Origin: Tannerella forsythia
GTDB taxonomy: Bacteria; Bacteroidota; Bacteroidia; Bacteroidales; Tannerellaceae
Assembly: GCF_003860135.1 (NCBI RefSeq)
Contig: NZ_RQYN01000001.1
Span: 62,001-126,000 of the forward strand
Length of the DNA stretch: 64,000 nt
Direction of reading: 5' to 3'
Part shown: positions 1 to 64,000 of the stretch, piece after piece
Position numbering within the stretch: position 1 is the first letter of the stretch
Layout of the letters: every line of letters begins with the position of its first letter
Notes under the pieces: model-generated
Database searches by the model: none
The model's input: the letters and a program-made list of their open reading frames with translations, nothing else
What the model was told of the DNA's origin: nothing
Made by a program: the position numbers and the translations under genes

Positions 1-558
1 AAGATAGAAAGTAATGCTCCATGCCATGGGTATGCGAAGAGGTGTGTCGGCCAACAGCGGGCCGGTTTCCAACCATCCGGCAAACATGACGAGAATACCT
101 TGCCCGAAAATATTGGCCAACCGGTAAAACGTGTTACGGATACCGACAAAAAAAGACTGCTCGCCCGAAGTAAGCCCGAGCATATAAAAGCCGTCCGCCG
201 CAATATCGTGCGTTGCTGAGCTGAACGCCAGCAGCCAGAAGAAAGCGAGCGTCAGTTGCAGGTAATAATCGGTCGGGATAAAGAAGGCGATGCCTGCAAA
301 CCCTGCCCCGATAAGGAGCTGCATGCTGACGATCCACCAGCGTTTCGTCTTCAGCAGATCGACGAACGGGCTCCAGAACGGCTTGATTACCCAGGGCAGA
401 TACAGCCAGCTGGTGTAGAGCGCAATCTCGGTATTTGAAAGTCCTAAACGTTTATACATGATGACGGCTACCGTCATGACGGCTACATAAGGCAGTCCTT
501 CCGCAAAGTAAAGCGTCGGCACCCATCCCCACGCGTTCGTTCTTTTCTCTGTTTTCAT
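1..558 (-). CDS. AmpG-like MFS permease (partial, C-terminus outside window)
   Basis: The 186 visible residues are the N-terminal half of a major facilitator permease of the AmpG type, inner-membrane carriers that import muropeptides or wall sugars. Near the start are the residues WGWVPTLYFAEGLPYV, followed by several hydrophobic spans and the short loop KPFWSPFVD between helices 2 and 3, typical of AmpG-like proteins. The start at 558 is the first Met of the frame and lies 16 bp after the SpoIID-like gene, so it is the last visible gene of the leftward operon. The substrate (anhydro-muropeptide, MurNAc or another sugar) is inferred from family and neighbours only. Confidence 0.8.
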   Translation of the reverse strand, partial: MKTEKRTNAWGWVPTLYFAEGLPYVAVMTVAVIMYKRLGLSNTEIALYTSWLYLPWVIKPFWSPFVDLLKTKRWWIVSMQLLIGAGFAGIAFFIPTDYYLQLTLAFFWLLAFSSATHDIAADGFYMLGLTSGEQSFFVGIRNTFYRLANIFGQGILVMFAGWLETGPLLADTPLRIPMAWSITFYL

Positions 559-574
559 TTGTTGTTTGTTTTAG

Positions 575-1891
575 TTAATCGTATGCTTTTTCGATGGATG
601 CGTCGATATAATAATGTAACAGAATCTTATCGTAAGGGTATTGCTGCTCGCCCATGACAGCTGCGCCGATCTGGCATAGCCCTACGCCATGCCCCCATCC
701 CGCGCCGGTCAGGGTAAAACGCCCGGGGATTCCGTCCGAGATGTCGACTTTGTCTATCACGAAAGCAGAACTATACAGGTGCGACGTCGATAACGTGCGT
801 CGTATCTCCAGCTCTTTTCCGATGGTCAACGTGCGCTTGCTACCCACAATTTTCAACTTGATCAGCCGTCCGGATGTACCGCGTTCGACAGGCACCAGAT
901 CGATAATCCGGCCGAAGTCGATACCTGACCGTTCACGGATCAGTGCAGCCAGTTCGTCTTGTCCGTACGTCACCGTCCAACGATAAAACTGCGTTGTCTC
1001 CTGATCATAGTGATTAAGAACCTGCGAGAGAATCTTCGCGTCGGCGGTATTGCAGAAAGCTTCCGGCGATGTACGTATCCATCGGTCGGCTTCGGCTTCT
1101 ACGGTCAGATCAGGTAATTCCGTCACGGTTTTACTGTCGCGCTGTTTCGCCAGATAAGGATGCTCAACCTCTTCCCAGCAGCTCCCGAATTCTTCGAAGA
1201 CGCCTCCGCAACATTTCGAGAAACGGGCATCGCAAATTTTCCCGCCGTACATCAGCAGCTCGCCACGGGTAGCGGCTACAGCTTCCCGTACGGTCTCTGT
1301 CGAAGCGCGGGTGATTCCCTGATAGCGTTGGCAGTGGTCGTCGGCACAGACATCGAAATGAAGATGATCTTCCCGGTCGTACCATTTGATTAACTCCTCA
1401 TCCGTCTGTGTGCATGTCGTGTACGTATCTTGCTTGTCGGCAAGCGCTTTGTTTTTCTCCATTTGCGCCAGCAGCCAGCTTCGTGAAATGACGGCGTGCG
1501 CTTTCAACAGTTCAAGCGAGGCCGTAGCACTCATCTCGGACGAAATCACGCTGATCAGATAATCTTCGACTCCAATCACATTGATGCCGGTCAGTTTGCC
1601 GTTTTCGACAATCACATGGAACGCTCCCTGAAAACGTTGATGTTCTTTACGTTCCCAATGAAAATTAATCCCGATCGTTACATCCCGAATCTCGAAACTT
1701 CCCGATAACGCGTCTACCGGCTCGAATTGCAGCTCGTCGTACAGACGACCTTGCCAGATGATTTGACCGTTTTTATACGTCACCGTCTGCGTGCCGCTTA
1801 CTTCGCACCCATCGATGCGATACGGAGCAAGTAAGACGAATTCAATTTCCGGCTCGAAAAGGATGCCGACTTTTACTTTCGGTTCTGTCAT
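575..1891 (-). CDS. SpoIID/LytB-domain protein
   Basis: 438 residues with a SpoIID domain. Visible marks are AHAVISRSW (about residue 130), the region [12 protein letters not shown] (about 225) and the C-terminal [16 protein letters not shown], which matches the GxGWGHGVGxxQ signature of SpoIID, a lytic transglycosylase acting on denuded glycan in sporulating Firmicutes, and of LytB amidase enhancers. No signal peptide or membrane anchor is visible: the protein begins [19 protein letters not shown] periplasmic role therefore needs an unseen export route or a longer start. It lies 9 bp after the DUF4922 gene and before the AmpG-like permease, which suggests a role in wall-sugar processing (inference). 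Confidence 0.8.
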
Positions 1892-1900
1892 AGCTTTTTC

Positions 1901-2836
1901 TTATACGTTTTCTTTAATCTGTTGCTGTAACCGACGGAAATCTTCCGGTCGGATGCTGACTTCTTCCATCACCTGACGGATGGTTTGCAAGGTAATCTTA
2001 TCGTAATCTTTTTCCTGTACAGTAATGAACACTCCGCCCATATCTACCGATCCCGGACTGATCAGGAGGTTTTCTTCTCCTTCGGCATAATAGCAGGCCG
2101 GCCGGTGGGCAGCCCTCGGGAAGATACACATGAACCATTTACCCTGTTCGTACCATGCCAGCAAGTTCATCATCGGTTCTCCGGATGTTTCATCCGGCGT
2201 CATTACACGGTAAATGGTCTCAAACAGATGGATGGCGTCCACTTTCTCACTTGCTTCGATGACTAATCTCGGTGCCGGTGTCCGATCTGCGTACCATAGA
2301 ATGGCGTCGTTATATCGGAGAACCTCCCCGGATATTCCGTGTCGCGGGTTTTCTTCTACCGGCAACAGTCCTTTGTTTCCTGCCTGAAAATGAAAATGGT
2401 CAGGAGCCGATGCTCCGCATTTGGGACCGTTGTAAAACACCACATAACGGTCGAGTTCCTGTGCCAGATCGAGCATATCGTCGATGCGTCCTTCGATGCG
2501 CTGGTCGACATGCTGCATCTCGGGGATCGTCAGATGGCGCGGAAAAATCGGGAACGGGTTGACCAATATCTGATAACGCGTTTTGAACGCGATGCCCCGC
2601 TGCTCGACCGGCAGATGATGCGGACAGAGGAAACAGGCACGGGCACGGATGGATTGCGTATCGACCTTGGCCGACGAAGAGGTGATGCGTGCGGGATTGA
2701 ATTGCACCTTGTACAAGGAATCTCCGTCTTCGAAGTACTTCGTCCGCACTTGATCCAATGCACGATAATTATTACCGGCCAAGGTCCAGACGGCCAGTTG
2801 CTCTTCAAACAGCTTATCTACGGTTTCTTGCATCAT
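1901..2836 (-). CDS. DUF4922 (HIT/GalT-like fold) protein
   Basis: About 311 residues. The start at 2836 is preferred because its ATG overlaps the TGA of the upstream glycosyltransferase (ATGA coupling); a longer in-frame start at 2881 would overlap that gene by 49 bp. The motif [11 protein letters not shown] near residue 146 contains an HxHxQ triad as in ATP adenylyltransferase/GDP-sugar phosphorylase relatives of the HIT superfamily, with [15 protein letters not shown] upstream. Established: DUF4922 proteins are common in Bacteroidales. Inferred: a nucleotidyl-transfer or phosphorolysis step on a sugar phosphate, perhaps coupled to the GT2 protein. The substrate is unknown. Confidence 0.72.
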
Positions 2837-4299
2837 TGCTTCCGTTTTTTGTTCATGGCGATACGCGCCTCTAATTCCCATGTGCGTATCCTGTCTTTAT
2901 ATACATTATGATGATTCATCTTTACGATATCGAGCGCTGCGTCGGAATTGTCTTCCCAACGGCGGCAAAGATACACCACATCGTAGATACGCCCAATCTG
3001 ATAATGGCGCGAGAAAGCCAGACCGAGCGCGTAATCCTCGCCATAGCTCGTATTGGGCACTTTAATCTCGCGAAGCAGTGGAGTATAGAACGCCCGCGGA
3101 GCACCCAGTCCGTTGATGCGAAGCGCGTTGTTTCGGCCATTGTCGGACGTCCACTCTTTGTGATCGATAATGCCGGGCGGGATCATCTGCATGTGGAAGT
3201 CCGTCATCATGTACGTCCCTACGACCATCGCACATTGTTGTTCGTAGAAGGTATCCACCATTTTCTGCAGCGTATGTTCGTCCTTGTACACATCATCACT
3301 GTCGAGCTGTACGGCAAATTTACCGCAGGCTTCGTGGTGTACACCGGTGTTCCAGCACCCGCCGATCCCGAGGTCGGTTCGTTCCGGAATCAGATGGATC
3401 ACGCGTTCATCGGATGTGTATTTCCGAATGGCTTCGGTCGTGCCGTCGGTCGAATGATTATCGATGATAATCAGGTTGTATTTGAATGTTGTTTGTTGAT
3501 TTAATACAGAGCGAATCGCGTCTTCGACGGTGCGCACACGGTTGCGCACAGGGATGATCACTGAAGCCTCATATTCGAAATGTCCGGCATCGAAAGCGAT
3601 TGACCCGAACGAAGGTTCCAGATATCCGCCAATCTCTTTCAGATGCTCCGTGCAGGCTTGCTCCATCTCGATTTGTACGTCACGGTTCTTCGGGTCTACA
3701 TAATCGAATATCTTCTCGCCGCTCTTACGCGTGTCAGACAGGACTTCGGTATACAAATATTCATTGATATGTACCAGCGCATTCTTTTGAGACAACTTTA
3801 ACCGCAAGTCATACAGTCCGGCAAACCGGTAGGGTGACGTCATGCGTGCGGCAGCTTCGCGGAAGGCATCCGAACGGAACAGTAATACGGAGCCGAAGTC
3901 GAAATCGTCGCGCAGACTTCCCATCTGATAATCGATGACCGGCGCCTGCTTTTGGGTCGTTCCTGCTGTCTGATACCGGTCGGCATATACCATTCCGGCT
4001 TGTGTATCTTCGAGGATTTGCACCATACGTTCCAGCGCGAAATACCCCAAAGCCAGTGTCGAATATTTCGTATAGAAAAGCGTATAATCCGTTTCGGCTT
4101 TTTCAGCCATAGCCCGGATCGTCTCGCTACCGAAAAGCGATGAAACCGTTATCGTTTCACATCCGTCTATCGCAGGCTGCGGCTCTGCGGCAAGCAGATA
4201 AATGGAACCTGTCTGCGGACTGCTTTTCAGTGCAGCAATTGTTTCTCGTACTTGTGCTTCGTCTTCCATCGGGATGAAGCAGGTTATCTTTGCTCTCAT
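2833..4299 (-). CDS. two-part glycosyltransferase family 2 protein
   Basis: 488 residues. A GT-A domain starts near residue 245 ([18 protein letters not shown], then [15 protein letters not shown] and the metal-binding stretch QLDSDDVY), typical of family 2. The first roughly 240 residues form a second, weaker nucleotide-sugar-like region (TYMVYADRY-type strand, LLFRSDAF), so the protein may be a tandem GT-A. No membrane segment is seen, so it is probably cytoplasmic or peripheral. It lies 23 bp after the amidase-like gene and is translationally coupled by ATGA to the DUF4922 gene. Acceptor and donor are unknown; the operon suggests an amino-sugar or wall-derived glycan. Confidence 0.8.
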
Positions 4300-4322
4300 A
4301 TCGTTTTGCTTTTTATTCGTTC

Positions 4323-7300
4323 TTATTTCTGATTAAAAAATGTAAGGATCGATTCCATCAGCCGGTCTCTCGCTTCGCCGGTGCGAACCGATTCAAAGGG
4401 GAAACCGAGGATACATGTTTTATATTTGCCCCGATAAGCCACGCCTGCGCTGATATTGTTTTCGGCATAGCGTAAGATCGTGTGTCCGCCTTCTCCGGCC
4501 GGCTCGATACCGTCCGGCGATTCGACCACATAAGCCTTTTTGTTTAGCACATGATGATAATTATATCGGCCCGAAAAGACAGGGAATGGCGACGGAGCGC
4601 TTTTGACTTCGCCCGTGATAGCCGCCCGACCGGTCCGCCACTGAAAGCGGAGTGTGTTTGTCGCAAAATCGCGATCGGCCGGTGTCGCTGCCGGGTGATC
4701 CCATAAGTCGGACCCGACGTAGGCTCCCGATACAAAAATATGCCCTCCCGACTGGCAATAAGCCGTTATGGCTTCCTGCAACCCAGTGCTGAAGGTCTTG
4801 AATTGTAAGGGGACAACGCCTCCACGTCCCATTTTCGTCTGTCGCTGTTTTCCCAGAATCAGATCGACGATGGAGTAGTCGCTCAGGGTGATCTGTTTCG
4901 ACTCGACGGCCTCGTTGCTACAGGAAACAAATGAATAACCGGCTTTTAAAATAGAAGCGCCATGTGTCGACGGATAGTCGAACGTGTTGCCTGCAATCAC
5001 CAACGTGTCGCAGTTTGAGTGGCTGTCGCCGAACCCGGCGGCATCGTCGTCCATCCACGGAATCGATCGCCGGAACTCTTTCATCGGGCCTACATAGCTG
5101 ATGTCATGAATATACGGCACGCCGTGATCGATCCAGTCCGTAAATCCGGCAATGCTGTCGCCGGTAAAATCAGCCGGTGCTGAAATCCGGTCGAATCCGT
5201 TGACGATCAAAACGGTTCCTTTTTCGTTCACAGCGCGTGCCGCCGAGAGGATTTCGGAAGGGAAGCTTTCCCCTCCTTCATTTAAGGCTGTGACCTTATA
5301 ACTGTAGATGATGCCGGGAGACTGTATATTCCGGAACGAATTTTGTTTGACGATGGTACCATTGTCGAAAGCCCCATCACCGACGCGTGTGTAAACCATG
5401 TACCGTTGAGCTTCGGCGGTAGGTTCCAACGGATCGGATACGGCCTGCCACGAGAGTTCAACTTCGTTCGATCCGACAAACTGCAAACGCATGTGATCAA
5501 CCGGAAGAGGTTGTACCACGTATTTTTGCGCGTATTGAGAACAAATGAACCGGAGCATGCCTTTGTAGATGGCGCGACTGACGGTAAACCGGAAACGGGG
5601 ATCGATCCCGTAGCGCATATCGGCAAAATTCTGATGCGAGAGCAGTTCCAGCAGCATAGTCGGTACGCGGGGCGTACGTGCTTCGGAATACGGTTTGTCC
5701 CACATACCTCGCCGGCTCCACCTCGGTTCGTGCAGTGCTCGAATATCGTTCACGATCTGACTCTGAATCAGGTCGGTCAACTCACGTGCAGCATAGCGTG
5801 ACGCGCCATTGGCGTATTGTCCGTCATATACGTCGGTGAAGAAGATGCCGAGCGTTCCGACAATCGAGTCGTTGGGTGTTGTTCCGGCATCGGAATGGAA
5901 GGCGAAAGCCAGATCGACGGGGATATTCAGCCCTTCTTCTTTCGGGTTGAGCGATGAGCCGCCACACAAGTAATTCACCCATTTTCCGCGTGAGCGATAA
6001 TCGTCTGTATAGTCGTTCTTCCCCTGACTGTCGGAATAGATCGTGTCGGGAATACCGGCCCATTGCATCCAGTAACGTGCCGCTTCGGTGAAACGCGGAT
6101 AACCGCTGATTTCGTTGGGGCTGTCGATGGCTGTGAGCATCTCGGCCGCACCCGGTGCATCCGAGCTTTTGACGTTGCTCGTTATCATTGCATCATGCGA
6201 AGTTCCCCGTGCGATGTTTCCGTATCCTCCTCCTATTTTAACGGCGTCGGCTGAAATAAGTTTACCGGACTCGGACGACCGGTTGCTTAACACCACCTTA
6301 TTGGCATCGTTTTTACCTTGGTCGAAGTCGAAATGTCCAAGGTAAATCCATGTCCCTCCGCCCATTTGCTGGTTAACGGAGAATTCGGAGCGCTCTCCCC
6401 CGTGATATACGGTATAGCGTGCGTCCGTCGTACTGTTCGCGAGAGTCCGGTAAGAGATGTAGACGGCATACCTGCCCTTCTCAGGGATGTCGGGAATCCA
6501 TTCGGCACGGCTTTCGTCTCCTTTTCGAATACTTTCCGTCACCCGGTAAGTGCCTTCTTCAAACGGATTCTCGAAATCGACATAGTGCTTACGCAGATGA
6601 GCGAATCCGGGGCCTTCTCCCGTGTGCCAGCCTTTCATCGCCGTGTATTCGATGTAGTGAGAATTATTTCGGCATCCGTCGTTATCGATGACAATTTCTC
6701 TTGTCTGTACGTCGCGTTCGCGCGGGATCAGCACATTCGCACCGGCGTTTTCGAGCATCGGAACCAGATAAGGTAATACAAAACTTTGCGTGTACAAGTC
6801 TTCTACGGTTTGGAACGTACGAGCGCGTTGCCATTCCCAACGGTTGAGTTTCGACTCGTAATAGAATCCATGACTTTGCCAAAGAGCGATGTGCCGGTTT
6901 TGCAATCCGTATTTCGGCGTGTAAGGTACGGAGAGCCGGGTCACTAACGGCTTACTGAGCACCTGACGGAATGTCTTTTGTTTGTTGTTTTTCTTTGCTT
7001 TGAATGCGAGAGGAATAAGCTCTTCGATAGCATGATGCTCTGTTCTTACCTGAACGCTATGCTTTTTGTATTCTTCAGGCAGGAGGTTTTTAATGTTACG
7101 GTATATTTCAGCCACATTATCTTCCCGGAAAGGGAGATAAGAACAATTTGTATTGGCAAAAAGAACAATCTGATTCTTTCGGACATCGATCGAATCGATC
7201 GTAATCTTGCCGATCGAAACTTCCTTTTTCGAAAAAGCGGTTAAATAGCTACCTATTTGTTCCTGTACGTTTTTCGGAAAGGTCTGCGCCTGTATAGCCT

Positions 7301-7382
7301 GTGAAAAGAGACAGCAGCAGATTACCCACCATGAATATTTTATCTTGTGCCCGAGCCTTTCGGCTGTTTTTTTATGTTTCAT
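4323..7382 (-). CDS. exported amidase_3-like protein with golvesin-type insert and FN3 domain
   Basis: 1019 residues beginning with a signal peptide ending SQAIQAQ. A zinc-amidase fold (N-acetylmuramoyl-L-alanine amidase type) appears split: [13 protein letters not shown] (about 170) and [13 protein letters not shown] come first, then after a long insert AFHSDAGTT and [14 protein letters not shown], which match the SxHxNA and LxELxFxSN blocks. The insert (about 240-400) looks like the golvesin/xanthan-lyase type beta domain. An FN3-like segment (about 650-730) and an unassigned C-terminal domain follow. Database entries of this kind are often named xanthan lyase. The amidase reading is from motifs only, but it fits the AmpG and SpoIID neighbours. 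First gene of the operon. Confidence 0.75.
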
Positions 7383-7511
7383 CTATAAAATCAAATTTGC
7401 TTCTTGATATATCCACTGTTCGGAAAGAGGCTGATCATTCCTCTTGCCATATAGTTTAATGTATATGCTTCTCCTCACGCGGTGGATATATTTCTTCTGT
7501 TATACTACGGA

Positions 7512-7557
7512 CAAAGATAGGCTTTTGTTTTAATATCGGAAACAAAGATTCCGATAT
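7512..7557 (-). promoter_or_regulatory. leftward -7 element with inverted repeat (candidate operator)
   Basis: On the minus strand TATCTTTG at 7512-7519 matches the Bacteroidetes -7 consensus TAnnTTTG. Just upstream, where the -33 box should lie, is a perfect inverted repeat: ATATCGGAA (7533-7541), 7 bp, TTCCGATAT (7549-7557). A TTTG on the minus strand (7543-7546) lies inside it at 23 bp spacing. A repeat across the -33 region is a typical place for a repressor or activator site (inference). Confidence 0.5.
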
Positions 7558-7802
7558 TTTTTGAATTATACTTATTAATTTGCAAATTTAGCGCATGATT
7601 TGACTGTAGTTAGCGCATGTTTTTTCGGTGTTTTTTCAAAAGCATTTCTGTCGGAGGATAGGGTGTTTGCTATGGATAAAGATTTACATATCGATTTGAA
7701 AGTAGCGGCTATTTATGCATGATTGATTGAAACAATTTGTCAGTGTCGATCAAAAAACAGCCTATATGCTGCGACTCTGAGCCGAGTCTGAGAAAAGATT
7801 CG

Positions 7803-7835
7803 TTTGGAGACAAATCTAAAAAACTATTATCTTTG
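7803..7835 (+). promoter_or_regulatory. promoter of the kinase gene
   Basis: TTTG (7803-7806), 21 bp, TATCTTTG (7828-7835) fits the Bacteroidetes housekeeping promoter exactly. The predicted transcript starts a few bases later, giving a leader of about 20 nt before the ATG at 7862. It also argues against an in-frame start at 7835, which would lie in the -7 box. Confidence 0.75.
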
Positions 7836-7861
7836 TGTTTCAAACAGCATCTTTAATCGGA

Positions 7862-8716
7862 ATGAAATTAATAGCGGAAAGCGGATCGACAAAAACAGAA
7901 TGGGCGCTGGTGGAAGGCGAGCACTTGATACAGCGTGTTTTCACAGAGGGTCTGAATCCTTTTTTTCAAACAAGAAGAGAAATCAGTCGGAGTATTAGGC
8001 TCGGGCTACCCGACTCGTTTTTTAAACGCAAACTGGAGCAGGTCTTTTTTTATGGGGCGGGGTGTACCTCGGCTGAGAAGAAGAATGTCGTAGAGGCTTC
8101 TTTAGTCGCCCAATTCAAAACACCGGCTTACGTGGAAAGCGATTTGTTGGCTGCCGCACGGGGGCTGTTTCAGCACGAGTCCGGGATTGCCTGCATTCTT
8201 GGAACGGGCTCGAATTCATGTTTCTACGATGGAGATTCAATTGTTAAAAATGTACGCGCAGGAGGGTATATTTTAGGCGATGAAGGAAGTGGGGCCGCTT
8301 TGGGAAAGCAATTTCTCTCGGATGTCTTGAAAAAACTTGCTCCGCAGGTACTGATCGATGATTTCTTCGAAAAGTACGACTTGACACCTCACGATGTAAT
8401 GGATGCGGTTTATAATCGTCCGTTTCCTAATCGTTTTTTAGCGGAGCAGTCTTGTTTTTTAGCTGATTATCTTCGTCTTGATTATGTAAAAGGATTGTTG
8501 CTTTCCAATCTGCGCAGCTTTTTTCTGCGTAATGTGATGCAATATGACTATCTGAATTATCCGATTCGCTTTGTCGGATCGGTGGCATATAATTATGCGG
8601 ATTTATTGCATCAGGTCGGAAAAGAGTTTGGGGTAGAGCTAAGCGTGGTGGAAGAAACCCCTATGGGTGGGTTAATCAAATACCATGCCTTCCCTCCGGA
8701 TGATGCCGGAAGCTGA
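7862..8716 (+). CDS. BadF/BadG-type amino-sugar kinase (GlcNAc/MurNAc kinase-like)
   Basis: 284 residues of the ASKHA kinase fold. The start at 7862 gives MKLIAESGSTKTEW, the usual first strand and phosphate-1 loop of N-acetylglucosamine kinase-like proteins. CILGTGSNS (about 113) and GDEGSGAALGK (about 138) are the phosphate-2 and sugar-binding loops. Such enzymes phosphorylate GlcNAc or MurNAc in the cytoplasm; T. forsythia MurK belongs to this group. Placement opposite an AmpG/SpoIID/amidase operon supports a wall-sugar salvage role, but the substrate cannot be read from sequence. It has its own promoter and a short terminator-like hairpin over its stop. Confidence 0.82.
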   Translation: MKLIAESGSTKTEWALVEGEHLIQRVFTEGLNPFFQTRREISRSIRLGLPDSFFKRKLEQVFFYGAGCTSAEKKNVVEASLVAQFKTPAYVESDLLAAARGLFQHESGIACILGTGSNSCFYDGDSIVKNVRAGGYILGDEGSGAALGKQFLSDVLKKLAPQVLIDDFFEKYDLTPHDVMDAVYNRPFPNRFLAEQSCFLADYLRLDYVKGLLLSNLRSFFLRNVMQYDYLNYPIRFVGSVAYNYADLLHQVGKEFGVELSVVEETPMGGLIKYHAFPPDDAGS

Positions 8717-8732
8717 TTTTCTGCTTCTTTTT
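8709..8732 (+). terminator. short intrinsic terminator candidate after the kinase gene
   Basis: GAAGC (8709-8713) and GCTTC (8723-8727) form a 5-bp stem followed by a T run. The stem includes the last codons and the stop codon. The short stem makes this only a moderate candidate. Confidence 0.4.
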
Positions 8733-9106
8733 GTTACTTCGCATGGTTTTTTGTTTTTATTTTTCAAACAATCATTTGTTAAATCTTGAGCCTAATTCAT
8801 AAAAAAGAAGAATAAAAGTTCTTAATGTGAAAATTATAGTATACCTTTGCTTGTACAAAAATGCAAAATAGTATACTTTTAATTGTATAAAGAGCAAACA
8901 GGAATAGAAACAACGAGAACATATATTTAATGTAATACTTGACAATTAACAGGAAAGAATAAACAATCCCTTAAAAAAGAGAGCCTATGGAAATGATTTG
9001 TCTGAAAAGCACCCATATCGTTGCGGACTCGAGATGCGTTTGCATATAACGTTTTTCGGATATTTCATATTCCATCTACAAACAATCATTAAAAGCATAA
9101 ATCAAT
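8717..9106. promoter_or_regulatory. upstream region of susC1 with direct repeat around GTATAC
   Basis: A 390-bp gap before the first susC-like gene. A 23-bp imperfect direct repeat (19 of 23 identical) lies at 8837-8859 and 8869-8891, each copy containing the palindrome GTATAC and then a TTGTA. TACCTTTG at 8842-8849, inside the first copy, fits the -7 consensus; no good -33 box was found. That gives a leader of about 250 nt before susC1. The repeats are a candidate regulator-binding site for the locus. Confidence 0.45.
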
Positions 9107-12100
9107 ATGGTAAACGTAAAAAAACGAAGCATGTATTACGACAGAATGGTTGCGATTTGCGCAATCACTGCGTTATTAGGAGGGACGCCTCATTTTGCGA
9201 AAGCCGACAAGCCTGTCGGTCTACATGTAACTGATACACAGAATCCGTCCGTAAGCATCAGCGGAACAGTCGTTGATGAAAAGGGTGAAGTCGTTATCGG
9301 AGCCAGTGTATTGGAAAAAGGAACGGGAAATGGTACGATAACGGATATCGACGGAAGATTTACCCTGAACGTAAAATCGGGTGCTAAATTGGTGATTTCG
9401 TACGTAGGGTATCGGACGCAGGAAGTGACAGCCAGTGCATCGATGCGTATCGTGCTTCAGGAAGATACTGAATTGCTGGACGAAGTCGTTGTGGTAGGGT
9501 ATGGAACACAAAAGAAAGTGAATCTTACCGGAGCCGTAGCTTCTGTCGATGTCGGCAAGGCATTGGGAGCCCGTCCGATCGCAGACGTCGGACGCGGTTT
9601 GCAAGGAACAACGCCCGGTCTTTCGGTCGTGGTACCGAATGGTGAAGTCGGTATTGATCCGAGGATCAAGATTCGTGGCCAGATCGGATCGTTCGAGGGC
9701 TCTTCTGCCCCTCTGATCTTGGTCGATAACGTCGAAGTGCCGAGTATTTCGTTTATCAACCCGGACGATATTGAGTCGATTTCCGTATTGAAAGATGCAG
9801 CGTCGGCATCCATCTATGGAGCTAAAGGCGCTTTTGGAGTGGTATTGATCACGACGAAACGAGGCGCGAAACAGGAAAGTTTAAATATTGCGTATTCCGG
9901 CAATTTTGCATGGCAGAATCCGGCCTTAAAAATGGAAATGGCTGGTCTCGAAGGCATGGAATACAATATGATTGCCGCTTTGAATGGCGGGAAAACCGTT
10001 TCGGGTTGGCCGTATTATGTAACTCCCGAAGGTTTGGAACGAATGAAGGAATGGCAGAAAGAATATGGTGGAAAATTAGGCGTTGACGATCCGACGGTGT
10101 ACGGACGCGACTGGTATGTAGATGCACAAGGACGTAAAATCGGATTGAGAACGTATGACCCGTATGATTATATGATCAGAGAATGGGCTCCGTCAACGAA
10201 TCACAACCTTTCTTTGAATGGAAGAAGCGGAAAGATCGGCTACAATGTCGGATTGGGCTATTTGAATCAGAATGGTATGACCAAGCCGGCGAAGCATGAC
10301 GATTTTAAACGTTATAATGCCTCTACCAATTTGGACATTGAGGTAAGCAAAGTTATTTCGGTTAATGCCGGCATGATCTTCTCCAAACAAGAGAAGCGTT
10401 TCCCTTATGTTACCGGAACAAAATCGGCAGACCCGTGGTATTATATGTATCGTTGGGGACCGACCGTACCTTTCGGACGAGATGATCGCGGATATCTGAT
10501 GCGTGGTCCTGAGCAGCAAATTCATGATGCCAACGATGGATTGCAAATGAATAATTATTTCAGTGTGAACTTAGGGACACATATCAATATTATGAAGAAC
10601 TGGACGGCAGACCTGCAATATACCTATGCCAACCGCGAGTATGCATTTGAGCAGAACGGAACAAGATTTTCGGCCGCAGATACATGGGGTGCTCCGATCA
10701 AACGGCTGGATAAAAATGGAAATCAGGTTTACGTGAACGGAAAAGGAGAAGTGATTGGCGCAGGAGCAGTCGGTGCGATGCCGGCGTATGATTTGAATTA
10801 TGTAACGTATACCGGCGCAGGTTCTACTCCTGATCTCGTTTATCGGGAAGCAAAGAACTGGCATCAGAATACCTTCAATGCCTATACGACTTATAACTTG
10901 AATCTGGACGACACCCATCATTTTAAATTCATGGCCGGTGTCAATCAGGTATCTTCCCGCTTTGTATCGAACTGGTCGCAGAAAAAAGAGTTGAGCAATA
11001 TCCACAATCCTCAATTCGATTTGGCTACCGGCGAGGAAAAAGCAGGTGGGGACAGAGGCTGGGAATCTCAGCTGGGCTATTATGGCCGTATCAATTACGA
11101 CTTCTTAGGTCGTTACTTGTTCGAGGCCAATCTGCGTTACGACGGAACATCGAAATTCCCGACGGATTTGAAATGGAGATGGTTTCCCTCTTTCTCGGCC
11201 GGATGGCGTGTCAGTGAAGAGGCATGGATGGAATGGAGCAAGCCTTTCTTGGCTTCGTTGAAACTCAGAGGGTCTTGGGGGCAAATCGGAGACCAAACAG
11301 TTGCGAATACGTTATATCTTTCCTTGATGGAATCCGGACAAGGCAGCTGGCTCGATGCTTCAGGAAAGAAGTTGACGTATGTAGGAATTCCTTCTTCCGT
11401 ATTAGCTTCCATTACCTGGCAGGATATCGAATCGTTAAACCTCGGATTTGACGTGTCTTTGATAGAAGGAAAATTGGATGTTATGTTCGACTGGTATCGA
11501 AGAGATACGAAGAATACGATTGTACCCATGGAAGGTGTCCCGGCTACTTTTGGTTCTAAAGCACCGCTCGGAAACTTTGGTAACTTGCGTACGTACGGTT
11601 GGGAGCTATCGGTCAATTACCGTCATCAATTTAAAAACGGCTTGGGGGTAAATGCAATGGTAACCCTTTCCGATGCGTTGACTGAAATTACTCAATACGG
11701 TAGCTCCAGAAGTATTGAAGCCAATTATAATGGCAAGACGTATGGTGAAATTTGGGGTTATCGAACCGACCGCTTATATCAAAAAGACGATTTTGTGTAT
11801 GATGCCAAGGGAGAACTGGTGAAGACATATGCACTGAACGGCAAAGAAGTTGCCAAAGGAACAGCGGGAGCTAAACTTGTCAATAAGTTAAAAGACCCGA
11901 ACGGAGTATATCAGGATTATTTACAAAGCGGGAACTTTATCTTTGGTCCCGGCGATGTGAAATTTAAAGATGTGAATGGCGACGGAAAGATTGACCAAGG
12001 AGCTTCGGACATCCATGATCATGGCGACAAGGAGAAGATCGGGAATACGACCCCGAGGTTTGAATACGGAATCAGACTGGGCGCGGACTATAAAGGATTT

Positions 12101-12583
12101 GATTTCTCGATCTTTATGCAAGGTGTCGGAAAACGTGAATTGTGGGGAAGTTCTTCCATTTCTATTCCCGGCTTCAATACGTCTGATGGAGCGATGGCCA
12201 AATCGTTCGCGAAAGATTATTGGACGGAAGAAAATACTGGAGCTTTCTATCCTCGTCCGTGGAATATGGCCAACTCAAAAGATGCATACAATATGCGTCC
12301 TCAGGATAAATACCTGCTTAATATGGCCTATCTACGCGTTAAGAACATCACGTTTGGGTATACGCTTCCGGAAGTACTTGCAGGAAAAGCATACATGAAG
12401 AGTGCTCGTGTATACGCGTCATTGGAGAACTTCTTTACTTTCGATCATCTTAGAGGCTTGCCTCTCGATCCGGAAGTCATTCCCGGAGCTACTCCATTCT
12501 ATGATAAAGGAAATGCCGAACGGGTCGGATTAAGTACTCCTACATTTAAGTCCTTGTCATTCGGCGTTCAGTTAACATTTTAA
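9107..12583 (+). CDS. SusC/RagA-type TonB-dependent outer-membrane transporter (pair 1)
   Basis: 1158 residues: an export signal (residues 1-33, cleavage near AKA), a carboxypeptidase-regulatory-like domain (about 48-125, ISGTVVDEKGEVVIGASV), then DEVVVVGYGTQKKVNLTGAV, the SusC signature with TonB box and plug, the plug to about 250, and a beta-barrel ending in the aromatic strand GVQLTF. SusC proteins form the channel of a lidded outer-membrane importer for oligosaccharides or peptides. The cognate SusD-like lipoprotein starts 12 bp downstream. The substrate is unknown; the GH9 enzyme at the end of the locus suggests a beta-linked glycan. Confidence 0.93.
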   Translation: MVNVKKRSMYYDRMVAICAITALLGGTPHFAKADKPVGLHVTDTQNPSVSISGTVVDEKGEVVIGASVLEKGTGNGTITDIDGRFTLNVKSGAKLVISYVGYRTQEVTASASMRIVLQEDTELLDEVVVVGYGTQKKVNLTGAVASVDVGKALGARPIADVGRGLQGTTPGLSVVVPNGEVGIDPRIKIRGQIGSFEGSSAPLILVDNVEVPSISFINPDDIESISVLKDAASASIYGAKGAFGVVLITTKRGAKQESLNIAYSGNFAWQNPALKMEMAGLEGMEYNMIAALNGGKTVSGWPYYVTPEGLERMKEWQKEYGGKLGVDDPTVYGRDWYVDAQGRKIGLRTYDPYDYMIREWAPSTNHNLSLNGRSGKIGYNVGLGYLNQNGMTKPAKHDDFKRYNASTNLDIEVSKVISVNAGMIFSKQEKRFPYVTGTKSADPWYYMYRWGPTVPFGRDDRGYLMRGPEQQIHDANDGLQMNNYFSVNLGTHINIMKNWTADLQYTYANREYAFEQNGTRFSAADTWGAPIKRLDKNGNQVYVNGKGEVIGAGAVGAMPAYDLNYVTYTGAGSTPDLVYREAKNWHQNTFNAYTTYNLNLDDTHHFKFMAGVNQVSSRFVSNWSQKKELSNIHNPQFDLATGEEKAGGDRGWESQLGYYGRINYDFLGRYLFEANLRYDGTSKFPTDLKWRWFPSFSAGWRVSEEAWMEWSKPFLASLKLRGSWGQIGDQTVANTLYLSLMESGQGSWLDASGKKLTYVGIPSSVLASITWQDIESLNLGFDVSLIEGKLDVMFDWYRRDTKNTIVPMEGVPATFGSKAPLGNFGNLRTYGWELSVNYRHQFKNGLGVNAMVTLSDALTEITQYGSSRSIEANYNGKTYGEIWGYRTDRLYQKDDFVYDAKGELVKTYALNGKEVAKGTAGAKLVNKLKDPNGVYQDYLQSGNFIFGPGDVKFKDVNGDGKIDQGASDIHDHGDKEKIGNTTPRFEYGIRLGADYKGFDFSIFMQGVGKRELWGSSSISIPGFNTSDGAMAKSFAKDYWTEENTGAFYPRPWNMANSKDAYNMRPQDKYLLNMAYLRVKNITFGYTLPEVLAGKAYMKSARVYASLENFFTFDHLRGLPLDPEVIPGATPFYDKGNAERVGLSTPTFKSLSFGVQLTF

Positions 12584-12595
12584 TTAGTTTAGAAT

Positions 12596-14473
12596 ATGAA
12601 AAAGATTATATATGCAATATCGGGTCTTGTCGCGCTTTTCTTATCTTCTTGCAGCGACAGTTTTTTGGACAGACCTCCGTTGACAAAATTCGAAGATCAG
12701 AACTATTGGCGTAATGAGAATGATTTGCGCATGTATGCCAATCAATTTTATCCTCAGTTCTTCAATGGATATAACAGTGGATGGGCAGCCAGTTGGACAC
12801 CACTGAGAGGATATGACTTCTGCGATGACTTTTCGACTGAAGGACGGCAATTAGCGTTCCCTAACTCGGTTCCGAATACGGTTACAAAAGTGAAAACAGA
12901 CGATGCGTGGGACGGACAGGCATTGGGCGATAAATGGAACTATTCCTGGGTCAAAAAAGCGAATATCATGATCATGCGCATGGAAGAGCGTATGAAAGAT
13001 AAATTGACACAGGAAGAGTTCAACCATTGGATGGGAGTAGCTCGCTTCTTCCGCGCTTACCAGCATTACAGACTGGTGCTTACGTATGGAGACATCCCGT
13101 ACTTTGAAAAAGATTATGATGCGGAAGACTTTGCGAATCTTTATAAGGACAGAGATCCCAGAGGGGTCGTAATGGACAAGATTTATGATGATTTGAAAGC
13201 GGCCTTAGCCGGTGTTCGGGCTAACGATAAAGGCCCGATGAACGTAAACAAGATGATTGTGGCTGCGATTGCTTCCCGCATCATGTTGTACGAAGGTACG
13301 TGGCAGAAATACCATCATTTGGATATGGAACGTGCACAGAAGTATCTTACGTTCTGTAAAGAAGCATCTGAAGTCGTGATGAATAGCGGAAAGTATAAGT
13401 TTGGAAGCGATTTCAGATCTTTGTTCGGATCGGATAATCTGGCCGGTAACCCCGAAGTCATCTTGTATCGCCATTACGATAAGGCCGTAGGTGTTTCGCA
13501 TTGCATCGGTTCCTATTCGAATGGTACCGAATCTCAGTCGGGTGTCAATCTGGCGCTGATAAAGTCTTTTATTTGCAACGACGGGAACGTCTATTCAAAA
13601 TCGGCAGTAGACGGAGCCGCGAAGTTTGATTTGGCTACGCTTTGCAAAACGCGTGACCCACGTTTCGAAGCTACTTTCTACGACACGGTCAATGTCAATT
13701 CATCCACGTTGATCTACGGAAACAAATTTATTAGCCGCGAGGGAGCATCATACTGGAGAACGGGTAACAATGCGAGCTTACCGGGACAATACAAAAGCAT
13801 CGATAATGTAAACGATGCGCCGGTACTTCGTTATGCCGAAGTCGTATTGAATTGGATCGAAGCGAAGCAGGAGTTGGCCGAATCGTTTGGAGGCGAAGCC
13901 GTATCACAGAGCGATTTGGATCAATCGATTAATGCGATTCGTAAACGTCCGTTAGACAGTTATGCCGTCAAAAAAGGAGTGAAACAAACAGCTCCTCTGT
14001 TATTGGCATCCTTACCTGAAGATCCCGAAAAAGACGCTGATGTGTCGCCTCTTTTGTGGGAAATCAGAAGAGAGCGCCGTATGGAATTTATATTTGAACA
14101 TACCCGTTTACACGATATCAAACGTTGGGCAAAGATTCAGTACATGGATAATTCCAAAAATGTCGATACGCAATGCGGCCCATGGGTGGATTTTCCGAAA
14201 GAATTGCCGGACTTTGTGGCGGCTGATCCGAAAACAGGAAAATATACGAAAGCCAATTTGTTGAAAGTACGCAAGGCAGACGGAACCATCGTCACGTTCG
14301 ATGGTACAAACGCTGCGGATATGGTCGGCTTCTATGTATTGCCGAAATTTGCTCCCAGAAATGTTTTTGGAGATGAGGCGTATTGCTATCCTGTCGGAAA
14401 GCTCGACATCAAGGCCTATGAAGATAAAGGCTTTAAGCTGACTCAAACAAAAGCATGGACGGCTTTTAATTAA
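12596..14473 (+). CDS. SusD/RagB-type surface lipoprotein (pair 1)
   Basis: 625 residues. A lipoprotein signal ends LFLSSC with lipid Cys19, followed by the common SusD opening SDSFLDRPPLTKF. The N-terminal TPR-like helices (ANIMIMRMEER, GVARFFRAYQHYRLV) and the C-terminal segment (WEIRRERRMEFIFEHTRLHDIKRW) are clear SusD features. It forms the glycan-binding lid of the SusC channel 12 bp upstream, on the cell surface. It is followed by a stem-loop (14521-14569) before the second susC. Confidence 0.92.
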   Translation: MKKIIYAISGLVALFLSSCSDSFLDRPPLTKFEDQNYWRNENDLRMYANQFYPQFFNGYNSGWAASWTPLRGYDFCDDFSTEGRQLAFPNSVPNTVTKVKTDDAWDGQALGDKWNYSWVKKANIMIMRMEERMKDKLTQEEFNHWMGVARFFRAYQHYRLVLTYGDIPYFEKDYDAEDFANLYKDRDPRGVVMDKIYDDLKAALAGVRANDKGPMNVNKMIVAAIASRIMLYEGTWQKYHHLDMERAQKYLTFCKEASEVVMNSGKYKFGSDFRSLFGSDNLAGNPEVILYRHYDKAVGVSHCIGSYSNGTESQSGVNLALIKSFICNDGNVYSKSAVDGAAKFDLATLCKTRDPRFEATFYDTVNVNSSTLIYGNKFISREGASYWRTGNNASLPGQYKSIDNVNDAPVLRYAEVVLNWIEAKQELAESFGGEAVSQSDLDQSINAIRKRPLDSYAVKKGVKQTAPLLLASLPEDPEKDADVSPLLWEIRRERRMEFIFEHTRLHDIKRWAKIQYMDNSKNVDTQCGPWVDFPKELPDFVAADPKTGKYTKANLLKVRKADGTIVTFDGTNAADMVGFYVLPKFAPRNVFGDEAYCYPVGKLDIKAYEDKGFKLTQTKAWTAFN

Positions 14474-14520
14474 AAAAGTATTTGTTCATAAAAATGAAAA
14501 GTTAAATCATAATCCATCAA

Positions 14521-14569
14521 AAGGTGTTCGGAAATCGATGTATCGTACTTCGGTTATTCCGGACACCTT
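14521..14569 (+). terminator. stem-loop between susD1 and susC2
   Basis: AAGGTGTTCGGAA (14521-14533) pairs with TTCCGGACACCTT (14557-14569): 13 bp with one G-T pair and a 23-nt loop. No T run follows, so it may be an mRNA-stabilising or attenuating hairpin that separates the two transporter pairs rather than a complete terminator. Confidence 0.45.
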
Positions 14570-14660
14570 CATCCTGAAAAAAATCTCCATGAAAATCAAA
14601 GACGAAAAGCAAAAAAAAGACTCTTGTTACAGAGCATCAACTTGAAAAACAAATTGTATC

Positions 14661-17600
14661 ATGATAAAAAAGTGTACCATGGGAAGAAAAATGAAACTAT
14701 TACTCTCCATATTCTTATTGAGTGTGGGAGTTGCAATGGCACAAACCCGTATAACGGGTAACGTAACAGACGAGAAAGGAGAACCGGTCATCGGTGCTTC
14801 GATCCTCGTTAAAGGAACAGACCAAGGAACGGTTACAGACTTGGATGGAAATTTCAGTTTGTCGGTTTCTACAAACGCAAGGTTAGTCGTATCATATGTC
14901 GGAATGAAAACACAAGAAGTCTTAGCTACTTCTAATCTGCGTATCGTTCTCCGATCCGATACCGAGTTATTGGATGAAGTGGTTGTTACTGCCATGGGGA
15001 TAAAGAAGGAGCGAAAAGCGTTAGGATATGCCGTGCAAGATGTAAAGAGTGAGGAGCTGCTGAAAAACAAAGCCCCGAATTTGATCAATTCTTTGGCCGG
15101 AAAGATTGCTGGAGTTAATATTACACAAAGTTCAGGGTCGGCAGGTGCAGGTGCGCAAATTGTGCTTCGTGGAGGAACCTCGCTCGAAAGAGACAATCAA
15201 CCGTTGTTTGTGGTAGATGGAGTCATCTATGATAACTCTACTCCTGTCGGTGGAAACTCTGGCTTTGATGGAGCGACTAGAAACTCTACAACTTATGGGA
15301 ATCGTGTAATGGACATCAATCCGGAAGATATAGATAATGTTTCCGTACTTAAAGGTGCGGCTGCGGCTGCTCTCTACGGTTCTCGTGCCGCTGCTGGAGT
15401 CGTTGTCATTACAACTAAAAAAGGGAATACCGATGGGAAAACAGAGGTAACGCTTAGTTCACGATATACGTCCAATTGGGTCAATCGTTATCCGGAAGAA
15501 CAAACTTTATATAAAAGAGGTTCCTATAATAATATAGGAAACTTGAATACAGATTGGATCATGTCGTCATGGGGGGAAATGTTTGGGGCAAATGATGCTC
15601 AATATCAAAATCTTCAAGATTTTTTACAGACAGGCTCAAGTTGGGATAATACTGTAACGATATCCGGAGGAAACCAAACAGGAAGTTTTTACCTTTCCGC
15701 TTCCCATTATGATCAGGATGGCATTGTACCTAAGACCGGATATGATAAAAGTACCGTTCGTTTTAATGCAGACAGAACTTATGGAAAATTTAATATTGCG
15801 ATTAACTCGGCATTCTCTAAATCAAACACTCAGAAGACCTTTACTTCAGGTGGACTTTACAACTCCAGCAGTAATGGAGCAATGGAAGCCGTATATTTAT
15901 GGCCCAGAAGCGAGAACATGTCGAAATACTTAAATGATGACGGAAGTAAATATCGTATTTTTCAGGGATTAGATCCTCAAAACCAATCGTTGGACAACGA
16001 TATTGAAAATCCGTATTGGATTATCAACAAAAACAAAATAGGTGATGAAACGACTCGTCTTTCTGGGTCTATTACTCCGAGTTATAGGCTGAATGATTGG
16101 TTGACATTGACTTATAGATTAGGAATAGATCGTTATAACATGACTGACAGAACGGTTATCGCGGAGAACGGAGCAGTAGCTCCAGAATTCCAAAAAGGTC
16201 GTTTGTCTGAAAATGATGTAACGTATGAATATCTGAATTCGAATCTAATGCTAACTGCATCCAAAAAGTTCAATGACTTTGATCTGAATTTTCTTTTAGG
16301 ACAATCGGTAGAAGATACGAAATCGACAGTCAATCGTCGTACGGGCTATAAATTCATCGTTTCGGACTTCCCCAGTTTTGGCAATATAAACGACGCTAAC
16401 AAGCGTTTGCAGTCCAATAGGACACAGAAAAGACTGATGGGATTGTATGGAGAGTTCAGAGCTTCGTACAAGAGTTTGCTTTATTTGACACTTACCGGAC
16501 GAAATGACTGGACATCTACCTTGCCTGTGGATAACAGATCATACTTTTATCCTTCGATCGGAGGCAGTTTCGTCTTTTCAGAGCTATTTCCGGAAAACAC
16601 CGTATTTTCTTTCGGAAAAGTGCGCGCTTCATGGGCACGTGTGGGTAAAGATACCGATGCGTATGCAACTACGACTGCCTTGTTCGCACCATTGGAATTT
16701 CTTGCCGGAACAGGAGTCGGTAACAGCTGGGAAAGAGGAAATCCATACTTAAAGCCTGAAATTACAGAATCTACTGAATTGGGGTTGGAGATGCGATTCC
16801 TGAAAGGGAGGCTTGGGTTTGATCTGACGTATTACACGAATAACAGTAAAAACCAAATTGTTTCTCCCCGTCTGAGCCAGGCCAACGGTTATATTCTCTA
16901 TAAAGTGAATGTAGGAAATATTTATAACAAAGGGCTGGAACTTTCTATTACGGGCACTCCTATTCAAACAAAAGATATTCAATGGACAACAACGCTTAAT
17001 CTGGCAGGTAACAGAGGAACCGTCGACAATCTTTTGGATGGTATGAAGTTGCTTTATGTTACCGATGTTCAGATTGGTGGTGTAAAAGCAGCATCTGTCA
17101 ACGGAGGGGATTTTATGGCTATTACCGGCAATAAGTGGAAACGCGATGATGCAGGGAATCCGATTCTCGATGCCGTTACCGGTATGCCTACGTATGATAA
17201 TACCCAAACAAATTATGTAGGGAATCGTGAACCTAAGTTAATAGGAGGATTAAACAACAGCATTCAGTGGAAAAATTTCAATATCTCTTTCCTTCTTGAT
17301 TTCAGGCTTGGCGGAGATATCTATAACGGTACCGATTATTTCATGACGGTTAATGGAAGGAGTAAACGAACCGAAAACAGAGAAAAGCTTACTATAAACG
17401 GTGTGGTACAGACTGAAAAAGAAATTACGGAAAACGGCGAAACTAAAAAAGTGCTTGTCTCTGAGCCTAAATCGTTTACATTTGAAGCAGATAAGCGCTA
17501 TGACATCCTGAACAAAGACGGTTCCGTCAAAACGCACCGATATGGACGTGAGATTATAGAAGAGTATTACAAAACATATTATCCTGCCGAAGCCACGAAT

Positions 17601-17870
17601 TTTATTACAAAAACAAATTGGTTAAGGTTACGTTCTTTCTCTATATCATATTCTTTCCCTAAATCGTTGCTGGCAAAAATCGGCTTTATAAAAGCTTGTA
17701 CGGTTTCAGCTACGGGAAATAACCTTCTGCTCTTTACTAATTACAAAGGTTTGGATCCTGAAGCTAGTGTCGCTGGATCGGGTGTTACCGGTTCCAGTTC
17801 GACCGGAATAGATTATTGTGGAGTACCCAACACGATGAGTGCATCGTTTGGCGTTAACTTGACTTTTTAA
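14661..17870 (+). CDS. SusC/RagA-type TonB-dependent outer-membrane transporter (pair 2)
   Basis: 1069 residues. Starts at 14661, 14679 and 14691 are all possible; the last gives the tidiest signal peptide (MKLLLSIFLLSVGVAMAQ). A regulatory-like domain (ITGNVTDEKGEPVIGAS), the DEVVVTAMGIKKERKALGYA signature and a plug with GAAAAALYGSRAAAGVVVI follow, then a barrel ending GVNLTF. It diverges enough from pair 1 (ETR/ALGYA type rather than QKKVNLTGA type) that it probably takes a different ligand. The partner SusD-like gene begins 32 bp downstream. Confidence 0.93.
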   Translation: MIKKCTMGRKMKLLLSIFLLSVGVAMAQTRITGNVTDEKGEPVIGASILVKGTDQGTVTDLDGNFSLSVSTNARLVVSYVGMKTQEVLATSNLRIVLRSDTELLDEVVVTAMGIKKERKALGYAVQDVKSEELLKNKAPNLINSLAGKIAGVNITQSSGSAGAGAQIVLRGGTSLERDNQPLFVVDGVIYDNSTPVGGNSGFDGATRNSTTYGNRVMDINPEDIDNVSVLKGAAAAALYGSRAAAGVVVITTKKGNTDGKTEVTLSSRYTSNWVNRYPEEQTLYKRGSYNNIGNLNTDWIMSSWGEMFGANDAQYQNLQDFLQTGSSWDNTVTISGGNQTGSFYLSASHYDQDGIVPKTGYDKSTVRFNADRTYGKFNIAINSAFSKSNTQKTFTSGGLYNSSSNGAMEAVYLWPRSENMSKYLNDDGSKYRIFQGLDPQNQSLDNDIENPYWIINKNKIGDETTRLSGSITPSYRLNDWLTLTYRLGIDRYNMTDRTVIAENGAVAPEFQKGRLSENDVTYEYLNSNLMLTASKKFNDFDLNFLLGQSVEDTKSTVNRRTGYKFIVSDFPSFGNINDANKRLQSNRTQKRLMGLYGEFRASYKSLLYLTLTGRNDWTSTLPVDNRSYFYPSIGGSFVFSELFPENTVFSFGKVRASWARVGKDTDAYATTTALFAPLEFLAGTGVGNSWERGNPYLKPEITESTELGLEMRFLKGRLGFDLTYYTNNSKNQIVSPRLSQANGYILYKVNVGNIYNKGLELSITGTPIQTKDIQWTTTLNLAGNRGTVDNLLDGMKLLYVTDVQIGGVKAASVNGGDFMAITGNKWKRDDAGNPILDAVTGMPTYDNTQTNYVGNREPKLIGGLNNSIQWKNFNISFLLDFRLGGDIYNGTDYFMTVNGRSKRTENREKLTINGVVQTEKEITENGETKKVLVSEPKSFTFEADKRYDILNKDGSVKTHRYGREIIEEYYKTYYPAEATNFITKTNWLRLRSFSISYSFPKSLLAKIGFIKACTVSATGNNLLLFTNYKGLDPEASVAGSGVTGSSSTGIDYCGVPNTMSASFGVNLTF

Positions 17871-17902
17871 TACTTCAAATAAAAAGAGAAAGGAATAGAA
17901 AG

Positions 17903-19705
17903 ATGAAAAAAATAAAATATTTAGGATTGGGGTTAATTTTCTCGTTGGCATGTATATCATGCAATGACTGGTTGGATGTGAATGAAAACCCCAATACTCC
18001 GACCAATACGGTAGCAAGTGTCGAAACAAGGCTTCCATGGATTCAGCATTTTTACGGATACGCTTATGGTGCTGCAAGCATGCGTGTTAGTTGGATTAAT
18101 GGAACCATTACTTCACGACATGGTTTTAGTTCCGGCAGTACTCATACCTATATGCCTGTTTGGAATCCGAGTAACGGAGTATCTATTACCCCTTATCAAC
18201 AGTGGTTTGTTGGTGCGGCTTCTAATATCGAAGATATAAAAAAGAAAGCGGAAGAGACACAAGCTTATCATTATACGGCAGCTACGCTTGTGATTGAAGC
18301 AATGGGGTTTATGCTGATGACAGACCTTTATGGTGAGATGCCTTTCCGCGAGGCTGTAGGGGCTCAACTAACGCCTAAATACGATGACGGAAAGACCATC
18401 TATGAAGGTTGTTTAGAGAAGTTGGAAGAAGCACTGACCTACTTCGATAAAAAACAACCCTCTACTGCTCCTCCCTTGTCTAAAGGTGATAATTGGAATA
18501 ACGGAGATGTCGCTAAATGGAAAGCAATGGTGTACGGATTAAAAGCTCGCTGGCTGAACAAAGTGTCTAAGAAACCGTCTTATAATCCTGACGCTGTTTT
18601 GGATGCATTGTCTAAAGCGCCTTCGACAAATAATATGAGTGCAGTTGTACATCACTTGAATCTTCCGGGCGATTTGGTGGGGCCTAGCTTGAATGGTGAT
18701 CCTACTAAAACAAGTTATTTTTTCGATGTCTTTGCTTGGAGCGATCATATTCGTTTACAAAAATGGTATACCGACAAGTTGGAATACACGGAAAAAGGCA
18801 CAACGCATTATGATCCCCGCCGGCATGCTTTACTCCCGGCCAATCAACACTACAATGTTGATGGAACTTCTTATTTTATGATCACGGCAGGTGTGGATGA
18901 ATTACATTCCGATATTCATTTGAAGTCAGGGCCCGTAATTTCTAATTATAACAATAAGACTAAAACCTACAAAGCCGGTAGTACGATTGCCGAAAGAAGC
19001 GGCGACACAGTCTATGTTACGCTACGTTCTATCTGTGCGGTAACAGGCTCTACCGATGGGGAGAGTATGTATAAAGATAAAGATGGAACCATTCTCTCTA
19101 CCGGAACTTTTTATACTCGTCCGGAGGCTCCTACCCATCTTTTGACTTACTCCGAAATGTGCTTCATTAAAGCCGAGGTATTGTTCAGGAAAGGTGATCG
19201 GGCAGGAGCTTATCAAGCATATAAAGCCGGTATTCTGGCGGATATTGAGTTGATGAATCAGAAACTGAAAGCGTATGCAGACAATAACAATCCCGGCAAG
19301 AAACCGATGACGGATCAAGAGATCAGTGACTTTATGAAAAGTGAAGGAGTGTGTCAGGATGCTGCGAAACTGACGATGGAAGAGATCATGAAGCAAAAAT
19401 TTATTGCCATGACGTTTACGGTTGAGAACTGGAACGATATGCGTCGATTTAACTATTCAGCCGGCAATATAGGCAGTTTTGGAGTTGTTTACTCCGGATT
19501 TGAAAGGCCGAAAGCCATGCCTGCATCTGCAACGACTAATAAGTTTCCCGGAGCTTCGAAAGCGGATGACAATTATTGGTGGAGACGCTTTATGCATTGT
19601 TCGCATGAAGTCAATTACAATGCAGAACAATGGAAAGCATCGAATCCGAAAGCCGATAAGTTGGATATATGGTCTGTGCCGGTTTGGTGGGATAGTGTTG
19701 ATTGA
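17903..19705 (+). CDS. SusD-like surface lipoprotein (SusD-like_2 type, pair 2)
   Basis: 600 residues. The lipoprotein signal ends SLACISC with lipid Cys20, followed by NDWLDVNENPNTPT, the opening typical of the second SusD-like Pfam family. LMTDLYGEMPFREA and LTYSEMCFIKAEVLFRKGD are standard helical repeats. It differs from the classical SusD of pair 1, matching the divergence of the two SusC proteins. It is the lid for the upstream channel. The next gene, the GH9-NodB enzyme, starts 68 bp after its stop and probably shares the transcript. Confidence 0.9.
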   Translation: MKKIKYLGLGLIFSLACISCNDWLDVNENPNTPTNTVASVETRLPWIQHFYGYAYGAASMRVSWINGTITSRHGFSSGSTHTYMPVWNPSNGVSITPYQQWFVGAASNIEDIKKKAEETQAYHYTAATLVIEAMGFMLMTDLYGEMPFREAVGAQLTPKYDDGKTIYEGCLEKLEEALTYFDKKQPSTAPPLSKGDNWNNGDVAKWKAMVYGLKARWLNKVSKKPSYNPDAVLDALSKAPSTNNMSAVVHHLNLPGDLVGPSLNGDPTKTSYFFDVFAWSDHIRLQKWYTDKLEYTEKGTTHYDPRRHALLPANQHYNVDGTSYFMITAGVDELHSDIHLKSGPVISNYNNKTKTYKAGSTIAERSGDTVYVTLRSICAVTGSTDGESMYKDKDGTILSTGTFYTRPEAPTHLLTYSEMCFIKAEVLFRKGDRAGAYQAYKAGILADIELMNQKLKAYADNNNPGKKPMTDQEISDFMKSEGVCQDAAKLTMEEIMKQKFIAMTFTVENWNDMRRFNYSAGNIGSFGVVYSGFERPKAMPASATTNKFPGASKADDNYWWRRFMHCSHEVNYNAEQWKASNPKADKLDIWSVPVWWDSVD

Positions 19706-19773
19706 TAGTTGATTTAAAAAGAAAGAACGTTCTTTGGAGGTTTGTTCTCTCTTCGGTAGAGTTTATTTTCACT

Positions 19774-22248
19774 ATGCGAAAAATAATTTGTGCGTCTGTT
19801 TGGTTGCTGTTCTTTTTGGGAGTGCGTGCTCAATCGTGGGTACGTGTGAACCAGATCGGCTATCTGCCTGACGATGTCAAGGTAGCTGTCTGGGTAAGCA
19901 AGGAGAAGAGGCCGATCGATTCGTTCGAGGTAGCCGATGCACAAACCGGTAAGAGGGTCTATCGGGGAGGGACGATCATAAATACGGGAAAGCAGCCGGC
20001 TTTCGAGTCGTCGGTACGGCTTCATTTTTCGGAATTTACGACGCCCGGCACCTATGTACTGCGTGCTGGTGGCAGCCAGTCCGTCCCGTTCCGGATCGGG
20101 TATGAGGTGTATGCCGGGGCGGCGGAGATTCCGCTCCGGTATATGCGTCAGCAGCGATGCGGATACAATCCTTGTCTGAAAGACTCATGCCATACGCATG
20201 GGGGCGTTTCGGTGGGTGACCCCGACGGAAAACGCGACGGTATCCCCTTCGACGTTTCCGGTGGCTGGCACGATGCCTCCGATTATCTCCAATACGTTAC
20301 CACATCGGCCCATGCCGTGTACCAGATGCTTTTCGCATATTCGCAACATCCCGAAGCATTTGGAGACCGGCATCAGGCCAATGGGGACGAGGGTGCCAAC
20401 GGCATCCCCGATATTCTGGACGAGGCCAGATGGGGACTTGACTGGTTGCTGAAGATGAATCCCGACTCGGTTACGTATTTTAACCAGTTGGCCGACGACC
20501 GCGACCATGCGGGTTTCACGCTTCCGGCCGCTCAACGTGTCGACTACGGTTGGGGGGCAGGCAAAGCGCGTCCGGTATATTTTTGCAGTTCGAAGCCGCA
20601 AGGATTGAAGAAGCATCGGAACCGGAGCACGGGACTCGCTTCGACGTTGGGAAAATATGCTTCATCGTTCGCTTTAGGCGCAAGCGTGTTGTCGGAATAT
20701 GACCCTGAGTTTTCCAAGCTGTTGTTCAAAAAGGCGGAGCAGGCTTATCGCAGGGGGGCGGCCTATCCCGGCGTATGCCAGACGGCGCCGTGCGGGGCGC
20801 CTTATTTCTACGAAGAGGACAACTGGGCCGACGATATGCAGCTGGCCGCAACCGGGATGTATGCGCTCTCCGGACAAAAAGAATATCTGAAACAGGCCGT
20901 TCAATACGGCCGGATGGAACCCGTAACGCCATGGATGGGAGCTGATTCGGCTCGTCATTATCAATGGTATCCGTTCGTGAATCTCGGCCATTACCGGCTG
21001 GCGGCACAAGGAGATGATCCGAAGGCGAAGCAGGAGTTTATCCGCAATCTCCGCAGTGGTTTGCAGCGGGTGAAAGAGCGGGCACAGGGCGATGCGTTTC
21101 TCAACGGCATCCCGTTTATCTGGTGCTCCAACAACCTCACGGTGGCCTTCATCACGCAGTGCCGGCTGTATCACGAACTGACGGGCGACGGAGCATTCCT
21201 CGAAATCGAAGCCGCAATGCGCGACTGGCTGTTCGGCTGCAACCCGTGGGGAAAGTGCATGATCGTGGGCTATCCGGCACATGGAGACACGCCGTCCGAT
21301 CCGCACTCGGCCTTGACCCATCTGCACGGAATGCCCGTTACCGGGGGGCTTGTCGATGGGCCTATCTATGCGTCGATATTCGGCAGCCTGATCGGGGTAC
21401 ATCTCTCGAAAGAAGACCGGTACGCGCCTTTTCAGTCGGATGTGGTCGTCTATCACGATGATTATGCCGACTATTCGACGAACGAGCCGACGATGGACGG
21501 AACGGCATCGCTCTGTTACTATCTGGGCTATCTGAGCGCTCAGGCACATCGGTGCGAGACGGTGGAGGGCGGAATCGTACGGGGTGACCGGACGGAGAAG
21601 AAGATCGCGCTTGTGTTTACCGGGCACGAGTATGCCGATGGCGCCGGTGTCATCCGTCGTGCCTTGAAAAAGCATCGAGCTCAGGCATCGTTCTTCCTGA
21701 CGGGCGATTTCTACCGGAAATATCCCGACGTAGCCCGCCGACTGCAAAACGAAGGACATTATTTGGCGCCCCATTCCGACAAGCATCTGCTCTATGCCGA
21801 CTGGCAACGGCGCGACTCGACGCTCGTTTCCCGCACCGTCTTCGAGCAAGACCTCGACGGCAACTATGCCGCGATGCAAGCGGCCGGATTGAAGATCGAA
21901 ACGCCTCGGTTCTTTATCCCTCCTTACGAGTGGTATAATCATAAGATAAGCCGCTGGGCTAAGGAGATGGATGTGCAGGTCGTAAATTTCACGCCCGGCA
22001 CACAGTCGAACGCCGATTACACGACGCCCGGGATGAAGCATTATCGTTCGTCCGAAGCGATTCATCGTTCCATCCTCTCGTATGAGGCGGAAAATGGACT
22101 GAACGGTTTTATCCTGCTTCTTCATATCGGCACCGACCCCAAGCGGACGGATAAATTTTACAACCGGTTGGATGATCTGATGCGCGGATTAATGCAAAAA
22201 AAGTATATTTTTGTACGCATCGATGAGTTATTGGCAAGGGACAAATAG
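19774..22248 (+). CDS. GH9 glycoside hydrolase fused to a NodB-like domain
   Basis: The start at 19774 (824 residues) gives a signal peptide ending GVRAQ. An Ig-like cellulase N-terminal domain (SWVRVNQIGYLPDD, about 19-105) precedes a GH9 (alpha/alpha)6 domain: GGWHDASDYLQYV carries the catalytic Asp pair and STNEPTMDGTASLCYYLGYL the acid Glu region. From about residue 605 a NodB/CE4-like domain follows, with PHSDKH (metal His pair) and FIPPYEWYN, but the usual TFDDG is VFTGHE here. GH9 enzymes cut beta-1,4-glucans and some release glucosamine. It probably acts in the periplasm or on the surface on the glycan imported by the SusCD pairs. Confidence 0.85.
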   Translation: MRKIICASVWLLFFLGVRAQSWVRVNQIGYLPDDVKVAVWVSKEKRPIDSFEVADAQTGKRVYRGGTIINTGKQPAFESSVRLHFSEFTTPGTYVLRAGGSQSVPFRIGYEVYAGAAEIPLRYMRQQRCGYNPCLKDSCHTHGGVSVGDPDGKRDGIPFDVSGGWHDASDYLQYVTTSAHAVYQMLFAYSQHPEAFGDRHQANGDEGANGIPDILDEARWGLDWLLKMNPDSVTYFNQLADDRDHAGFTLPAAQRVDYGWGAGKARPVYFCSSKPQGLKKHRNRSTGLASTLGKYASSFALGASVLSEYDPEFSKLLFKKAEQAYRRGAAYPGVCQTAPCGAPYFYEEDNWADDMQLAATGMYALSGQKEYLKQAVQYGRMEPVTPWMGADSARHYQWYPFVNLGHYRLAAQGDDPKAKQEFIRNLRSGLQRVKERAQGDAFLNGIPFIWCSNNLTVAFITQCRLYHELTGDGAFLEIEAAMRDWLFGCNPWGKCMIVGYPAHGDTPSDPHSALTHLHGMPVTGGLVDGPIYASIFGSLIGVHLSKEDRYAPFQSDVVVYHDDYADYSTNEPTMDGTASLCYYLGYLSAQAHRCETVEGGIVRGDRTEKKIALVFTGHEYADGAGVIRRALKKHRAQASFFLTGDFYRKYPDVARRLQNEGHYLAPHSDKHLLYADWQRRDSTLVSRTVFEQDLDGNYAAMQAAGLKIETPRFFIPPYEWYNHKISRWAKEMDVQVVNFTPGTQSNADYTTPGMKHYRSSEAIHRSILSYEAENGLNGFILLLHIGTDPKRTDKFYNRLDDLMRGLMQKKYIFVRIDELLARDK

Positions 22249-22395
22249 AAAGAATAAACGCGAATGAAATCATATCGAAAAAAATCAGGTAAAAACAAAA
22301 GCAATGATCTATCTCAAAGCCCCGGATAGCAGTCGTGTGTATTGCGCATGACGGCTGTCTGCGGGTTTGTTTTTTCATATCTTTTCCATAAGCGT

Positions 22396-22436
22396 CTTGC
22401 CCGGGCTTGCATTTGCAGGTTCCGGGCAAGTTTTTT
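22396..22436 (+). terminator. intrinsic terminator of the glycan utilisation locus
   Basis: CTTGCCCGG (22396-22404) and CCGGGCAAG (22422-22430) form a perfect 9-bp GC-rich stem with a 17-nt loop, followed at once by TTTTTT. It lies about 150 bp after the GH9-NodB stop. Confidence 0.8.
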
Positions 22437-22528
22437 GAGAATGCTCTTATTCAACTTATTCATACGGATAGTAAAGGGCAGTGATACCGATCAAATCGGA
22501 ATACGACCTTGCGTTCGGAATTTTACCT

Positions 22529-22536
22529 TACCTTTG
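22529..22536 (+). promoter_or_regulatory. -7 element of dgkA
   Basis: TACCTTTG ends only 4 bp before the ATG at 22541, so the transcript would be leaderless or nearly so. No good -33 box is seen. Confidence 0.5.
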
Positions 22537-22540
22537 AACC

Positions 22541-22927
22541 ATGATTAAAGAGAAGAAAAAAATTTCTATCCGGCGTTTATTCCGGAGTTTCAGCTATGCG
22601 TTACGAGGCGTTCGTCAGGTAATTTATGCAGAGCAAAACGCACGAGTACACACCTCGGTACTCGTATGCGTAGTTGCGGCAGGGATTTATTTCCGGCTAT
22701 CGTCGACGGAATGGATCGCTGTTGCCCTTGCTGCCGGTGGAGTCTTTGCAGGAGAGACGTTCAACACGGCTATCGAAGAATTATCGGATGCCGTATCCCC
22801 GCAATATGATGAACGTATCAAACGAGTAAAAGATTTTTCGGCCGGAGCCGTACTGATCATGGCGATCACAGCGGCGATCATCGGTTTGGTGATTTTTATC
22901 CCTAAAATCGCCGAGTGCTGTTACTAA
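22541..22927 (+). CDS. dgkA: diacylglycerol/undecaprenol kinase family protein
   Basis: 128 residues. RSFSYALRGVRQVIYAEQNARVH at the N-terminus and GVFAGETFNTAIEELSDAV are the conserved cytoplasmic and active-site stretches of the small trimeric membrane kinases (DgkA/UdpK family), with three hydrophobic spans (about 35-52, 57-75, 100-122). It phosphorylates diacylglycerol or undecaprenol in the inner membrane. Sequence alone does not decide between the two lipids. Its last codons and stop form the degenerate first half-site of a 23-bp palindrome array. Confidence 0.9.
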   Translation: MIKEKKKISIRRLFRSFSYALRGVRQVIYAEQNARVHTSVLVCVVAAGIYFRLSSTEWIAVALAAGGVFAGETFNTAIEELSDAVSPQYDERIKRVKDFSAGAVLIMAITAAIIGLVIFIPKIAECCY

Positions 22928-22934
22928 GACCTCA

Positions 22935-23088
22935 TTAGTACTGTTACTAATACACCATTAGTACCGTTACTAATACACCGTTAGTAGTAGTACTAATACA
23001 CCGTTAGTACCATTACTAATACACTGTTAGTAGTAGTACTAATACATCGTTAGTAGGAGTACTAACCCTCTATTAGTAATAGCACGAA
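22935..23088. repeat. array of seven palindromes at 23-bp period
   Basis: TTAGTA-N4-TACTAA occurs at 22935, 22958, 22981, 23004, 23027 and 23050, with a degenerate seventh copy at 23073 and a half-copy (N10-TACTAA) at 22912 that overlaps the dgkA stop. The period is exactly 23 bp; linkers are near TACACCG. The four central bases alternate between pyrimidine-rich types (CTGT, CCGT, CCAT) and purine-rich types (GTAG, GGAG). The 11-mer CGAGTGCTGTT flanks the array at 22912-22922 and 23140-23150. Confidence 0.9.
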
Positions 23089-23165
23089 TGGTTCGTCTCC
23101 CCAGAGCGGGAGATTAAATGATGAGTACCCCGATTTTATCGAGTGCTGTTTTTTTGTTTTATCCT

Positions 23166-23173
23166 TATCTTTG
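23166..23173 (+). promoter_or_regulatory. -7 element of tcdA
   Basis: TATCTTTG matches the -7 consensus 27 bp before the ATG at 23200. It lies downstream of the palindrome array, so the array (78-231 bp upstream) could act as a regulatory region for this gene. Confidence 0.5.
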
Positions 23174-23199
23174 CGCCGGGTTATTGGGAGCATGTAGAT

Positions 23200-23955
23200 A
23201 TGTCAGGAAAAGCGAATTTTGAACGTACCGAATTATTGATCGGCGGGGATGCGATGCGGCGCATGAACGCCGCACGAGTGATCTTGCTGGGAGTTGGAGG
23301 AGTAGGCAGTTGGTGTGCCGAAAGTCTGATACGCAGCGGCATTCGTCACTTGACCCTTGTCGATTCCGACTGCGTAAGCGAAACGAATATCAACCGTCAA
23401 CTTCCGGCCACGACGCTTACCGTAGGGGAAGCTAAAGTGAACGTACTGAAAAAACGTCTTCTGGAGATCAATCCGGAGGCAGAAATTACAGCGATTCAAG
23501 AGATGTATAATGCTGACACATCCGCCTCTTTTCATCTCGACTCCTACGATTACATCCTCGACGCCATTGACAGTTTAGAAGAAAAAACTCACTTGATACG
23601 GACAGCGACACACACCGATGCCGTATTCTTCTCCAGTATGGGCGCAGCCTTAAAGATGGATCCGTCGCGTATCCGTACGGCGGAGTTTTGGAAAGTACAA
23701 GGGTGCCCATTGGCTGCGGCTTTGCGCCGGAAATTGAAGAAAGGTCAATGGCCCGGAAAGAAATTCGTCTGTGTCTTTAGCGACGAAGTACTCGAGAACC
23801 GAGGCACTCTTCCCGACGCGGCCATACCCTTGTCGGGATGGGATGCTCGAAAAGCGCGTATCAACGGTACTTTGGCACATATTACAGCAATTTTCGGATT
23901 TACCTTATCCGGACTCGTTATCAGCGATATATACGCCTCTGTCCATACGAGGTAG
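23200..23955 (+). CDS. tcdA: tRNA threonylcarbamoyladenosine dehydratase (ThiF/E1-like)
   Basis: 251 residues from the start at 23200 (MSGKANFERTELLIGGDAM), chosen because the -7 box lies before it. LLGVGGVGSWCAESLIRSG is the ATP-binding Rossmann loop, LVDSDCVSETNINRQLPA the adenylation region, and DAIDSLEEKTHL the usual follow-on of TcdA/CsdL. The enzyme cyclises t6A to ct6A at position 37 of ANN-decoding tRNAs, in the cytoplasm. The length is normal. It is monocistronic on the available evidence. Confidence 0.88.
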   Translation: MSGKANFERTELLIGGDAMRRMNAARVILLGVGGVGSWCAESLIRSGIRHLTLVDSDCVSETNINRQLPATTLTVGEAKVNVLKKRLLEINPEAEITAIQEMYNADTSASFHLDSYDYILDAIDSLEEKTHLIRTATHTDAVFFSSMGAALKMDPSRIRTAEFWKVQGCPLAAALRRKLKKGQWPGKKFVCVFSDEVLENRGTLPDAAIPLSGWDARKARINGTLAHITAIFGFTLSGLVISDIYASVHTR

Positions 23956-23999
23956 TATTTGCTCCGTTGTTTCTCTCATGCGACGAATAACGGTTCTTC

Positions 24000-24029
24000 T
24001 TGGCATTTTTTCATTCTTTTGTATCTTTG
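24000..24029 (+). promoter_or_regulatory. promoter of the mscS-like gene
   Basis: TTG (24000-24002), 19 bp, TATCTTTG (24022-24029), with a leader of about 75 nt before the ATG at 24110. Confidence 0.6.
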
Positions 24030-24109
24030 TAGACAACGGGAATGATATGATAAACAGATTACATTCCTCAACAATAAAATTTTACATATCATAAAAATAA
24101 GACGCAATT

Positions 24110-25210
24110 ATGTTGGATAAACTTTACTATGGGAACTCAGTGCAGGACTGGGGAATATCTTTGCTTATTATTATAGGAGCCATTCTTATTAATAAGCTCA
24201 TTGCTTTGATTATTAAGAAAATCATCCGAAAAGTTACGGCTAAGAGTCGTACACGTCTGGACGATATCCTGATCACCGCCTTCGAAAAACCCGTTTACAT
24301 GGGCATCATATTGTTTGCGATATGGGTATCTCTTGACCGTCTGACATTGAGTGAGACCTTTCATGAGACCCTCAAAAATATATACGAAATACTAATTACC
24401 TTAAATGTAACCTGGTTCTTTGCCCGGCTTTTTACGGGATTGCTCGAAAATAATCTGGCAGGCAAGGACGATGAACAACAGAAAAGTCCGTTTAACATCG
24501 ACCGCAAACTTTTTCCTATCATCAGACGCGGGATACTTATTCTTGTATGGGTGATCGGTGGAGTAATCGCACTTCACAACATTGGAGTAACTGTTACGAC
24601 TCTGATCGGAACGTTAGGGATTGGAGGGATTGCTTTTGCATTAGCGGCACAAGATACGATCAAAAACATCTTCGGCGGAATCACCATCTTTACGGATAGA
24701 ACTTTCCAAATCGGCGATGTGATCAGCTTCGACGTGATGGAAGGTACAGTCGTCGACATCGGACTAAGAAGCACACGCCTTGAGACGTATGACAAGCGGA
24801 TCGTCATCATCCCGAACTATAAACTGATCGATGCCTTGATCACGAATATTTCTTCCGAACCGGCGCGACGTATTGTCATGGAGATCGGACTGACGTATGA
24901 TACTACGCCTGAGAAGATGCAGGAAGCCGTTAAGATTTTACGAAAGATTCCTCATAAGGTAGCAGATGTGGAAGAGAATGATCTAAATGTGGCTTTCGCG
25001 AATTTTGCAGATTCATCGCTCGTGATCCGTTTCGTTTATTTCATTCGCAAAGGTGGCGATATTTTCGGGACACGCTCTGCCGTCAATTTCGAAATTCTCC
25101 GTTCTTTTAACAAGGCCGGTCTCAACTTCGCCTTCCCGTCCAGAACGATTTATATCGAAAATCATACGGAAGCGTCCGAGGTCGAAACGTTAATCAACGA
25201 ACAACGTTAA
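24110..25210 (+). CDS. MscS-family mechanosensitive ion channel
   Basis: 366 residues. Hydrophobic spans lie at about 12-37, 62-84, 95-113 and 135-165. The pore helix region reads GIGGIAFALAAQDTIKNIFG and leads into FQIGDVISFDVMEGTVVDIG, the conserved MscS beta domain with RSTRLETYDKRIVIIPN. These inner-membrane channels open under hypo-osmotic tension and release solutes. The paralogue group is not clear. The gene stands alone between tcdA and dps and ends at a strong two-way terminator. Confidence 0.9.
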   Translation: MLDKLYYGNSVQDWGISLLIIIGAILINKLIALIIKKIIRKVTAKSRTRLDDILITAFEKPVYMGIILFAIWVSLDRLTLSETFHETLKNIYEILITLNVTWFFARLFTGLLENNLAGKDDEQQKSPFNIDRKLFPIIRRGILILVWVIGGVIALHNIGVTVTTLIGTLGIGGIAFALAAQDTIKNIFGGITIFTDRTFQIGDVISFDVMEGTVVDIGLRSTRLETYDKRIVIIPNYKLIDALITNISSEPARRIVMEIGLTYDTTPEKMQEAVKILRKIPHKVADVEENDLNVAFANFADSSLVIRFVYFIRKGGDIFGTRSAVNFEILRSFNKAGLNFAFPSRTIYIENHTEASEVETLINEQR

Positions 25211-25223
25211 GGCTGCAAAAGAG

Positions 25224-25264
25224 AAGAAGGTGTGTCATAACGAAATGTTTCGACACACCTTCTT
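25224..25264. terminator. bidirectional terminator between mscS-like gene and dps
   Basis: AAGAAGGTGTGTC (25224-25236) and GACACACCTTCTT (25252-25264) form a perfect 13-bp stem. It lies between convergent genes and can serve both. Confidence 0.8.
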
Positions 25265-25288
25265 TATACTATCAGTAAGCGATCTACA

Positions 25289-25765
25289 TTACGCCATATA
25301 GGTCGTCAGCTTCCACAAGTGAGTCTCAATGGCAGCAAGATGCTTACCGGCCATTGCAACCGTACCGAAATCGCCGGCCTCGGTAGCCAACTTAACGAGG
25401 TTCCGGTATTTATCGCGCAAGATGTTCTTCGATTCGATCACTTGGTTGACTCCTTTTTCCCAATCCGATACATGATGCGTTTCTTTAATATCCGATTGTT
25501 TCAGATACTCCGAGAAGCGGTTTTCAGGATGCCCGCCCAGCATGGCGATGCGCTCAGCCACTTGATCGATGGCCGCTGCTTCTTCATTGTAATATTCTTC
25601 ATACAGCTCATGCAGTTCGAAGAACTTATCACCTACGATATCCCAATGCAATCCTCTCAGATTCGCATAATACACCTGACGGTTGGCGAGCACATCGCTC
25701 AAACCGTTAATAATTGATTCTACGGAACTGTTTACTTCCTTACCCGTCTTTTTCTTCGCGTTCAT
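25289..25765 (-). CDS. dps: Dps-type DNA-binding ferritin
   Basis: 158 residues from the start at 25765 (MNAKKKTGKEVN); longer in-frame starts would lie in the promoter. NLRGLHWDIVGDKFFELHEL and EEYYNEEAAAIDQVAERI carry the His, Asp and Glu residues of the inter-subunit ferroxidase site. Dps forms a 12-mer that oxidises and stores iron and shields DNA under peroxide stress. It is divergent from oxyR, with overlapping promoters, which matches known OxyR control of dps in Bacteroidales. Confidence 0.92.
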   Translation of the reverse strand: MNAKKKTGKEVNSSVESIINGLSDVLANRQVYYANLRGLHWDIVGDKFFELHELYEEYYNEEAAAIDQVAERIAMLGGHPENRFSEYLKQSDIKETHHVSDWEKGVNQVIESKNILRDKYRNLVKLATEAGDFGTVAMAGKHLAAIETHLWKLTTYMA

Positions 25766-25816
25766 AATTCTATTTATTTTTATTGGTTTAGTAATAATCT
25801 TATTTCTTTTTGCATG

Positions 25817-25883
25817 CAAAGATACAGTTATAAATTCCACTTGTCAAATTGATAATTTCTATCTTTGCATCAATTTTATCAAT
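25817..25883. promoter_or_regulatory. divergent dps/oxyR promoters with inverted repeat
   Basis: For dps (minus) TTTG (25845-25848), 20 bp, TATCTTTG (25817-25824) is a complete promoter. For oxyR (plus) TATCTTTG lies at 25860-25867 with a weak TTG at 25841. An inverted repeat ATTGATAA (25848-25855) / TTATCAAT (25876-25883) brackets the oxyR -7 box and touches the dps -33 box. That position would suit one bound OxyR acting on both genes (inference). Confidence 0.6.
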
Positions 25884-25896
25884 AAATGGGACAGAT

Positions 25897-26841
25897 ATGA
25901 CGATTCAGCAATTAGAATATATCATCGCCGTCGATAATTACCGGCATTTTGCCAAAGCCGCAGAAGCTTGTCGAGTGACGCAGCCGACTTTGAGTATGAT
26001 GATTCAGAAGCTGGAAGATGAGCTGGAGGTCAAGATCTTCGACCGAATGACACAGCCTGTCCGCCCCACAGAAATCGGGAAGCAAATCATCCGTCAGGCA
26101 CGTGTGTCGATCTATCAATTCAAGCAAATTAAAGAGCTTGTAAACAACGAAAAAGATATTATAAAAGGAAATTTTAAGGTCGGTATCATTCCTACCATTG
26201 CCTCCTATCTGGTTCCGGAATTACTAAAAATCGTTCGTGAGTCGGAAAGCGAAATCAACCTCATCATGGAAGAAGTTTCTACATCGGAAATGATCGAAAA
26301 TATCCTGTGTGGCCGTATAGACGGCGGGCTTGCTGTCAGTCCGTTAAATAATCCTTTGCTGATCGAAACCCCGATCTATTACGAAAAATTCTACGCCTAT
26401 GTATCGCCGGACGAAGAACTCTTTCGAAACAGAGAAATCGATCTAAAAAACATCGATATCCAGAAAGTGTGGCTTCTTAATAATATTCATTGTTTGCGTG
26501 GACAAGCCGAAACACTCTGTAAAAGAAAAAAAGAGCACGAACCGTTCCCAACCGTCAGTTATGAGTCGGGAAGTTTAGACACCTTGATGAATATTGTAGA
26601 TTATAATGGTGGGCTGACGATTGTTCCCGAGATGACGGCCATGGGCCTTCCGGAAGAGAAGCAGGGCAACCTCCGCAAAATCAAAGGAGACACTTCCGTA
26701 AGGGAAATCAGTCTGATCGTCAGTCGTAGTTTCGTGCGCCAGAAGATGGCCAAGGCAATCATAGACATGGTCAAGAAATCGGTACCGCAGTCGATGCAAA
26801 ACCCCGAACTCAGCCGTCATATCATTCAGGTCAACTACTGA
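25897..26841 (+). CDS. oxyR: OxyR-type LysR family peroxide sensor
   Basis: 314 residues from the start at 25897 (MTIQQLEYIIAVDNYRHF). The LysR winged helix-turn-helix is at residues 1-60 (FAKAAEACRVTQPTLSMMIQ). In the effector domain the pair of cysteines expected of OxyR can be seen in NNIHCLRGQAETLCKRKK near residues 199 and 208, which form the redox disulphide in known OxyR proteins. It activates peroxide defence genes; the divergent dps gene is the obvious target here. Confidence 0.9.
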   Translation: MTIQQLEYIIAVDNYRHFAKAAEACRVTQPTLSMMIQKLEDELEVKIFDRMTQPVRPTEIGKQIIRQARVSIYQFKQIKELVNNEKDIIKGNFKVGIIPTIASYLVPELLKIVRESESEINLIMEEVSTSEMIENILCGRIDGGLAVSPLNNPLLIETPIYYEKFYAYVSPDEELFRNREIDLKNIDIQKVWLLNNIHCLRGQAETLCKRKKEHEPFPTVSYESGSLDTLMNIVDYNGGLTIVPEMTAMGLPEEKQGNLRKIKGDTSVREISLIVSRSFVRQKMAKAIIDMVKKSVPQSMQNPELSRHIIQVNY

Positions 26842-27109
26842 CACTCAAAAGAGACAATACGGAACTCAATGCCCAATCCTCCTCCATGTGATCGGAGCAA
26901 CAGGCGGACATTCCGGTAAAACCGTCCCCCCGATTCATCCGACAAGATCAAACGCTAAAAACAAACAGCCTTGATAAGCCACATCCGAACATGCCTCTCT
27001 TCTATCCACAAAAAATAATCGAAGACAGGAAAGAATATCCGCATATAGAATTATCAAAATAAAAAAAAACAGTATATTTGTCCGCTTAATTTTTTAAACA
27101 CAATAAAGT

Positions 27110-27271
27110 ATGAAGAAGTATAGATGCATCGTATGTGACTACATTTACGATCCGGTAGAAGGAGATCCGGACGGCGGTATTGATCCGGGAACAGCGTTCG
27201 AAGATATTCCGGACGATTGGGTTTGCCCTTTGTGTGGCGTTGGTAAAGAAGATTTTGAACCGGTCGAATAA
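27110..27271 (+). CDS. rubredoxin
   Basis: 53 residues. Two CxxC pairs (CIVC at residues 6-9 and CPLC at 39-42) bind one iron, and [16 protein letters not shown] and DDWVCPLCG are the rubredoxin signature. It is a cytoplasmic one-electron carrier, in anaerobes mainly feeding oxygen- and peroxide-reducing enzymes; the nearby dps and oxyR genes fit that role. TATATTTG at 27073-27080 is a probable -7 element 29 bp before the ATG. The 268 bp between oxyR and this gene hold no other recognisable feature. Confidence 0.95.
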
Positions 27272-27311
27272 AACCCGGCCAGCACAAGTTCAAAGGATAA
27301 AATCAATGGTA

Positions 27312-27365
27312 AAATCAGGATGAGGATGATATCCGTCATTACGTATGGAACTCCCATCCTGATTT
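27312..27365. terminator. long-loop inverted repeat after rubredoxin (terminator candidate)
   Basis: AAATCAGGATG (27312-27322) and CATCCTGATTT (27355-27365) are a perfect 11-bp inverted repeat with a 32-nt loop, between convergent genes. A pyrimidine-rich stretch follows on the plus strand, but there is no clean T run. Confidence 0.45.
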
Positions 27366-27483
27366 CCTTTCTTTCTACGACTCCCCTGTCTTCCTGATAC
27401 GCTTAAGGTATCACATTGCTTCTACAAAAACAAGCCTTTATCAATCAGGAATACTCCTGTTTGAATCGTGAAATTTTAACACC

Positions 27484-27951
27484 TCAGGAGCGTTCCTGAA
27501 GTTTCTCACCGACAAGACGAGCCGCTGTGGCGACATATTCGGCACATGGACGCTTGCGGATCGACGCAGAAGTATCGGACGACGATGTGGTGACGTCCTT
27601 TTCATCTTCTTTGACAAGCAATTCGCGGCATATAATCGATCCGTTTACTTTACGAAACGCCCCGGCCAGTTCCTGAACGAGTGCATAGTTCTTCATCTTG
27701 GCTTCTTTATCCGACGGATCGGCTGCCGGTTCCATAAGTCCCGCGATGATGGCCATACCGCTTACCGTACCACACACCTCACGCATCTTTCCTACTCCTC
27801 CGCCCAGCGGCGCGGAGATTTTCGCCGCAAGCTGAGGTTCCATCCCAAACACATCGGCATAGGCTAACAGTACGGACTGCGCACAATTGTAGCCTTCCGA
27901 GAATAAACGACGTGCTTTTTGTACACGTTCCTCGACATTGATTGGTTCCAT
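27484..27951 (-). CDS. C_GCAxxG_C_C family redox protein
   Basis: 155 residues from the start at 27951 (MEPINVEERVQKARRLF). EGYNCAQSVLLAYAD, the glycine-rich PLGGGVGKMREVCGTVSG and two later Cys (IICREL, KRPCAEY) fit the family named after its cysteine pattern, found in anaerobes as a small helical protein of unknown redox function. The stretch DEKDVTTSSSDTSAS is probably a disordered linker. TATCTTTG on the minus strand (27996-28003), with TTG 18 bp further up, is a likely promoter. It is the first ordinary gene left of the IS30 remnant, whose left end starts 99 bp upstream. Confidence 0.8.
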   Translation of the reverse strand: MEPINVEERVQKARRLFSEGYNCAQSVLLAYADVFGMEPQLAAKISAPLGGGVGKMREVCGTVSGMAIIAGLMEPAADPSDKEAKMKNYALVQELAGAFRKVNGSIICRELLVKEDEKDVTTSSSDTSASIRKRPCAEYVATAARLVGEKLQERS

Positions 27952-28050
27952 ATTTTTTTCTTTTACAACAACACGCAAGTGAACTATATACTTGACAAAG
28001 ATACAAAATATGATTCGTTCGCAATTTTTTAATTGTAAAATGATGACAAA

Positions 28051-29085
28051 TGTAGTTTCAACTAGTGAATGCAACTTTTCGCTTCAAATTTAAGAAGAAG
28101 ATTTCTTTTGGAGAGTAGAAATTGAGTTTGTATCTCGGCCTTTTGTTGATTCTGTACTGTATCTATTTGATTATATTGGCACTATACTCATTGAAATTTG
28201 ATTTTTTAGGGATGTACTGCCTGATGAGTTTGTTTGTGTTCTCAATCAATCCTTTTTCCCATGAAGAATAGGGATGAGTGAAATAGATCTGTGTATGTAG
28301 CTTTCTGGCTAATGTTTGATGCTCTGCAAACTCGCTACCGTTATCTACGGCGATGGTGTGCACATGTTCTTTGTATGGCAACAGCATAGCGTAAACGATT
28401 TTTGAAAGCTACTTTGCCGTTTTTCCCGACAATAGTGTCCATCTCCCAATCTCCAAAGCGTTGTTTCAGATCCACAATAGGAGGCCTTTACTCTATACCG
28501 ACACGATTCTTAATGGATACAGACTTGGGCTGCTTCCTTTTTTTATGTTTCATCTTGTGCCGGGTATGCAGGTAGAGTTTTCCGCCTGCGGCTTTATCGG
28601 CTCGGATGATTTTATAGATAGTTTCAAGCGAAACGTAAGACTCCCCGCGGAGCTTAAGTCTTCCTTCGATCTGCTGTGAAGACCATTGTTGCTCTAACAG
28701 GAGAAGAATCTGCCTTTTTAGGCTGGGCTTTAATTTCCGGGGCTGCCGACTGCACTCTTTACGAATATCTGCCATATCCTTAGATCATAAGAAAACGTGT
28801 GCTTCTCTTTCTCGTTACAGTTTCGTTTAAGCTCTCGGCTCACGACCGATTTGTCTTTACCGATTGCCTGTGTAATCATTTTCTGCGTACAACCCTGCTT
28901 ATACATGGCAGAAATTGTGCACCTTTGCTTTCAAGCTAAATGTCTCATAATGTTTTTGAATGAAAGACAAGATGGAGATTTTATCCCTTCGGAACAAAGG
29001 ATAGGGAAGTTTTTTCTCTTCCTTTGTCCGATAAAATCAATTCTTACCTATCCCCTAATAGTTGCATTTGCTAATTGAATTTACG
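28051..29085 (-). mobile_element. degenerate IS30-family insertion sequence
   Basis: The element is bounded by imperfect inverted repeats, 28051-28075 (TGTAGTTTCAACTAGTGAAT then GCAAC) and 29061-29085 (19 of 25 bases complementary), about 1035 bp in all. Inside is a broken IS30 transposase on the minus strand. Flanking target duplications were not recognisable. The left end occurs again, alone, at 31530. Confidence 0.85.
28163..28950 (-). pseudogene. IS30 transposase, inactivated
   Basis: Read from about 28950 leftwards. An N-terminal helix-turn-helix (MYKQGCTQKMITQAIGKDKS, then VVSREL) is preceded by an out-of-frame MRHL start. A frameshift near 28775 is followed by MADIRKECSRQPRKLKPSLK, a stop at 28488, readable RPPIVDLKQRFGDWEMDTIV, an internal deletion, another frameshift, then VDNGSEFAEH and EKGLIENTNKLIRQY ending at 28163. 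The three DDE residues of IS30 enzymes can still be found (DWEMD, DNGSE, EKGLIEN) but not in one frame. It cannot make an active enzyme. Confidence 0.88.
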
Positions 29086-29203
29086 TCGCTTAATTCTGTA
29101 ATTTTATGCTTCAAAATCACAATAGGGTTGTTTTAGTATAGCTCTATATTTCAGTACTATGAGATTAATAAAAATGGATCTCCGGATATTTACCTAAAAT
29201 GAC

Positions 29204-29219
29204 TATCTTTGCAAAGATA
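29204..29219. promoter_or_regulatory. 16-bp palindrome made of two opposed -7 elements
   Basis: TATCTTTGCAAAGATA is a perfect palindrome; each strand carries TATCTTTG, the -7 consensus. No -33 box is seen at the right distance on either side. It lies between the IS remnant and the 3' end of the SusD-like gene; the 29086-29289 gap holds nothing else recognisable. Confidence 0.45.
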
Positions 29220-29289
29220 ATAATCATCTTATGTAAATATGCGGGGATTCATATATTTTTATCAGCAATATTTATAAAAGAAAGAGACT

Positions 29290-31524
29290 TTAATATCCAG
29301 GATTCTGTGACATTTGAGGGCTTAAAAGAAGTTGCCTCTCAGGTATCGGGAGTAATGTTCTGTATTCTTCAACACCATATACATTTTTTGCAAAATTATT
29401 TCTTTTCATGAAAGCAAAATTCGTGTTGGTGTAAAGCATCAATTGCAATCTTGCATTTTTTATCTTCTCCAATACACTGTTACCCGATACATTTATATTT
29501 TTGGCTGTAGTAACTTTTGATAGTTGTTTTTCTGATTCAGAAAGCATTCCATTTTTATAGAGACATTCTGCATAAGACAAAACCACATCAGTGTAGGTCA
29601 TTATCGGCACGACCTGTGGAATTGGAATAGGTACATCACGGCCTGTTTTAGATTTGTTATAGGTAGCGAATATCGTTTCTTTGTTACTTCCGTTGCTAAA
29701 CAAATCGGTTATTGTCTGTTTGCTGTTATAGTTAGAAGCATCCAGTTTATAGAATCCATTATTGATGACTTTCTCCAATAGCTTCTCAGCTTGGCCATAG
29801 TTGTCTTGGTACATGTGAATATTGGCAAGTAGGATTCGAGCTACATCTTTTGACAGAAAGAAATAGTCATTAAATTCATTATTAAGGGACTCATTCTTTT
29901 TTTCTTCAAGATAATCTATTGAATTCTCTAAATTGGTTTTCAAATCTGAAAGAATCTCGTTCTGTGGCATTCTTTTTATATTGTAAATGTCAGTCATATA
30001 AGAATCAGAGTCGATATAAGGAACATCTCCCCAGGCTATTATCATATTATAATACTGCATTGCACTAAATACGTTGAAGTACTCTTGGTATACGCCAAGT
30101 TGTTTAGCTTCCGCATCCTTGAACATCATAATATTCGTATTAGCCTTATAAAAATTTTCCCAAATGTTGTGGACAGTGTTACTGTTTGGATAAACGTATT
30201 GTCTTACTAAATCTTTTTCTTTATTATATTGGTAATACTGTTCTACAAGATTTAATTCTGCTAAACTTAGTGCAAGATTCGTGGCAAAAGCTGCTACTAC
30301 GTATTTTCCTGTAGGGCCCAATTTTGGTATTGAAATATCTCTATTGCCTTCTTGGGTAATTTTTATATTTCCTACTACATTGCTTAATCCATCGTATATT
30401 TTGATACCTGATATTTTGGGCTTCTTGGAATGAAGCGGTTTTATTCTCACCGTCAATATACCGTTTGTTAAACTTTTTTCCATCTGAATGTCGATATCGA
30501 CTATTCCTTCATATATTTCCGAGAAGAACTGTTTGGAGCTTATTTTAGAATCAGGTTTACCTGGTCCTGATTGTGGTTTTAAGTAAATGGGAATAGGTGA
30601 AGAAATGCCAATGTTATAAACTCCACCTTCGTTAGGAACATTGAGTTCAGTCGTTTCGAATTTGATTTCCTGTCCGTCTTGTAGCACTTCATTGCCAGCT
30701 ACGCCGTCATTATTCCAATCAATAAAGCGCTCCAAATCCTTTACTTCTACATTTAACCCAAGACTTTCGTAGCGTTTGATTATATTATCTCGTATAGAAG
30801 GGAGCTTAAACCATAGAGCTTTCTTATCTTCGTTTATTTGTTGTTTTGTGCTTTCTTGAAAAGCTCCTTTTTCACCAAGCTCCCTACATAATTTTGCTAA
30901 ATATTCAGTTAAAGCGGCTTCGCTTCTGTTTACTAGTAACAGGGAGGAAATAGTAATCAAAGCAGCAGATTCAACCGTCCCTCCTGCGATGGAGAAAGTG
31001 GACGCATCTTTCTCAACATATTTTTGAAGTCCAAAAGCGGTGAATAGTTCCTTTTGGGCTTGTTTGTTGGCTTCTCCAAACTTCATTCCATTCGCAATGA
31101 GTTTCTGTATTCTTTGATACTTTAAATGTGTAAGAAGATTTACGTTTACGGTTGTTCTATCAGACAAATCCACCAAGGCACGCAGGCTTAGTATACCTGA
31201 AGATAATTGTCCATCAACTTCATTAAAAAAATAACCGTTTGCAACTAACTCCACATAAGGAGCTTCAAATAATTTAGATCCAAATGAAAAATTTCCCAAA
31301 TCATCCTGAATCGTAGTGGAATACAAACTTCCTAAAACTTGTAAATTACCATCCATCGGTTGAATAGTAATAGTGGAACCACTGACGAATGGTCCTTTTT
31401 CAACTTTTCCTAAAACATTGTACGTTGTAGGTTCAAAATTATTATCCAAGCCGTCCTTTTGACTGCACGATGAGAGTGTAAAGGTAAGTACGGCAGATAA
31501 ATAACAGTACTTTTTGAATTTCAT
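29290..31524 (-). CDS. orphan lipoprotein with SusD-like C-terminus
   Basis: 744 residues. The lipoprotein signal ends FTLSSC (lipid Cys20). Residues about 35-290 hold a carboxypeptidase-regulatory-like strand region (VLGKVEKGPFVSGSTI) and a helical part (NVNLLTHLKYQRIQKLI). Residues about 400-744 look like a SusD: YNMIIAWGDVPYIDSDSY, VARILLANIHMYQDNYGQAE, MTYTDVVLSYAECLYKNG and the terminal LLPIPERQLLLSPQMSQNPG. No susC gene is adjacent. Base composition is more AT-rich than most of the window, and an IS30 end begins 6 bp before its start codon, so the native promoter may be lost. Function beyond surface binding is unknown. Confidence 0.78.
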   Translation of the reverse strand: MKFKKYCYLSAVLTFTLSSCSQKDGLDNNFEPTTYNVLGKVEKGPFVSGSTITIQPMDGNLQVLGSLYSTTIQDDLGNFSFGSKLFEAPYVELVANGYFFNEVDGQLSSGILSLRALVDLSDRTTVNVNLLTHLKYQRIQKLIANGMKFGEANKQAQKELFTAFGLQKYVEKDASTFSIAGGTVESAALITISSLLLVNRSEAALTEYLAKLCRELGEKGAFQESTKQQINEDKKALWFKLPSIRDNIIKRYESLGLNVEVKDLERFIDWNNDGVAGNEVLQDGQEIKFETTELNVPNEGGVYNIGISSPIPIYLKPQSGPGKPDSKISSKQFFSEIYEGIVDIDIQMEKSLTNGILTVRIKPLHSKKPKISGIKIYDGLSNVVGNIKITQEGNRDISIPKLGPTGKYVVAAFATNLALSLAELNLVEQYYQYNKEKDLVRQYVYPNSNTVHNIWENFYKANTNIMMFKDAEAKQLGVYQEYFNVFSAMQYYNMIIAWGDVPYIDSDSYMTDIYNIKRMPQNEILSDLKTNLENSIDYLEEKKNESLNNEFNDYFFLSKDVARILLANIHMYQDNYGQAEKLLEKVINNGFYKLDASNYNSKQTITDLFSNGSNKETIFATYNKSKTGRDVPIPIPQVVPIMTYTDVVLSYAECLYKNGMLSESEKQLSKVTTAKNINVSGNSVLEKIKNARLQLMLYTNTNFAFMKRNNFAKNVYGVEEYRTLLPIPERQLLLSPQMSQNPGY

Positions 31525-31529
31525 ATAAC

Positions 31530-31632
31530 TGTAGTTTCAACTAGTGAATGTAACTTTTTGCTTCAAATTTAAGGAAAAGATTTCTTTTAGGAAATAAAAA
31601 TAGAGTTTGTATTTGGAGCTGTTGTTAACCCA
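31530..31632. mobile_element. solitary IS30 left end
   Basis: From 31530 the sequence repeats the left end at 28051 (TGTAGTTTCAACTAGTGAAT and beyond) with high identity for about 75 bp, fading out near 31632, in the same orientation. No transposase follows. It is a truncated IS copy or a recombination scar. The rest of the gap to 31906 is AT-rich and holds nothing recognisable. Confidence 0.8.
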
Positions 31633-31906
31633 AAATTATATCCTTTTGATTTTAATATGATTAAATTTGTCAAGATATGATTTTTATAATTACTTACCCC
31701 CGAACAAGTACATTCCTCAAAAGTGGCGTAAATCATGAAATAAAAAAGAAACGATAAGAACAAAAAGAACTGTCAACCTTTTCAAGACATGACACTTACT
31801 AAAAAACGCCGAAAATGGTTCATCGGATTATGGGATTACCCCATAAATCTAAACCCAAAAGCTCCTATCGCGTAATCCGGGTTAATTTAACAATACCCGA
31901 AATAAA

Positions 31907-31946
31907 AAAATGAGACTGCCTGTGTTTTCGAGGCAGCCTCATTTTT
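31907..31946. terminator. bidirectional intrinsic terminator of the etf/acd operon
   Basis: AAAATGAGACTGCCT (31907-31921) pairs with AGGCAGCCTCATTTTT (31931-31946) around a 9-nt loop with one mismatch. A/T runs on both sides make it usable from either strand. It lies 25 bp after the acyl-CoA dehydrogenase stop. Confidence 0.85.
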
Positions 31947-31971
31947 GTTGTTCGGTATAGTAACTTTGTTG

Positions 31972-33678
31972 TTACTCTCTGCGGTAGGCCTTCAGGTCTT
32001 CGATGCTGAAGTTTTCGATAAACGAACGGATTTTGTACATCTCCGCTTTACCGTAGTGGAGGTAGACCTTCGTGGAAGGCAGGAATGAATCGTCCGTATG
32101 GACGCTTTGAAGCAACAGGTAACCGAATACGCAATGCGTCGCTGCTTCGACGAGGCGGCGGGCAAGGAAATCGAGGTATTCGTTGTCTTTCGCCTCGGTC
32201 ACTTTCGTCACTAACTGCTCGTACGTATCGGTCATTGCGACGAGGTCTTGCTTCAGCGACGAGAGTTCGGGTTTGTATTCCATCGCTTCATATTCGCGAA
32301 GTCTGGACAGGTAGGTGCCTGTGGTGACGTGGCGGATGGCCGCAACGACCTGCAACTGTGTCGTTCCTTCGTAAATATTCGTGATACGTGCGTCGCGGTA
32401 AAGACGTTCGCAAGCGTAATCTTTCATAAAGCCCGATCCGCCGTGAATCTGTATCGCATCGTAGGCGTTCTGGTTCGCAAATTCGGTCGACATGCCTTTG
32501 CCCATCGGGGTGAACGCGTCGGCCAACTTGGCGTATTTCTTCTGTTCCTGACGTTCTTCGGGCGTGAGTTTGCGCTCGCGCGAGATGTCGTCCAGCGCCT
32601 TATAGATATCGACGAAGCGTGCCGTTTCATAAAGCATGGCGCGTACGGCATCGGTACGGGCACGCATCATGGCTACCATTTCGTAGACGGCCGGAAAGTC
32701 TAAAATGGCTTTGCCGAACTGCCGACGCTCCTGCGCGTATTTGTATCCTTCCTGATAGGCCGCTTCGCACAGTCCCACGGCTTGTGCCATGATACCCAGA
32801 CGGGCGCCGTTCATCAGTGCCATGACGTACTTGATCAATCCGAGCCGACGTTCGCCGCACAGTTCAGCCTTCGCGTTGCTGAATACCAGCTCACAAGTGG
32901 GGGAGCCTTTGATTCCCATCTTGTTTTCGATGCGGCGGACGTTCACGCCTCCGTTTCGCTTGTCGTAAATAAACATCGAAAGGCCGCGTCCGTCTTTTGT
33001 TCCTTCTTCCGAGCGGGCGAGTACGAGATGGATGTCCGAGTCGCCGTTGGTGATAAAACGTTTCACGCCGTTCAGTCGCCAGCAGTTCTCTTTCTCGTCG
33101 AACGTGGCTTTGAGCATCACCGATTGCAGGTCGCTACCGGCATCGGGTTCGGTCAAGTCCATCGACATCGTTTCTCCTTTGCACACACGGGGGATATAAT
33201 GCTTGTGCTGCTCTTCGTTTCCGAATTCGTAAAGCGTTTCGGCGCAGTCCTGCAATCCCCAGAGATTTTCGAATCCGGCATCGGCGCGCGACACGATGTC
33301 GGCGGCCATGATGTAAGGCACGATGGGGAAGTTCAGCCCGCCGTAACGGCGCGGCATGGCCATGCCCATCAGTCCGGCTTTACGCACGGCATCGAGGTTT
33401 TCCTGCGTGCCGCGGGCGTATGTTACTCGTCCGTTGGCCACCGTCGGGCCTTCCTGATCGACGCTCTCGGCATTGGGAGCAATGACTTCGGCGCTGATCT
33501 CGCCGACCATCTCGAGCACGCGCTCGTAACTGTCCATCGCATCGTCGAAGTCGATGGGAGCATAATCGTATTCGTCTTTATCTTTGAATTCGCGTTCTTT
33601 CAGTTCCACAATCCGCCGCATCAGCGGGTGATGCAAGTGATGACGCAACGAGGGAGTATCTAAATAAAAGTTTGCCAT
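31972..33678 (-). CDS. acyl-CoA dehydrogenase (long form)
   Basis: 568 residues, about 170 longer than classical acyl-CoA dehydrogenases because of extra N-terminal helices and a C-terminal domain. MDLTEPDAGSDLQSV and FITNGDSDIHLVLAR are the FAD/substrate loops, and ERLYRDARITNIYEGTTQLQ holds the catalytic Glu at the position used by short-chain enzymes. The flavoenzyme oxidises or reduces an acyl-CoA with EtfAB as electron partner. The etfA stop lies 8 bp upstream, so the operon runs etfB-etfA-acd; a crotonyl/butyryl-CoA role is possible but not proven. Confidence 0.9.
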   Translation of the reverse strand: MANFYLDTPSLRHHLHHPLMRRIVELKEREFKDKDEYDYAPIDFDDAMDSYERVLEMVGEISAEVIAPNAESVDQEGPTVANGRVTYARGTQENLDAVRKAGLMGMAMPRRYGGLNFPIVPYIMAADIVSRADAGFENLWGLQDCAETLYEFGNEEQHKHYIPRVCKGETMSMDLTEPDAGSDLQSVMLKATFDEKENCWRLNGVKRFITNGDSDIHLVLARSEEGTKDGRGLSMFIYDKRNGGVNVRRIENKMGIKGSPTCELVFSNAKAELCGERRLGLIKYVMALMNGARLGIMAQAVGLCEAAYQEGYKYAQERRQFGKAILDFPAVYEMVAMMRARTDAVRAMLYETARFVDIYKALDDISRERKLTPEERQEQKKYAKLADAFTPMGKGMSTEFANQNAYDAIQIHGGSGFMKDYACERLYRDARITNIYEGTTQLQVVAAIRHVTTGTYLSRLREYEAMEYKPELSSLKQDLVAMTDTYEQLVTKVTEAKDNEYLDFLARRLVEAATHCVFGYLLLQSVHTDDSFLPSTKVYLHYGKAEMYKIRSFIENFSIEDLKAYRRE

Positions 33679-33686
33679 GATAATCG

Positions 33687-34706
33687 TTATTTACTGTTCT
33701 TCTTATAGTATTTAATCATTTTGGGGATCACGTTTTCGACGGTGCCGGTGATCACGTAGTCGGCAATCGCATTGATCGGAGCGTTGGGATCGCTGTTGAT
33801 CGAAATGATGATCGAGCTTTCCTGCATTCCCGCGATGTGCTGGATCTGTCCGGAGATGCCGCAGGCGATATACAGTTTGGGGCGCACGGTAACGCCGGTT
33901 TGTCCCACTTGACGGTCGTGATCGGTGAATCCCGCATCGACGGCTGCGCGCGATGCGCCTACTTCGGCATGCAGTTCTTTGGCAAGATCGAACAGTAACT
34001 TGAAGTTCTCTTTCGAACCAACGCCGTAACCGCCGGCGACAACGATCGGCGAACCTTTCAGGTTGTGTTTCGCCTTTTCGACATGGCGTTCGATCACCTG
34101 TACGACATAATCCGTCTCGGAAACGAATTGCGACACGTCGTGCTTGATCACTTTGCCCTGATAGTTGGCATCGAAGATTTCTTTTTTCATCACCCCTTCG
34201 CGCACGGTAGCCATCTGCGGACGATGTTCGGGGTTGATGATCGTCGCGACGATATTTCCGCCGAACGCGGGACGTATCTGGTAGAGCAGATTTTCGTATG
34301 TCTTGCCGGCTTTTTTGTCTTCATGCTTGCCGATTTCGAGCGCCGTACAGTCGGCCGTCAGTCCGCTTGTCAGTGCCGACGATACGCGTGGCCCGAGGTC
34401 TCGACCGATGACGGTTGCTCCCATAAGGGCAATCTGCGGCTTCTCCTGTTCGAAGAGCTTGATCAGGATCGACGTGTGAGGCAGCGAGGTGTACGGATCG
34501 AGTCGCTCGTCGTCGAACAGATGCAGCACATCTACGCCGTACGGCATCACTTGTTTTTCCACCTCGTCAAGCTTGCTTCCCGCAACGACAGCCTCCAAGC
34601 CGCAGTTCAGTTGATTGGCCAGCGAACGTCCTTTGGTCAGGAGTTCGAGGCTGACATCGGCAATCGTGCCGCCATCTATTTCGCAATATACAAATATGTT
34701 GTTCAT
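33687..34706 (-). CDS. etfA: electron transfer flavoprotein subunit alpha
   Basis: 339 residues. NNIFVYCEIDGGTIADVSLE is the N-terminal Rossmann-like part and the C-terminal FAD domain shows PIVVAGGYGVGSKENF, DHDRQVGQTGVTVRPKLYIA and GISGQIQHIAGMQ, with SIIISINSDPNAPI at the end: the complete ETF alpha signature. It pairs with EtfB to carry electrons to or from the acyl-CoA dehydrogenase encoded next. The gene is preceded by a 123-bp gap with an unusual GTAGT/ACTAC repeat. Confidence 0.95.
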   Translation of the reverse strand: MNNIFVYCEIDGGTIADVSLELLTKGRSLANQLNCGLEAVVAGSKLDEVEKQVMPYGVDVLHLFDDERLDPYTSLPHTSILIKLFEQEKPQIALMGATVIGRDLGPRVSSALTSGLTADCTALEIGKHEDKKAGKTYENLLYQIRPAFGGNIVATIINPEHRPQMATVREGVMKKEIFDANYQGKVIKHDVSQFVSETDYVVQVIERHVEKAKHNLKGSPIVVAGGYGVGSKENFKLLFDLAKELHAEVGASRAAVDAGFTDHDRQVGQTGVTVRPKLYIACGISGQIQHIAGMQESSIIISINSDPNAPINAIADYVITGTVENVIPKMIKYYKKNSK

Positions 34707-34741
34707 TATGTATCGTATTTACTTATTTATTTTTGAATAAT

Positions 34742-34815
34742 GTAGTTATGGTAGTCATCATGTAGTCAATGTAGTTAACGAACTACCTTTACTACTTTTA
34801 CTACTCTGAAACTAC
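34742..34815. repeat. mirrored GTAGT/ACTAC repeats between etfB and etfA
   Basis: GTAGT occurs at 34742, 34751, 34762 and 34771 and its complement ACTAC at 34782, 34791, 34800 and 34811. The centre is a perfect 6-bp hairpin GTAGTT-AACG-AACTAC, and the outer copies can pair in nested order. This sits inside an otherwise compact operon. Confidence 0.75.
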
Positions 34816-34829
34816 TCTTCTCTCTCCCT

Positions 34830-35711
34830 TTACCCGATCGTATGGTTACTGATTAATTCTTTCATTAACTCTTCGATATCACCGTCCGAGTCGGTAAACG
34901 ATTTATTTTCTTTCGTTTGAAAAACGATATTTTCGACCGTTTTCACTTTCGTCGGTGAGCCGGACAGTCCGCATTGTGTCACGTCGCCGTTTACGTCGGC
35001 TACCGACCACTCGATGATATTCAGATATGGGCGATTCTCATACAGCTGACCATAAGGCAGTGCAGTGCCGTTTTTTGTTCGCTCGGCCTTCTCTTGCGCT
35101 CCCAATGCCCGTTTGTACTTCTGTACCAGCTTGGCGTTGCGCGGGCGGCATGGTGCGGCCGACCCGTTAACCGTTACAACGATAGGCATCGGCGCTTCGA
35201 CCGTTTCAATTCCTCCGGGAATTTTACGTTTGGCCGTGATCCGGTTGTTTTCGATCTTGACAATTTCTTCGGTGTACGTGATTTGTGTCAGGCCGAGCTT
35301 CTCGGCTACCTGAGGCCCTACTTGTGCCGTGTCGCCGTCGATCGCCTGCCGTCCGCCGATGATCAGGTCGAACGAGCCGATTTTCCGGATCGCCATAGCG
35401 AGCGCGTACGAGGTGGCGAGCGTATCTGCCCCGGCAAATGCGCGGTCGGTCAGGAGGTAGCCGTCATCGGCTCCGCGATATAATCCTTCGCGGATGATTT
35501 CTGCCGCGCGTCCCGGTCCCATGGTCAGAATCGTTACGGTCGTACCCGGATGTTGTTCTTTGAGACGTAATGCCTGCTCCAGCGCGTTAAGGTCTTCCGG
35601 ATTGAAGATGGCGGGGAGCACGGCCCGATTGATCGTGCCGTCTTCTTTCATGGCGTCTTTCCCGACGTTGCGGGTGTCTGGCACTTGTTTGGCCAATACA
35701 ATGATTTTCAT
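34830..35711 (-). CDS. etfB: electron transfer flavoprotein subunit beta
   Basis: 293 residues. MKIIVLAKQVPDTRNVGKDA, INRAVLPAIFNPEDLNALEQ and FDLIIGGRQAIDGDTAQVGP are the ETF beta signature, with the AMP-binding region in between. The C-terminal part (SDGDIEELMKELI) is a short helical extension typical of ETFs that serve anaerobic acyl-CoA dehydrogenases. The start at 35711 follows a leader of about 140 nt with a probable promoter at 35850-35879. First gene of etfB-etfA-acd. Confidence 0.95.
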   Translation of the reverse strand: MKIIVLAKQVPDTRNVGKDAMKEDGTINRAVLPAIFNPEDLNALEQALRLKEQHPGTTVTILTMGPGRAAEIIREGLYRGADDGYLLTDRAFAGADTLATSYALAMAIRKIGSFDLIIGGRQAIDGDTAQVGPQVAEKLGLTQITYTEEIVKIENNRITAKRKIPGGIETVEAPMPIVVTVNGSAAPCRPRNAKLVQKYKRALGAQEKAERTKNGTALPYGQLYENRPYLNIIEWSVADVNGDVTQCGLSGSPTKVKTVENIVFQTKENKSFTDSDGDIEELMKELISNHTIG

Positions 35712-35849
35712 TTGTATATATAGTTTTATGTGAATAATCGCTTGCGAATATATAGAAGGTCGTTGCGTGTTTTAGAACGGCATCGGAAACATGTAAAAGT
35801 GCCCGTTGCAAGCAGTTTCGACCTGTTTTTATCTCTGCGTTATCGCTTG

Positions 35850-35879
35850 CAAAAGTAGTGAATGATTTCGGATTTCAAA
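35850..35879 (-). promoter_or_regulatory. promoter candidate of the etf operon
   Basis: On the minus strand TTTG (35876-35879), 18 bp, TACTTTTG (35850-35857). The spacer is one base shorter than the usual minimum. Confidence 0.5.
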
Positions 35880-36001
35880 GTTTTTTGTATAGAAATTGCA
35901 CATCTTGGGCGTTTTTGTGCATATCGGAGTGTGGATAGAAGACTTCCCGCAGCATAGAGGTGAGACTTTGTTTCGTATCGAGTGTTTGGCCGCGTTTTTG
36001 T

Positions 36002-36253
36002 TCTTCCGAAGTCCAACGTTGCCCTTCCGAGGTTGAATTTTGGTCTTCCGAAGTTCAATTTTGTTCTTCCGAAGTTGAATTTTGTTCTTCCGAAGTCCAA
36101 CGTTGCTCTTCCGAGGTTCAATTTTGTTCTTCCGAAGTCCAACGTTGCTCTTTCGAGGTTCAATTTTGTTCTTCCGAAGTCCAACGTTGCTCTTTCGAGG
36201 TTCAATTTTGTCCTTCCGAAGTCCAACGTTGCTCTTCCGAAGTCCGGCCTTGA
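36002..36253. repeat. 12-unit, 21-bp tandem repeat
   Basis: Twelve units of 21 bp follow without a gap. Each starts near TCTTCCGA(A/G)G and ends in one of two forms: A-type TCCAACGTTGC or B-type TTCAATTTTGT. From unit 5 to unit 11 they alternate A-B, so a 42-bp dimer has been amplified. Read on the minus strand the unit encodes heptapeptides such as ATLDFGR/TKLNLER, on the plus strand LPKSNVA/LPRFNFV. No start, signal or promoter shows which frame, if any, is used. Confidence 0.92.
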
Positions 36254-36368
36254 TGCTTTTAGGAGCATTTCGCTTTTCCGAGGCATCGTTTGTATCATTC
36301 CGGAGGAACGCCGAGATGGTTACAAATAAATGCCCGGTGGGCGAGGGGAGGAAATCTGTTTTTTATTT

Positions 36369-37175
36369 TTACGGATACTGTACAGCCTGACGGATTCGTA
36401 CCAGTTTGGTCAGAAGGTCTTCCAGCAGATGGAGTGGAAGCATATTGGTCGCGTCCGACTTGGCTTGCGAAGGTTCGGGATGCGTCTCGATAAATAATCC
36501 GTCCGTACCCACCGCCACGGCGGCTTTGCCAATCGTTTCGATCAGTTCGGGCAGCCCGCCCGAAACGCCCGACGTCTGGTTGGGCTGCTGCAACGAGTGT
36601 GTGATGTCCGTAATCACGGGGAAGCCGTATTGCCGCATCTTGGGGATACCGCGGAAATCGACGACTAAATCGGTATAACCGAAGGTGGTGCCGCGTTCGG
36701 TAAGGATCACGTTCGGATTCCCTGCATCCACCACTTTCTGTGCCGCATACTGCATTGATTCGGGCGCAAGAAACTGTCCTTTTTTGATGTTGACCATCTT
36801 TCCGGTCTTTGCCGCGGCGATCAGCAGATCGGTCTGGCGGCAGAGGAAAGCGGGAATCTGCAACATATCCACGTAGTTGGCCGCTAAAGCGGCTTCATGT
36901 GTTTCGTGTATGTCCGTAACGGTCGGAATATGGAACGTTTCGCTCACCTTGCGCAGGATGCGTAGCGCTTTCTCGTCGCCGATACCCGTAAACGAATCGA
37001 TGCGCGAACGGTTCGCTTTGCGGTACGATCCTTTGAAAACGTATGGAATATCAAGTTTCCGGGTGATGTCGACAATTTTTTCCGCGATACGTAACGCCAT
37101 CTCTTCCCCTTCGATGACACAGGGACCGGCCAGTAAAAAGAAATTCTTCGAGTTTGTTAATCGTTCAATAGTCAT
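36369..37175 (-). CDS. kdsA: 3-deoxy-8-phosphooctulonate (KDO-8-P) synthase
   Basis: 268 residues. FLLAGPCVIEGEE, VFKGSYRKANRSRIDSFTG, TVTDIHETHEA, LQIPAFLCRQTDLL and NVILTERGTTFGYTDLVVDF are the successive conserved blocks of the KdsA barrel. The enzyme joins phosphoenolpyruvate and arabinose-5-phosphate to give KDO-8-P, the first step of KDO synthesis for lipid A cores, in the cytoplasm. The length is normal. It follows miaA by 21 bp on the same strand and is probably cotranscribed with it. Confidence 0.96.
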   Translation of the reverse strand: MTIERLTNSKNFFLLAGPCVIEGEEMALRIAEKIVDITRKLDIPYVFKGSYRKANRSRIDSFTGIGDEKALRILRKVSETFHIPTVTDIHETHEAALAANYVDMLQIPAFLCRQTDLLIAAAKTGKMVNIKKGQFLAPESMQYAAQKVVDAGNPNVILTERGTTFGYTDLVVDFRGIPKMRQYGFPVITDITHSLQQPNQTSGVSGGLPELIETIGKAAVAVGTDGLFIETHPEPSQAKSDATNMLPLHLLEDLLTKLVRIRQAVQYP

Positions 37176-37196
37176 TGTGATATGATGTTTGATAAG

Positions 37197-38111
37197 TCAA
37201 TTCATAAGTGCCTTGCATCGGGCGATTTTCTCTTCCGTCGGCCATGACTGATCGATCCAGTGGATCGTAAATCCGCGTCGCTCCATACCGCGAAACCAAG
37301 TCATCTGTCGCTTGGCAAACTGATGGATCGCGATCTCTAATTGTTCGATCATTTCGTGATAAGTCAGTTTGCCGGTCAGATGCAGCGTGATAAATTTATA
37401 TTCCAGACCGTAGTAAATCAGGTCGTCCGGCGCGATGCCCGAATCGAGGAGTGCCTGTACTTCTTCAACCATCCCTTGTTCAAGCCGTGCATGAAGCCGC
37501 CGGGTGATACGCTCACGTCGCAATTCGCGATCAATATCAAGCCCGATAATCAGACTGTGTATCGGTTCGAACTCGTTCCGTTCGGGGGCTTGCGTTTGAT
37601 AAAATTCTTCGATTTCGATGGCGCGTATGGCACGCTGGGCACTATCCACATCCGTTTTGTTATGCAGCGTTTTATACGAAGCAAGTATCGCCTCAAGTTC
37701 TTCGAGCGACTTACCTTTCAACGACTCGCGAAGTGTCGGGTTGGGGGGGACATCGAGCAGATTATAGCCTCTGAGTACGGCTTCGATATACATACCTGTT
37801 CCTCCACACAAAATCGGGACGATGCCTTTCTGTCTGAGATTATCGAAGATATGGAAAAAATCATGCTGATACCGGAAGACGTTGTATTTCGTACCCGGTT
37901 CGCAAATATCGATGAGATGGTACGGAATTCTTTTCGCGCCGACGGTATAGTCGTCCAAATCTTTGCCTGTTCCGATGTCCATCCGGCGATAAATCTGACG
38001 CGAGTCGGCACTGATGATTTCCGTATTCAAATCCGCAGCCAATGCTGCGGCAAAACTTGTTTTGCCGCATGCGGTTGGCCCTAAGATTGTAATCAGTTCG
38101 TATGTTCTCAT
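37197..38111 (-). CDS. miaA: tRNA dimethylallyltransferase
   Basis: 304 residues from the start at 38111 (MRTYELITILGPTACGKTSF). The P-loop GPTACGKT, the DSRQIYRRMDIGTGK block and LCGGTGMYIEAVLRG are the MiaA signature; the C-terminal QFAKRQMTWFRGM is its tRNA-binding helix. The enzyme adds dimethylallyl to A37 of tRNAs that read UNN codons. A complete promoter 12 bp upstream leaves a very short leader, which supports this start over one 15 bp further up. Confidence 0.95.
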   Translation of the reverse strand: MRTYELITILGPTACGKTSFAAALAADLNTEIISADSRQIYRRMDIGTGKDLDDYTVGAKRIPYHLIDICEPGTKYNVFRYQHDFFHIFDNLRQKGIVPILCGGTGMYIEAVLRGYNLLDVPPNPTLRESLKGKSLEELEAILASYKTLHNKTDVDSAQRAIRAIEIEEFYQTQAPERNEFEPIHSLIIGLDIDRELRRERITRRLHARLEQGMVEEVQALLDSGIAPDDLIYYGLEYKFITLHLTGKLTYHEMIEQLEIAIHQFAKRQMTWFRGMERRGFTIHWIDQSWPTEEKIARCKALMN

Positions 38112-38123
38112 TCTACGGTCGTA

Positions 38124-38155
38124 CAAAAGTACGGAGAAAACCGGATATCCCCAAA
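38124..38155 (-). promoter_or_regulatory. promoter of miaA-kdsA
   Basis: On the minus strand TTTG (38152-38155), 20 bp, TACTTTTG (38124-38131). It fits the consensus and puts the transcript start only a few bases before the miaA ATG. Confidence 0.7.
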
Positions 38156-38189
38156 TCCGACGAATCGTTCAGCCGTGTGTTGACCGTCA

Positions 38190-38462
38190 CTAAAAGAACA
38201 TATTATAGCAGGCGGTAAACTTTTGCTTTTTAACTTTTACCTCTGCTCCACTTACGTCATGCTGGACGTTTGCACTTTTTTCGGATACTTCTATCCGAAC
38301 CTCTTGACCTTCGCAATAATAATCCCTGTTCGCATAGAGGTCATTCTTTGCGATGGCATTGTTCCCTGTCGAAGTCTTTATAAGACTTTTTGAAAAGAAT
38401 TTTTTCATCGCTTCTGAATTTAAATTAGACATCTGATGAAAAACACCCGAAAGCTTTTTCAT
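38190..38462 (-). CDS. small protein of unknown function
   Basis: 90 residues at most; an internal Met at residue 11 (MSNLNSEAMKKFFSKSLIK) is an equally good start. No signal peptide or membrane segment is seen. It is rich in Lys and Asn, with two Cys (DYYCEGQE and FTACYNMFF at the end). The N-terminal part, a charged amphipathic stretch ahead of a polar region with Cys, resembles leader-core arrangements of some Bacteroidetes peptide precursors, but there is no Gly-Gly site and no maturation gene nearby. I do not recognise a family. Confidence 0.45.
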   Translation of the reverse strand: MKKLSGVFHQMSNLNSEAMKKFFSKSLIKTSTGNNAIAKNDLYANRDYYCEGQEVRIEVSEKSANVQHDVSGAEVKVKKQKFTACYNMFF

Positions 38463-38645
38463 CGGCTATAAATATAACACCAAAAAGCCCGATTGGTTAC
38501 TCCTATCTCTCGTTTTTGGATTTATTTAGTTCTTTTTAACTATTAAGGGTGCGAATTTATTCGCTAATTGATGGCCTTGTGGGTCTGTTTGGGCCTTTCC
38601 GGAGCGGCGTTTCATGCAGTATACCTGATGGAGGAGAAAAGTCAT

Positions 38646-38683
38646 AAAAAAGACTGCCTTTTTGGGGTGAGGCAGTCTTTTTT
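38646..38683. terminator. bidirectional terminator downstream of gapA
   Basis: AAAAAAGACTGCC (38646-38658) pairs with GGCAGTCTTTTTT (38671-38683). The A/T arms allow use from both sides. The core ACTGCCT/AGGCAGT resembles the terminator at 31907. Confidence 0.88.
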
Positions 38684-38705
38684 GTTTTATGAATCGAAAA
38701 ACGGA

Positions 38706-39728
<1,023 letters not shown>

Positions 39729-39769
39729 TTAAAAAGGTTTGAAATATAATGTCATTTTGATTTTTCTGT

Positions 39770-39853
39770 TCAACAGCCACAAGGAGTGGCGCATGATGCA
39801 CATATCGATAATATGCTTGCGATCATTGTTAAAACCATGATAATACGCTTCAT
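39770..39853 (-). CDS. 27-residue hydrophobic peptide (possible micro-lipoprotein)
   Basis: The reading frame encodes MKRIIMVLTMIASILSICAS then CATPCGC. A Lys-Arg start, a hydrophobic run and a final cysteine-rich tail resemble a secreted or lipid-anchored micropeptide. On the minus strand TACCTTTG at 39886-39893 fits a -7 box, giving a leader of about 30 nt. The gap upstream of gapA has no other gene. Short cysteine-ending peptides are known in Bacteroidales, but I cannot assign this one to a family. Confidence 0.35.
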   Translation of the reverse strand: MKRIIMVLTMIASILSICASCATPCGC

Positions 39854-39965
39854 GTTTAATCTTTTTGCCTTGATTTTTACGGGCGCAAAGGTATGAATTT
39901 TTTCTTGTTTGAAGCCTATTCGGGAAGAAAAACATGCTTCATAACATAAATTAATTCTTGGCCGT

Positions 39966-40349
39966 TCACTTTCTCTTTGAAGAGAACAAATTTCCGATCC
40001 ATTTCTTGGCTCGTCTGATGCCCCACGCAATGAGCAAAGGTTGTGCCAACTCCCAAGCATAAGGAATAAGGCCGGTGCCTAACGACAAGAAGTCGGCCGG
40101 TCGTAATGACGAAAGCGAAGCGACAGAAGGTACGGGAGAAAGAGCGGCAGCTTTTTTCTTTTCCGATTTGGATGAGCCGGATGTCGAGAAGAGTGCGGAG
40201 ATGCCCGAGAAGAGGAGACGTCCTGCGTTTTCACGCATATACAGCACCTCTTCGTTCAGTTTCTGCTCTTGTATCCGACACAACAGGCGGAGACGCTGTC
40301 TTTCAGTCTGTAATTTGCTCAGTGGGGTCTGTTTCAGAGATATCTTGTT
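39966..40349 (-). CDS. hypothetical protein of the YtxH/holin-like operon
   Basis: About 127 residues from Met at 40349; starts at 40367 and 40382 are also in frame. The N-terminal half is helical and charged (KLQTERQRLRLLCRIQEQKL), the middle is Ser/Lys-rich and the C-terminus is amphipathic (AQPLLIAWGIRRAKKWIGNL). No signal peptide is seen. Its start overlaps the end of the holin-like gene, which suggests translational coupling. Such a third gene is often found beside YtxH and holin-like genes in Bacteroidetes; its function is not known. Confidence 0.65.
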   Translation of the reverse strand, partial: NKISLKQTPLSKLQTERQRLRLLCRIQEQKLNEEVLYMRENAGRLLFSGISALFSTSGSSKSEKKKAAALSPVPSVASLSSLRPADFLSLGTGLIPYAWELAQPLLIAWGIRRAKKWIGNLFSSKRK

Positions 40350-40710
40350 CATCGGTTTCATCGGTTTTATGGTCATTGGCAATCAATGCCGCAATTACGG
40401 TATTCAAAACGAAAGTTTGGATTTTATCCTTGAAAAGAACGACTCCTCCAATCATCAGCAGATAAATGCCGACTACGATTGAGAAACCAATCCCTTTCGA
40501 GTTAAGCCATTCGCCCAGAAAAAAACCGAGCGCAAGGAAAATAAAAAGACTCAGGAAGAATCCAAGCGTAAGTAATATCAGGCCATACGAAAGGACTGCG
40601 ATGACTTTTCCTGTCCGTTCGTACGTTCCTAATTTAAGCAGTTCAAATTTTAATTCACCATAGGTGGTGAGATCTTTTTTTAATTCCCGAAAGAAATGCT
40701 CTGCATTCAT
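40303..40710 (-). CDS. holin-X-like two-helix membrane protein
   Basis: 135 residues. An N-terminal amphipathic helix (ELKKDLTTYGELKFELLKLG) is followed by two long hydrophobic spans (about 34-67 and 72-95) and an acidic tail (TDETDEQDISETDPTEQ). This matches the phage holin family/actinobacterial holin-X group of conserved membrane proteins, which despite the name are chromosomal and not lytic. It lies 30 bp after the YtxH gene. A membrane-stress role is often assumed for such clusters but not shown here. Confidence 0.75.
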   Translation of the reverse strand: MNAEHFFRELKKDLTTYGELKFELLKLGTYERTGKVIAVLSYGLILLTLGFFLSLFIFLALGFFLGEWLNSKGIGFSIVVGIYLLMIGGVVLFKDKIQTFVLNTVIAALIANDHKTDETDEQDISETDPTEQITD

Positions 40711-40740
40711 TTTTATAAAGAATTATTTTACTTCGATTAC

Positions 40741-40950
40741 CTAAGCATCTTCGAGGACTTCATGTACATGGTTCTCTTTGAATTTGGAAACAGCCGACTG
40801 AAATCCGTCTTTCACTTTTCCAACCATCTCGTTTAATTCGTCGAATAACGGTCCTCTTTTTTCTGTTGCGGCCAGATAGCCTATCGTTGCCCCTACTGCG
40901 GCTCCAATCACGACGCCTAATAGTAATTTGGGATCTACATTTCTGTTCAT
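40741..40950 (-). CDS. YtxH-domain protein
   Basis: 69 residues. LLLGVVIGAAVGATIGYLAA is a glycine-rich membrane span, followed by TEKRGPLFDELNEMVGKVKD and an amphipathic helix: the usual YtxH pattern, associated with general stress responses in Bacillus. First gene of a leftward trio with the holin-like and hypothetical proteins. No clear promoter was found in the 87 bp upstream. Confidence 0.82.
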   Translation of the reverse strand: MNRNVDPKLLLGVVIGAAVGATIGYLAATEKRGPLFDELNEMVGKVKDGFQSAVSKFKENHVHEVLEDA

Positions 40951-41037
40951 AGCGGTATATTATAAGAATGTGAATACTCCTACAAATATCGCATTTTTTT
41001 CAGTAATTCAAACTCTATAAGCGTGATTTAATATTAT

Positions 41038-41904
41038 TTATGAATTGTCGCTGTCCGTGTTTTGAGTTCGAACGACTGCCCACTGATTGCGGGATGTATG
41101 CGAAAGGAGCGTCAGCCCGTTCTGCCGGCATTCTTGCTCTATCGCGGGAATATCTTCTTCGTAGAAGCCGCTCATGTATAGATAACCGCCGGGCTTCAGG
41201 ATCGGGGCATAGTGGCGGATGTCGTTCAGCAGGATATTTCGGTTGATATTGGCAAAAATATAATCGAACATACCGCAGTGCGGAAGGAGTTCTGCTCCGC
41301 CTTGTTCTATCCGTATGTCGAGCGTGTTGTTGAGCCGGCAGTTCTCAATCGCGTTTCGATATGCCCACTCGTCGATGTCGATTGCGACAACACGTCGCGC
41401 TTGTTTGCGTGCGGCCAAGATGGCGAGTACGGCCGTGCCACATCCCATGTCGAGCACTTCCTTGCCGTGCAGGTCGAGTGTCAGCATCTCGCAAAGCATG
41501 AGATAGGTGGTGGCATGATTGCCGGTCCCGAATGCCATTCTGGGGTCAATAATGATGGTCTGCTCGTATCCTTCTTCCGGCTGATGGAATGATGCGCGAA
41601 TGAGGCATTGCTTACCGATTCGGATGGGCTGGAAGTAATTTTTCTCCCATTCCTCGTTCCAGTTCCGGGCAGCAATCGGTGTGTGCGTATGATGAATGAC
41701 CGTGTCTTCGAGCGGAAAAGAGGACAGACAATCGGTCAAGGCTTCAGGCTGAAAGGCGGAAACGGGGATGTAGGCTTTCAGTCCGTTTTCGTCAGCGACA
41801 AAACTTTCAAACCCGACGGCTCCCAGTTCGGTCGCCAAAATATCGTTGATCACTTCTGTAGCTACAGACGAAGTGTAGCTGAATTGAAATTCGTAATAAT
41901 CCAT
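41038..41904 (-). CDS. prmA: ribosomal protein L11 methyltransferase
   Basis: 288 residues. The N-terminal substrate-binding part begins MDYYEFQFSYTSSVATEVIN; the methyltransferase domain shows IIDPRMAFGTGNHATTYLML, VLDMGCGTAVLAILAARKQA (SAM-binding glycine loop) and YIFANINRNILLNDI, all PrmA hallmarks. It trimethylates lysines and the N-terminus of L11 on the ribosome. The length is normal and the gene appears monocistronic. Confidence 0.94.
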   Translation of the reverse strand: MDYYEFQFSYTSSVATEVINDILATELGAVGFESFVADENGLKAYIPVSAFQPEALTDCLSSFPLEDTVIHHTHTPIAARNWNEEWEKNYFQPIRIGKQCLIRASFHQPEEGYEQTIIIDPRMAFGTGNHATTYLMLCEMLTLDLHGKEVLDMGCGTAVLAILAARKQARRVVAIDIDEWAYRNAIENCRLNNTLDIRIEQGGAELLPHCGMFDYIFANINRNILLNDIRHYAPILKPGGYLYMSGFYEEDIPAIEQECRQNGLTLLSHTSRNQWAVVRTQNTDSDNS

Positions 41905-42119
41905 AATGCGTAATAAAGCTGCCCGACAAAGATAGTAAATTCGGCAGATATCTGCTGGACTTTTTTCTGTCTGTTGAAACTTGTCGTATCAAAAGTGTTT
42001 TGTTGTTTTTTTCGGTTAAATTTATGCCGGAAATCGAATGTTTTTCCGGTAAAAACACGATATTTGTACCGAATGAATAAACAGGATAAATGGAAACACA
42101 CCTCAATAAAGATAAAAAG

Positions 42120-43136
42120 ATGAAGATAAAAGCAACTTTGTTATTGACCGGTCTCATGATGTGCTCGGTCGCTTGTCTAAGCAACAAAAAGCAAACGTTA
42201 TACGAAGAGGAGGTTGCGTACGATTACTACCGTAACGATCATTACGGTTATACGGTGGCTTATCCTTTATTCCTCATACCTGAAGGCGAGGGCCGTGAGG
42301 AGGGGCAAACATTTGTAGCGGACGATGGCGTGTCGAATATGCAAGTGTACCATACCGACAAAATCGGTCTTTCGCTCGAAGAGGCTTACCGGAAAGAACT
42401 TGAAGGGCGGAACGCCTCCGAAAAGCAACTTGAGGAAAGTTTTTATCGGATGCTATGGAAAGAGGGGAAAAATACTTGTGCACAATATACTTTCCTTGCT
42501 TACGGATCGTTTTATGAGCTGAAGTTCACGTATACACCGCAGAATGCTTCACGTTTCGAAGCTGCGATCTCGGTTATCGTCGAATCGTTGATGGTTGATG
42601 GATCAGGCCGGGAAGAGGATGAAGATTCCGACGGCTTTATTACGTTCCTGTTCGACTTCCTAGATGTATGTTTCTATGAAAAGAACCTGAATCGGCTGAT
42701 TCGTGATAAAGACCCGCGTCTGGCTTCTTATATCGATCCTCAAATGGGTTTGCAACGCTACTACGCGCCCGGAGCGTTTGCCTATCTGGCCGGATGCGAC
42801 CGGAATTTCGGGTTCGACGAATACGGTGATTTTACGTTCGAGCCGTGTGCAGGGGGTGAGATTTCGGTGACGGAACTTCCGGACGGGAAGAGCGCGTGTG
42901 AACTGGAATTCGAAAACGAAGGAGAAGTATATTACGAATCGGTAGAGAAGGTGCCCGATGTAGTCGTGAATGTGGAAACACTCGAGACGAAAGCGGTCGT
43001 ACTGCCTTATCCCGACGCCGAAATACGCGTTGTTTACGTGCCAAACAAATTTCACTCTCCCGTGGGACTCTACTTTGTCCTCACCCCGGATGGCTGGAAA
43101 TTCGTCTTTATCGATGATACGTTATGCGGAGCCTAA
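42120..43136 (+). CDS. predicted lipoprotein of unknown function
   Basis: 338 residues from the start at 42120 (MKIKATLLLTGLMMCSVACL, lipid Cys19); an upstream in-frame Met at 42090 would spoil the signal. After the anchor come YDYYRNDHYGYTVAYPLFLI and AEAISVIVESL-like stretches resembling stress-inducible or PsbP-like lipoprotein domains, and an acidic linker (GREEDEDSDG) separates two halves. No family is recognised with confidence. Its stop overlaps the upstream in-frame region of the AraC-family gene, whose likely start lies 18 bp downstream. Confidence 0.7.
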   Translation: MKIKATLLLTGLMMCSVACLSNKKQTLYEEEVAYDYYRNDHYGYTVAYPLFLIPEGEGREEGQTFVADDGVSNMQVYHTDKIGLSLEEAYRKELEGRNASEKQLEESFYRMLWKEGKNTCAQYTFLAYGSFYELKFTYTPQNASRFEAAISVIVESLMVDGSGREEDEDSDGFITFLFDFLDVCFYEKNLNRLIRDKDPRLASYIDPQMGLQRYYAPGAFAYLAGCDRNFGFDEYGDFTFEPCAGGEISVTELPDGKSACELEFENEGEVYYESVEKVPDVVVNVETLETKAVVLPYPDAEIRVVYVPNKFHSPVGLYFVLTPDGWKFVFIDDTLCGA

Positions 43137-43153
43137 AAACATCCGGTATAGCT

Positions 43154-43975
43154 ATGCATCGAATCAATTTGTTTCAATGTAAGGGGAGTGACTTTTCGCT
43201 TCCTTTCTCCTCGCCTGACTATCATATTTTACTGTTTAAAGGTGAAGGGAACTTCTCTGTCGATTTTACAGAATACCCTGGCAACGGCGCGACGGTACTC
43301 TTTTTTACGCCATTTCAAACGCTGCTGTGGGGATCCGGCGATCAAATAGAGGTCGAAGGCTTGGCTTTTCATGGCGATTTTTATTGCATCGAATATCACA
43401 AACACGACGTTGCCTGCAACGGGTTGTTGTTTAATAATATATACTTGTCTCCGCACATCACGGTTTCGGATGCTGATTTCGATGAGTTGCGTCTGCTGTT
43501 CGGAAAAATACGCCATGAGCTGACTTGCGATTCCGCATTCTCCGACGCTATCTTGAAAGCCTATCTGCAACTGATTCTCGCTCTTTGCAGCCGGACGAAA
43601 AAGCAGCAGCTACAGGACATTGAAACGGCCATCGACTGGAACCGAGAGATGAAAGACATCCGCCAACTCATCGATACGCACTTTTTGACCCAACGCAGTC
43701 CTTCGTTTTATGCGTCAGAACTGGCTCTTTCGCCCAGCGCTTTATCGAAAAAAACACGGCAGTTCTTCGGAAAAACACCCACGCAGTTGATTCAAGATCG
43801 TGTGGTACTGGAGGCAAAAAAGTTGTTGCATCTGACTCGAATTCCCATAAAGGAAATCGCAACTCAGCTCAACTTCGAGGATGTCTTTTATTTCAGCCGC
43901 TACTTCAGAAAAACCGTCGGGCTGTCGCCTCTTCATTATCGGCAGGAGGTCGGTATCTCGATCGTGGCAAAATAG
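43154..43975 (+). CDS. AraC-family transcriptional regulator
   Basis: 273 residues from the start at 43154 (MHRINLFQCKGSDFSLPF); a start at 43124 would overlap the lipoprotein gene. A cupin-like sensor half (about 1-150) is followed by a double helix-turn-helix: SPSFYASELALSPSALSKKT and IPIKEIATQLNFEDVFYFSR, with YFRKTVGLSPLHYRQE as the closing AraC motif. Several Cys/His residues in the sensor (YHKHDVACNG) could be redox- or metal-reactive. The next gene encodes an RclC-like membrane protein, so it may be the local regulator, as RclR is in E. coli (inference). Confidence 0.88.
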   Translation: MHRINLFQCKGSDFSLPFSSPDYHILLFKGEGNFSVDFTEYPGNGATVLFFTPFQTLLWGSGDQIEVEGLAFHGDFYCIEYHKHDVACNGLLFNNIYLSPHITVSDADFDELRLLFGKIRHELTCDSAFSDAILKAYLQLILALCSRTKKQQLQDIETAIDWNREMKDIRQLIDTHFLTQRSPSFYASELALSPSALSKKTRQFFGKTPTQLIQDRVVLEAKKLLHLTRIPIKEIATQLNFEDVFYFSRYFRKTVGLSPLHYRQEVGISIVAK

Positions 43976-44000
43976 TCTATGTATTATCCGTTTCTGTCCA

Positions 44001-44031
44001 TTGCCGGAAACGACCGCGCCCCTTACCTTTG
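44001..44031 (+). promoter_or_regulatory. promoter of the RclC-like gene
   Basis: TTG (44001-44003), 20 bp, TACCTTTG (44024-44031), 22 bp before the ATG at 44054. Confidence 0.65.
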
Positions 44032-44053
44032 TACCATAAATTTTTAAACAAAC

Positions 44054-44692
44054 ATGACAATGGAAAAAATTAAAACTTGGATCGACTACGGTCTCCATTT
44101 TTTGGCCGACAGCCAAACACATTTTATTAACTTTGTCCGCGTAGCCATCTTTGTTGTAATGGCTTGGATCGGAGGGCTCAAGGCTTTTCAGTACGAAGCC
44201 GACGGTATTGTTCCCTTCGTGTCTAACAGCCCTTTTATGAGCTTCCTGTATCAGCGCTCCGATAAAATGACCGTCAACGAGAAAGGTGAGACGGTGAAAG
44301 AATATACCGTACATCGGAATCCTGAAGGAAAAATGGTGGCCCGCAACATCGAATGGCATAAATCGAACGGAACCTATCTCTTCTCTTATGGTTTAGGGGC
44401 CTTTATAGTATTGATCGGCACGCTTATTCTGCTTGGAATATGGAGTCCGAAAATCGGAGTCGTAGGAGGTGTACTGACTTTTCTGATGTCGATTGTCACG
44501 CTCTCGTTTCTGGTTACGACTCCCGAAACATGGGTACCCAATCTCGGAGGGGATATGCCTACGCCCAACTACGGATTTCCGTATCTTTCGGGGGCCGGAA
44601 GACTCGTGATAAAAGATGTCATTATGATGGCCGGAGGTTTGGTTGCCGCTTCCGATTCCGCCCGGCGTCTCTTGAAAAAACAAAACAACTGA
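44054..44692 (+). CDS. DUF417/RclC-like membrane protein
   Basis: 212 residues with four hydrophobic spans (about 24-44, 113-135, 138-158, 180-198). FVRVAIFVVMAWIGGLKAFQ, YEADGIVPFVSNSPFMSFLY and PETWVPNLGGDMPTPNYGFP then YLSGAGRLVIKDVIMM are the conserved DUF417 blocks. E. coli RclC (YkgI neighbour) belongs to this family and helps resist reactive chlorine species from host cells. Residues about 73-105 form a longer polar loop than usual. A single-gene unit with its own promoter and terminator, behind an AraC regulator. Confidence 0.82.
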   Translation: MTMEKIKTWIDYGLHFLADSQTHFINFVRVAIFVVMAWIGGLKAFQYEADGIVPFVSNSPFMSFLYQRSDKMTVNEKGETVKEYTVHRNPEGKMVARNIEWHKSNGTYLFSYGLGAFIVLIGTLILLGIWSPKIGVVGGVLTFLMSIVTLSFLVTTPETWVPNLGGDMPTPNYGFPYLSGAGRLVIKDVIMMAGGLVAASDSARRLLKKQNN

Positions 44693-44699
44693 TTTTTCT

Positions 44700-44733
44700 C
44701 CGGCAGCTTTCGTAAAGGTTGCCGGATTTTTTT
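44700..44733 (+). terminator. intrinsic terminator after the RclC-like gene
   Basis: CCGGCAGCTTT (44700-44710) pairs with AAAGGTTGCCGG (44714-44725) with a small bulge, followed by a run of seven T. Confidence 0.85.
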
Positions 44734-45025
44734 ATCTCATATTCATTGTTTTTTCGACTAATGAATATATTCTTTACCAATCATCGAAAAAGTAATCTGA
44801 ATCATACAGAAAATCTTTTTGCCGGCAGGGGGGAAAAAGATAATTGATATTAGAAAAACACTCCTTTTAAGAAATATATTCTCTCTTTTTGAAATTAGGA
44901 GATTGTCCTTAATTTGATGTAAAACAGCTTGAAATCAATGAAAAATGTTTTTGAGCACTTCTCTTTTTTACTCCATGTTGTAACATTTAGCTTCTTTTCG
45001 TATCTAATGGATGTGAAAATAAATA
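44734..45025. other. AT-rich gap before the hydrolase/ECF operon
   Basis: About 290 bp. A perfect 9-bp inverted repeat, ATATTCATT (44739-44747) / AATGAATAT (44760-44768), lies just after the terminator. No standard -7/-33 promoter was recognised, which would fit control by an alternative sigma factor such as the ECF encoded in the operon. Confidence 0.45.
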
Positions 45026-45895
45026 ATGAATAAAATGAGAACATCTGGAATTTTAAAAACAGCCTGCTTGCTCAGTATTTTCTTGATCCAAAGTGCTATA
45101 TCGGGAGGGCAAGTAGCAACAAAAGCGTTTGAAGTTGTGAAAAGCGGACAAGGTAAGCAAGCACTTATCTTTATACCCGGATTTGCCTGTTCGGGACAAG
45201 TCTGGGATGAAACAAAAGTTTATTTCGAAAATGATTATACTTGTTATACGTTGACCATGGCCGGTTTCGCAGGCGTAAAACCGCAAGCACATCCTTCGTT
45301 CGAATGTTGGAAGGATAGTATTGTTCAATTTGTTTATAATCATTCGATTGAACGGCCTGTTGTCATAGGACACAGCATGGGAGCGGGTTGGGCTATGGCA
45401 CTTGCGGCCGACCATCCGGAACTGATCTCAAAAATTGTTGTCGTCGATGGATTACCTTGTTTAACAGCCTTGATAAATCCGGAGTTTAAAGCTGTAGAGA
45501 AACCTGATTGTACTTCACATGTTCATCAGTTCTGTTCGGTTACGGACAGCCAATTTTATCATATGCAGAAAATATCTATTTCGCAACTGGTGAGTGATAC
45601 TTCTAAACAAGCCTTGATTCTAGACTGGAGTCTTCGATCAGACCGAAAAACATTGGCAGAGATGTATTGCAGTTTTGCCAATACTGATTTGAGGAAGCGA
45701 ATAAAACATATACAATGTCCTGCACTTATCTTGCTGGCTGCACCATTCAGAGGAATCAAACTGGCAGTCGAAGAGCAGTTCAAGTATCTCCCCCAAGTAG
45801 ATATTCAGTATTCTGATAAAGCCTTACATTTTATAATGTATGACGATAAAGCATGGTATGTAAGTCGTTTAACTGATTTTATAAGAAAGCCATAA
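45026..45895 (+). CDS. exported alpha/beta hydrolase
   Basis: 289 residues. A signal peptide (about 1-27, ending AISGGQ) precedes an alpha/beta hydrolase: ALIFIPGFACSGQVWDE is the oxyanion-hole strand, VVIGHSMGAGWAMALAADHP holds the nucleophile Ser in GHSMG, and the C-terminal ALHFIMYDD supplies the expected His. Probably periplasmic. The substrate is unknown. Its stop TAA directly abuts the ATG of the ECF sigma gene, so the two are made together, an unusual partner for a sigma factor. Confidence 0.85.
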   Translation: MNKMRTSGILKTACLLSIFLIQSAISGGQVATKAFEVVKSGQGKQALIFIPGFACSGQVWDETKVYFENDYTCYTLTMAGFAGVKPQAHPSFECWKDSIVQFVYNHSIERPVVIGHSMGAGWAMALAADHPELISKIVVVDGLPCLTALINPEFKAVEKPDCTSHVHQFCSVTDSQFYHMQKISISQLVSDTSKQALILDWSLRSDRKTLAEMYCSFANTDLRKRIKHIQCPALILLAAPFRGIKLAVEEQFKYLPQVDIQYSDKALHFIMYDDKAWYVSRLTDFIRKP

Positions 45896-46366
45896 ATGGT
45901 TTTTGAAAAGATTTATCAAATGTATTGGCCAAGGGTGTTCCGCTTGTGCATGGGCTATACGAATGACTACAGTCTGGCTCAAGACATGGCACAAGAGACA
46001 TTTCTTGTCATATGGAAGGCGTTACCACAATTCAGAGGAGAAGCAAACATCGAGACATGGATTTTCAGGATTGCAACGAATAACTGTCTGCGGTATATTG
46101 AAAAGGAAGCTCGTTTCCCTAAAGCGGAATTTCCCGTACATGAAGTGGGAGAGGAGCAGCCAACAGATACGGAATGGAAAATCCGACAGCTTTATACTTA
46201 CATTTCAGCCCTTCCCGAAATAGATCGTATTATTATTTCGTTGGCACTGGAGGGAGTAAAACAGTCTGATATTGCTGATGTGGTAGGGCTTTCAAATACC
46301 AACGTAAGGGTGAAAATCCATCGAATCAAAGAAAAATTAGCTCGTAAATTTAAAGAAAATGAATAA
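45896..46366 (+). CDS. ECF RNA polymerase sigma factor
   Basis: 156 residues. Region 2 (VFRLCMGYTNDYSLAQDMAQ, then ETFLVIWKALPQFRGEANIE and TWIFRIATNNCL) and region 4 (LPEIDRIIISLALEGVKQSD and NTNVRVKIHRIKEKLARKF) are clear. It redirects RNA polymerase to a small regulon. Its start abuts the hydrolase stop and its end overlaps the membrane-protein gene by 8 bp, a tight three-gene unit. The membrane protein is the obvious candidate for anti-sigma factor. Confidence 0.92.
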   Translation: MVFEKIYQMYWPRVFRLCMGYTNDYSLAQDMAQETFLVIWKALPQFRGEANIETWIFRIATNNCLRYIEKEARFPKAEFPVHEVGEEQPTDTEWKIRQLYTYISALPEIDRIIISLALEGVKQSDIADVVGLSNTNVRVKIHRIKEKLARKFKENE

Positions 46367-46958
46367 GGATAAAATGGATATTAGTCGTCTGTGGAAAGAG
46401 CAGAAAGTAGAGCCACCAAGCATAAAAGAACTTTACTTCAAGATGGAACGTCTGAAAAGATCGAACAAGAAAGCAATGCTGTTTCTGAATTTGATAGTCT
46501 TCAGTACCACGATCGTTATTTTATTTATCTGGTATTTTTATCAACCACGATTTCTGAGCACTAAATTAGGGGTTTGTTTGACGATAGGGGCTATGGCTAT
46601 TTATGTGATTGTCGCTCACCGAAGTCGACAGTTGTTCCGACACATAAACAGAAGCGATGGGGATGCCCGCTCCAATTTGAATTTGTTTCTGGCAATCAAA
46701 AAGAGGCAGCGGGTTATGCAAACGATCGTGCTGAATTTGTATTTTATATTTTTTTCGATTGGACTACTTCTTTACATGTATGAATATGTTGCTCTCATGA
46801 CTTTCTGGAAAGCCCTTGTTGCCTACCTGTCCATCATCGTCTGGATTATAGTGAACTGGTTTTACTTTCGTCCGAAACAGATTCGAAAGCAACAGCAGAA
46901 GCTGAATGAGATTATTGACCGTTTACAACATATTTGCGACCAGATGAATCGGTCGTGA
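46359..46958 (+). CDS. four-helix membrane protein, candidate anti-sigma factor
   Basis: 199 residues. A short cytoplasmic N-terminus (MDISRLWKEQKVEPPSIKEL), four hydrophobic spans (about 40-58, 68-86, 120-140, 145-168) and a charged coiled-coil tail (KQIRKQQQKLNEIIDRLQHI). No zinc-binding HxxxCxxC motif is visible. Overlap with the sigma gene implies coupling and equal dosage. The anti-sigma role is inferred from context only; a regulator that works with the exported hydrolase is possible. Confidence 0.75.
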   Translation: MNKDKMDISRLWKEQKVEPPSIKELYFKMERLKRSNKKAMLFLNLIVFSTTIVILFIWYFYQPRFLSTKLGVCLTIGAMAIYVIVAHRSRQLFRHINRSDGDARSNLNLFLAIKKRQRVMQTIVLNLYFIFFSIGLLLYMYEYVALMTFWKALVAYLSIIVWIIVNWFYFRPKQIRKQQQKLNEIIDRLQHICDQMNRS

Positions 46959-46971
46959 AAAACTTTTTTAG

Positions 46972-47041
46972 AAAAAAGAAGATGCCCTTAGGCGTATTCA
47001 CTTTGTAGAGAATACGCAAGGCCATCATCCTTTCTTCTTTT
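46972..47041. terminator. bidirectional terminator between convergent genes
   Basis: Two nested stems: AAAAAGAAGATG (from 46974) with CATCCTTTCTTCTTTT (to about 47041), and GCGTATTC with GAATACGC inside. It separates the ECF operon from the leftward gene at 47046. Confidence 0.75.
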
Positions 47042-47045
47042 CGGC

Positions 47046-47639
47046 TTACTGCTGTTCGTGAACGGTAAACCCTTCCGGAATTGTAAACTTATCGGCGGGT
47101 ATCGCCTCGTTTTCTCTGATTTCTTTGGCTTCGTCCGTGACGACAACTTCTCCTTCGTTGACGGACTCGAATTTCAGCATGATCCCCTCCCATATCCAGA
47201 CCGTCGCTTGAAACTTCATGTCGCCCTGCGGAATGTCGAGCGTATATTTTTTACACAGTTTACCGGCTATTTTTTCTTCGCCGCCTTCCTTGATGTTGTA
47301 TTTCTTCCTGTCTTCCTGCGTCAGGTTACGGTAGTTATTCGGTTCATCTGGCGCAGGCATCCGGTAAGCTCTTTTCTCTTCCACATCGATGGATACGTTT
47401 GTCTTTCCTTCGGCAATGGTCCGCATGAGCTTCTCCATATTCGTCACTTTAATATGAAGTTCGGTCGCTTCCTTTTCGCCGTAATCGTCGAAGTAAAGCG
47501 TATTCTGCATTTTTTGTCCCATGGCCGTTACTTCTTTTTTGATGATGGCCGATTTGATGCCGTACTTCGTCATCTTTTGTGCCGTGCCCCAGATGCCCGA
47601 CAACAAAAGCAGACCTGTAATAAATAATCTTATTTTCAT
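47046..47639 (-). CDS. exported protein of unknown function
   Basis: 197 residues. The signal peptide ends GIWGTAQ. The mature part has alternating beta segments (KYGIKSAIIKKEVTAMGQKM, KKYTLDIPQGDMKFQATVWI) and reads like a LolA-like or DUF4412-like periplasmic domain: a reporter of cofactor-free beta structure that ends TIPEGFTVHEQQ. No catalytic motif is seen. It lies 21 bp after galE and is probably in the same transcript. The family is not assigned with confidence. Confidence 0.75.
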   Translation of the reverse strand: MKIRLFITGLLLLSGIWGTAQKMTKYGIKSAIIKKEVTAMGQKMQNTLYFDDYGEKEATELHIKVTNMEKLMRTIAEGKTNVSIDVEEKRAYRMPAPDEPNNYRNLTQEDRKKYNIKEGGEEKIAGKLCKKYTLDIPQGDMKFQATVWIWEGIMLKFESVNEGEVVVTDEAKEIRENEAIPADKFTIPEGFTVHEQQ

Positions 47640-47660
47640 CTCGTTCGTTTTGTGATGAGG

Positions 47661-48695
47661 TTATGATCGGTTACTTAATTTTTTTTGCCATTCCCAAGCG
47701 GATTTAAGCGTGTCGGCCAGTGTCTCTCGAGCTGTCCAGCCCAATGTTTCGTTGGCGTGTCTTGGGTCTGCCCACACTTTCTCGATGTCTCCTTCGCGAC
47801 GTCCGGTAATCTTATGAGGTACCTTGACGCCTGTAGCTTCTTCGAATGTGCGGATCAGTTCGAGTACGGAAACCCCGCGCCCTGTGCCGAGATTGAATAT
47901 TTCGAGCGGTTCGCTCAATGCATTGTTCAGCATCCGGTCAATGGCGATGACATGGGCCTTGGCCAAGTCTACCACGTTGATGTAGTCCCGTATGCAGGAG
48001 CCATCCGGCGTGTCGTAGTCATTGCCGAAGACACTCAACTCCTTGCGGATACCCGCTGCGGTCTGCGTCAGGAAAGGAACGAGGTTCTGCGGAATGCCGA
48101 TGGGTAATTCGCCGATTTCGGCCGAAGGATGTGCGCCGATCGGGTTGAAATAACGCAACAGGATGCTTTTGAAGGGGGCTCCGGCATGAATCGTATCTCG
48201 TATGATTTCTTCGTTGATCTGTTTCGTGTTGCCGTAAGGTGAACAAGCCGGTTGGATGGGGGCTTCTTCGGTGACCGGCAGATGGCCGGCATCCGGCTGT
48301 CCGTAGACTGTGCACGACGAAGAGAAGACAAGCCCTTTGATGCCGTGCTTGGGCATCAGTTCGAGCAGGTTGATCAATGAAACGAGGTTGTTGCGATAAT
48401 ATTTCAACGGCTCCTGTACGGATTCGCCTACCGCCTTGCTGGCTGCAAAGTGGATGATTCCCTCGATGCCCGGATGGTCGGTCATCACCCGGTCTAATGC
48501 TTCCTTGTCGTTACAGTCGATCGCTTCGAAAGCAGGTCGCTGTCCTGTAATTTTTTCAATACCATCGAGTACACCGATCTCCGAATTTGATAAATTGTCG
48601 ATGCTGATCGCCTCATAGCCTGCGTTTTGCAGCTCCACGGTCGTATGTGAACCGATGTATCCGGTTCCGCCTGTCACTAATATTTTCTTCGTCAT
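47661..48695 (-). CDS. galE: UDP-glucose 4-epimerase
   Basis: 344 residues of the short-chain dehydrogenase fold. KKILVTGGTGYIGSHTTVEL is the NAD loop, FSSSCTVYGQPDAG and SPYGNTKQINEEI give the Ser and the YxxxK catalytic pair, and SFEIFNLGTGRGVSVLELI-like text closes the family pattern. It interconverts UDP-glucose and UDP-galactose for glycan building. TACCTTTG on the minus strand at 48718-48725 is a probable -7 box 22 bp before the start. Confidence 0.94.
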   Translation of the reverse strand: MTKKILVTGGTGYIGSHTTVELQNAGYEAISIDNLSNSEIGVLDGIEKITGQRPAFEAIDCNDKEALDRVMTDHPGIEGIIHFAASKAVGESVQEPLKYYRNNLVSLINLLELMPKHGIKGLVFSSSCTVYGQPDAGHLPVTEEAPIQPACSPYGNTKQINEEIIRDTIHAGAPFKSILLRYFNPIGAHPSAEIGELPIGIPQNLVPFLTQTAAGIRKELSVFGNDYDTPDGSCIRDYINVVDLAKAHVIAIDRMLNNALSEPLEIFNLGTGRGVSVLELIRTFEEATGVKVPHKITGRREGDIEKVWADPRHANETLGWTARETLADTLKSAWEWQKKLSNRS

Positions 48696-48784
48696 AAAAG
48701 TTTGAGTTTTATATCGCCAAAGGTATGTAATTTATTTCGTTCCGTCATGTTTTTCTTTTGAACAAGGCTCCTAAAAAAAGAAAA

Positions 48785-48810
48785 TCACAACAAAGCGAAC
48801 TTTGCTGTGA
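48785..48810 (-). terminator. terminator of the rpmB-rpmG-DUF4295 operon
   Basis: TCACAACAAAG (48785-48795) pairs with CTTTGCTGTGA (48800-48810) around CGAA. Read leftwards, the stem is followed by a T-rich run. Confidence 0.8.
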
Positions 48811-48867
48811 CTTATACCCATTGTTATTGATTATCCAATCAATCTAACAGTAATTATTGAAGTGTTG

Positions 48868-49023
48868 TTACTTCTTAAAATAATCTTTTACCGAGTCATT
48901 CGGGATCATTTCTTCTTGGAAGATGTATGCTCCCGTTTTGGGCGATTTTACCATCTTAATCACTTTGGAATAAGTACGTCCGCCTTCTCCTGACTTAAAG
49001 GTTGCCACCGTTTTTTTTGCCAT
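48868..49023 (-). CDS. DUF4295 small protein
   Basis: 51 residues (MAKKTVATFKSGEGGRTYSK at the start, ending NDSVKDYFKK). A Lys-rich small basic protein always found beside rpmB/rpmG in Bacteroidetes and thought to be ribosome-associated. It lies 21 bp after rpmG and ends at the operon terminator. Too short for most gene callers but clearly real from its position and sequence. Confidence 0.9.
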   Translation of the reverse strand: MAKKTVATFKSGEGGRTYSKVIKMVKSPKTGAYIFQEEMIPNDSVKDYFKK

Positions 49024-49044
49024 GGTTCAAATCTCCTATAATAA

Positions 49045-49233
49045 TTATTTAATTTCCTTATGTAAGGTCATCTTCTTTAAAATCGGGTTATATTTCTTTA
49101 ACTCCAACCGCTGTGTCGTATTTTTACGGTTCTTTGTTGTGATATAACGCGACATTCCGGGAAGACCGCTTTCTTTATGTTCCGTACATTCGAGAATGAC
49201 CTGCACTCTGTTTCCTTTTACTTTTTTTGCCAT
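49045..49233 (-). CDS. rpmG: 50S ribosomal protein L33
   Basis: 62 residues: [20 protein letters not shown], then [20 protein letters not shown] and [17 protein letters not shown], the L33 pattern. Only one Cys is present, so this is the zinc-free type. Middle gene of rpmB-rpmG-DUF4295. Confidence 0.96.
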
Positions 49234-49257
49234 TGTTCGTTTCCTCCTCTATCTACG

Positions 49258-49497
49258 TTATGCACCTAAATATCCCTTATCTGCAGCTTTCTTGATGGCT
49301 GCATCCAAACCGATCTTATTGATCAGACGCAAGCCGGCAGCCGATATGCTCAGACGGATCCAGCAATCTTGTTCTACCCAATAGAACTTCTTGGTAAACA
49401 AGTTCACATTAAACTTGCGCTTCGTCCGTACATTCGAATGTGCGACATTGTTCCCCGACATCGCTTTCTTTCCGGTAATTTGACAAATCTTAGACAT
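49258..49497 (-). CDS. rpmB: 50S ribosomal protein L28
   Basis: 79 residues: [20 protein letters not shown] and [20 protein letters not shown], then [20 protein letters not shown], typical of L28. First gene of the small ribosomal operon; the start is the first Met. No convincing promoter was found in the roughly 100 bp to the tRNA genes, so readthrough from the tRNA operon is possible. Confidence 0.96.
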
Positions 49498-49597
49498 TGC
49501 TTTATTTTTTTCTTTTTGTTTTATCCATCAAAGGACGCTAAGAGCTACACTTTTCCTCTTGTAATGGAGGGAAAAACTCTATGCGTCTTTTTCTACG

Positions 49598-49681
49598 TAC
49601 GCAGGATGAGATTTGAACTCACACACCGTTGCCGGCACTACCCCCTCAAAGTAGCGTGTCTACCAATTCCACCACCTGCGC
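49598..49681 (-). tRNA. tRNA-Leu (GAG)
   Basis: 84 nt. The acceptor stem pairs GCGCAGG with CCTGCGT; the anticodon stem CTACT/GGTAG encloses the loop TTGAGGG, anticodon GAG. A long variable arm follows and the T-loop reads GTTCAAATC. CCA is not encoded. Confidence 0.92.
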
Positions 49682-49693
49682 ATATTGAAGGGG

Positions 49694-49775
49694 TGCCCAG
49701 AACAGGACTCGAACCTGCATGCCTCTCGACACACGCACCTGAAACGTGCGCGTCTACCAATTCCGCCACCTGGGC
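49694..49775 (-). tRNA. tRNA-Leu (CAG)
   Basis: 82 nt. Acceptor GCCCAGG/TCTGGGC-type pairing, anticodon stem CACGT/GCGTG and loop TTCAGGT, anticodon CAG. The variable arm is long, as in class II tRNAs. Twelve bases upstream of tRNA-Leu(GAG) in the same transcript. CCA is not encoded. Confidence 0.92.
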
Positions 49776-49894
49776 TTACTTCAATTTTTCTTCAAGGCGA
49801 TCGCTTCTCGCTCTTCGTTCATCTTTTATTAAGGAAAGTTCTCGTATCTTGGCTTTACAGCAACAAAAAAGGGAGAAGCCTCCTTTATATAAAG

Positions 49895-49967
49895 AGCGGA
49901 AGACGGAACTCGAATCCGCGACCCCAACCTTGGCAAGGTTGTGCTCTACCAACTGAGCTACTTCCGC
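49895..49967 (-). tRNA. tRNA-Gly (GCC)
   Basis: 73 nt. GCGGAAG/CTTCCGC acceptor, D-loop AGTTGGTAGA, anticodon arm CAACC-TTGCCAA-GGTTG, anticodon GCC. The discriminator is T and CCA is not encoded. It is the first complete tRNA of the operon and is preceded in the transcript by three copies of its own 5' half. Confidence 0.95.
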
Positions 49968-50042
49968 ATTGCTTTTTTTTTGCTTTTGCAGTCTGCCGGT
50001 TTTGCTTTTACCTTGCCAAGGTTGGATGTTTTATCTTCTTGG

Positions 50043-50297
50043 GGCAAGGTTGTGCTCTACCAACTGAGCTACTTCCGCATTGCTTTTTTTGCTTTTGCAG
50101 TCTGCCAGTTTTGCTTTTACCTTGCCAAGGTTGGATATTTTATCTTCTTGGGGCAAGGTTGTGCTCTACCAACTGAGCTACTTCCGCATTGCTTTTTTTT
50201 GCTTTTGCAGTCTGCTGGTTTTGCTTTTACCTTGCCAAGGTTGTAACCTATTATCTTTTGGGGCAAGGTTGTGCTCTACCAACTGAGCTACTTCCGC
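50043..50297 (-). repeat. three tandem tRNA-Gly 5' halves with spacer
   Basis: 36-nt copies of the tRNA-Gly 5' half (acceptor strand, D-arm, anticodon 5' strand, ending at the last anticodon base) lie at 50043-50078, 50152-50187 and 50262-50297, period 109-111 bp counting from the intact tRNA. Spacers of 73-75 bp are nearly identical and contain CAACCTTGGCAAGGT, an anticodon-arm look-alike with GGC in place of GCC. No acceptor 3' strand or T-arm is present, so these cannot be tRNAs. Confidence 0.93.
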
Positions 50298-50331
50298 ATT
50301 ATTCGCTAAGTATTTTTATGATTAGCGGGTG

Positions 50332-50361
50332 CAAAGATAGAGTCTTTTTTTGATATCGCAA
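50332..50361 (-). promoter_or_regulatory. promoter of the tRNA-Gly/Leu/Leu operon
   Basis: On the minus strand TTG (50359-50361), 19 bp, TATCTTTG (50332-50339). It places the transcript start about 30 nt before the first tRNA half at 50297, so the halves are transcribed. Confidence 0.7.
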
Positions 50362-50439
50362 GCGTTCTGTCATTATTTTTTTTGAAATACGTGCGGGAAT
50401 AATGGCAGAACGCCGCTTATCAAACGCTTTTGTAGCCGA

Positions 50440-51210
50440 TTATTTTTTTAAACCGGTTGCTTCCAGCCACACATCGGCCATCAGTTGACGACCCGGTAAG
50501 TCCGGGTGTACACCATCAGCAGACCAGTAACGGGCGGGAGCTAACTTCATCGCTGCATCGAAGGCAGACTGATAGGGCACAAAGACTGCTCCGAATTCAT
50601 TGGCCAATTTTTTTAGTGACTTCCGATACGCGTCGAACATGGGGAACCATTTCGGTTCGTCGATCGCCGATCCGCCACGAAGAGCAAAAGGTTCGCCCAG
50701 AATAAGTTGGGTGTGGGGTAGTTTCTCCTTCGTATAATTCAGCAGATCGCGTAGGTCGTTTTCATACGTTTCTGCCGTTCCCTTGTATCCACTCGAAAGC
50801 GTATGCCAGAAATCGTTCACGCCAATCAGGATGCTCAGGATATCGGGCATAAACGTCAGGGTGTCGATTTCCCAACGGCTACGTAACTGGTAGACTTTAT
50901 TTCCACTGATGCCGCGATTGTATATTTTGACTTGCTTGTCGGCATACGTCTTGAGCAGTTGTGTCGCCGCCAACAGCGGATAACCGGAGCCTATCATATC
51001 GAACGTGTTGCAATCGACGGCTTCCCGATTTCGTCCACAGTCGGTGATTGAATCGCCTTGAAAAAGAATCACGGCATTGTTCTTGATCGTGATCTTGGGA
51101 GCCGAAACGCCATTTTGTTCGTTGACTACGGCCTTGGCCAATTCAGGGAGAGACAACATTCCTAATCCGGCCAATGTTGTGTTTTTCAAAAAATCTCGTC
51201 TTGTCTTCAT
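50440..51210 (-). CDS. exported SGNH/GDSL hydrolase
   Basis: 256 residues from the start at 51210 (MKTRRDFLKNTTLAGLGMLS), a twin-arginine-like signal. The SGNH blocks are LFQGDSITDCGRN (Ser nucleophile), GISGNKV (Gly), LIGVNDFW (Asn) and DGVHPDLPGRQLMA (Asp and His). Enzymes of this type deacylate sugars or lipids in the periplasm. A longer start at 51276 would add a charged, non-signal stretch. The gene stands alone; the substrate is unknown. Confidence 0.88.
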   Translation of the reverse strand: MKTRRDFLKNTTLAGLGMLSLPELAKAVVNEQNGVSAPKITIKNNAVILFQGDSITDCGRNREAVDCNTFDMIGSGYPLLAATQLLKTYADKQVKIYNRGISGNKVYQLRSRWEIDTLTFMPDILSILIGVNDFWHTLSSGYKGTAETYENDLRDLLNYTKEKLPHTQLILGEPFALRGGSAIDEPKWFPMFDAYRKSLKKLANEFGAVFVPYQSAFDAAMKLAPARYWSADGVHPDLPGRQLMADVWLEATGLKK

Positions 51211-51287
51211 CGTATTTGTTATATCCTTATTTGGTTTGTAATTCGCACTTTTCACTTTTCGCTCTTCGTTTTTCACTCTACGTTTTC

Positions 51288-51785
51288 TTATAAATCATAC
51301 AAATCAATCCATTCGTACGTATTCTGCGTGTGATCCATGAAGCGCACGAAATCGTTGTTCGAAATGATGAGCGAAGCTGTATTAATACACGGATGGAAAC
51401 TCAGTCGCGAAGCTTTCTGCAAGTTGCGGTCGAGAAAAACGTGCACATGGTGCGTTTCGTCGTGTATCAGTCCGAAAGGAGTTACCGAACCGGGAGTGAC
51501 GCCAAGATACTTTATCATCCGTTTTTCGGAAGCAAATGTAAGTTTACCTTGTCCAAGCCGTTTTTCGATGGCATGTATATCCATCGAGCAATCACAATCG
51601 AGAATCACCAAGTAATGGCGATTCCCCTTATGATTACGGAAAAACAAATTTTTGCAGTGCTTCGCATCGTGTCCCGCCCAATATTGTTTGGCGATCTCGA
51701 TCGTCGGCGCAGGCGGATGCTCAAGATATTCGAACTTGATATCAAGTTCTTCCAGCAGCGCGTAAAGACGCGGGTCTCCGTTCAT
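51288..51785 (-). CDS. YbaK/ProX-type aminoacyl-tRNA deacylase
   Basis: 165 residues from Met at 51785 (MNGDPRLYALLEELDIKFEY); an in-frame Met 9 bp earlier is possible. LEHPPAPTIEIAKQYWAGHD, CKNLFFRNHKGNRHYLVIL and KYLGVTPGSVTPFGLIHDET are the YbaK/ProX editing-domain blocks. Free-standing members hydrolyse mischarged Ala- or Cys-tRNA(Pro). It acts in the cytoplasm. It follows the purine nucleoside phosphorylase gene by 20 bp. Confidence 0.88.
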   Translation of the reverse strand: MNGDPRLYALLEELDIKFEYLEHPPAPTIEIAKQYWAGHDAKHCKNLFFRNHKGNRHYLVILDCDCSMDIHAIEKRLGQGKLTFASEKRMIKYLGVTPGSVTPFGLIHDETHHVHVFLDRNLQKASRLSFHPCINTASLIISNNDFVRFMDHTQNTYEWIDLYDL

Positions 51786-51805
51786 CGTTGGCAAAAGATG
51801 AGGCG

Positions 51806-52618
51806 TTAGATTCGTTTGATCAATTCGGAGAAAAGCAGGGTCATGACATCGGTGGCACGGTTGGCGGCTTTCACGACTTCGTCACCGTCGTTCACGAAAT
51901 CGTCCGCGAAATGGTAGCCTTCGTTCGTGATGACCGACATACCAAAGACACGCAGTCCCGCATGACGGGCAACGATCACTTCCGGTACCGTACTCATGCC
52001 GATGGCGTCGCCGCCCACTTTGCCGTAGAACGCATATTCAGCCGGTGTCTCATACGAAGGGCCGGTAAGGCCGACATATACGCCTTTCTTGAGCGGAATA
52101 TGATGTTCTTCGGCAATCGCTTCGACGTGCTTGATCAATTCACGGTCGTAGGCGCGTGTCATATCGGGGAAGCGTGTCCCGAAGGCTTCGTTGTTCGGGC
52201 CGATCAACGGGTTCGGCAACATATTGATATGGTCGCGGATGATCATCAGATCGCCTACATGAAACGTATGATTGATGCCACCGGCGGCATTCGAAACGAG
52301 CAGGTTTTTGACACCGAGCAGCTTCATTACACGTACGGGAAAGGTGACTTGCTGCATGGTGTATCCTTCGTAATAATGAAAACGTCCCTGCATGGCCATC
52401 ACCTGCCGTCCACCGAGTGTTCCGAAAATCAGATTCCCTTTGTGTCCCGTGGCTGTGGAATTCATGAAGTGAGGGATTTCGGTATATGGGATAACCGTCG
52501 CTTCTTCAATTCTGTCGGCCAGTGCTCCCAATCCGCTACCGAGAATAATCGCTGTCTCCGGTTGTTTTTCGATTTTTGAAGCCAGATAATCCGCGGCTTC
52601 CTGATACGTTGTTTTCAT
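51806..52618 (-). CDS. purine-nucleoside phosphorylase (inosine/guanosine type)
   Basis: 270 residues from Met at 52618 ([20 protein letters not shown]). [18 protein letters not shown] (phosphate loop), [33 protein letters not shown] and [20 protein letters not shown], with [13 protein letters not shown] and SVITNEGY, are the trimeric PNP signature with the base-binding Glu and Asn. It splits purine nucleosides to base and ribose-1-phosphate. A complete promoter lies 26 bp upstream; the YbaK gene probably shares the transcript. Confidence 0.94.
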
Positions 52619-52643
52619 ATTACTTTCCTTGAAGTTTAAGTTG

Positions 52644-52675
52644 CAAAAGTAACAAAAAATCATCTTCATTCCAAA
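52644..52675 (-). promoter_or_regulatory. promoter of the PNP gene
   Basis: On the minus strand TTTG (52672-52675), 20 bp, TACTTTTG (52644-52651); it fits the consensus. Confidence 0.75.
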
Positions 52676-52977
52676 ATATGTTTTTCACCTGTAGATGTTG
52701 ATTCGCTTTTTATTGTATCTTTGCCCCCTCTGTTTGTAAGAATTAAATTTATGATGAAATAAGTAAATGTTTAATTAAGATATATTGAAGAGCGTTTTAA
52801 CTGTATTCTTTAATCTCGTGATAAGTTTAAATTAAAGAGAGTGTGAGGGAAGAAGTATGAAAATATCCACTCTATTCTATTGTAGGGATTGGTGTTTCTT
52901 CATTTGCTTTTTCTAGGGAGCTTAGGAGAGCGAGAAAGGTTGAGACTATTTTATGTTGTAGTGTATAAGGTTGTAAT
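52676..52977. other. intergenic region with a plus-strand -7 element and long leader
   Basis: TATCTTTG at 52716-52723 is a plus-strand -7 element without a good -33 box. It would give a leader of about 250 nt before the glycan cluster at 52978. The leader is AT-rich and I see no clear stem-loop or coding sequence in it. Confidence 0.4.
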
Positions 52978-53709
52978 ATGTTATTTAGTTATGCTGTCAT
53001 TATCCCCATGGCGAACGAAGAGAACGATTTTGAGTCATTCGTTTCGATTTTAAAGGATGAATTAGATCGTATAGGCACGGGGGCAGTTTATTTTATCGTA
53101 GATAAAGTCTCTAAAGATAGGACATTGGAACTGTGTAGAAACTTATCTAAAACAGACAATCGATTTAATACAATTTGGGCTCCAGAGAACCGTAATGTTG
53201 TCGATGCTTATATCCGCGGCTATCGTGAAGCATATACGGATGGTTTTGAATATATCATTGAGATGGATGGTGGTCTGTCGCATGATCCACGTGCACTCCC
53301 GATGTTTCTGCGAGTATTAAACGAAGGTAATGAGTGTGCATTCGGGAGTCGTTTTATCAATGGAGGGTCAATTTGTGAGTCGAATTGGAAACGTACTTTT
53401 CTTTCACGTTCTGGAACGATATTAGTGAACTTTTTGCTGGGAACCAAATTAAAAGATATGACTTCTGGTTATCAGGGTTTTCACCGGAGAATCGTACAAT
53501 GCTTCATAAATTATCCGCTTCTGTCAAAGGCTCATTTTTACCAAACCGAGATTCGTTATTTGCTGCGCAAAACACGCTATGCTGAGGTGCCGATTCATTA
53601 TCGAGCCCCTTCTCCTCGTGTATCGCAGAAAGCTATACGTAATTCCTTTGCTGTATTATTTTATTACTTTTTTAAACGTTTAAAATTTCAGGCCATTAAT
53701 ATAAAATAG
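52978..53709 (+). CDS. polyprenol-phosphate-type GT2 glycosyltransferase
   Basis: 243 residues, GT-A family 2. YAVIIPMANEENDFESFVSI, VYFIVDKVSKDRTLELCRNL and YIIEMDGGLSHDPRALPMF follow the dolichol-phosphate-mannose synthase pattern, with MDGG in place of the usual MDAD. FGSRFINGGSICESNWKRTF and KDMTSGYQGFHR are further marks of this subgroup. There is no C-terminal membrane span, so it is a soluble or peripheral enzyme. It probably charges a polyprenol phosphate with sugar for the membrane enzyme two genes downstream. AT-rich like the rest of the cluster. Confidence 0.85.
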   Translation: MLFSYAVIIPMANEENDFESFVSILKDELDRIGTGAVYFIVDKVSKDRTLELCRNLSKTDNRFNTIWAPENRNVVDAYIRGYREAYTDGFEYIIEMDGGLSHDPRALPMFLRVLNEGNECAFGSRFINGGSICESNWKRTFLSRSGTILVNFLLGTKLKDMTSGYQGFHRRIVQCFINYPLLSKAHFYQTEIRYLLRKTRYAEVPIHYRAPSPRVSQKAIRNSFAVLFYYFFKRLKFQAINIK

Positions 53710-53711
53710 CA

Positions 53712-54707
53712 ATGAAAAGTACAACTTTAATTATTACCTCTATTGCTTCAGACAAGCATCCGGTACTCAACCGCTTTGCAGCAGAAGCGGCTTTGCATGA
53801 TGTTCGCTTTTTGGTGATCGGTGATAAAAAAAGTCCCAGTTTCCATCTTGATGGATGTGACTTTTTTTCCGTTGAGAGGCAAAGTGCGATGCCATATAAA
53901 TTAGCTGGATTGTTACCGTTTGGGCATTATGCACGCAAAAATCTTGGTTATATTGAAGCGGCACATAGCGGTGCAGAAATTATTATTGAGACGGATGATG
54001 ACAACTACCCGGAAACATGTTTCTGGAACAAGCGAAATAGGGAAGTTTCTGCTTATCTTCTTGAAGAAAAAGAGTGGGTAAATATTTATGGATATTATAC
54101 CCAAAGCAATGTATGGCCTCGCGGCTTTTCTCTTGAACATATTCAAAGCGAACTTCCCGAGTTGGGAGTATTGCATAAAATATCGACACCTATACAGCAA
54201 GGTTTGGCAGATCTCAATCCCGATGTCGATGCTATTTATCGGTTAACACAGCCATTGCCTGTTCGTTTTGAGAAGGAGCCGAAGCGTATCGCATTAGGAT
54301 ATGGAAGTGTCTGTCCGTTTAACAGCCAAAATACTACATGGTTTCGCGAAGCGTTCCCTCTCATGTATCTTCCTTCGTTTTGTAGTTTTAGGATGACTGA
54401 TATTTGGCGCTCATTTGTTGCACAGCGAATTGCATGGACGTGTGGCTGGAATATTCTATTTCACGAAGCAACCGTTTGGCAAGAACGAAATGAACATGCC
54501 ATCATCAAAGATTTTAAGGATGAGATATCCGGATATTGTAATAATGGTGAAATTATGGATAGACTGATGCAGTTGGACCTGAAAGAAGGCGTAGAGGCAA
54601 TACCCGAAAATTTAATACGTTGTTATCGTACATTCATCGAAATGTCACTGATCGAAGAAAAAGAATTGGCCCTTCTTGAGGCATGGATTACAGACATAAA
54701 TAGTTGA
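53712..54707 (+). CDS. STELLO-like glycosyltransferase family protein
   Basis: 331 residues. LIITSIASDKHPVLNRFA and FLVIGDKKSPSFHLDGCDFF begin the domain; AGLLPFGHYARKNLGYIEAA and IIIETDDDNYPET (acidic DDD near residue 94) are the nucleotide-sugar/metal site found in STELLO and reversibly glycosylated polypeptide relatives. No signal or membrane span is seen. STELLO proteins are best known from plants; bacterial members are poorly studied. It lies 2 bp after the GT2 gene and 7 bp before the membrane-protein gene, one compact operon. Confidence 0.72.
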   Translation: MKSTTLIITSIASDKHPVLNRFAAEAALHDVRFLVIGDKKSPSFHLDGCDFFSVERQSAMPYKLAGLLPFGHYARKNLGYIEAAHSGAEIIIETDDDNYPETCFWNKRNREVSAYLLEEKEWVNIYGYYTQSNVWPRGFSLEHIQSELPELGVLHKISTPIQQGLADLNPDVDAIYRLTQPLPVRFEKEPKRIALGYGSVCPFNSQNTTWFREAFPLMYLPSFCSFRMTDIWRSFVAQRIAWTCGWNILFHEATVWQERNEHAIIKDFKDEISGYCNNGEIMDRLMQLDLKEGVEAIPENLIRCYRTFIEMSLIEEKELALLEAWITDINS

Positions 54708-54714
54708 TTTTCTT

Positions 54715-56352
54715 ATGAACGGTAGGCATACTAAGATTTTCTATATACTTGCTGGAATTTTTTCTATTATTTACTTCTCATTAGTTTGGTTTTGTGCTGA
54801 TAATATTCCTTATTGGGATGATTACATTGTCGAACAAAATTTTTTAGTTCAATATCTTCACACTGATTCTCTCTCTGAAAAAGTGAAACTGCTTCTTCAG
54901 CAGCATAATGAGCATCGCTTATTATTTACACGATCCGTTACATTAATGACTTATTTTTTTACCGGTAAACTTCATTATTCCTTTTATATTTTTCTTGCTA
55001 ATGCAATGTTTTTAGGTATAGGGGTATTAATGTATCAGACAGTACAAGAGGGAAAGAAAGCTTTCGGTGCATTTTTGATTGCCTTATTGTTGTTTAGTGG
55101 TCAGCATCTTGAAACGTCTAATTGGGCAATGTCCGGATTGACGAATATCGGGATTCTTTTTCTTGCTTTTTCTTCATTGTATTGCTTGATTTCCGGAAGG
55201 CGTTATTTCATTGTTGCAGGATTTCTTTTGTCCGGAATAACTATCTTCTCAAATGGGAATGGGATGTTTGTCATCTTCCCGGCCCTGATTTGTCTCTTTT
55301 TACAGCGAAGAATCAAAATCGGTATTGCCTATACCTTTTGGGGTGTTTTATTAATTGCTTGTTATTTTTATAATTATACGAGATCGGCTCGTACGGATAT
55401 TGACTTAATCGAAATAATCAGTCACATCCCTTCAATACTATTGAACACGTGTACATTCGGTGGGCTAACATTCTGGATCCCTTCTTTAAGAATCATATCT
55501 ATTGTAGTAGGAACATTTTGTTTCTCTGTTTTTATATGGGGATTATGCAAAAAATGGTATAAAACCAATTTGTTTTGCTATGCTTGTTTGACATTTTTGT
55601 ATCTCTCGGCAGGAGCAGTCGCTGTCGTATGGTTTACAGGAGGAGAAATAGCAGGAGCATTGAGGTACAGGGTATACAGTACGTCTATATTTACTTTTAC
55701 TCTACTGTTACTCATATCTCAAACTTATGTGTTCTCGGATAGAAGATTGATTTATTTAAGTTCTTTTGCTATTTTGTTATTTAATTCGTATTCAATGATT
55801 TATGTTTTAAAAGAGAAGAAGCGAATGGAATGGAGAAGATTGTCTGCCTATCATTGGAAACAAAAAGGAAAAGGGTTGGCTATATCCTCTGATGAAACTA
55901 TTATTCCATATCTAAAAGAAGCTGAACGAATGAACTTATATAAGATGCCGAAATATCCATTATCGGAATACGCTGCATCGACAAAGAAAGTTTTAGTCAA
56001 ACCTATGTGGGAAGAAATAGATATGCCTTATCAAATTGAAAATATTTCAAAGCAGAATGGGTGGTTGATTATTGAGGGATGGGCTTACTTAAAAAATAAA
56101 TCCATGAATTTTAGTGATATTTATATTTACTTGATCAATCAGGAGTCTCAGTATCTTTGTACATCTTTTTCGGAGAGACGTTACGACCTGAATCTTAATG
56201 CCCCACTTGATAGAATTGAACATTGCGGTTTTTTTACTGTAGCTGACATACATGATTTTAAAAAAGGTTCCTATCAGGTGGGAATTAAGATTAAACGTTT
56301 ATTTGATCGAAAAGACTATAATATATTAACAGACGAGATTGTTGAGATATAG
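54715..56352 (+). CDS. polytopic membrane protein, probable GT-C glycosyltransferase
   Basis: 545 residues, about ten to twelve hydrophobic spans over residues 7-390. The first periplasmic loop has ADNIPYWDDYIVEQ, an acidic pair where lipid-linked GT-C enzymes keep their catalytic Asp, then QQHNEHRLLFTRSV. A soluble beta-rich C-terminal domain (about 420-545, IEGWAYLKNKSMNFSDIYIY) follows. With a DPM-type GT2 upstream, transfer of sugar from a polyprenol carrier in the periplasm is likely (inference). The acceptor is unknown. AT-rich. Confidence 0.7.
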   Translation: MNGRHTKIFYILAGIFSIIYFSLVWFCADNIPYWDDYIVEQNFLVQYLHTDSLSEKVKLLLQQHNEHRLLFTRSVTLMTYFFTGKLHYSFYIFLANAMFLGIGVLMYQTVQEGKKAFGAFLIALLLFSGQHLETSNWAMSGLTNIGILFLAFSSLYCLISGRRYFIVAGFLLSGITIFSNGNGMFVIFPALICLFLQRRIKIGIAYTFWGVLLIACYFYNYTRSARTDIDLIEIISHIPSILLNTCTFGGLTFWIPSLRIISIVVGTFCFSVFIWGLCKKWYKTNLFCYACLTFLYLSAGAVAVVWFTGGEIAGALRYRVYSTSIFTFTLLLLISQTYVFSDRRLIYLSSFAILLFNSYSMIYVLKEKKRMEWRRLSAYHWKQKGKGLAISSDETIIPYLKEAERMNLYKMPKYPLSEYAASTKKVLVKPMWEEIDMPYQIENISKQNGWLIIEGWAYLKNKSMNFSDIYIYLINQESQYLCTSFSERRYDLNLNAPLDRIEHCGFFTVADIHDFKKGSYQVGIKIKRLFDRKDYNILTDEIVEI

Positions 56353-56374
56353 AGAACTACGGCCTAATAAGAAC

Positions 56375-56433
56375 ACATTACAGAACTTAAGTCTAGATTA
56401 ATTATTTGGACTTAAATTTTGTAATGTTTTTTT
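56375..56433 (+). terminator. intrinsic terminator of the glycan cluster
   Basis: ACATTACA (56375-56382) pairs with TGTAATGT (56420-56427), and TTAAGTC with GACTTAA inside. A run of six T follows. Confidence 0.75.
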
Positions 56434-56481
56434 CTATAATTATGTTTACGCTTATGTTATACTGTTCTTTACGCGATGTTA

Positions 56482-57153
56482 TCAGAACGTTTTGATATCG
56501 TAAGCGATTGAAAATTGAAAAGCGCGGTTTTGTGAAATGGCGGGAATAAATCTACGATCGGACGTTTTGAAGCCATGTATGTAACGTGCCGAGACTGAAA
56601 GTCCGTTGTTCATACGGTAGCCGATGCCGGCCACAGCGGAAATATCGAAAGTTTGGGCATCGATTCCTCCTTTCTTGGATATGTTTCCATTGATTTCTTC
56701 GGAGATATCAGCGCTGAAAGAGAGTTTGTTGCCCAACAGAAACCCTGCTTGCGGTCCTGCTTCGAGAAAAAGCCCGGTGCGAGGAACTGTGAACCGGAGC
56801 AAAACCGGCAGAGTCAGATAATGCAGAAGGCCTTTGGCTGTTGCGTTGGCATACGCTTTGCCGCCATAATCGGTCACCGGAATCGTTTCTTTATAGCCCA
56901 TTTGCGAATAAAGCAACTCCGTCTGCAAACCAAATGTCGACGAGAACCGATAATGCGCATATCCTCCGACATGCATCCCGAGCCGGTATTCATAATCAAT
57001 GTCGATTTTTTCCATTGGTTTATCCATGAACGTTAGGCTTACATCGGTTATGGTCGATACGTTTAATCCTGCTTTTCCACCCACCGTCATCTGTGCATAA
57101 GTTGCCGGCCATCCAGCCGTCAACAACACGAAAAGAATCAAAATCCGTTTCAT
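56482..57153 (-). CDS. PorT-like outer-membrane beta-barrel protein
   Basis: 223 residues from Met at 57153, with a signal peptide ending PATYAQ. MTVGGKAGLNVSTITDV opens the barrel; FGLQTELLYSQMGYKETIPV, YLTLPVLLRFTVPRTGLFLE and the closing FQFSIAYDIKTF, ending in Phe, are the outer-membrane beta-barrel (PorT) pattern of about eight strands. Such proteins are abundant in Bacteroidetes and most have no known ligand. It is divergent from mfd with a 131-bp gap. Confidence 0.85.
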   Translation of the reverse strand: MKRILILFVLLTAGWPATYAQMTVGGKAGLNVSTITDVSLTFMDKPMEKIDIDYEYRLGMHVGGYAHYRFSSTFGLQTELLYSQMGYKETIPVTDYGGKAYANATAKGLLHYLTLPVLLRFTVPRTGLFLEAGPQAGFLLGNKLSFSADISEEINGNISKKGGIDAQTFDISAVAGIGYRMNNGLSVSARYIHGFKTSDRRFIPAISQNRAFQFSIAYDIKTF

Positions 57154-57284
57154 ATTTCCTTGTTTTTTAGTTTTATTAGTCAAAACGTCGTAGGTGTTTA
57201 ATTATTGCTTACGATCGTTTATTTTTGAAACCGAAGGTTGCATATCCCGTAAAAACTTACGACTTTTGCGGGCGTTTTTCAAAA

Positions 57285-60200
57285 ATGGATATCAAAGAAC
57301 TACTCTCTATTTATGCGGCTCATCCGCAAATTAATGCTATCGGATCGCTGTCGGACCGGAACGAAGCGCGAAGCATCCTACTCACCGGTTTGAACGGTTC
57401 GGGGGGCGCCGTAATGATCGCCTCACTCTTCGAACAGAGAGGGGGAGGCTTTCTGTGCCTGATGAACGACCTCGAGGAGGCCGGATACTTTTATAACGAC
57501 CTGATGCAACTCACGGGAGGAAAGAATGTGTATTTCTTCCCGTCGGCTTATCACCGGCATATTAAATACGGTCATACGGATGCGGCGGCCGAGATCCTGC
57601 GCACCGAAGTACTGAGCATGCTTCAGGCAGACCAACCGTCGTTTATCATTGTTTCGTATCCGGATGCGGTGGCGGAGAAAGTATTGTCGAAAAGTATCCT
57701 TCGAGAGAATACCCTGATGATTCATGCCGGTGAAAAACTGGATCCGATCTTTGTGGCCGATGTGCTCGACACGTATCATTTCGAGCAGACGGATTATGTG
57801 TACGAACCCGGACAATATGCGATCCGCGGAAGTATCATGGATATCTTTTCATTTTCGAACGAATATCCGTACCGTGTCGATTTCTTCGGTAATGAAGTGG
57901 ATTCGATACGAACATTCGATGTGGAGACGCAACTGTCGAAGGAAAAATTGAACGAGATACGGATTATTCCCGAAATAAGCCGGTACGACACGGCCAATCA
58001 TCAACTGGTAGAGCTGTTGCCCGCCGGTGCGACGCTTGTGACGCATGATATGGAATGGTGTCGTGAACGTATCGACAGTCTTTGGGAGGAAGAGCCTGTC
58101 AACAAGGATGGTGAAGGGTTTGCCGATCGCGAGGCGATGCGCCGGAAGCTTGTGCGGGCCGATGATTTCATGCAAGCTACAGCGCCGCTGATACATATCC
58201 GTTTTCATGCCCGGCCGAACGATACAGCGGCAGTCCTGCGTATCGACACTTCGCCGCAACCGCTTTTTCAAAAGAATTTCGAGCGTGTCAGCGAGTCGTT
58301 TAAACAATATATCGCCGATGGTTATACGATCTATTTGCTTAGCGACAGTGAGAAACAGATCGAACGCATCCGCGCCATTTTTGAAGATCGAGGTGAAACG
58401 ATTGCTTTTACCGCGGTCAACCGTACGTTGCACGAAGGCTTTATCGACCATTCGCTGCGTTGCTGCTTCTTGACCGATCATCAGATTTTCGGACGGTTCC
58501 ATAAGTATAACCTCAAGAGCGATAAGGCGCGCAGCGGGAAAATCGTTCTCTCGCTCAAAGAGCTAAGTCAGTTCACTTCGGGCGACTACATCGTGCATAT
58601 CGATCATGGGGTCGGACAGTTTGGCGGACTTGTGCGCACGGAGGTGAATGGCAAGATACAGGAAGCCGTCAAGCTGATTTACCGTAACAACGATATTCTT
58701 TTCGTCAGCATTCATGCGCTTCATAAACTGTCGAAATACAAAGGAAAAGACGGTGAAGCGCCGGCGCTGAACAAGCTGGGCAGCGGTGCGTGGGAGAAGA
58801 TGAAAGACCGCACGAAGAAGAAAGTCAAAGATATCGCTCGCGACTTGATCAAACTCTATGCGCAACGTCAACAAGAGAAAGGATACGCGTTCGGTCCTGA
58901 CAGTTTCATGCAGGATGAGCTTGAAGCCAGTTTCATCTACGAAGATACGCCCGACCAGATGAAAGCGACGGCCGATGTCAAAGCCGATATGGAGCGCGAA
59001 CGGCCGATGGATCGCCTGATTTGTGGCGACGTCGGTTTCGGCAAAACGGAAATCGCGATCCGCGCGGCTTTCAAAGCCGTTGCAGACAATAAACAAGTGG
59101 CTGTGCTTGTGCCTACGACAGTGTTGGCTTTTCAACATTATCAGACGTTCAGCCGGCGACTGAAAGATTTTCCCTGCACCCTCGATTACATCAGCCGCGC
59201 ACGAACGGCGGGCGAGATTAAAAAAACATTGGGTCGGCTGGCTTCGGGCGAGTTGAATATTCTTATCGGTACACATCGGTTAGTGAGTAAAGATGTTAAG
59301 TTCAAAGACCTGGGATTGCTGATCATCGATGAGGAGCAAAAGTTCGGCGTGTCGGTCAAAGAGAAGCTGCGCCAACTGCGAACGAATGTGGATACGCTCA
59401 CGCTTACGGCTACGCCTATTCCGCGTACGCTCCAGTTCTCGCTTATGGGAGCACGAGACCTGAGCAATATCACGACGCCTCCGCCGAACCGTTACCCGAT
59501 TCAGACGGAGATCGAACGTTTTCATGCAGACATTATCCGTGAGGCGATCGAGTTCGAGATGAGTCGCAACGGGCAAGCGTTTATCATCAATAACCGCATC
59601 CAGAATATTTATGAGATCGAGGCGCTCGTACGCCGTGAAATACCCGGCATACGTGTGGCTGTCGGGCACGGGCAGATGGAACCCGAAAAGCTGGAGCGAA
59701 TCATTCTCGATTTCGTAAACTACGAGTATGATGTGCTGATCGCCACGACCATTATCGAGAATGGCATCGACGTGCCGAACGCTAATACGATTATCGTTAA
59801 CAACGCTCATCAGTTCGGACTGTCGGAATTGCATCAGCTGCGTGGACGTGTGGGGCGAGGAAATCGCAAAGCGTTCTGCTACCTGCTTGCTCCTCCGCTC
59901 TCAACGCTTCCTCCCGAGTCGCGCCGCCGACTACAAGCCATCGAGAGTTTTGCCGAGCTGGGCAGCGGCATGCATATCGCCATGCAAGACCTCGACATCC
60001 GCGGGGCAGGGAATATGCTCGGAGCCGAACAGAGCGGTTTCATCGCCGATCTGGGCTATGAGACGTATCAGAAGATTCTGGAAGAAGCCGTCGATGAGCT
60101 GAAGGCGGATGAGTTTGCCGAGTTGTATGCGTCCGACCCTCAGGAGAACAAAGGCGATCAGTATGTTCGTGAGACGTTTGTCGAGAGTGATCTCGCTCTG

Positions 60201-60632
60201 ATGTTCCCGCCGACGTATATCCCTAACGATTCGGAACGCGTCGGTATTTACCGGGAGCTTGATTCGATCGAGAACGAGGAAAAACTGGCCGGTTTTGTCT
60301 CTTCGCTACAAGACCGCTTCGGACGGATACCGACCGAAGGCGAGGAATTGATACGTGTGGTCGGGCTGAGATGGACAGCCCGTCGATTGGGAATCGAGAA
60401 AATCATCCTGAAAAAAGGCATGATGGCGCTCTATCTGCCGAACGACAAGGAGAGCCCTTACTACCAGAGTCGCGCGTTTGGCAAGCTGTTAGGCTACGTG
60501 CAACATTATCCGCGTGTCTGCAACCTGCGCGAACAAAACGGAAGAAGAAGCGTGGTCATCAAAAACGTTACGAACGTGGCGGCTGCCGTCCGCTGCCTGA
60601 ATGAGATGGAAAGCATCGTGCCTGAAGAATGA
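57285..60632 (+). CDS. mfd: transcription-repair coupling factor
   Basis: 1115 residues from Met at 57285 (MDIKELLSIYAAHPQINAIG); an earlier Met at 57225 falls in the -7-like TATTTTTG (57220-57227). UvrB-like domains are N-terminal, the polymerase-interacting domain lies near 430 (SGDYIVHIDHGVGQFGGL), and helicase motifs follow: CGDVGFGKTEIAIRAAFKAV (Walker A, about 580), LLIIDEEQKFGV (DEEQ), TLTATPIPRTL, QLRGRVGRGNRKAFCYLL. A TRCF C-terminal domain closes it. It removes RNA polymerase stalled at lesions and recruits UvrA. The length is normal. Confidence 0.96.
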   Translation: MDIKELLSIYAAHPQINAIGSLSDRNEARSILLTGLNGSGGAVMIASLFEQRGGGFLCLMNDLEEAGYFYNDLMQLTGGKNVYFFPSAYHRHIKYGHTDAAAEILRTEVLSMLQADQPSFIIVSYPDAVAEKVLSKSILRENTLMIHAGEKLDPIFVADVLDTYHFEQTDYVYEPGQYAIRGSIMDIFSFSNEYPYRVDFFGNEVDSIRTFDVETQLSKEKLNEIRIIPEISRYDTANHQLVELLPAGATLVTHDMEWCRERIDSLWEEEPVNKDGEGFADREAMRRKLVRADDFMQATAPLIHIRFHARPNDTAAVLRIDTSPQPLFQKNFERVSESFKQYIADGYTIYLLSDSEKQIERIRAIFEDRGETIAFTAVNRTLHEGFIDHSLRCCFLTDHQIFGRFHKYNLKSDKARSGKIVLSLKELSQFTSGDYIVHIDHGVGQFGGLVRTEVNGKIQEAVKLIYRNNDILFVSIHALHKLSKYKGKDGEAPALNKLGSGAWEKMKDRTKKKVKDIARDLIKLYAQRQQEKGYAFGPDSFMQDELEASFIYEDTPDQMKATADVKADMERERPMDRLICGDVGFGKTEIAIRAAFKAVADNKQVAVLVPTTVLAFQHYQTFSRRLKDFPCTLDYISRARTAGEIKKTLGRLASGELNILIGTHRLVSKDVKFKDLGLLIIDEEQKFGVSVKEKLRQLRTNVDTLTLTATPIPRTLQFSLMGARDLSNITTPPPNRYPIQTEIERFHADIIREAIEFEMSRNGQAFIINNRIQNIYEIEALVRREIPGIRVAVGHGQMEPEKLERIILDFVNYEYDVLIATTIIENGIDVPNANTIIVNNAHQFGLSELHQLRGRVGRGNRKAFCYLLAPPLSTLPPESRRRLQAIESFAELGSGMHIAMQDLDIRGAGNMLGAEQSGFIADLGYETYQKILEEAVDELKADEFAELYASDPQENKGDQYVRETFVESDLALMFPPTYIPNDSERVGIYRELDSIENEEKLAGFVSSLQDRFGRIPTEGEELIRVVGLRWTARRLGIEKIILKKGMMALYLPNDKESPYYQSRAFGKLLGYVQHYPRVCNLREQNGRRSVVIKNVTNVAAAVRCLNEMESIVPEE

Positions 60633-60658
60633 ATAAAGAATAGTAGCGACTTTATGAA

Positions 60659-60703
60659 TTTGCGCTCGTTACGGAAGAAAAGGCCTTCCGCAACGGGCGC
60701 AAA
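60659..60703. terminator. long stem between convergent mfd and the T9SS gene
   Basis: TTTGCGCTCGTTACGGAAG (60659-60677) pairs with CTTCCGCAACGGGCGCAAA (60685-60703) with one mismatch and one G-T. No clean T run is present, so Rho-independent action is only probable. Confidence 0.55.
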
Positions 60704-60726
60704 ATAATACGACAAGCGTTGTCGAT

Positions 60727-61931
60727 TTACCTTACGACGATTTTATGTCCCTGTCGGCCGACAACGACAATATAAAGCCCTTTGGGCAGAGGTATCCGAT
60801 CAATGCCGGCGGCCATGCTCCGCTGTTCGACTAATTGTCCTCCGAACGTATAGATGGCTACGAGAGCAGGCTGTTCGTTTTCGATTACGACGGCGCCATC
60901 TGCCGCGTAGACCTTGCCCGGCTTCTCAATCATGAGGTTAGAGTGCGGGTTACCGGCTCTGTAGGAATAAGCGTATTCATCATGCATCAGTGTCTTCCAT
61001 TTCGTCTCGCCTTTTTCCTTCAGATAGGTAACCTTTTTAGACGGATAGCCGTTCTTCTGGAAAAAATAATCTGTTTTTACCCATGCGTCCGGTGCCCCCA
61101 AAATCATTTTCCCACGGTGATAATACCGCAACTCAGTATAACCGCCATCGAAATAAGAATAATAGAAATCGCCTACCCGGTATCGGTTACCTGCCGAGTC
61201 GACAACATATTCATTCTTTGCTTTCAGAAACTTCAGTTTTGCCAACCGACCTTTTTTGTCAAGGATGTATTCGATGGAATCATTGGAGATATATCCGCTG
61301 TCGGTCATTACGTATTTGTACGTAAAGATTTTATCAAGCGATGTAGAACCTCCATCCAATTTGTATGTTTTATGTTTCAGCAACCGCCCGTCTTGACCGT
61401 ATTCGTATTCGTCTACCAGATATTCTTTCGGTTCTGTGATAAAAGCGCCTGTAACCGGATCTTTATGTCCCGGATAATAGCTCGATAAGGAAAGCAGCCG
61501 GCCCTTATCCGAATATTTGTAGATATACGAAGTGATCATTCCCGTTGCTGAAAAAGTATACACCGTATCGATCAAAAGATTTTTATTGAATTTTTGGTAT
61601 TGTTAAATTAGTATAGAGTTTTGATTTTATTAAAAACTCACCCACTTCATTATAAAAATGTTAAGCCTTTCAATATTCTCAAAAACTATAGCAACTTAAC
61701 AATACCGAATTTTTTAATGGAGAGAGTTGGAGGATATGGTGGATTCGTAATCCCTCCATGTTCTTTTATACGGATCGTGTCTGCTAAAATTCTCGATTGT
61801 CCGAACTTTGTATTTAACGGATGACCGGGGCCTTCAGGTGATTCACCGAAGCCAAAGATGATTTGTGCAAATAAGGAAGGAGCCAAACATAACAGACATA
61901 CCGCGATAGATAGTCGTTTTACTCGTTTCAT
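60727..61931 (-). pseudogene. T9SS-sorted exported protein, split by a MITE-like insertion
   Basis: The 5' part (61715-61931) encodes a signal peptide (MKRVKRLSIAVCLLCLAPSL then FAQ) and a proline-rich start ending PPTLSIKKF. The rest, 60727 to 61587, has YKYSDKGRLLSLSSYY-type repeats and ends in a type IX secretion C-terminal domain (VAIYTFGGQLVEQRS, LPKGLYIVVVGRQGHKIVVR). Between them lies a 111-bp insert plus an 8-bp duplication with stops. Removing 119 bp gives LSIKKFNKNLLIDTVYTFSA in frame. As it stands, only truncated products can be made; a TTG start at 61575 could yield the C-terminal piece, but without a signal peptide. Function unknown. Confidence 0.85.
61596..61706. mobile_element. 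111-bp MITE-like element with 8-bp target duplication
   Basis: The ends are perfect 11-bp inverted repeats GGTATTGTTAA (61596-61606) and TTAACAATACC (61696-61706), extending imperfectly to about 28 bp (23 of 28 match). It is flanked by exact direct repeats GAATTTTT at 61588-61595 and 61707-61714. No coding capacity. The 8-bp duplication and GG-start termini are compatible with several IS families (for example ISL3, IS1595, IS66); the source transposase is not in the window. Confidence 0.9.
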
Positions 61932-62159
61932 CATACTCATTCTTGTTGGCTTCATTTGAGAAAAAATCTTTTTCATAATTTATTATAATTTAAAAATTTA
62001 ACGAGGCAAACTTAATGAAGAAAATGGATTCTTTCTTTGTGGAAGGGTTAAATAATGTTTATATGATGGTGGTTTGTATATGGATCTAGTCGTTCAAGTG
62101 AAAATACTTGTAGTATGAAGAACTTTTGTAAGGATAAGGATACTCTGTAGAGTAGGGTG

Positions 62160-62245
62160 TACTCGAAGCGGGACTTGAACCCGCACAGCCATTACTGGCC
62201 AAGGGATTTTAAGTCCCTCGTGTCTACCAATTCCACCATTCGAGC
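62160..62245 (-). tRNA. tRNA-Leu (TAA)
   Basis: 86 nt. GCTCGAA/TTCGAGT acceptor, anticodon stem AGGGA/TCCCT with loop CTTAAAA, anticodon TAA. A long variable arm (class II) and GTTCAAGTC T-loop. Second gene of the tRNA-Gly/Leu operon; CCA is not encoded. Confidence 0.93.
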
Positions 62246-62263
62246 CAACGATTTTTTTTCGTG

Positions 62264-62336
62264 AGCGGAAGACGGGACTCGAACCCGCGACCCCAACCTT
62301 GGCAAGGTTGTGCTCTACCAACTGAGCTACTTCCGC
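62264..62336 (-). tRNA. tRNA-Gly (GCC), second copy
   Basis: 73 nt, nearly identical to the copy at 49895; anticodon arm CAACC-TTGCCAA-GGTTG, anticodon GCC, discriminator T. The T-stem differs at a few bases (GGGTTCGAGTCCC). It is preceded in the transcript by one tRNA-Gly 5' half. Confidence 0.95.
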
Positions 62337-62411
62337 GTTGTTTTCTTTTGCTTTTGCAGTCTCTGCCGGTGTTGCTTTTTTCTTGCCAAGGTTGGAACCT
62401 TTGATCTTTTG

Positions 62412-62447
62412 GGCAAGGTTGTGCTCTACCAACTGAGCTACTTTCGC
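62412..62447 (-). repeat. single tRNA-Gly 5' half before the second tRNA-Gly
   Basis: 36 nt matching the tRNA-Gly 5' half up to the last anticodon base, with one change in the acceptor strand (GCGAAAG for GCGGAAG). The 75-bp spacer to the intact tRNA (62337-62411) is related to the spacers at 50 kb: it keeps CCAACCTTGGCAAG and CTGCAAAAGCAAAA. The half begins about ten bases after the predicted transcript start. Confidence 0.9.
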
Positions 62448-62459
62448 GAAATGCGGTTG

Positions 62460-62490
62460 CAAAGATAGATGAAATTTTTGTTCTGCCAAA
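62460..62490 (-). promoter_or_regulatory. promoter of the tRNA-Gly/Leu(TAA) operon
   Basis: On the minus strand TTTG (62487-62490), 19 bp, TATCTTTG (62460-62467); it fits the consensus exactly. Confidence 0.78.
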
Positions 62491-62712
62491 AAAGAAAAAA
62501 GATTCATCTTCGAAATATTCTATTCTCATGCACTCCATCATCCGAAAATGTTTCGCCTCAAGATGCGTCGATCATTGTCAGTCAGGTATGGAAGCCGTTT
62601 CCCGAAGCGGTTCATAATTTATGCGGGAAACACTTTGTCAGCCCGAAAATAAATCATAGTTTTGTCACAAAAATCAACTGCAGGTTCGTGACCGGAAAGG
62701 ACCTGAAAAACG

Positions 62713-63249
62713 ATGGAAAAGATAAAATTGAATAAAACGACGGAGCTCCGGCCGCTTCAACAATCGGATGTCTCGGATATTTTTCATGCGATCGATACGC
62801 AGCGCGAATATATGCGTAAGTGGTTGCCGTTTGTCGAAAGGACACACAGTATCGAAGATACGTTGAAGTTCGTGCGAGCGGCCGTTAATGATGCGGATCG
62901 TGGGGATTATACGTTTGTGATCGTATGTGAAGGTCGGTTTGCCGGTCTGATCGGGTTTAAAGATACCGATAAAGACAATTGTAAGACGGAGATCGGCTAC
63001 TGGCTCTCTGAGGAATATCAGGGGCGAGGTCTGATGACGCTTGCCGTGAAGGCGCTGTGTGATTTAGCCTTCGGAAAGCTGAAGATAAACCGTATACAGA
63101 TCAAATGTGCGGTCGGGAATACGCGCAGCAAGCGCATCCCTTTGCGATTAGGTTTTTTGTATGAAGGAAATGAGCGCGACGGAGAACGGATGGCTGACGG
63201 CCGGTTCACCGATTTAGATATTTACAGCAAGTTACGAACAGAAAAATAG
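62713..63249 (+). CDS. RimJ/RimL-type GNAT acetyltransferase
   Basis: 178 residues. TTELRPLQQSDVSDIFHAID opens the fold; EIGYWLSEEYQGRGLMTLAV holds the acetyl-CoA loop (QGRGxxT) and VGNTRSKRIPLRLGFLYEGN is the usual C-terminal block with a Pro where many members keep Ala. Members acetylate N-terminal residues of ribosomal proteins or small amines. The start at 62713 is the first Met. It is followed closely by the DUF4494 and YggS-family genes in one direction. Confidence 0.88.
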   Translation: MEKIKLNKTTELRPLQQSDVSDIFHAIDTQREYMRKWLPFVERTHSIEDTLKFVRAAVNDADRGDYTFVIVCEGRFAGLIGFKDTDKDNCKTEIGYWLSEEYQGRGLMTLAVKALCDLAFGKLKINRIQIKCAVGNTRSKRIPLRLGFLYEGNERDGERMADGRFTDLDIYSKLRTEK

Positions 63250-63257
63250 AAGAAAGA

Positions 63258-63731
63258 ATGAATTGGTTTGAATGCAAAGTGTCTTATGATAAGGCGATGG
63301 AAGGGGGAATGCAGAAGAAGGTGACGGAGCCTTATTTGGTAGATGCCATGTCGTTTACCGAGGCCGAAGCCCGCATCATTGAGGAGATTCGTCCGTATAT
63401 ATCGGGCGAGTTTACCGTAGCTGACATTAAGCGGGCACGGCTGAGCGAGATCTTTTATAACCCTCAGGGAGACCGTTATTATAAGGCGAAGGTGTGCTAT
63501 ATTACGCTCGACGAGAAGAGTGGGGCGGAGAAGAAAACAGCCGTGCAGATGCTGGCGCAAGCCTCGTCAGTAAGAGAGGCGATCGAGGTCATCGACGAAG
63601 GGATGAAAGGTACGATGGCGGATTATGAGATCGCGTCGGTGGCCGAAAGTCCGTTGATCGACGTGTTTCCGTTCTCCGAGGATGCGAAGGAGAGACAAGC
63701 CGTGATGCTTAAAAAAGACGTTCAGGAATGA
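63258..63731 (+). CDS. DUF4494 protein
   Basis: 157 residues: MNWFECKVSYDKAMEGGMQK, SFTEAEARIIEEIRPYISGE and DRYYKAKVCYITLDEKSGAE are typical of DUF4494, a Bacteroidetes family of unknown function. No signal or membrane span. It lies 8 bp after the acetyltransferase gene, and its TGA overlaps the ATG of the YggS-family gene (ATGA), so the two are translationally coupled. This link to a PLP-homeostasis protein is the best clue to its role. Confidence 0.85.
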   Translation: MNWFECKVSYDKAMEGGMQKKVTEPYLVDAMSFTEAEARIIEEIRPYISGEFTVADIKRARLSEIFYNPQGDRYYKAKVCYITLDEKSGAEKKTAVQMLAQASSVREAIEVIDEGMKGTMADYEIASVAESPLIDVFPFSEDAKERQAVMLKKDVQE

Positions 63732-64000
63732 AAATTGCAGACCGTTTGGCCGGTGTCCGACAAACGCTCCCGGAAGAGGTTACGCTTGTAGCCGTTTCCA
63801 AGTTTCATCCGGTCGATGTGCTGCGGGAGGCTTACGACTGCGGACAGCGTGTATTCGGCGAGAGCCGCGTACAGGAGCTGATGACGAAGCAGCCGGTATT
63901 ACCTGCCGATATCGAATGGCATTTCATCGGGACGTTACAGACGAACAAGGTCAAATACATCGCGCCGTTTATTCATCTGATTCAGAGCATTGATTCGTTG
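63728..64000 (+). CDS. YggS-family PLP-binding protein (partial)
   Basis: The first 91 residues are in the window. VTLVAVSKFHPVDVLREAYD holds the PLP Lys in the VSK motif, and FGESRVQELMTKQPVLPADI then EWHFIGTLQTNKVKYI is the usual second block. YggS/PROSC proteins have an alanine-racemase-like barrel and keep free pyridoxal phosphate in balance. The gene runs off the right edge. Confidence 0.92.
   Translation, partial: MKIADRLAGVRQTLPEEVTLVAVSKFHPVDVLREAYDCGQRVFGESRVQELMTKQPVLPADIEWHFIGTLQTNKVKYIAPFIHLIQSIDSL

Follow-up and report, generated by a model that had tools for sequence, protein, structure and literature searches.

The locus and its features

The window (the whole stretch of 64,000 nucleotides that was analysed) carries a tRNA-Gly(GCC) gene on its minus strand at 49894-49967 and, between this gene and a promoter, three copies of the 5' half of the same tRNA. 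The original prediction had described three 36-nt halves on the strand of the tRNA, repeated at a period of about 110 bp downstream of a good promoter, and this description held in every part: the halves are identical to the tRNA in 36 of 36 positions and all end at C36, the measured period is 109-110 bp, and the promoter is of the Bacteroidetes type, with TTGC at 50358-50361 and TATCTTTG at 50332-50339. Judged from the letters, three exact 36-mers cannot have arisen by chance. A second tRNA-Gly(GCC) gene of the window (62263-62336), which had been overlooked, also has one half, and at both loci each half is accompanied by a 13-nt strip, called ANTI hereafter, which is the reverse complement of tRNA bases 31-43. 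The features are as follows, each with its basis in brackets.

50358-50361, minus strand: promoter -33 box TTGC, locus 1 (sequence and the TAnnTTTG survey of related arrays)
50332-50339, minus strand: promoter -7 box TATCTTTG, locus 1 (sequence and the TAnnTTTG survey of related arrays)
50262-50297, minus strand: half 1, tRNA-Gly bases 1-36 (sequence)
50231-50243, minus strand: ANTI 1, CAACCUUGGCAAG, antisense to tRNA bases 31-43 (sequence and ANTI/tRNA tracking)
50188-50230, minus strand: linker 1, with partial D-arm complementarity (predicted fold of unit 1, linker statistics)
50152-50187, minus strand: half 2 (sequence)
50121-50133, minus strand: ANTI 2 (sequence)
50079-50120, minus strand: linker 2 (sequence)
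50043-50078, minus strand: half 3 (sequence)
50012-50024, minus strand: ANTI 3 (sequence)
49968-50011, minus strand: linker 3, with partial D-arm complementarity (sequence; unit-fold z of -3.8, L001)
49894-49967, minus strand: tRNA-Gly(GCC) gene, locus 1 (tRNA call)
62460-62467, minus strand: -7 box TATCTTTG, locus 2 (sequence)
62412-62447, minus strand: half of locus 2, 35/36 identical to its own tRNA (sequence)
62382-62394, minus strand: ANTI of locus 2 (sequence)
62263-62336, minus strand: tRNA-Gly(GCC) gene, locus 2 (tRNA call)

Downstream of the tRNA-Gly gene of locus 1 lie tRNA-Leu(CAG), tRNA-Leu(GAG) and then two small ORFs which, named by eye, resemble ribosomal proteins L28 and L33. 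On the other side, a long imperfect inverted repeat (CGTTCTGCCATTATT...AATAATGACAGAACG, minus strand) occupies 50362-50412 between an SGNH-hydrolase-like gene and the tRNA promoter, and is probably the terminator of that gene; a sub-threshold Rfam microRNA match falls on the same repeat. The remaining tRNA-Gly matches in the genome score lower, and two of these (L003 and L004), which are the TCC and CCC isoacceptors by eye, were inspected and are without a half/ANTI unit.

Anatomy of the unit

The order within a unit is half (bases 1-36), a gap of 14-24 nt, the 13-nt ANTI (xxACCUUGGCAAG) and a linker of 7-85 nt; gap and linker vary in length between units, and the spacers from one half to the next half or to the tRNA are short, about 40-110 nt. 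CUUGCC in the half is complementary to GGCAAG within ANTI. The spacer had been proposed to mimic an anticodon arm with GGC, and the GGC motif is indeed present, but the stronger property is that the strip is antisense to the anticodon arm of the tRNA itself. ANTI is nearly palindromic, so that it may alternatively be taken for bases 27-39 with C35 replaced by G.

Distribution and copy number in Bacteroidales

A reference set was retrieved from a genome collection with a pattern that fixed ACCTTGCCC and ACCTTGGCAAG. At least 120 stretches were listed, and among the matches listed those also holding the tRNA half came, where titles were given, from Bacteroidales such as Tannerella (T. forsythia), Alistipes, Prevotella, Odoribacter, Proteiniphilum, Petrimonas, Paludibacter and Bacteroides, many of the carriers living in gut, mouth and rumen. 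At every locus where the contig extends far enough, the units precede tRNA-Gly. About 12 of 36 further Tannerella genomes searched with BLAST had a unit before tRNA-Gly, and other tRNA-Gly genes begin directly behind the promoter. Of 295 genomes sampled evenly from the order, five contain units whose score clearly exceeds that of the tRNA; a phylum-wide sample gave no units outside the genome of the window. The element is thus widespread yet patchy, and its absence from most sampled genomes of the order, and from some tRNA-Gly(GCC) genes within the same genus, means that it is dispensable.

Arrays in related genomes hold from one to at least seven units. Copy number changes at the orthologous locus itself, a point that the original prediction had raised: three units in the window, two in T. 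forsythia and one in G025 (a sister species). The array of at least seven units (genome G266) is divided over two contigs, at the end of C22 (L256) and the start of C23 (L257); unit arrays evidently break short-read assemblies, and both copy number and presence are therefore probably underestimated. The boundary at C36, on which the original prediction had laid weight, recurs across genera and dozens of species with no random end points, an outcome that favours the prediction. The retrieved DNA also holds 216 tRNA genes that are not Gly-GCC, and none of them shows the arrangement, with the exception of Gly genes standing behind Gly-GCC units.

Several candidates were discarded. Flagged Leu and Arg pairs turned out to be complete neighbouring tRNAs rather than arrays of halves, 41-nt matches of the covariance model R1 were complete tRNA-Gly genes, and array-like clusters of R1 matches were tandem full-length tRNA-Gly genes. 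Other Bacteroidales (L241-L255) have tandem complete tRNA-Gly(GCC) genes in the place where half units would stand. At a second T. forsythia locus (L188, upstream of 902) two units are followed by a degenerate half (GCGAAAGTAACTCAGTTTACGG) without ANTI and then by the tRNA, and in a Tannerella MAG (L017, the same locus as L061 and L190; gene start 1601) the gene behind the unit has the anticodon TCC (G34T) and half and ANTI keep GCC, which is either a genuine substitution or a mistake of the assembly.

Of 101 related arrays, 86 have the motif TAnnTTTG no more than 110 nt before their first half, compared with 6 control windows of equal size; inside arrays it occurs only five times in total. 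Since a promoter motif stands before the first half and is rare within the arrays, the halves are very probably co-transcribed with tRNA-Gly.

Sequence constraint on the half and ANTI

The invariance of the ACCTTGCCC and ACCTTGGCAAG bases is partly a product of the search pattern that fixed them, and the argument for conservation was for this reason built on pattern-free features. One of these concerns the first two bases of ANTI: they are the same as bases 27-28 of the tRNA in 76 of 82 loci, across three tRNA types; 5000 shuffles, which take no account of relatedness, gave a mean of 28.7 and a maximum of 42. Two more loci retain a G-U pair between ANTI and the tRNA, and within Tannerella alone all three tRNA types occur, each with the matching ANTI. 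In eight loci bases 27-31 of the half differ from the tRNA, and in seven of these ANTI follows the tRNA. The exception, L026, was found without the pattern: here the half has changed to UUUUGCC and ANTI to GGCAAAG, which preserves the hairpin between them, and CCGAA/UUCGG adjoins (by eye).

Neighbouring copies (38 pairs, with up to three mismatches allowed per core part when units were detected) differ by 7.0% in the gap, 5.3% in the acceptor strand, 3.7% in the D-arm, 1.0% in bases 26-36 of the half and 0.8% in ANTI, which puts the divergence of the gap at about 7 times that of the last two. Both the CUUGCC:GGCAAG pairing and the pairing of ANTI with tRNA bases 31-43 are kept in nearly all units, with one compensated change (L026) and a few wobbles, and are broken in two or three units (L015, L141). 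RNAalifold found no covariation in A2, as expected for a set fixed by the search pattern. The D-stem is largely preserved in the 18 halves with the greatest divergence, often in a shifted register and sometimes with a new D-loop, and the acceptor strand is gone in several. In L071, L130, L145, L059 and L140 the D-loop of the half has been replaced (AGGAAAGTA, AGGATGGGTA) and the D-stem kept.

Predicted folding of unit and tRNA

All fold figures are equilibrium predictions that leave out kinetics, tertiary contacts and modifications. With the stretch from half to ANTI folded alone, the proposed hairpin CUUGCC/GGCAAG was recovered with a mean pair probability of 0.86 over 82 related loci. When unit and tRNA are folded together, the predicted partner of ANTI becomes bases 31-43 of the tRNA, and in most of the folds shown the acceptor strand of the half pairs with the 3' acceptor strand of the tRNA. 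The native anticodon stem accordingly falls to a mean probability of 0.01 with the unit (82 loci), compared with 0.61 when only the 13 ANTI bases are shuffled and 0.70 in a comparison set of 99 element-less loci. The joint fold of unit and tRNA lies on average 10.6 kcal/mol below the summed parts, and the units of the window fold better than their own shuffles (z of -3.8 and -4.8). Pairing of the linker with the D-arm exceeds that of shuffles (mean z -0.83, sem 0.17, compared with -0.13 for a control arm) and is weak and uneven. The minimum free energy state of the whole precursor is non-native, and productive folding of the tRNA must consequently depend on kinetics.

A putative fold switch and its alternatives

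At the level of sequence, the comparisons above establish which parts make up the unit, that these are conserved and that ANTI tracks the tRNA. I tentatively favour, at somewhat short of an even chance, the reading that the units form a conserved, structured and tandemly repeatable leader RNA of tRNA-Gly(GCC) transcripts in Bacteroidales which would act in cis as a switch on tRNA-Gly maturation. Three regions would take part: the 5' half (region 1), ANTI with its linker, which is antisense to the tRNA (region 2), and the tRNA (region 3). Region 2 is predicted to pair either with region 1 through CUUGCC/GGCAAG, which would form first during transcription, or with bases 31-43 of region 3, the two being mutually exclusive. 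With regions 1 and 2 paired, the tRNA would be free to fold and be matured by RNase P; with regions 2 and 3 paired, the acceptor strand of the half would capture the tRNA at its 3' end, and the transcript would be trapped in a false fold that may be unprocessable. In this manner the leader would set the output of tRNA-Gly, perhaps through feedback from tRNA-Gly itself. A three-region switch is the simplest account because one strip has two conserved partners.

Alternatively, the arrays may be a non-functional tandem duplication, homogenised by recombination with the adjacent tRNA gene. The patchy presence, the copy number that varies at the orthologous locus among sister species and the halves that mostly match the acceptor sequence of their own tRNA all agree with this, and gene conversion from the tRNA, which had also been suggested, could account for the last of these. 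It fails, however, for ANTI, which tracks the tRNA despite a differing centre base that gene conversion would erase. Pure decay or recombination likewise does not explain the pattern of divergence between copies, with its fast gap and slow half 26-36 and ANTI, or the compensation in L026, and the gap length class and the boundary are constant across families. The duplication is therefore unlikely, and the earlier suggestion of decayed tRNA copies is disfavoured on the same grounds: the slowest-changing parts are half 26-36 and ANTI, ANTI tracks the tRNA, and the C36 boundary is constant. Units acting in trans are also rather unlikely. Here, half and ANTI would be cut from the precursor and bind tRNA-Gly or its 3' halves through ANTI, more copies making more sponge; RNA fragments from pre-tRNA spacers work as sponges in E. 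coli, ANTI is a closer match to the tRNA than the half is, and the copies are tandem and variable in number (at least seven in G266). However, target bases 39-43 are paired in the mature tRNA, the linker of 7-85 nt offers no common processing site, and the units always stand in cis to tRNA-Gly, which a trans-acting RNA would not need.

The exact end of the half at C36 could also point to a defence against tRNA-cutting enzymes, with the units serving as decoys for anticodon nucleases or supplying a replacement 5' half and a splint with which cut tRNA-Gly is repaired; ANTI could in principle bridge base 36 of a half and tRNA base 37 in this way. This is improbable, given that the anticodon bases are hidden within the half:ANTI hairpin and that halves with altered D-loops (the five loci named above) or lost acceptor strands are unlike a usable spare half. 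The original prediction had likened the exact cut to the work of anticodon nucleases, and no sign of their involvement emerged. The same altered halves disfavour an intron or splicing reading (half, spacer, duplicate half and 3' half). Least credible, and very improbable, is a relic of mobile-DNA integration at the anticodon palindrome. Integrases use palindromes such as the tRNA anticodon arm, which is nearly perfect here, and the target is present as tandem direct repeats, but viral contigs gave no genuine match (four matches were chance hits in coding-like DNA) no locus has an element between half and tRNA, and the spacers are short, at about 40-110 nt. Decay, phage relic and tRNA intron thus all fit worse than the fold switch.

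Relation to known systems

The Rfam scan returned only three tRNAs above threshold and no family that matches the unit. A T-box leader is comparable in that GGC in the leader RNA is codon-like and complementary to the anticodon of tRNA-Gly. The unit differs in that it precedes the tRNA gene itself and not synthetase or amino-acid genes, in that its complement covers the anticodon loop and the 3' stem, and in lacking a terminator/antiterminator; no covariance match to T-box (RF00230) was found at E<=10 in 49500-50450, and no terminator-like site on either strand in 49500-50500. The rtT or tyrT repeats of Escherichia coli are likewise tandem repeats holding a tRNA fragment within the transcript of that tRNA gene, but their position is downstream of the gene and the fragment is the 3' end of tRNA-Tyr, while the Bacteroidales unit lies upstream, holds the whole 5' half to C36 and an antisense motif, and recurs across the order. 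Attenuators of the trp type share the three regions of which the middle one pairs with either neighbour; here there is no terminator, the regulated object would be the tRNA fold, and region 1 copies part of region 3. The leader of the E. coli thrS operator also copies part of a tRNA, and this mimicry acts on the synthetase mRNA through protein binding; the Bacteroidales copy stands before a tRNA gene, with an antisense strip attached to it. The nearest system is thus rtT by anatomy and the alternative-pairing attenuator by logic, and the unit has the defining features of neither.

A literature search that reached few subscription journals gave no description of the half/ANTI unit; neither the main text of the candidate-RNA papers PMC2864571 and PMC8040213 nor the B. 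thetaiotaomicron map (PMC7366714) describes it. It is conceivable, and put forward still more cautiously than the switch, that the unit represents a new class of cis-regulatory RNA: a leader with a sense 5' half and an antisense anticodon-arm strip, in which true and false tRNA folds would compete and copy number would be the dial.

Hardly anything is known of RNA structure controlling individual tRNA genes in bacteria. A conserved leader in common gut and oral Bacteroidales, assembled from a half of the tRNA and an antisense strip and missing from Rfam, would, if true, be a new route to set tRNA supply, and would offer a test of regulation by pre-tRNA folding. In these Bacteroidales, 5' halves of tRNA-Gly may be encoded rather than cut, which calls for caution in annotation pipelines and small-RNA studies.
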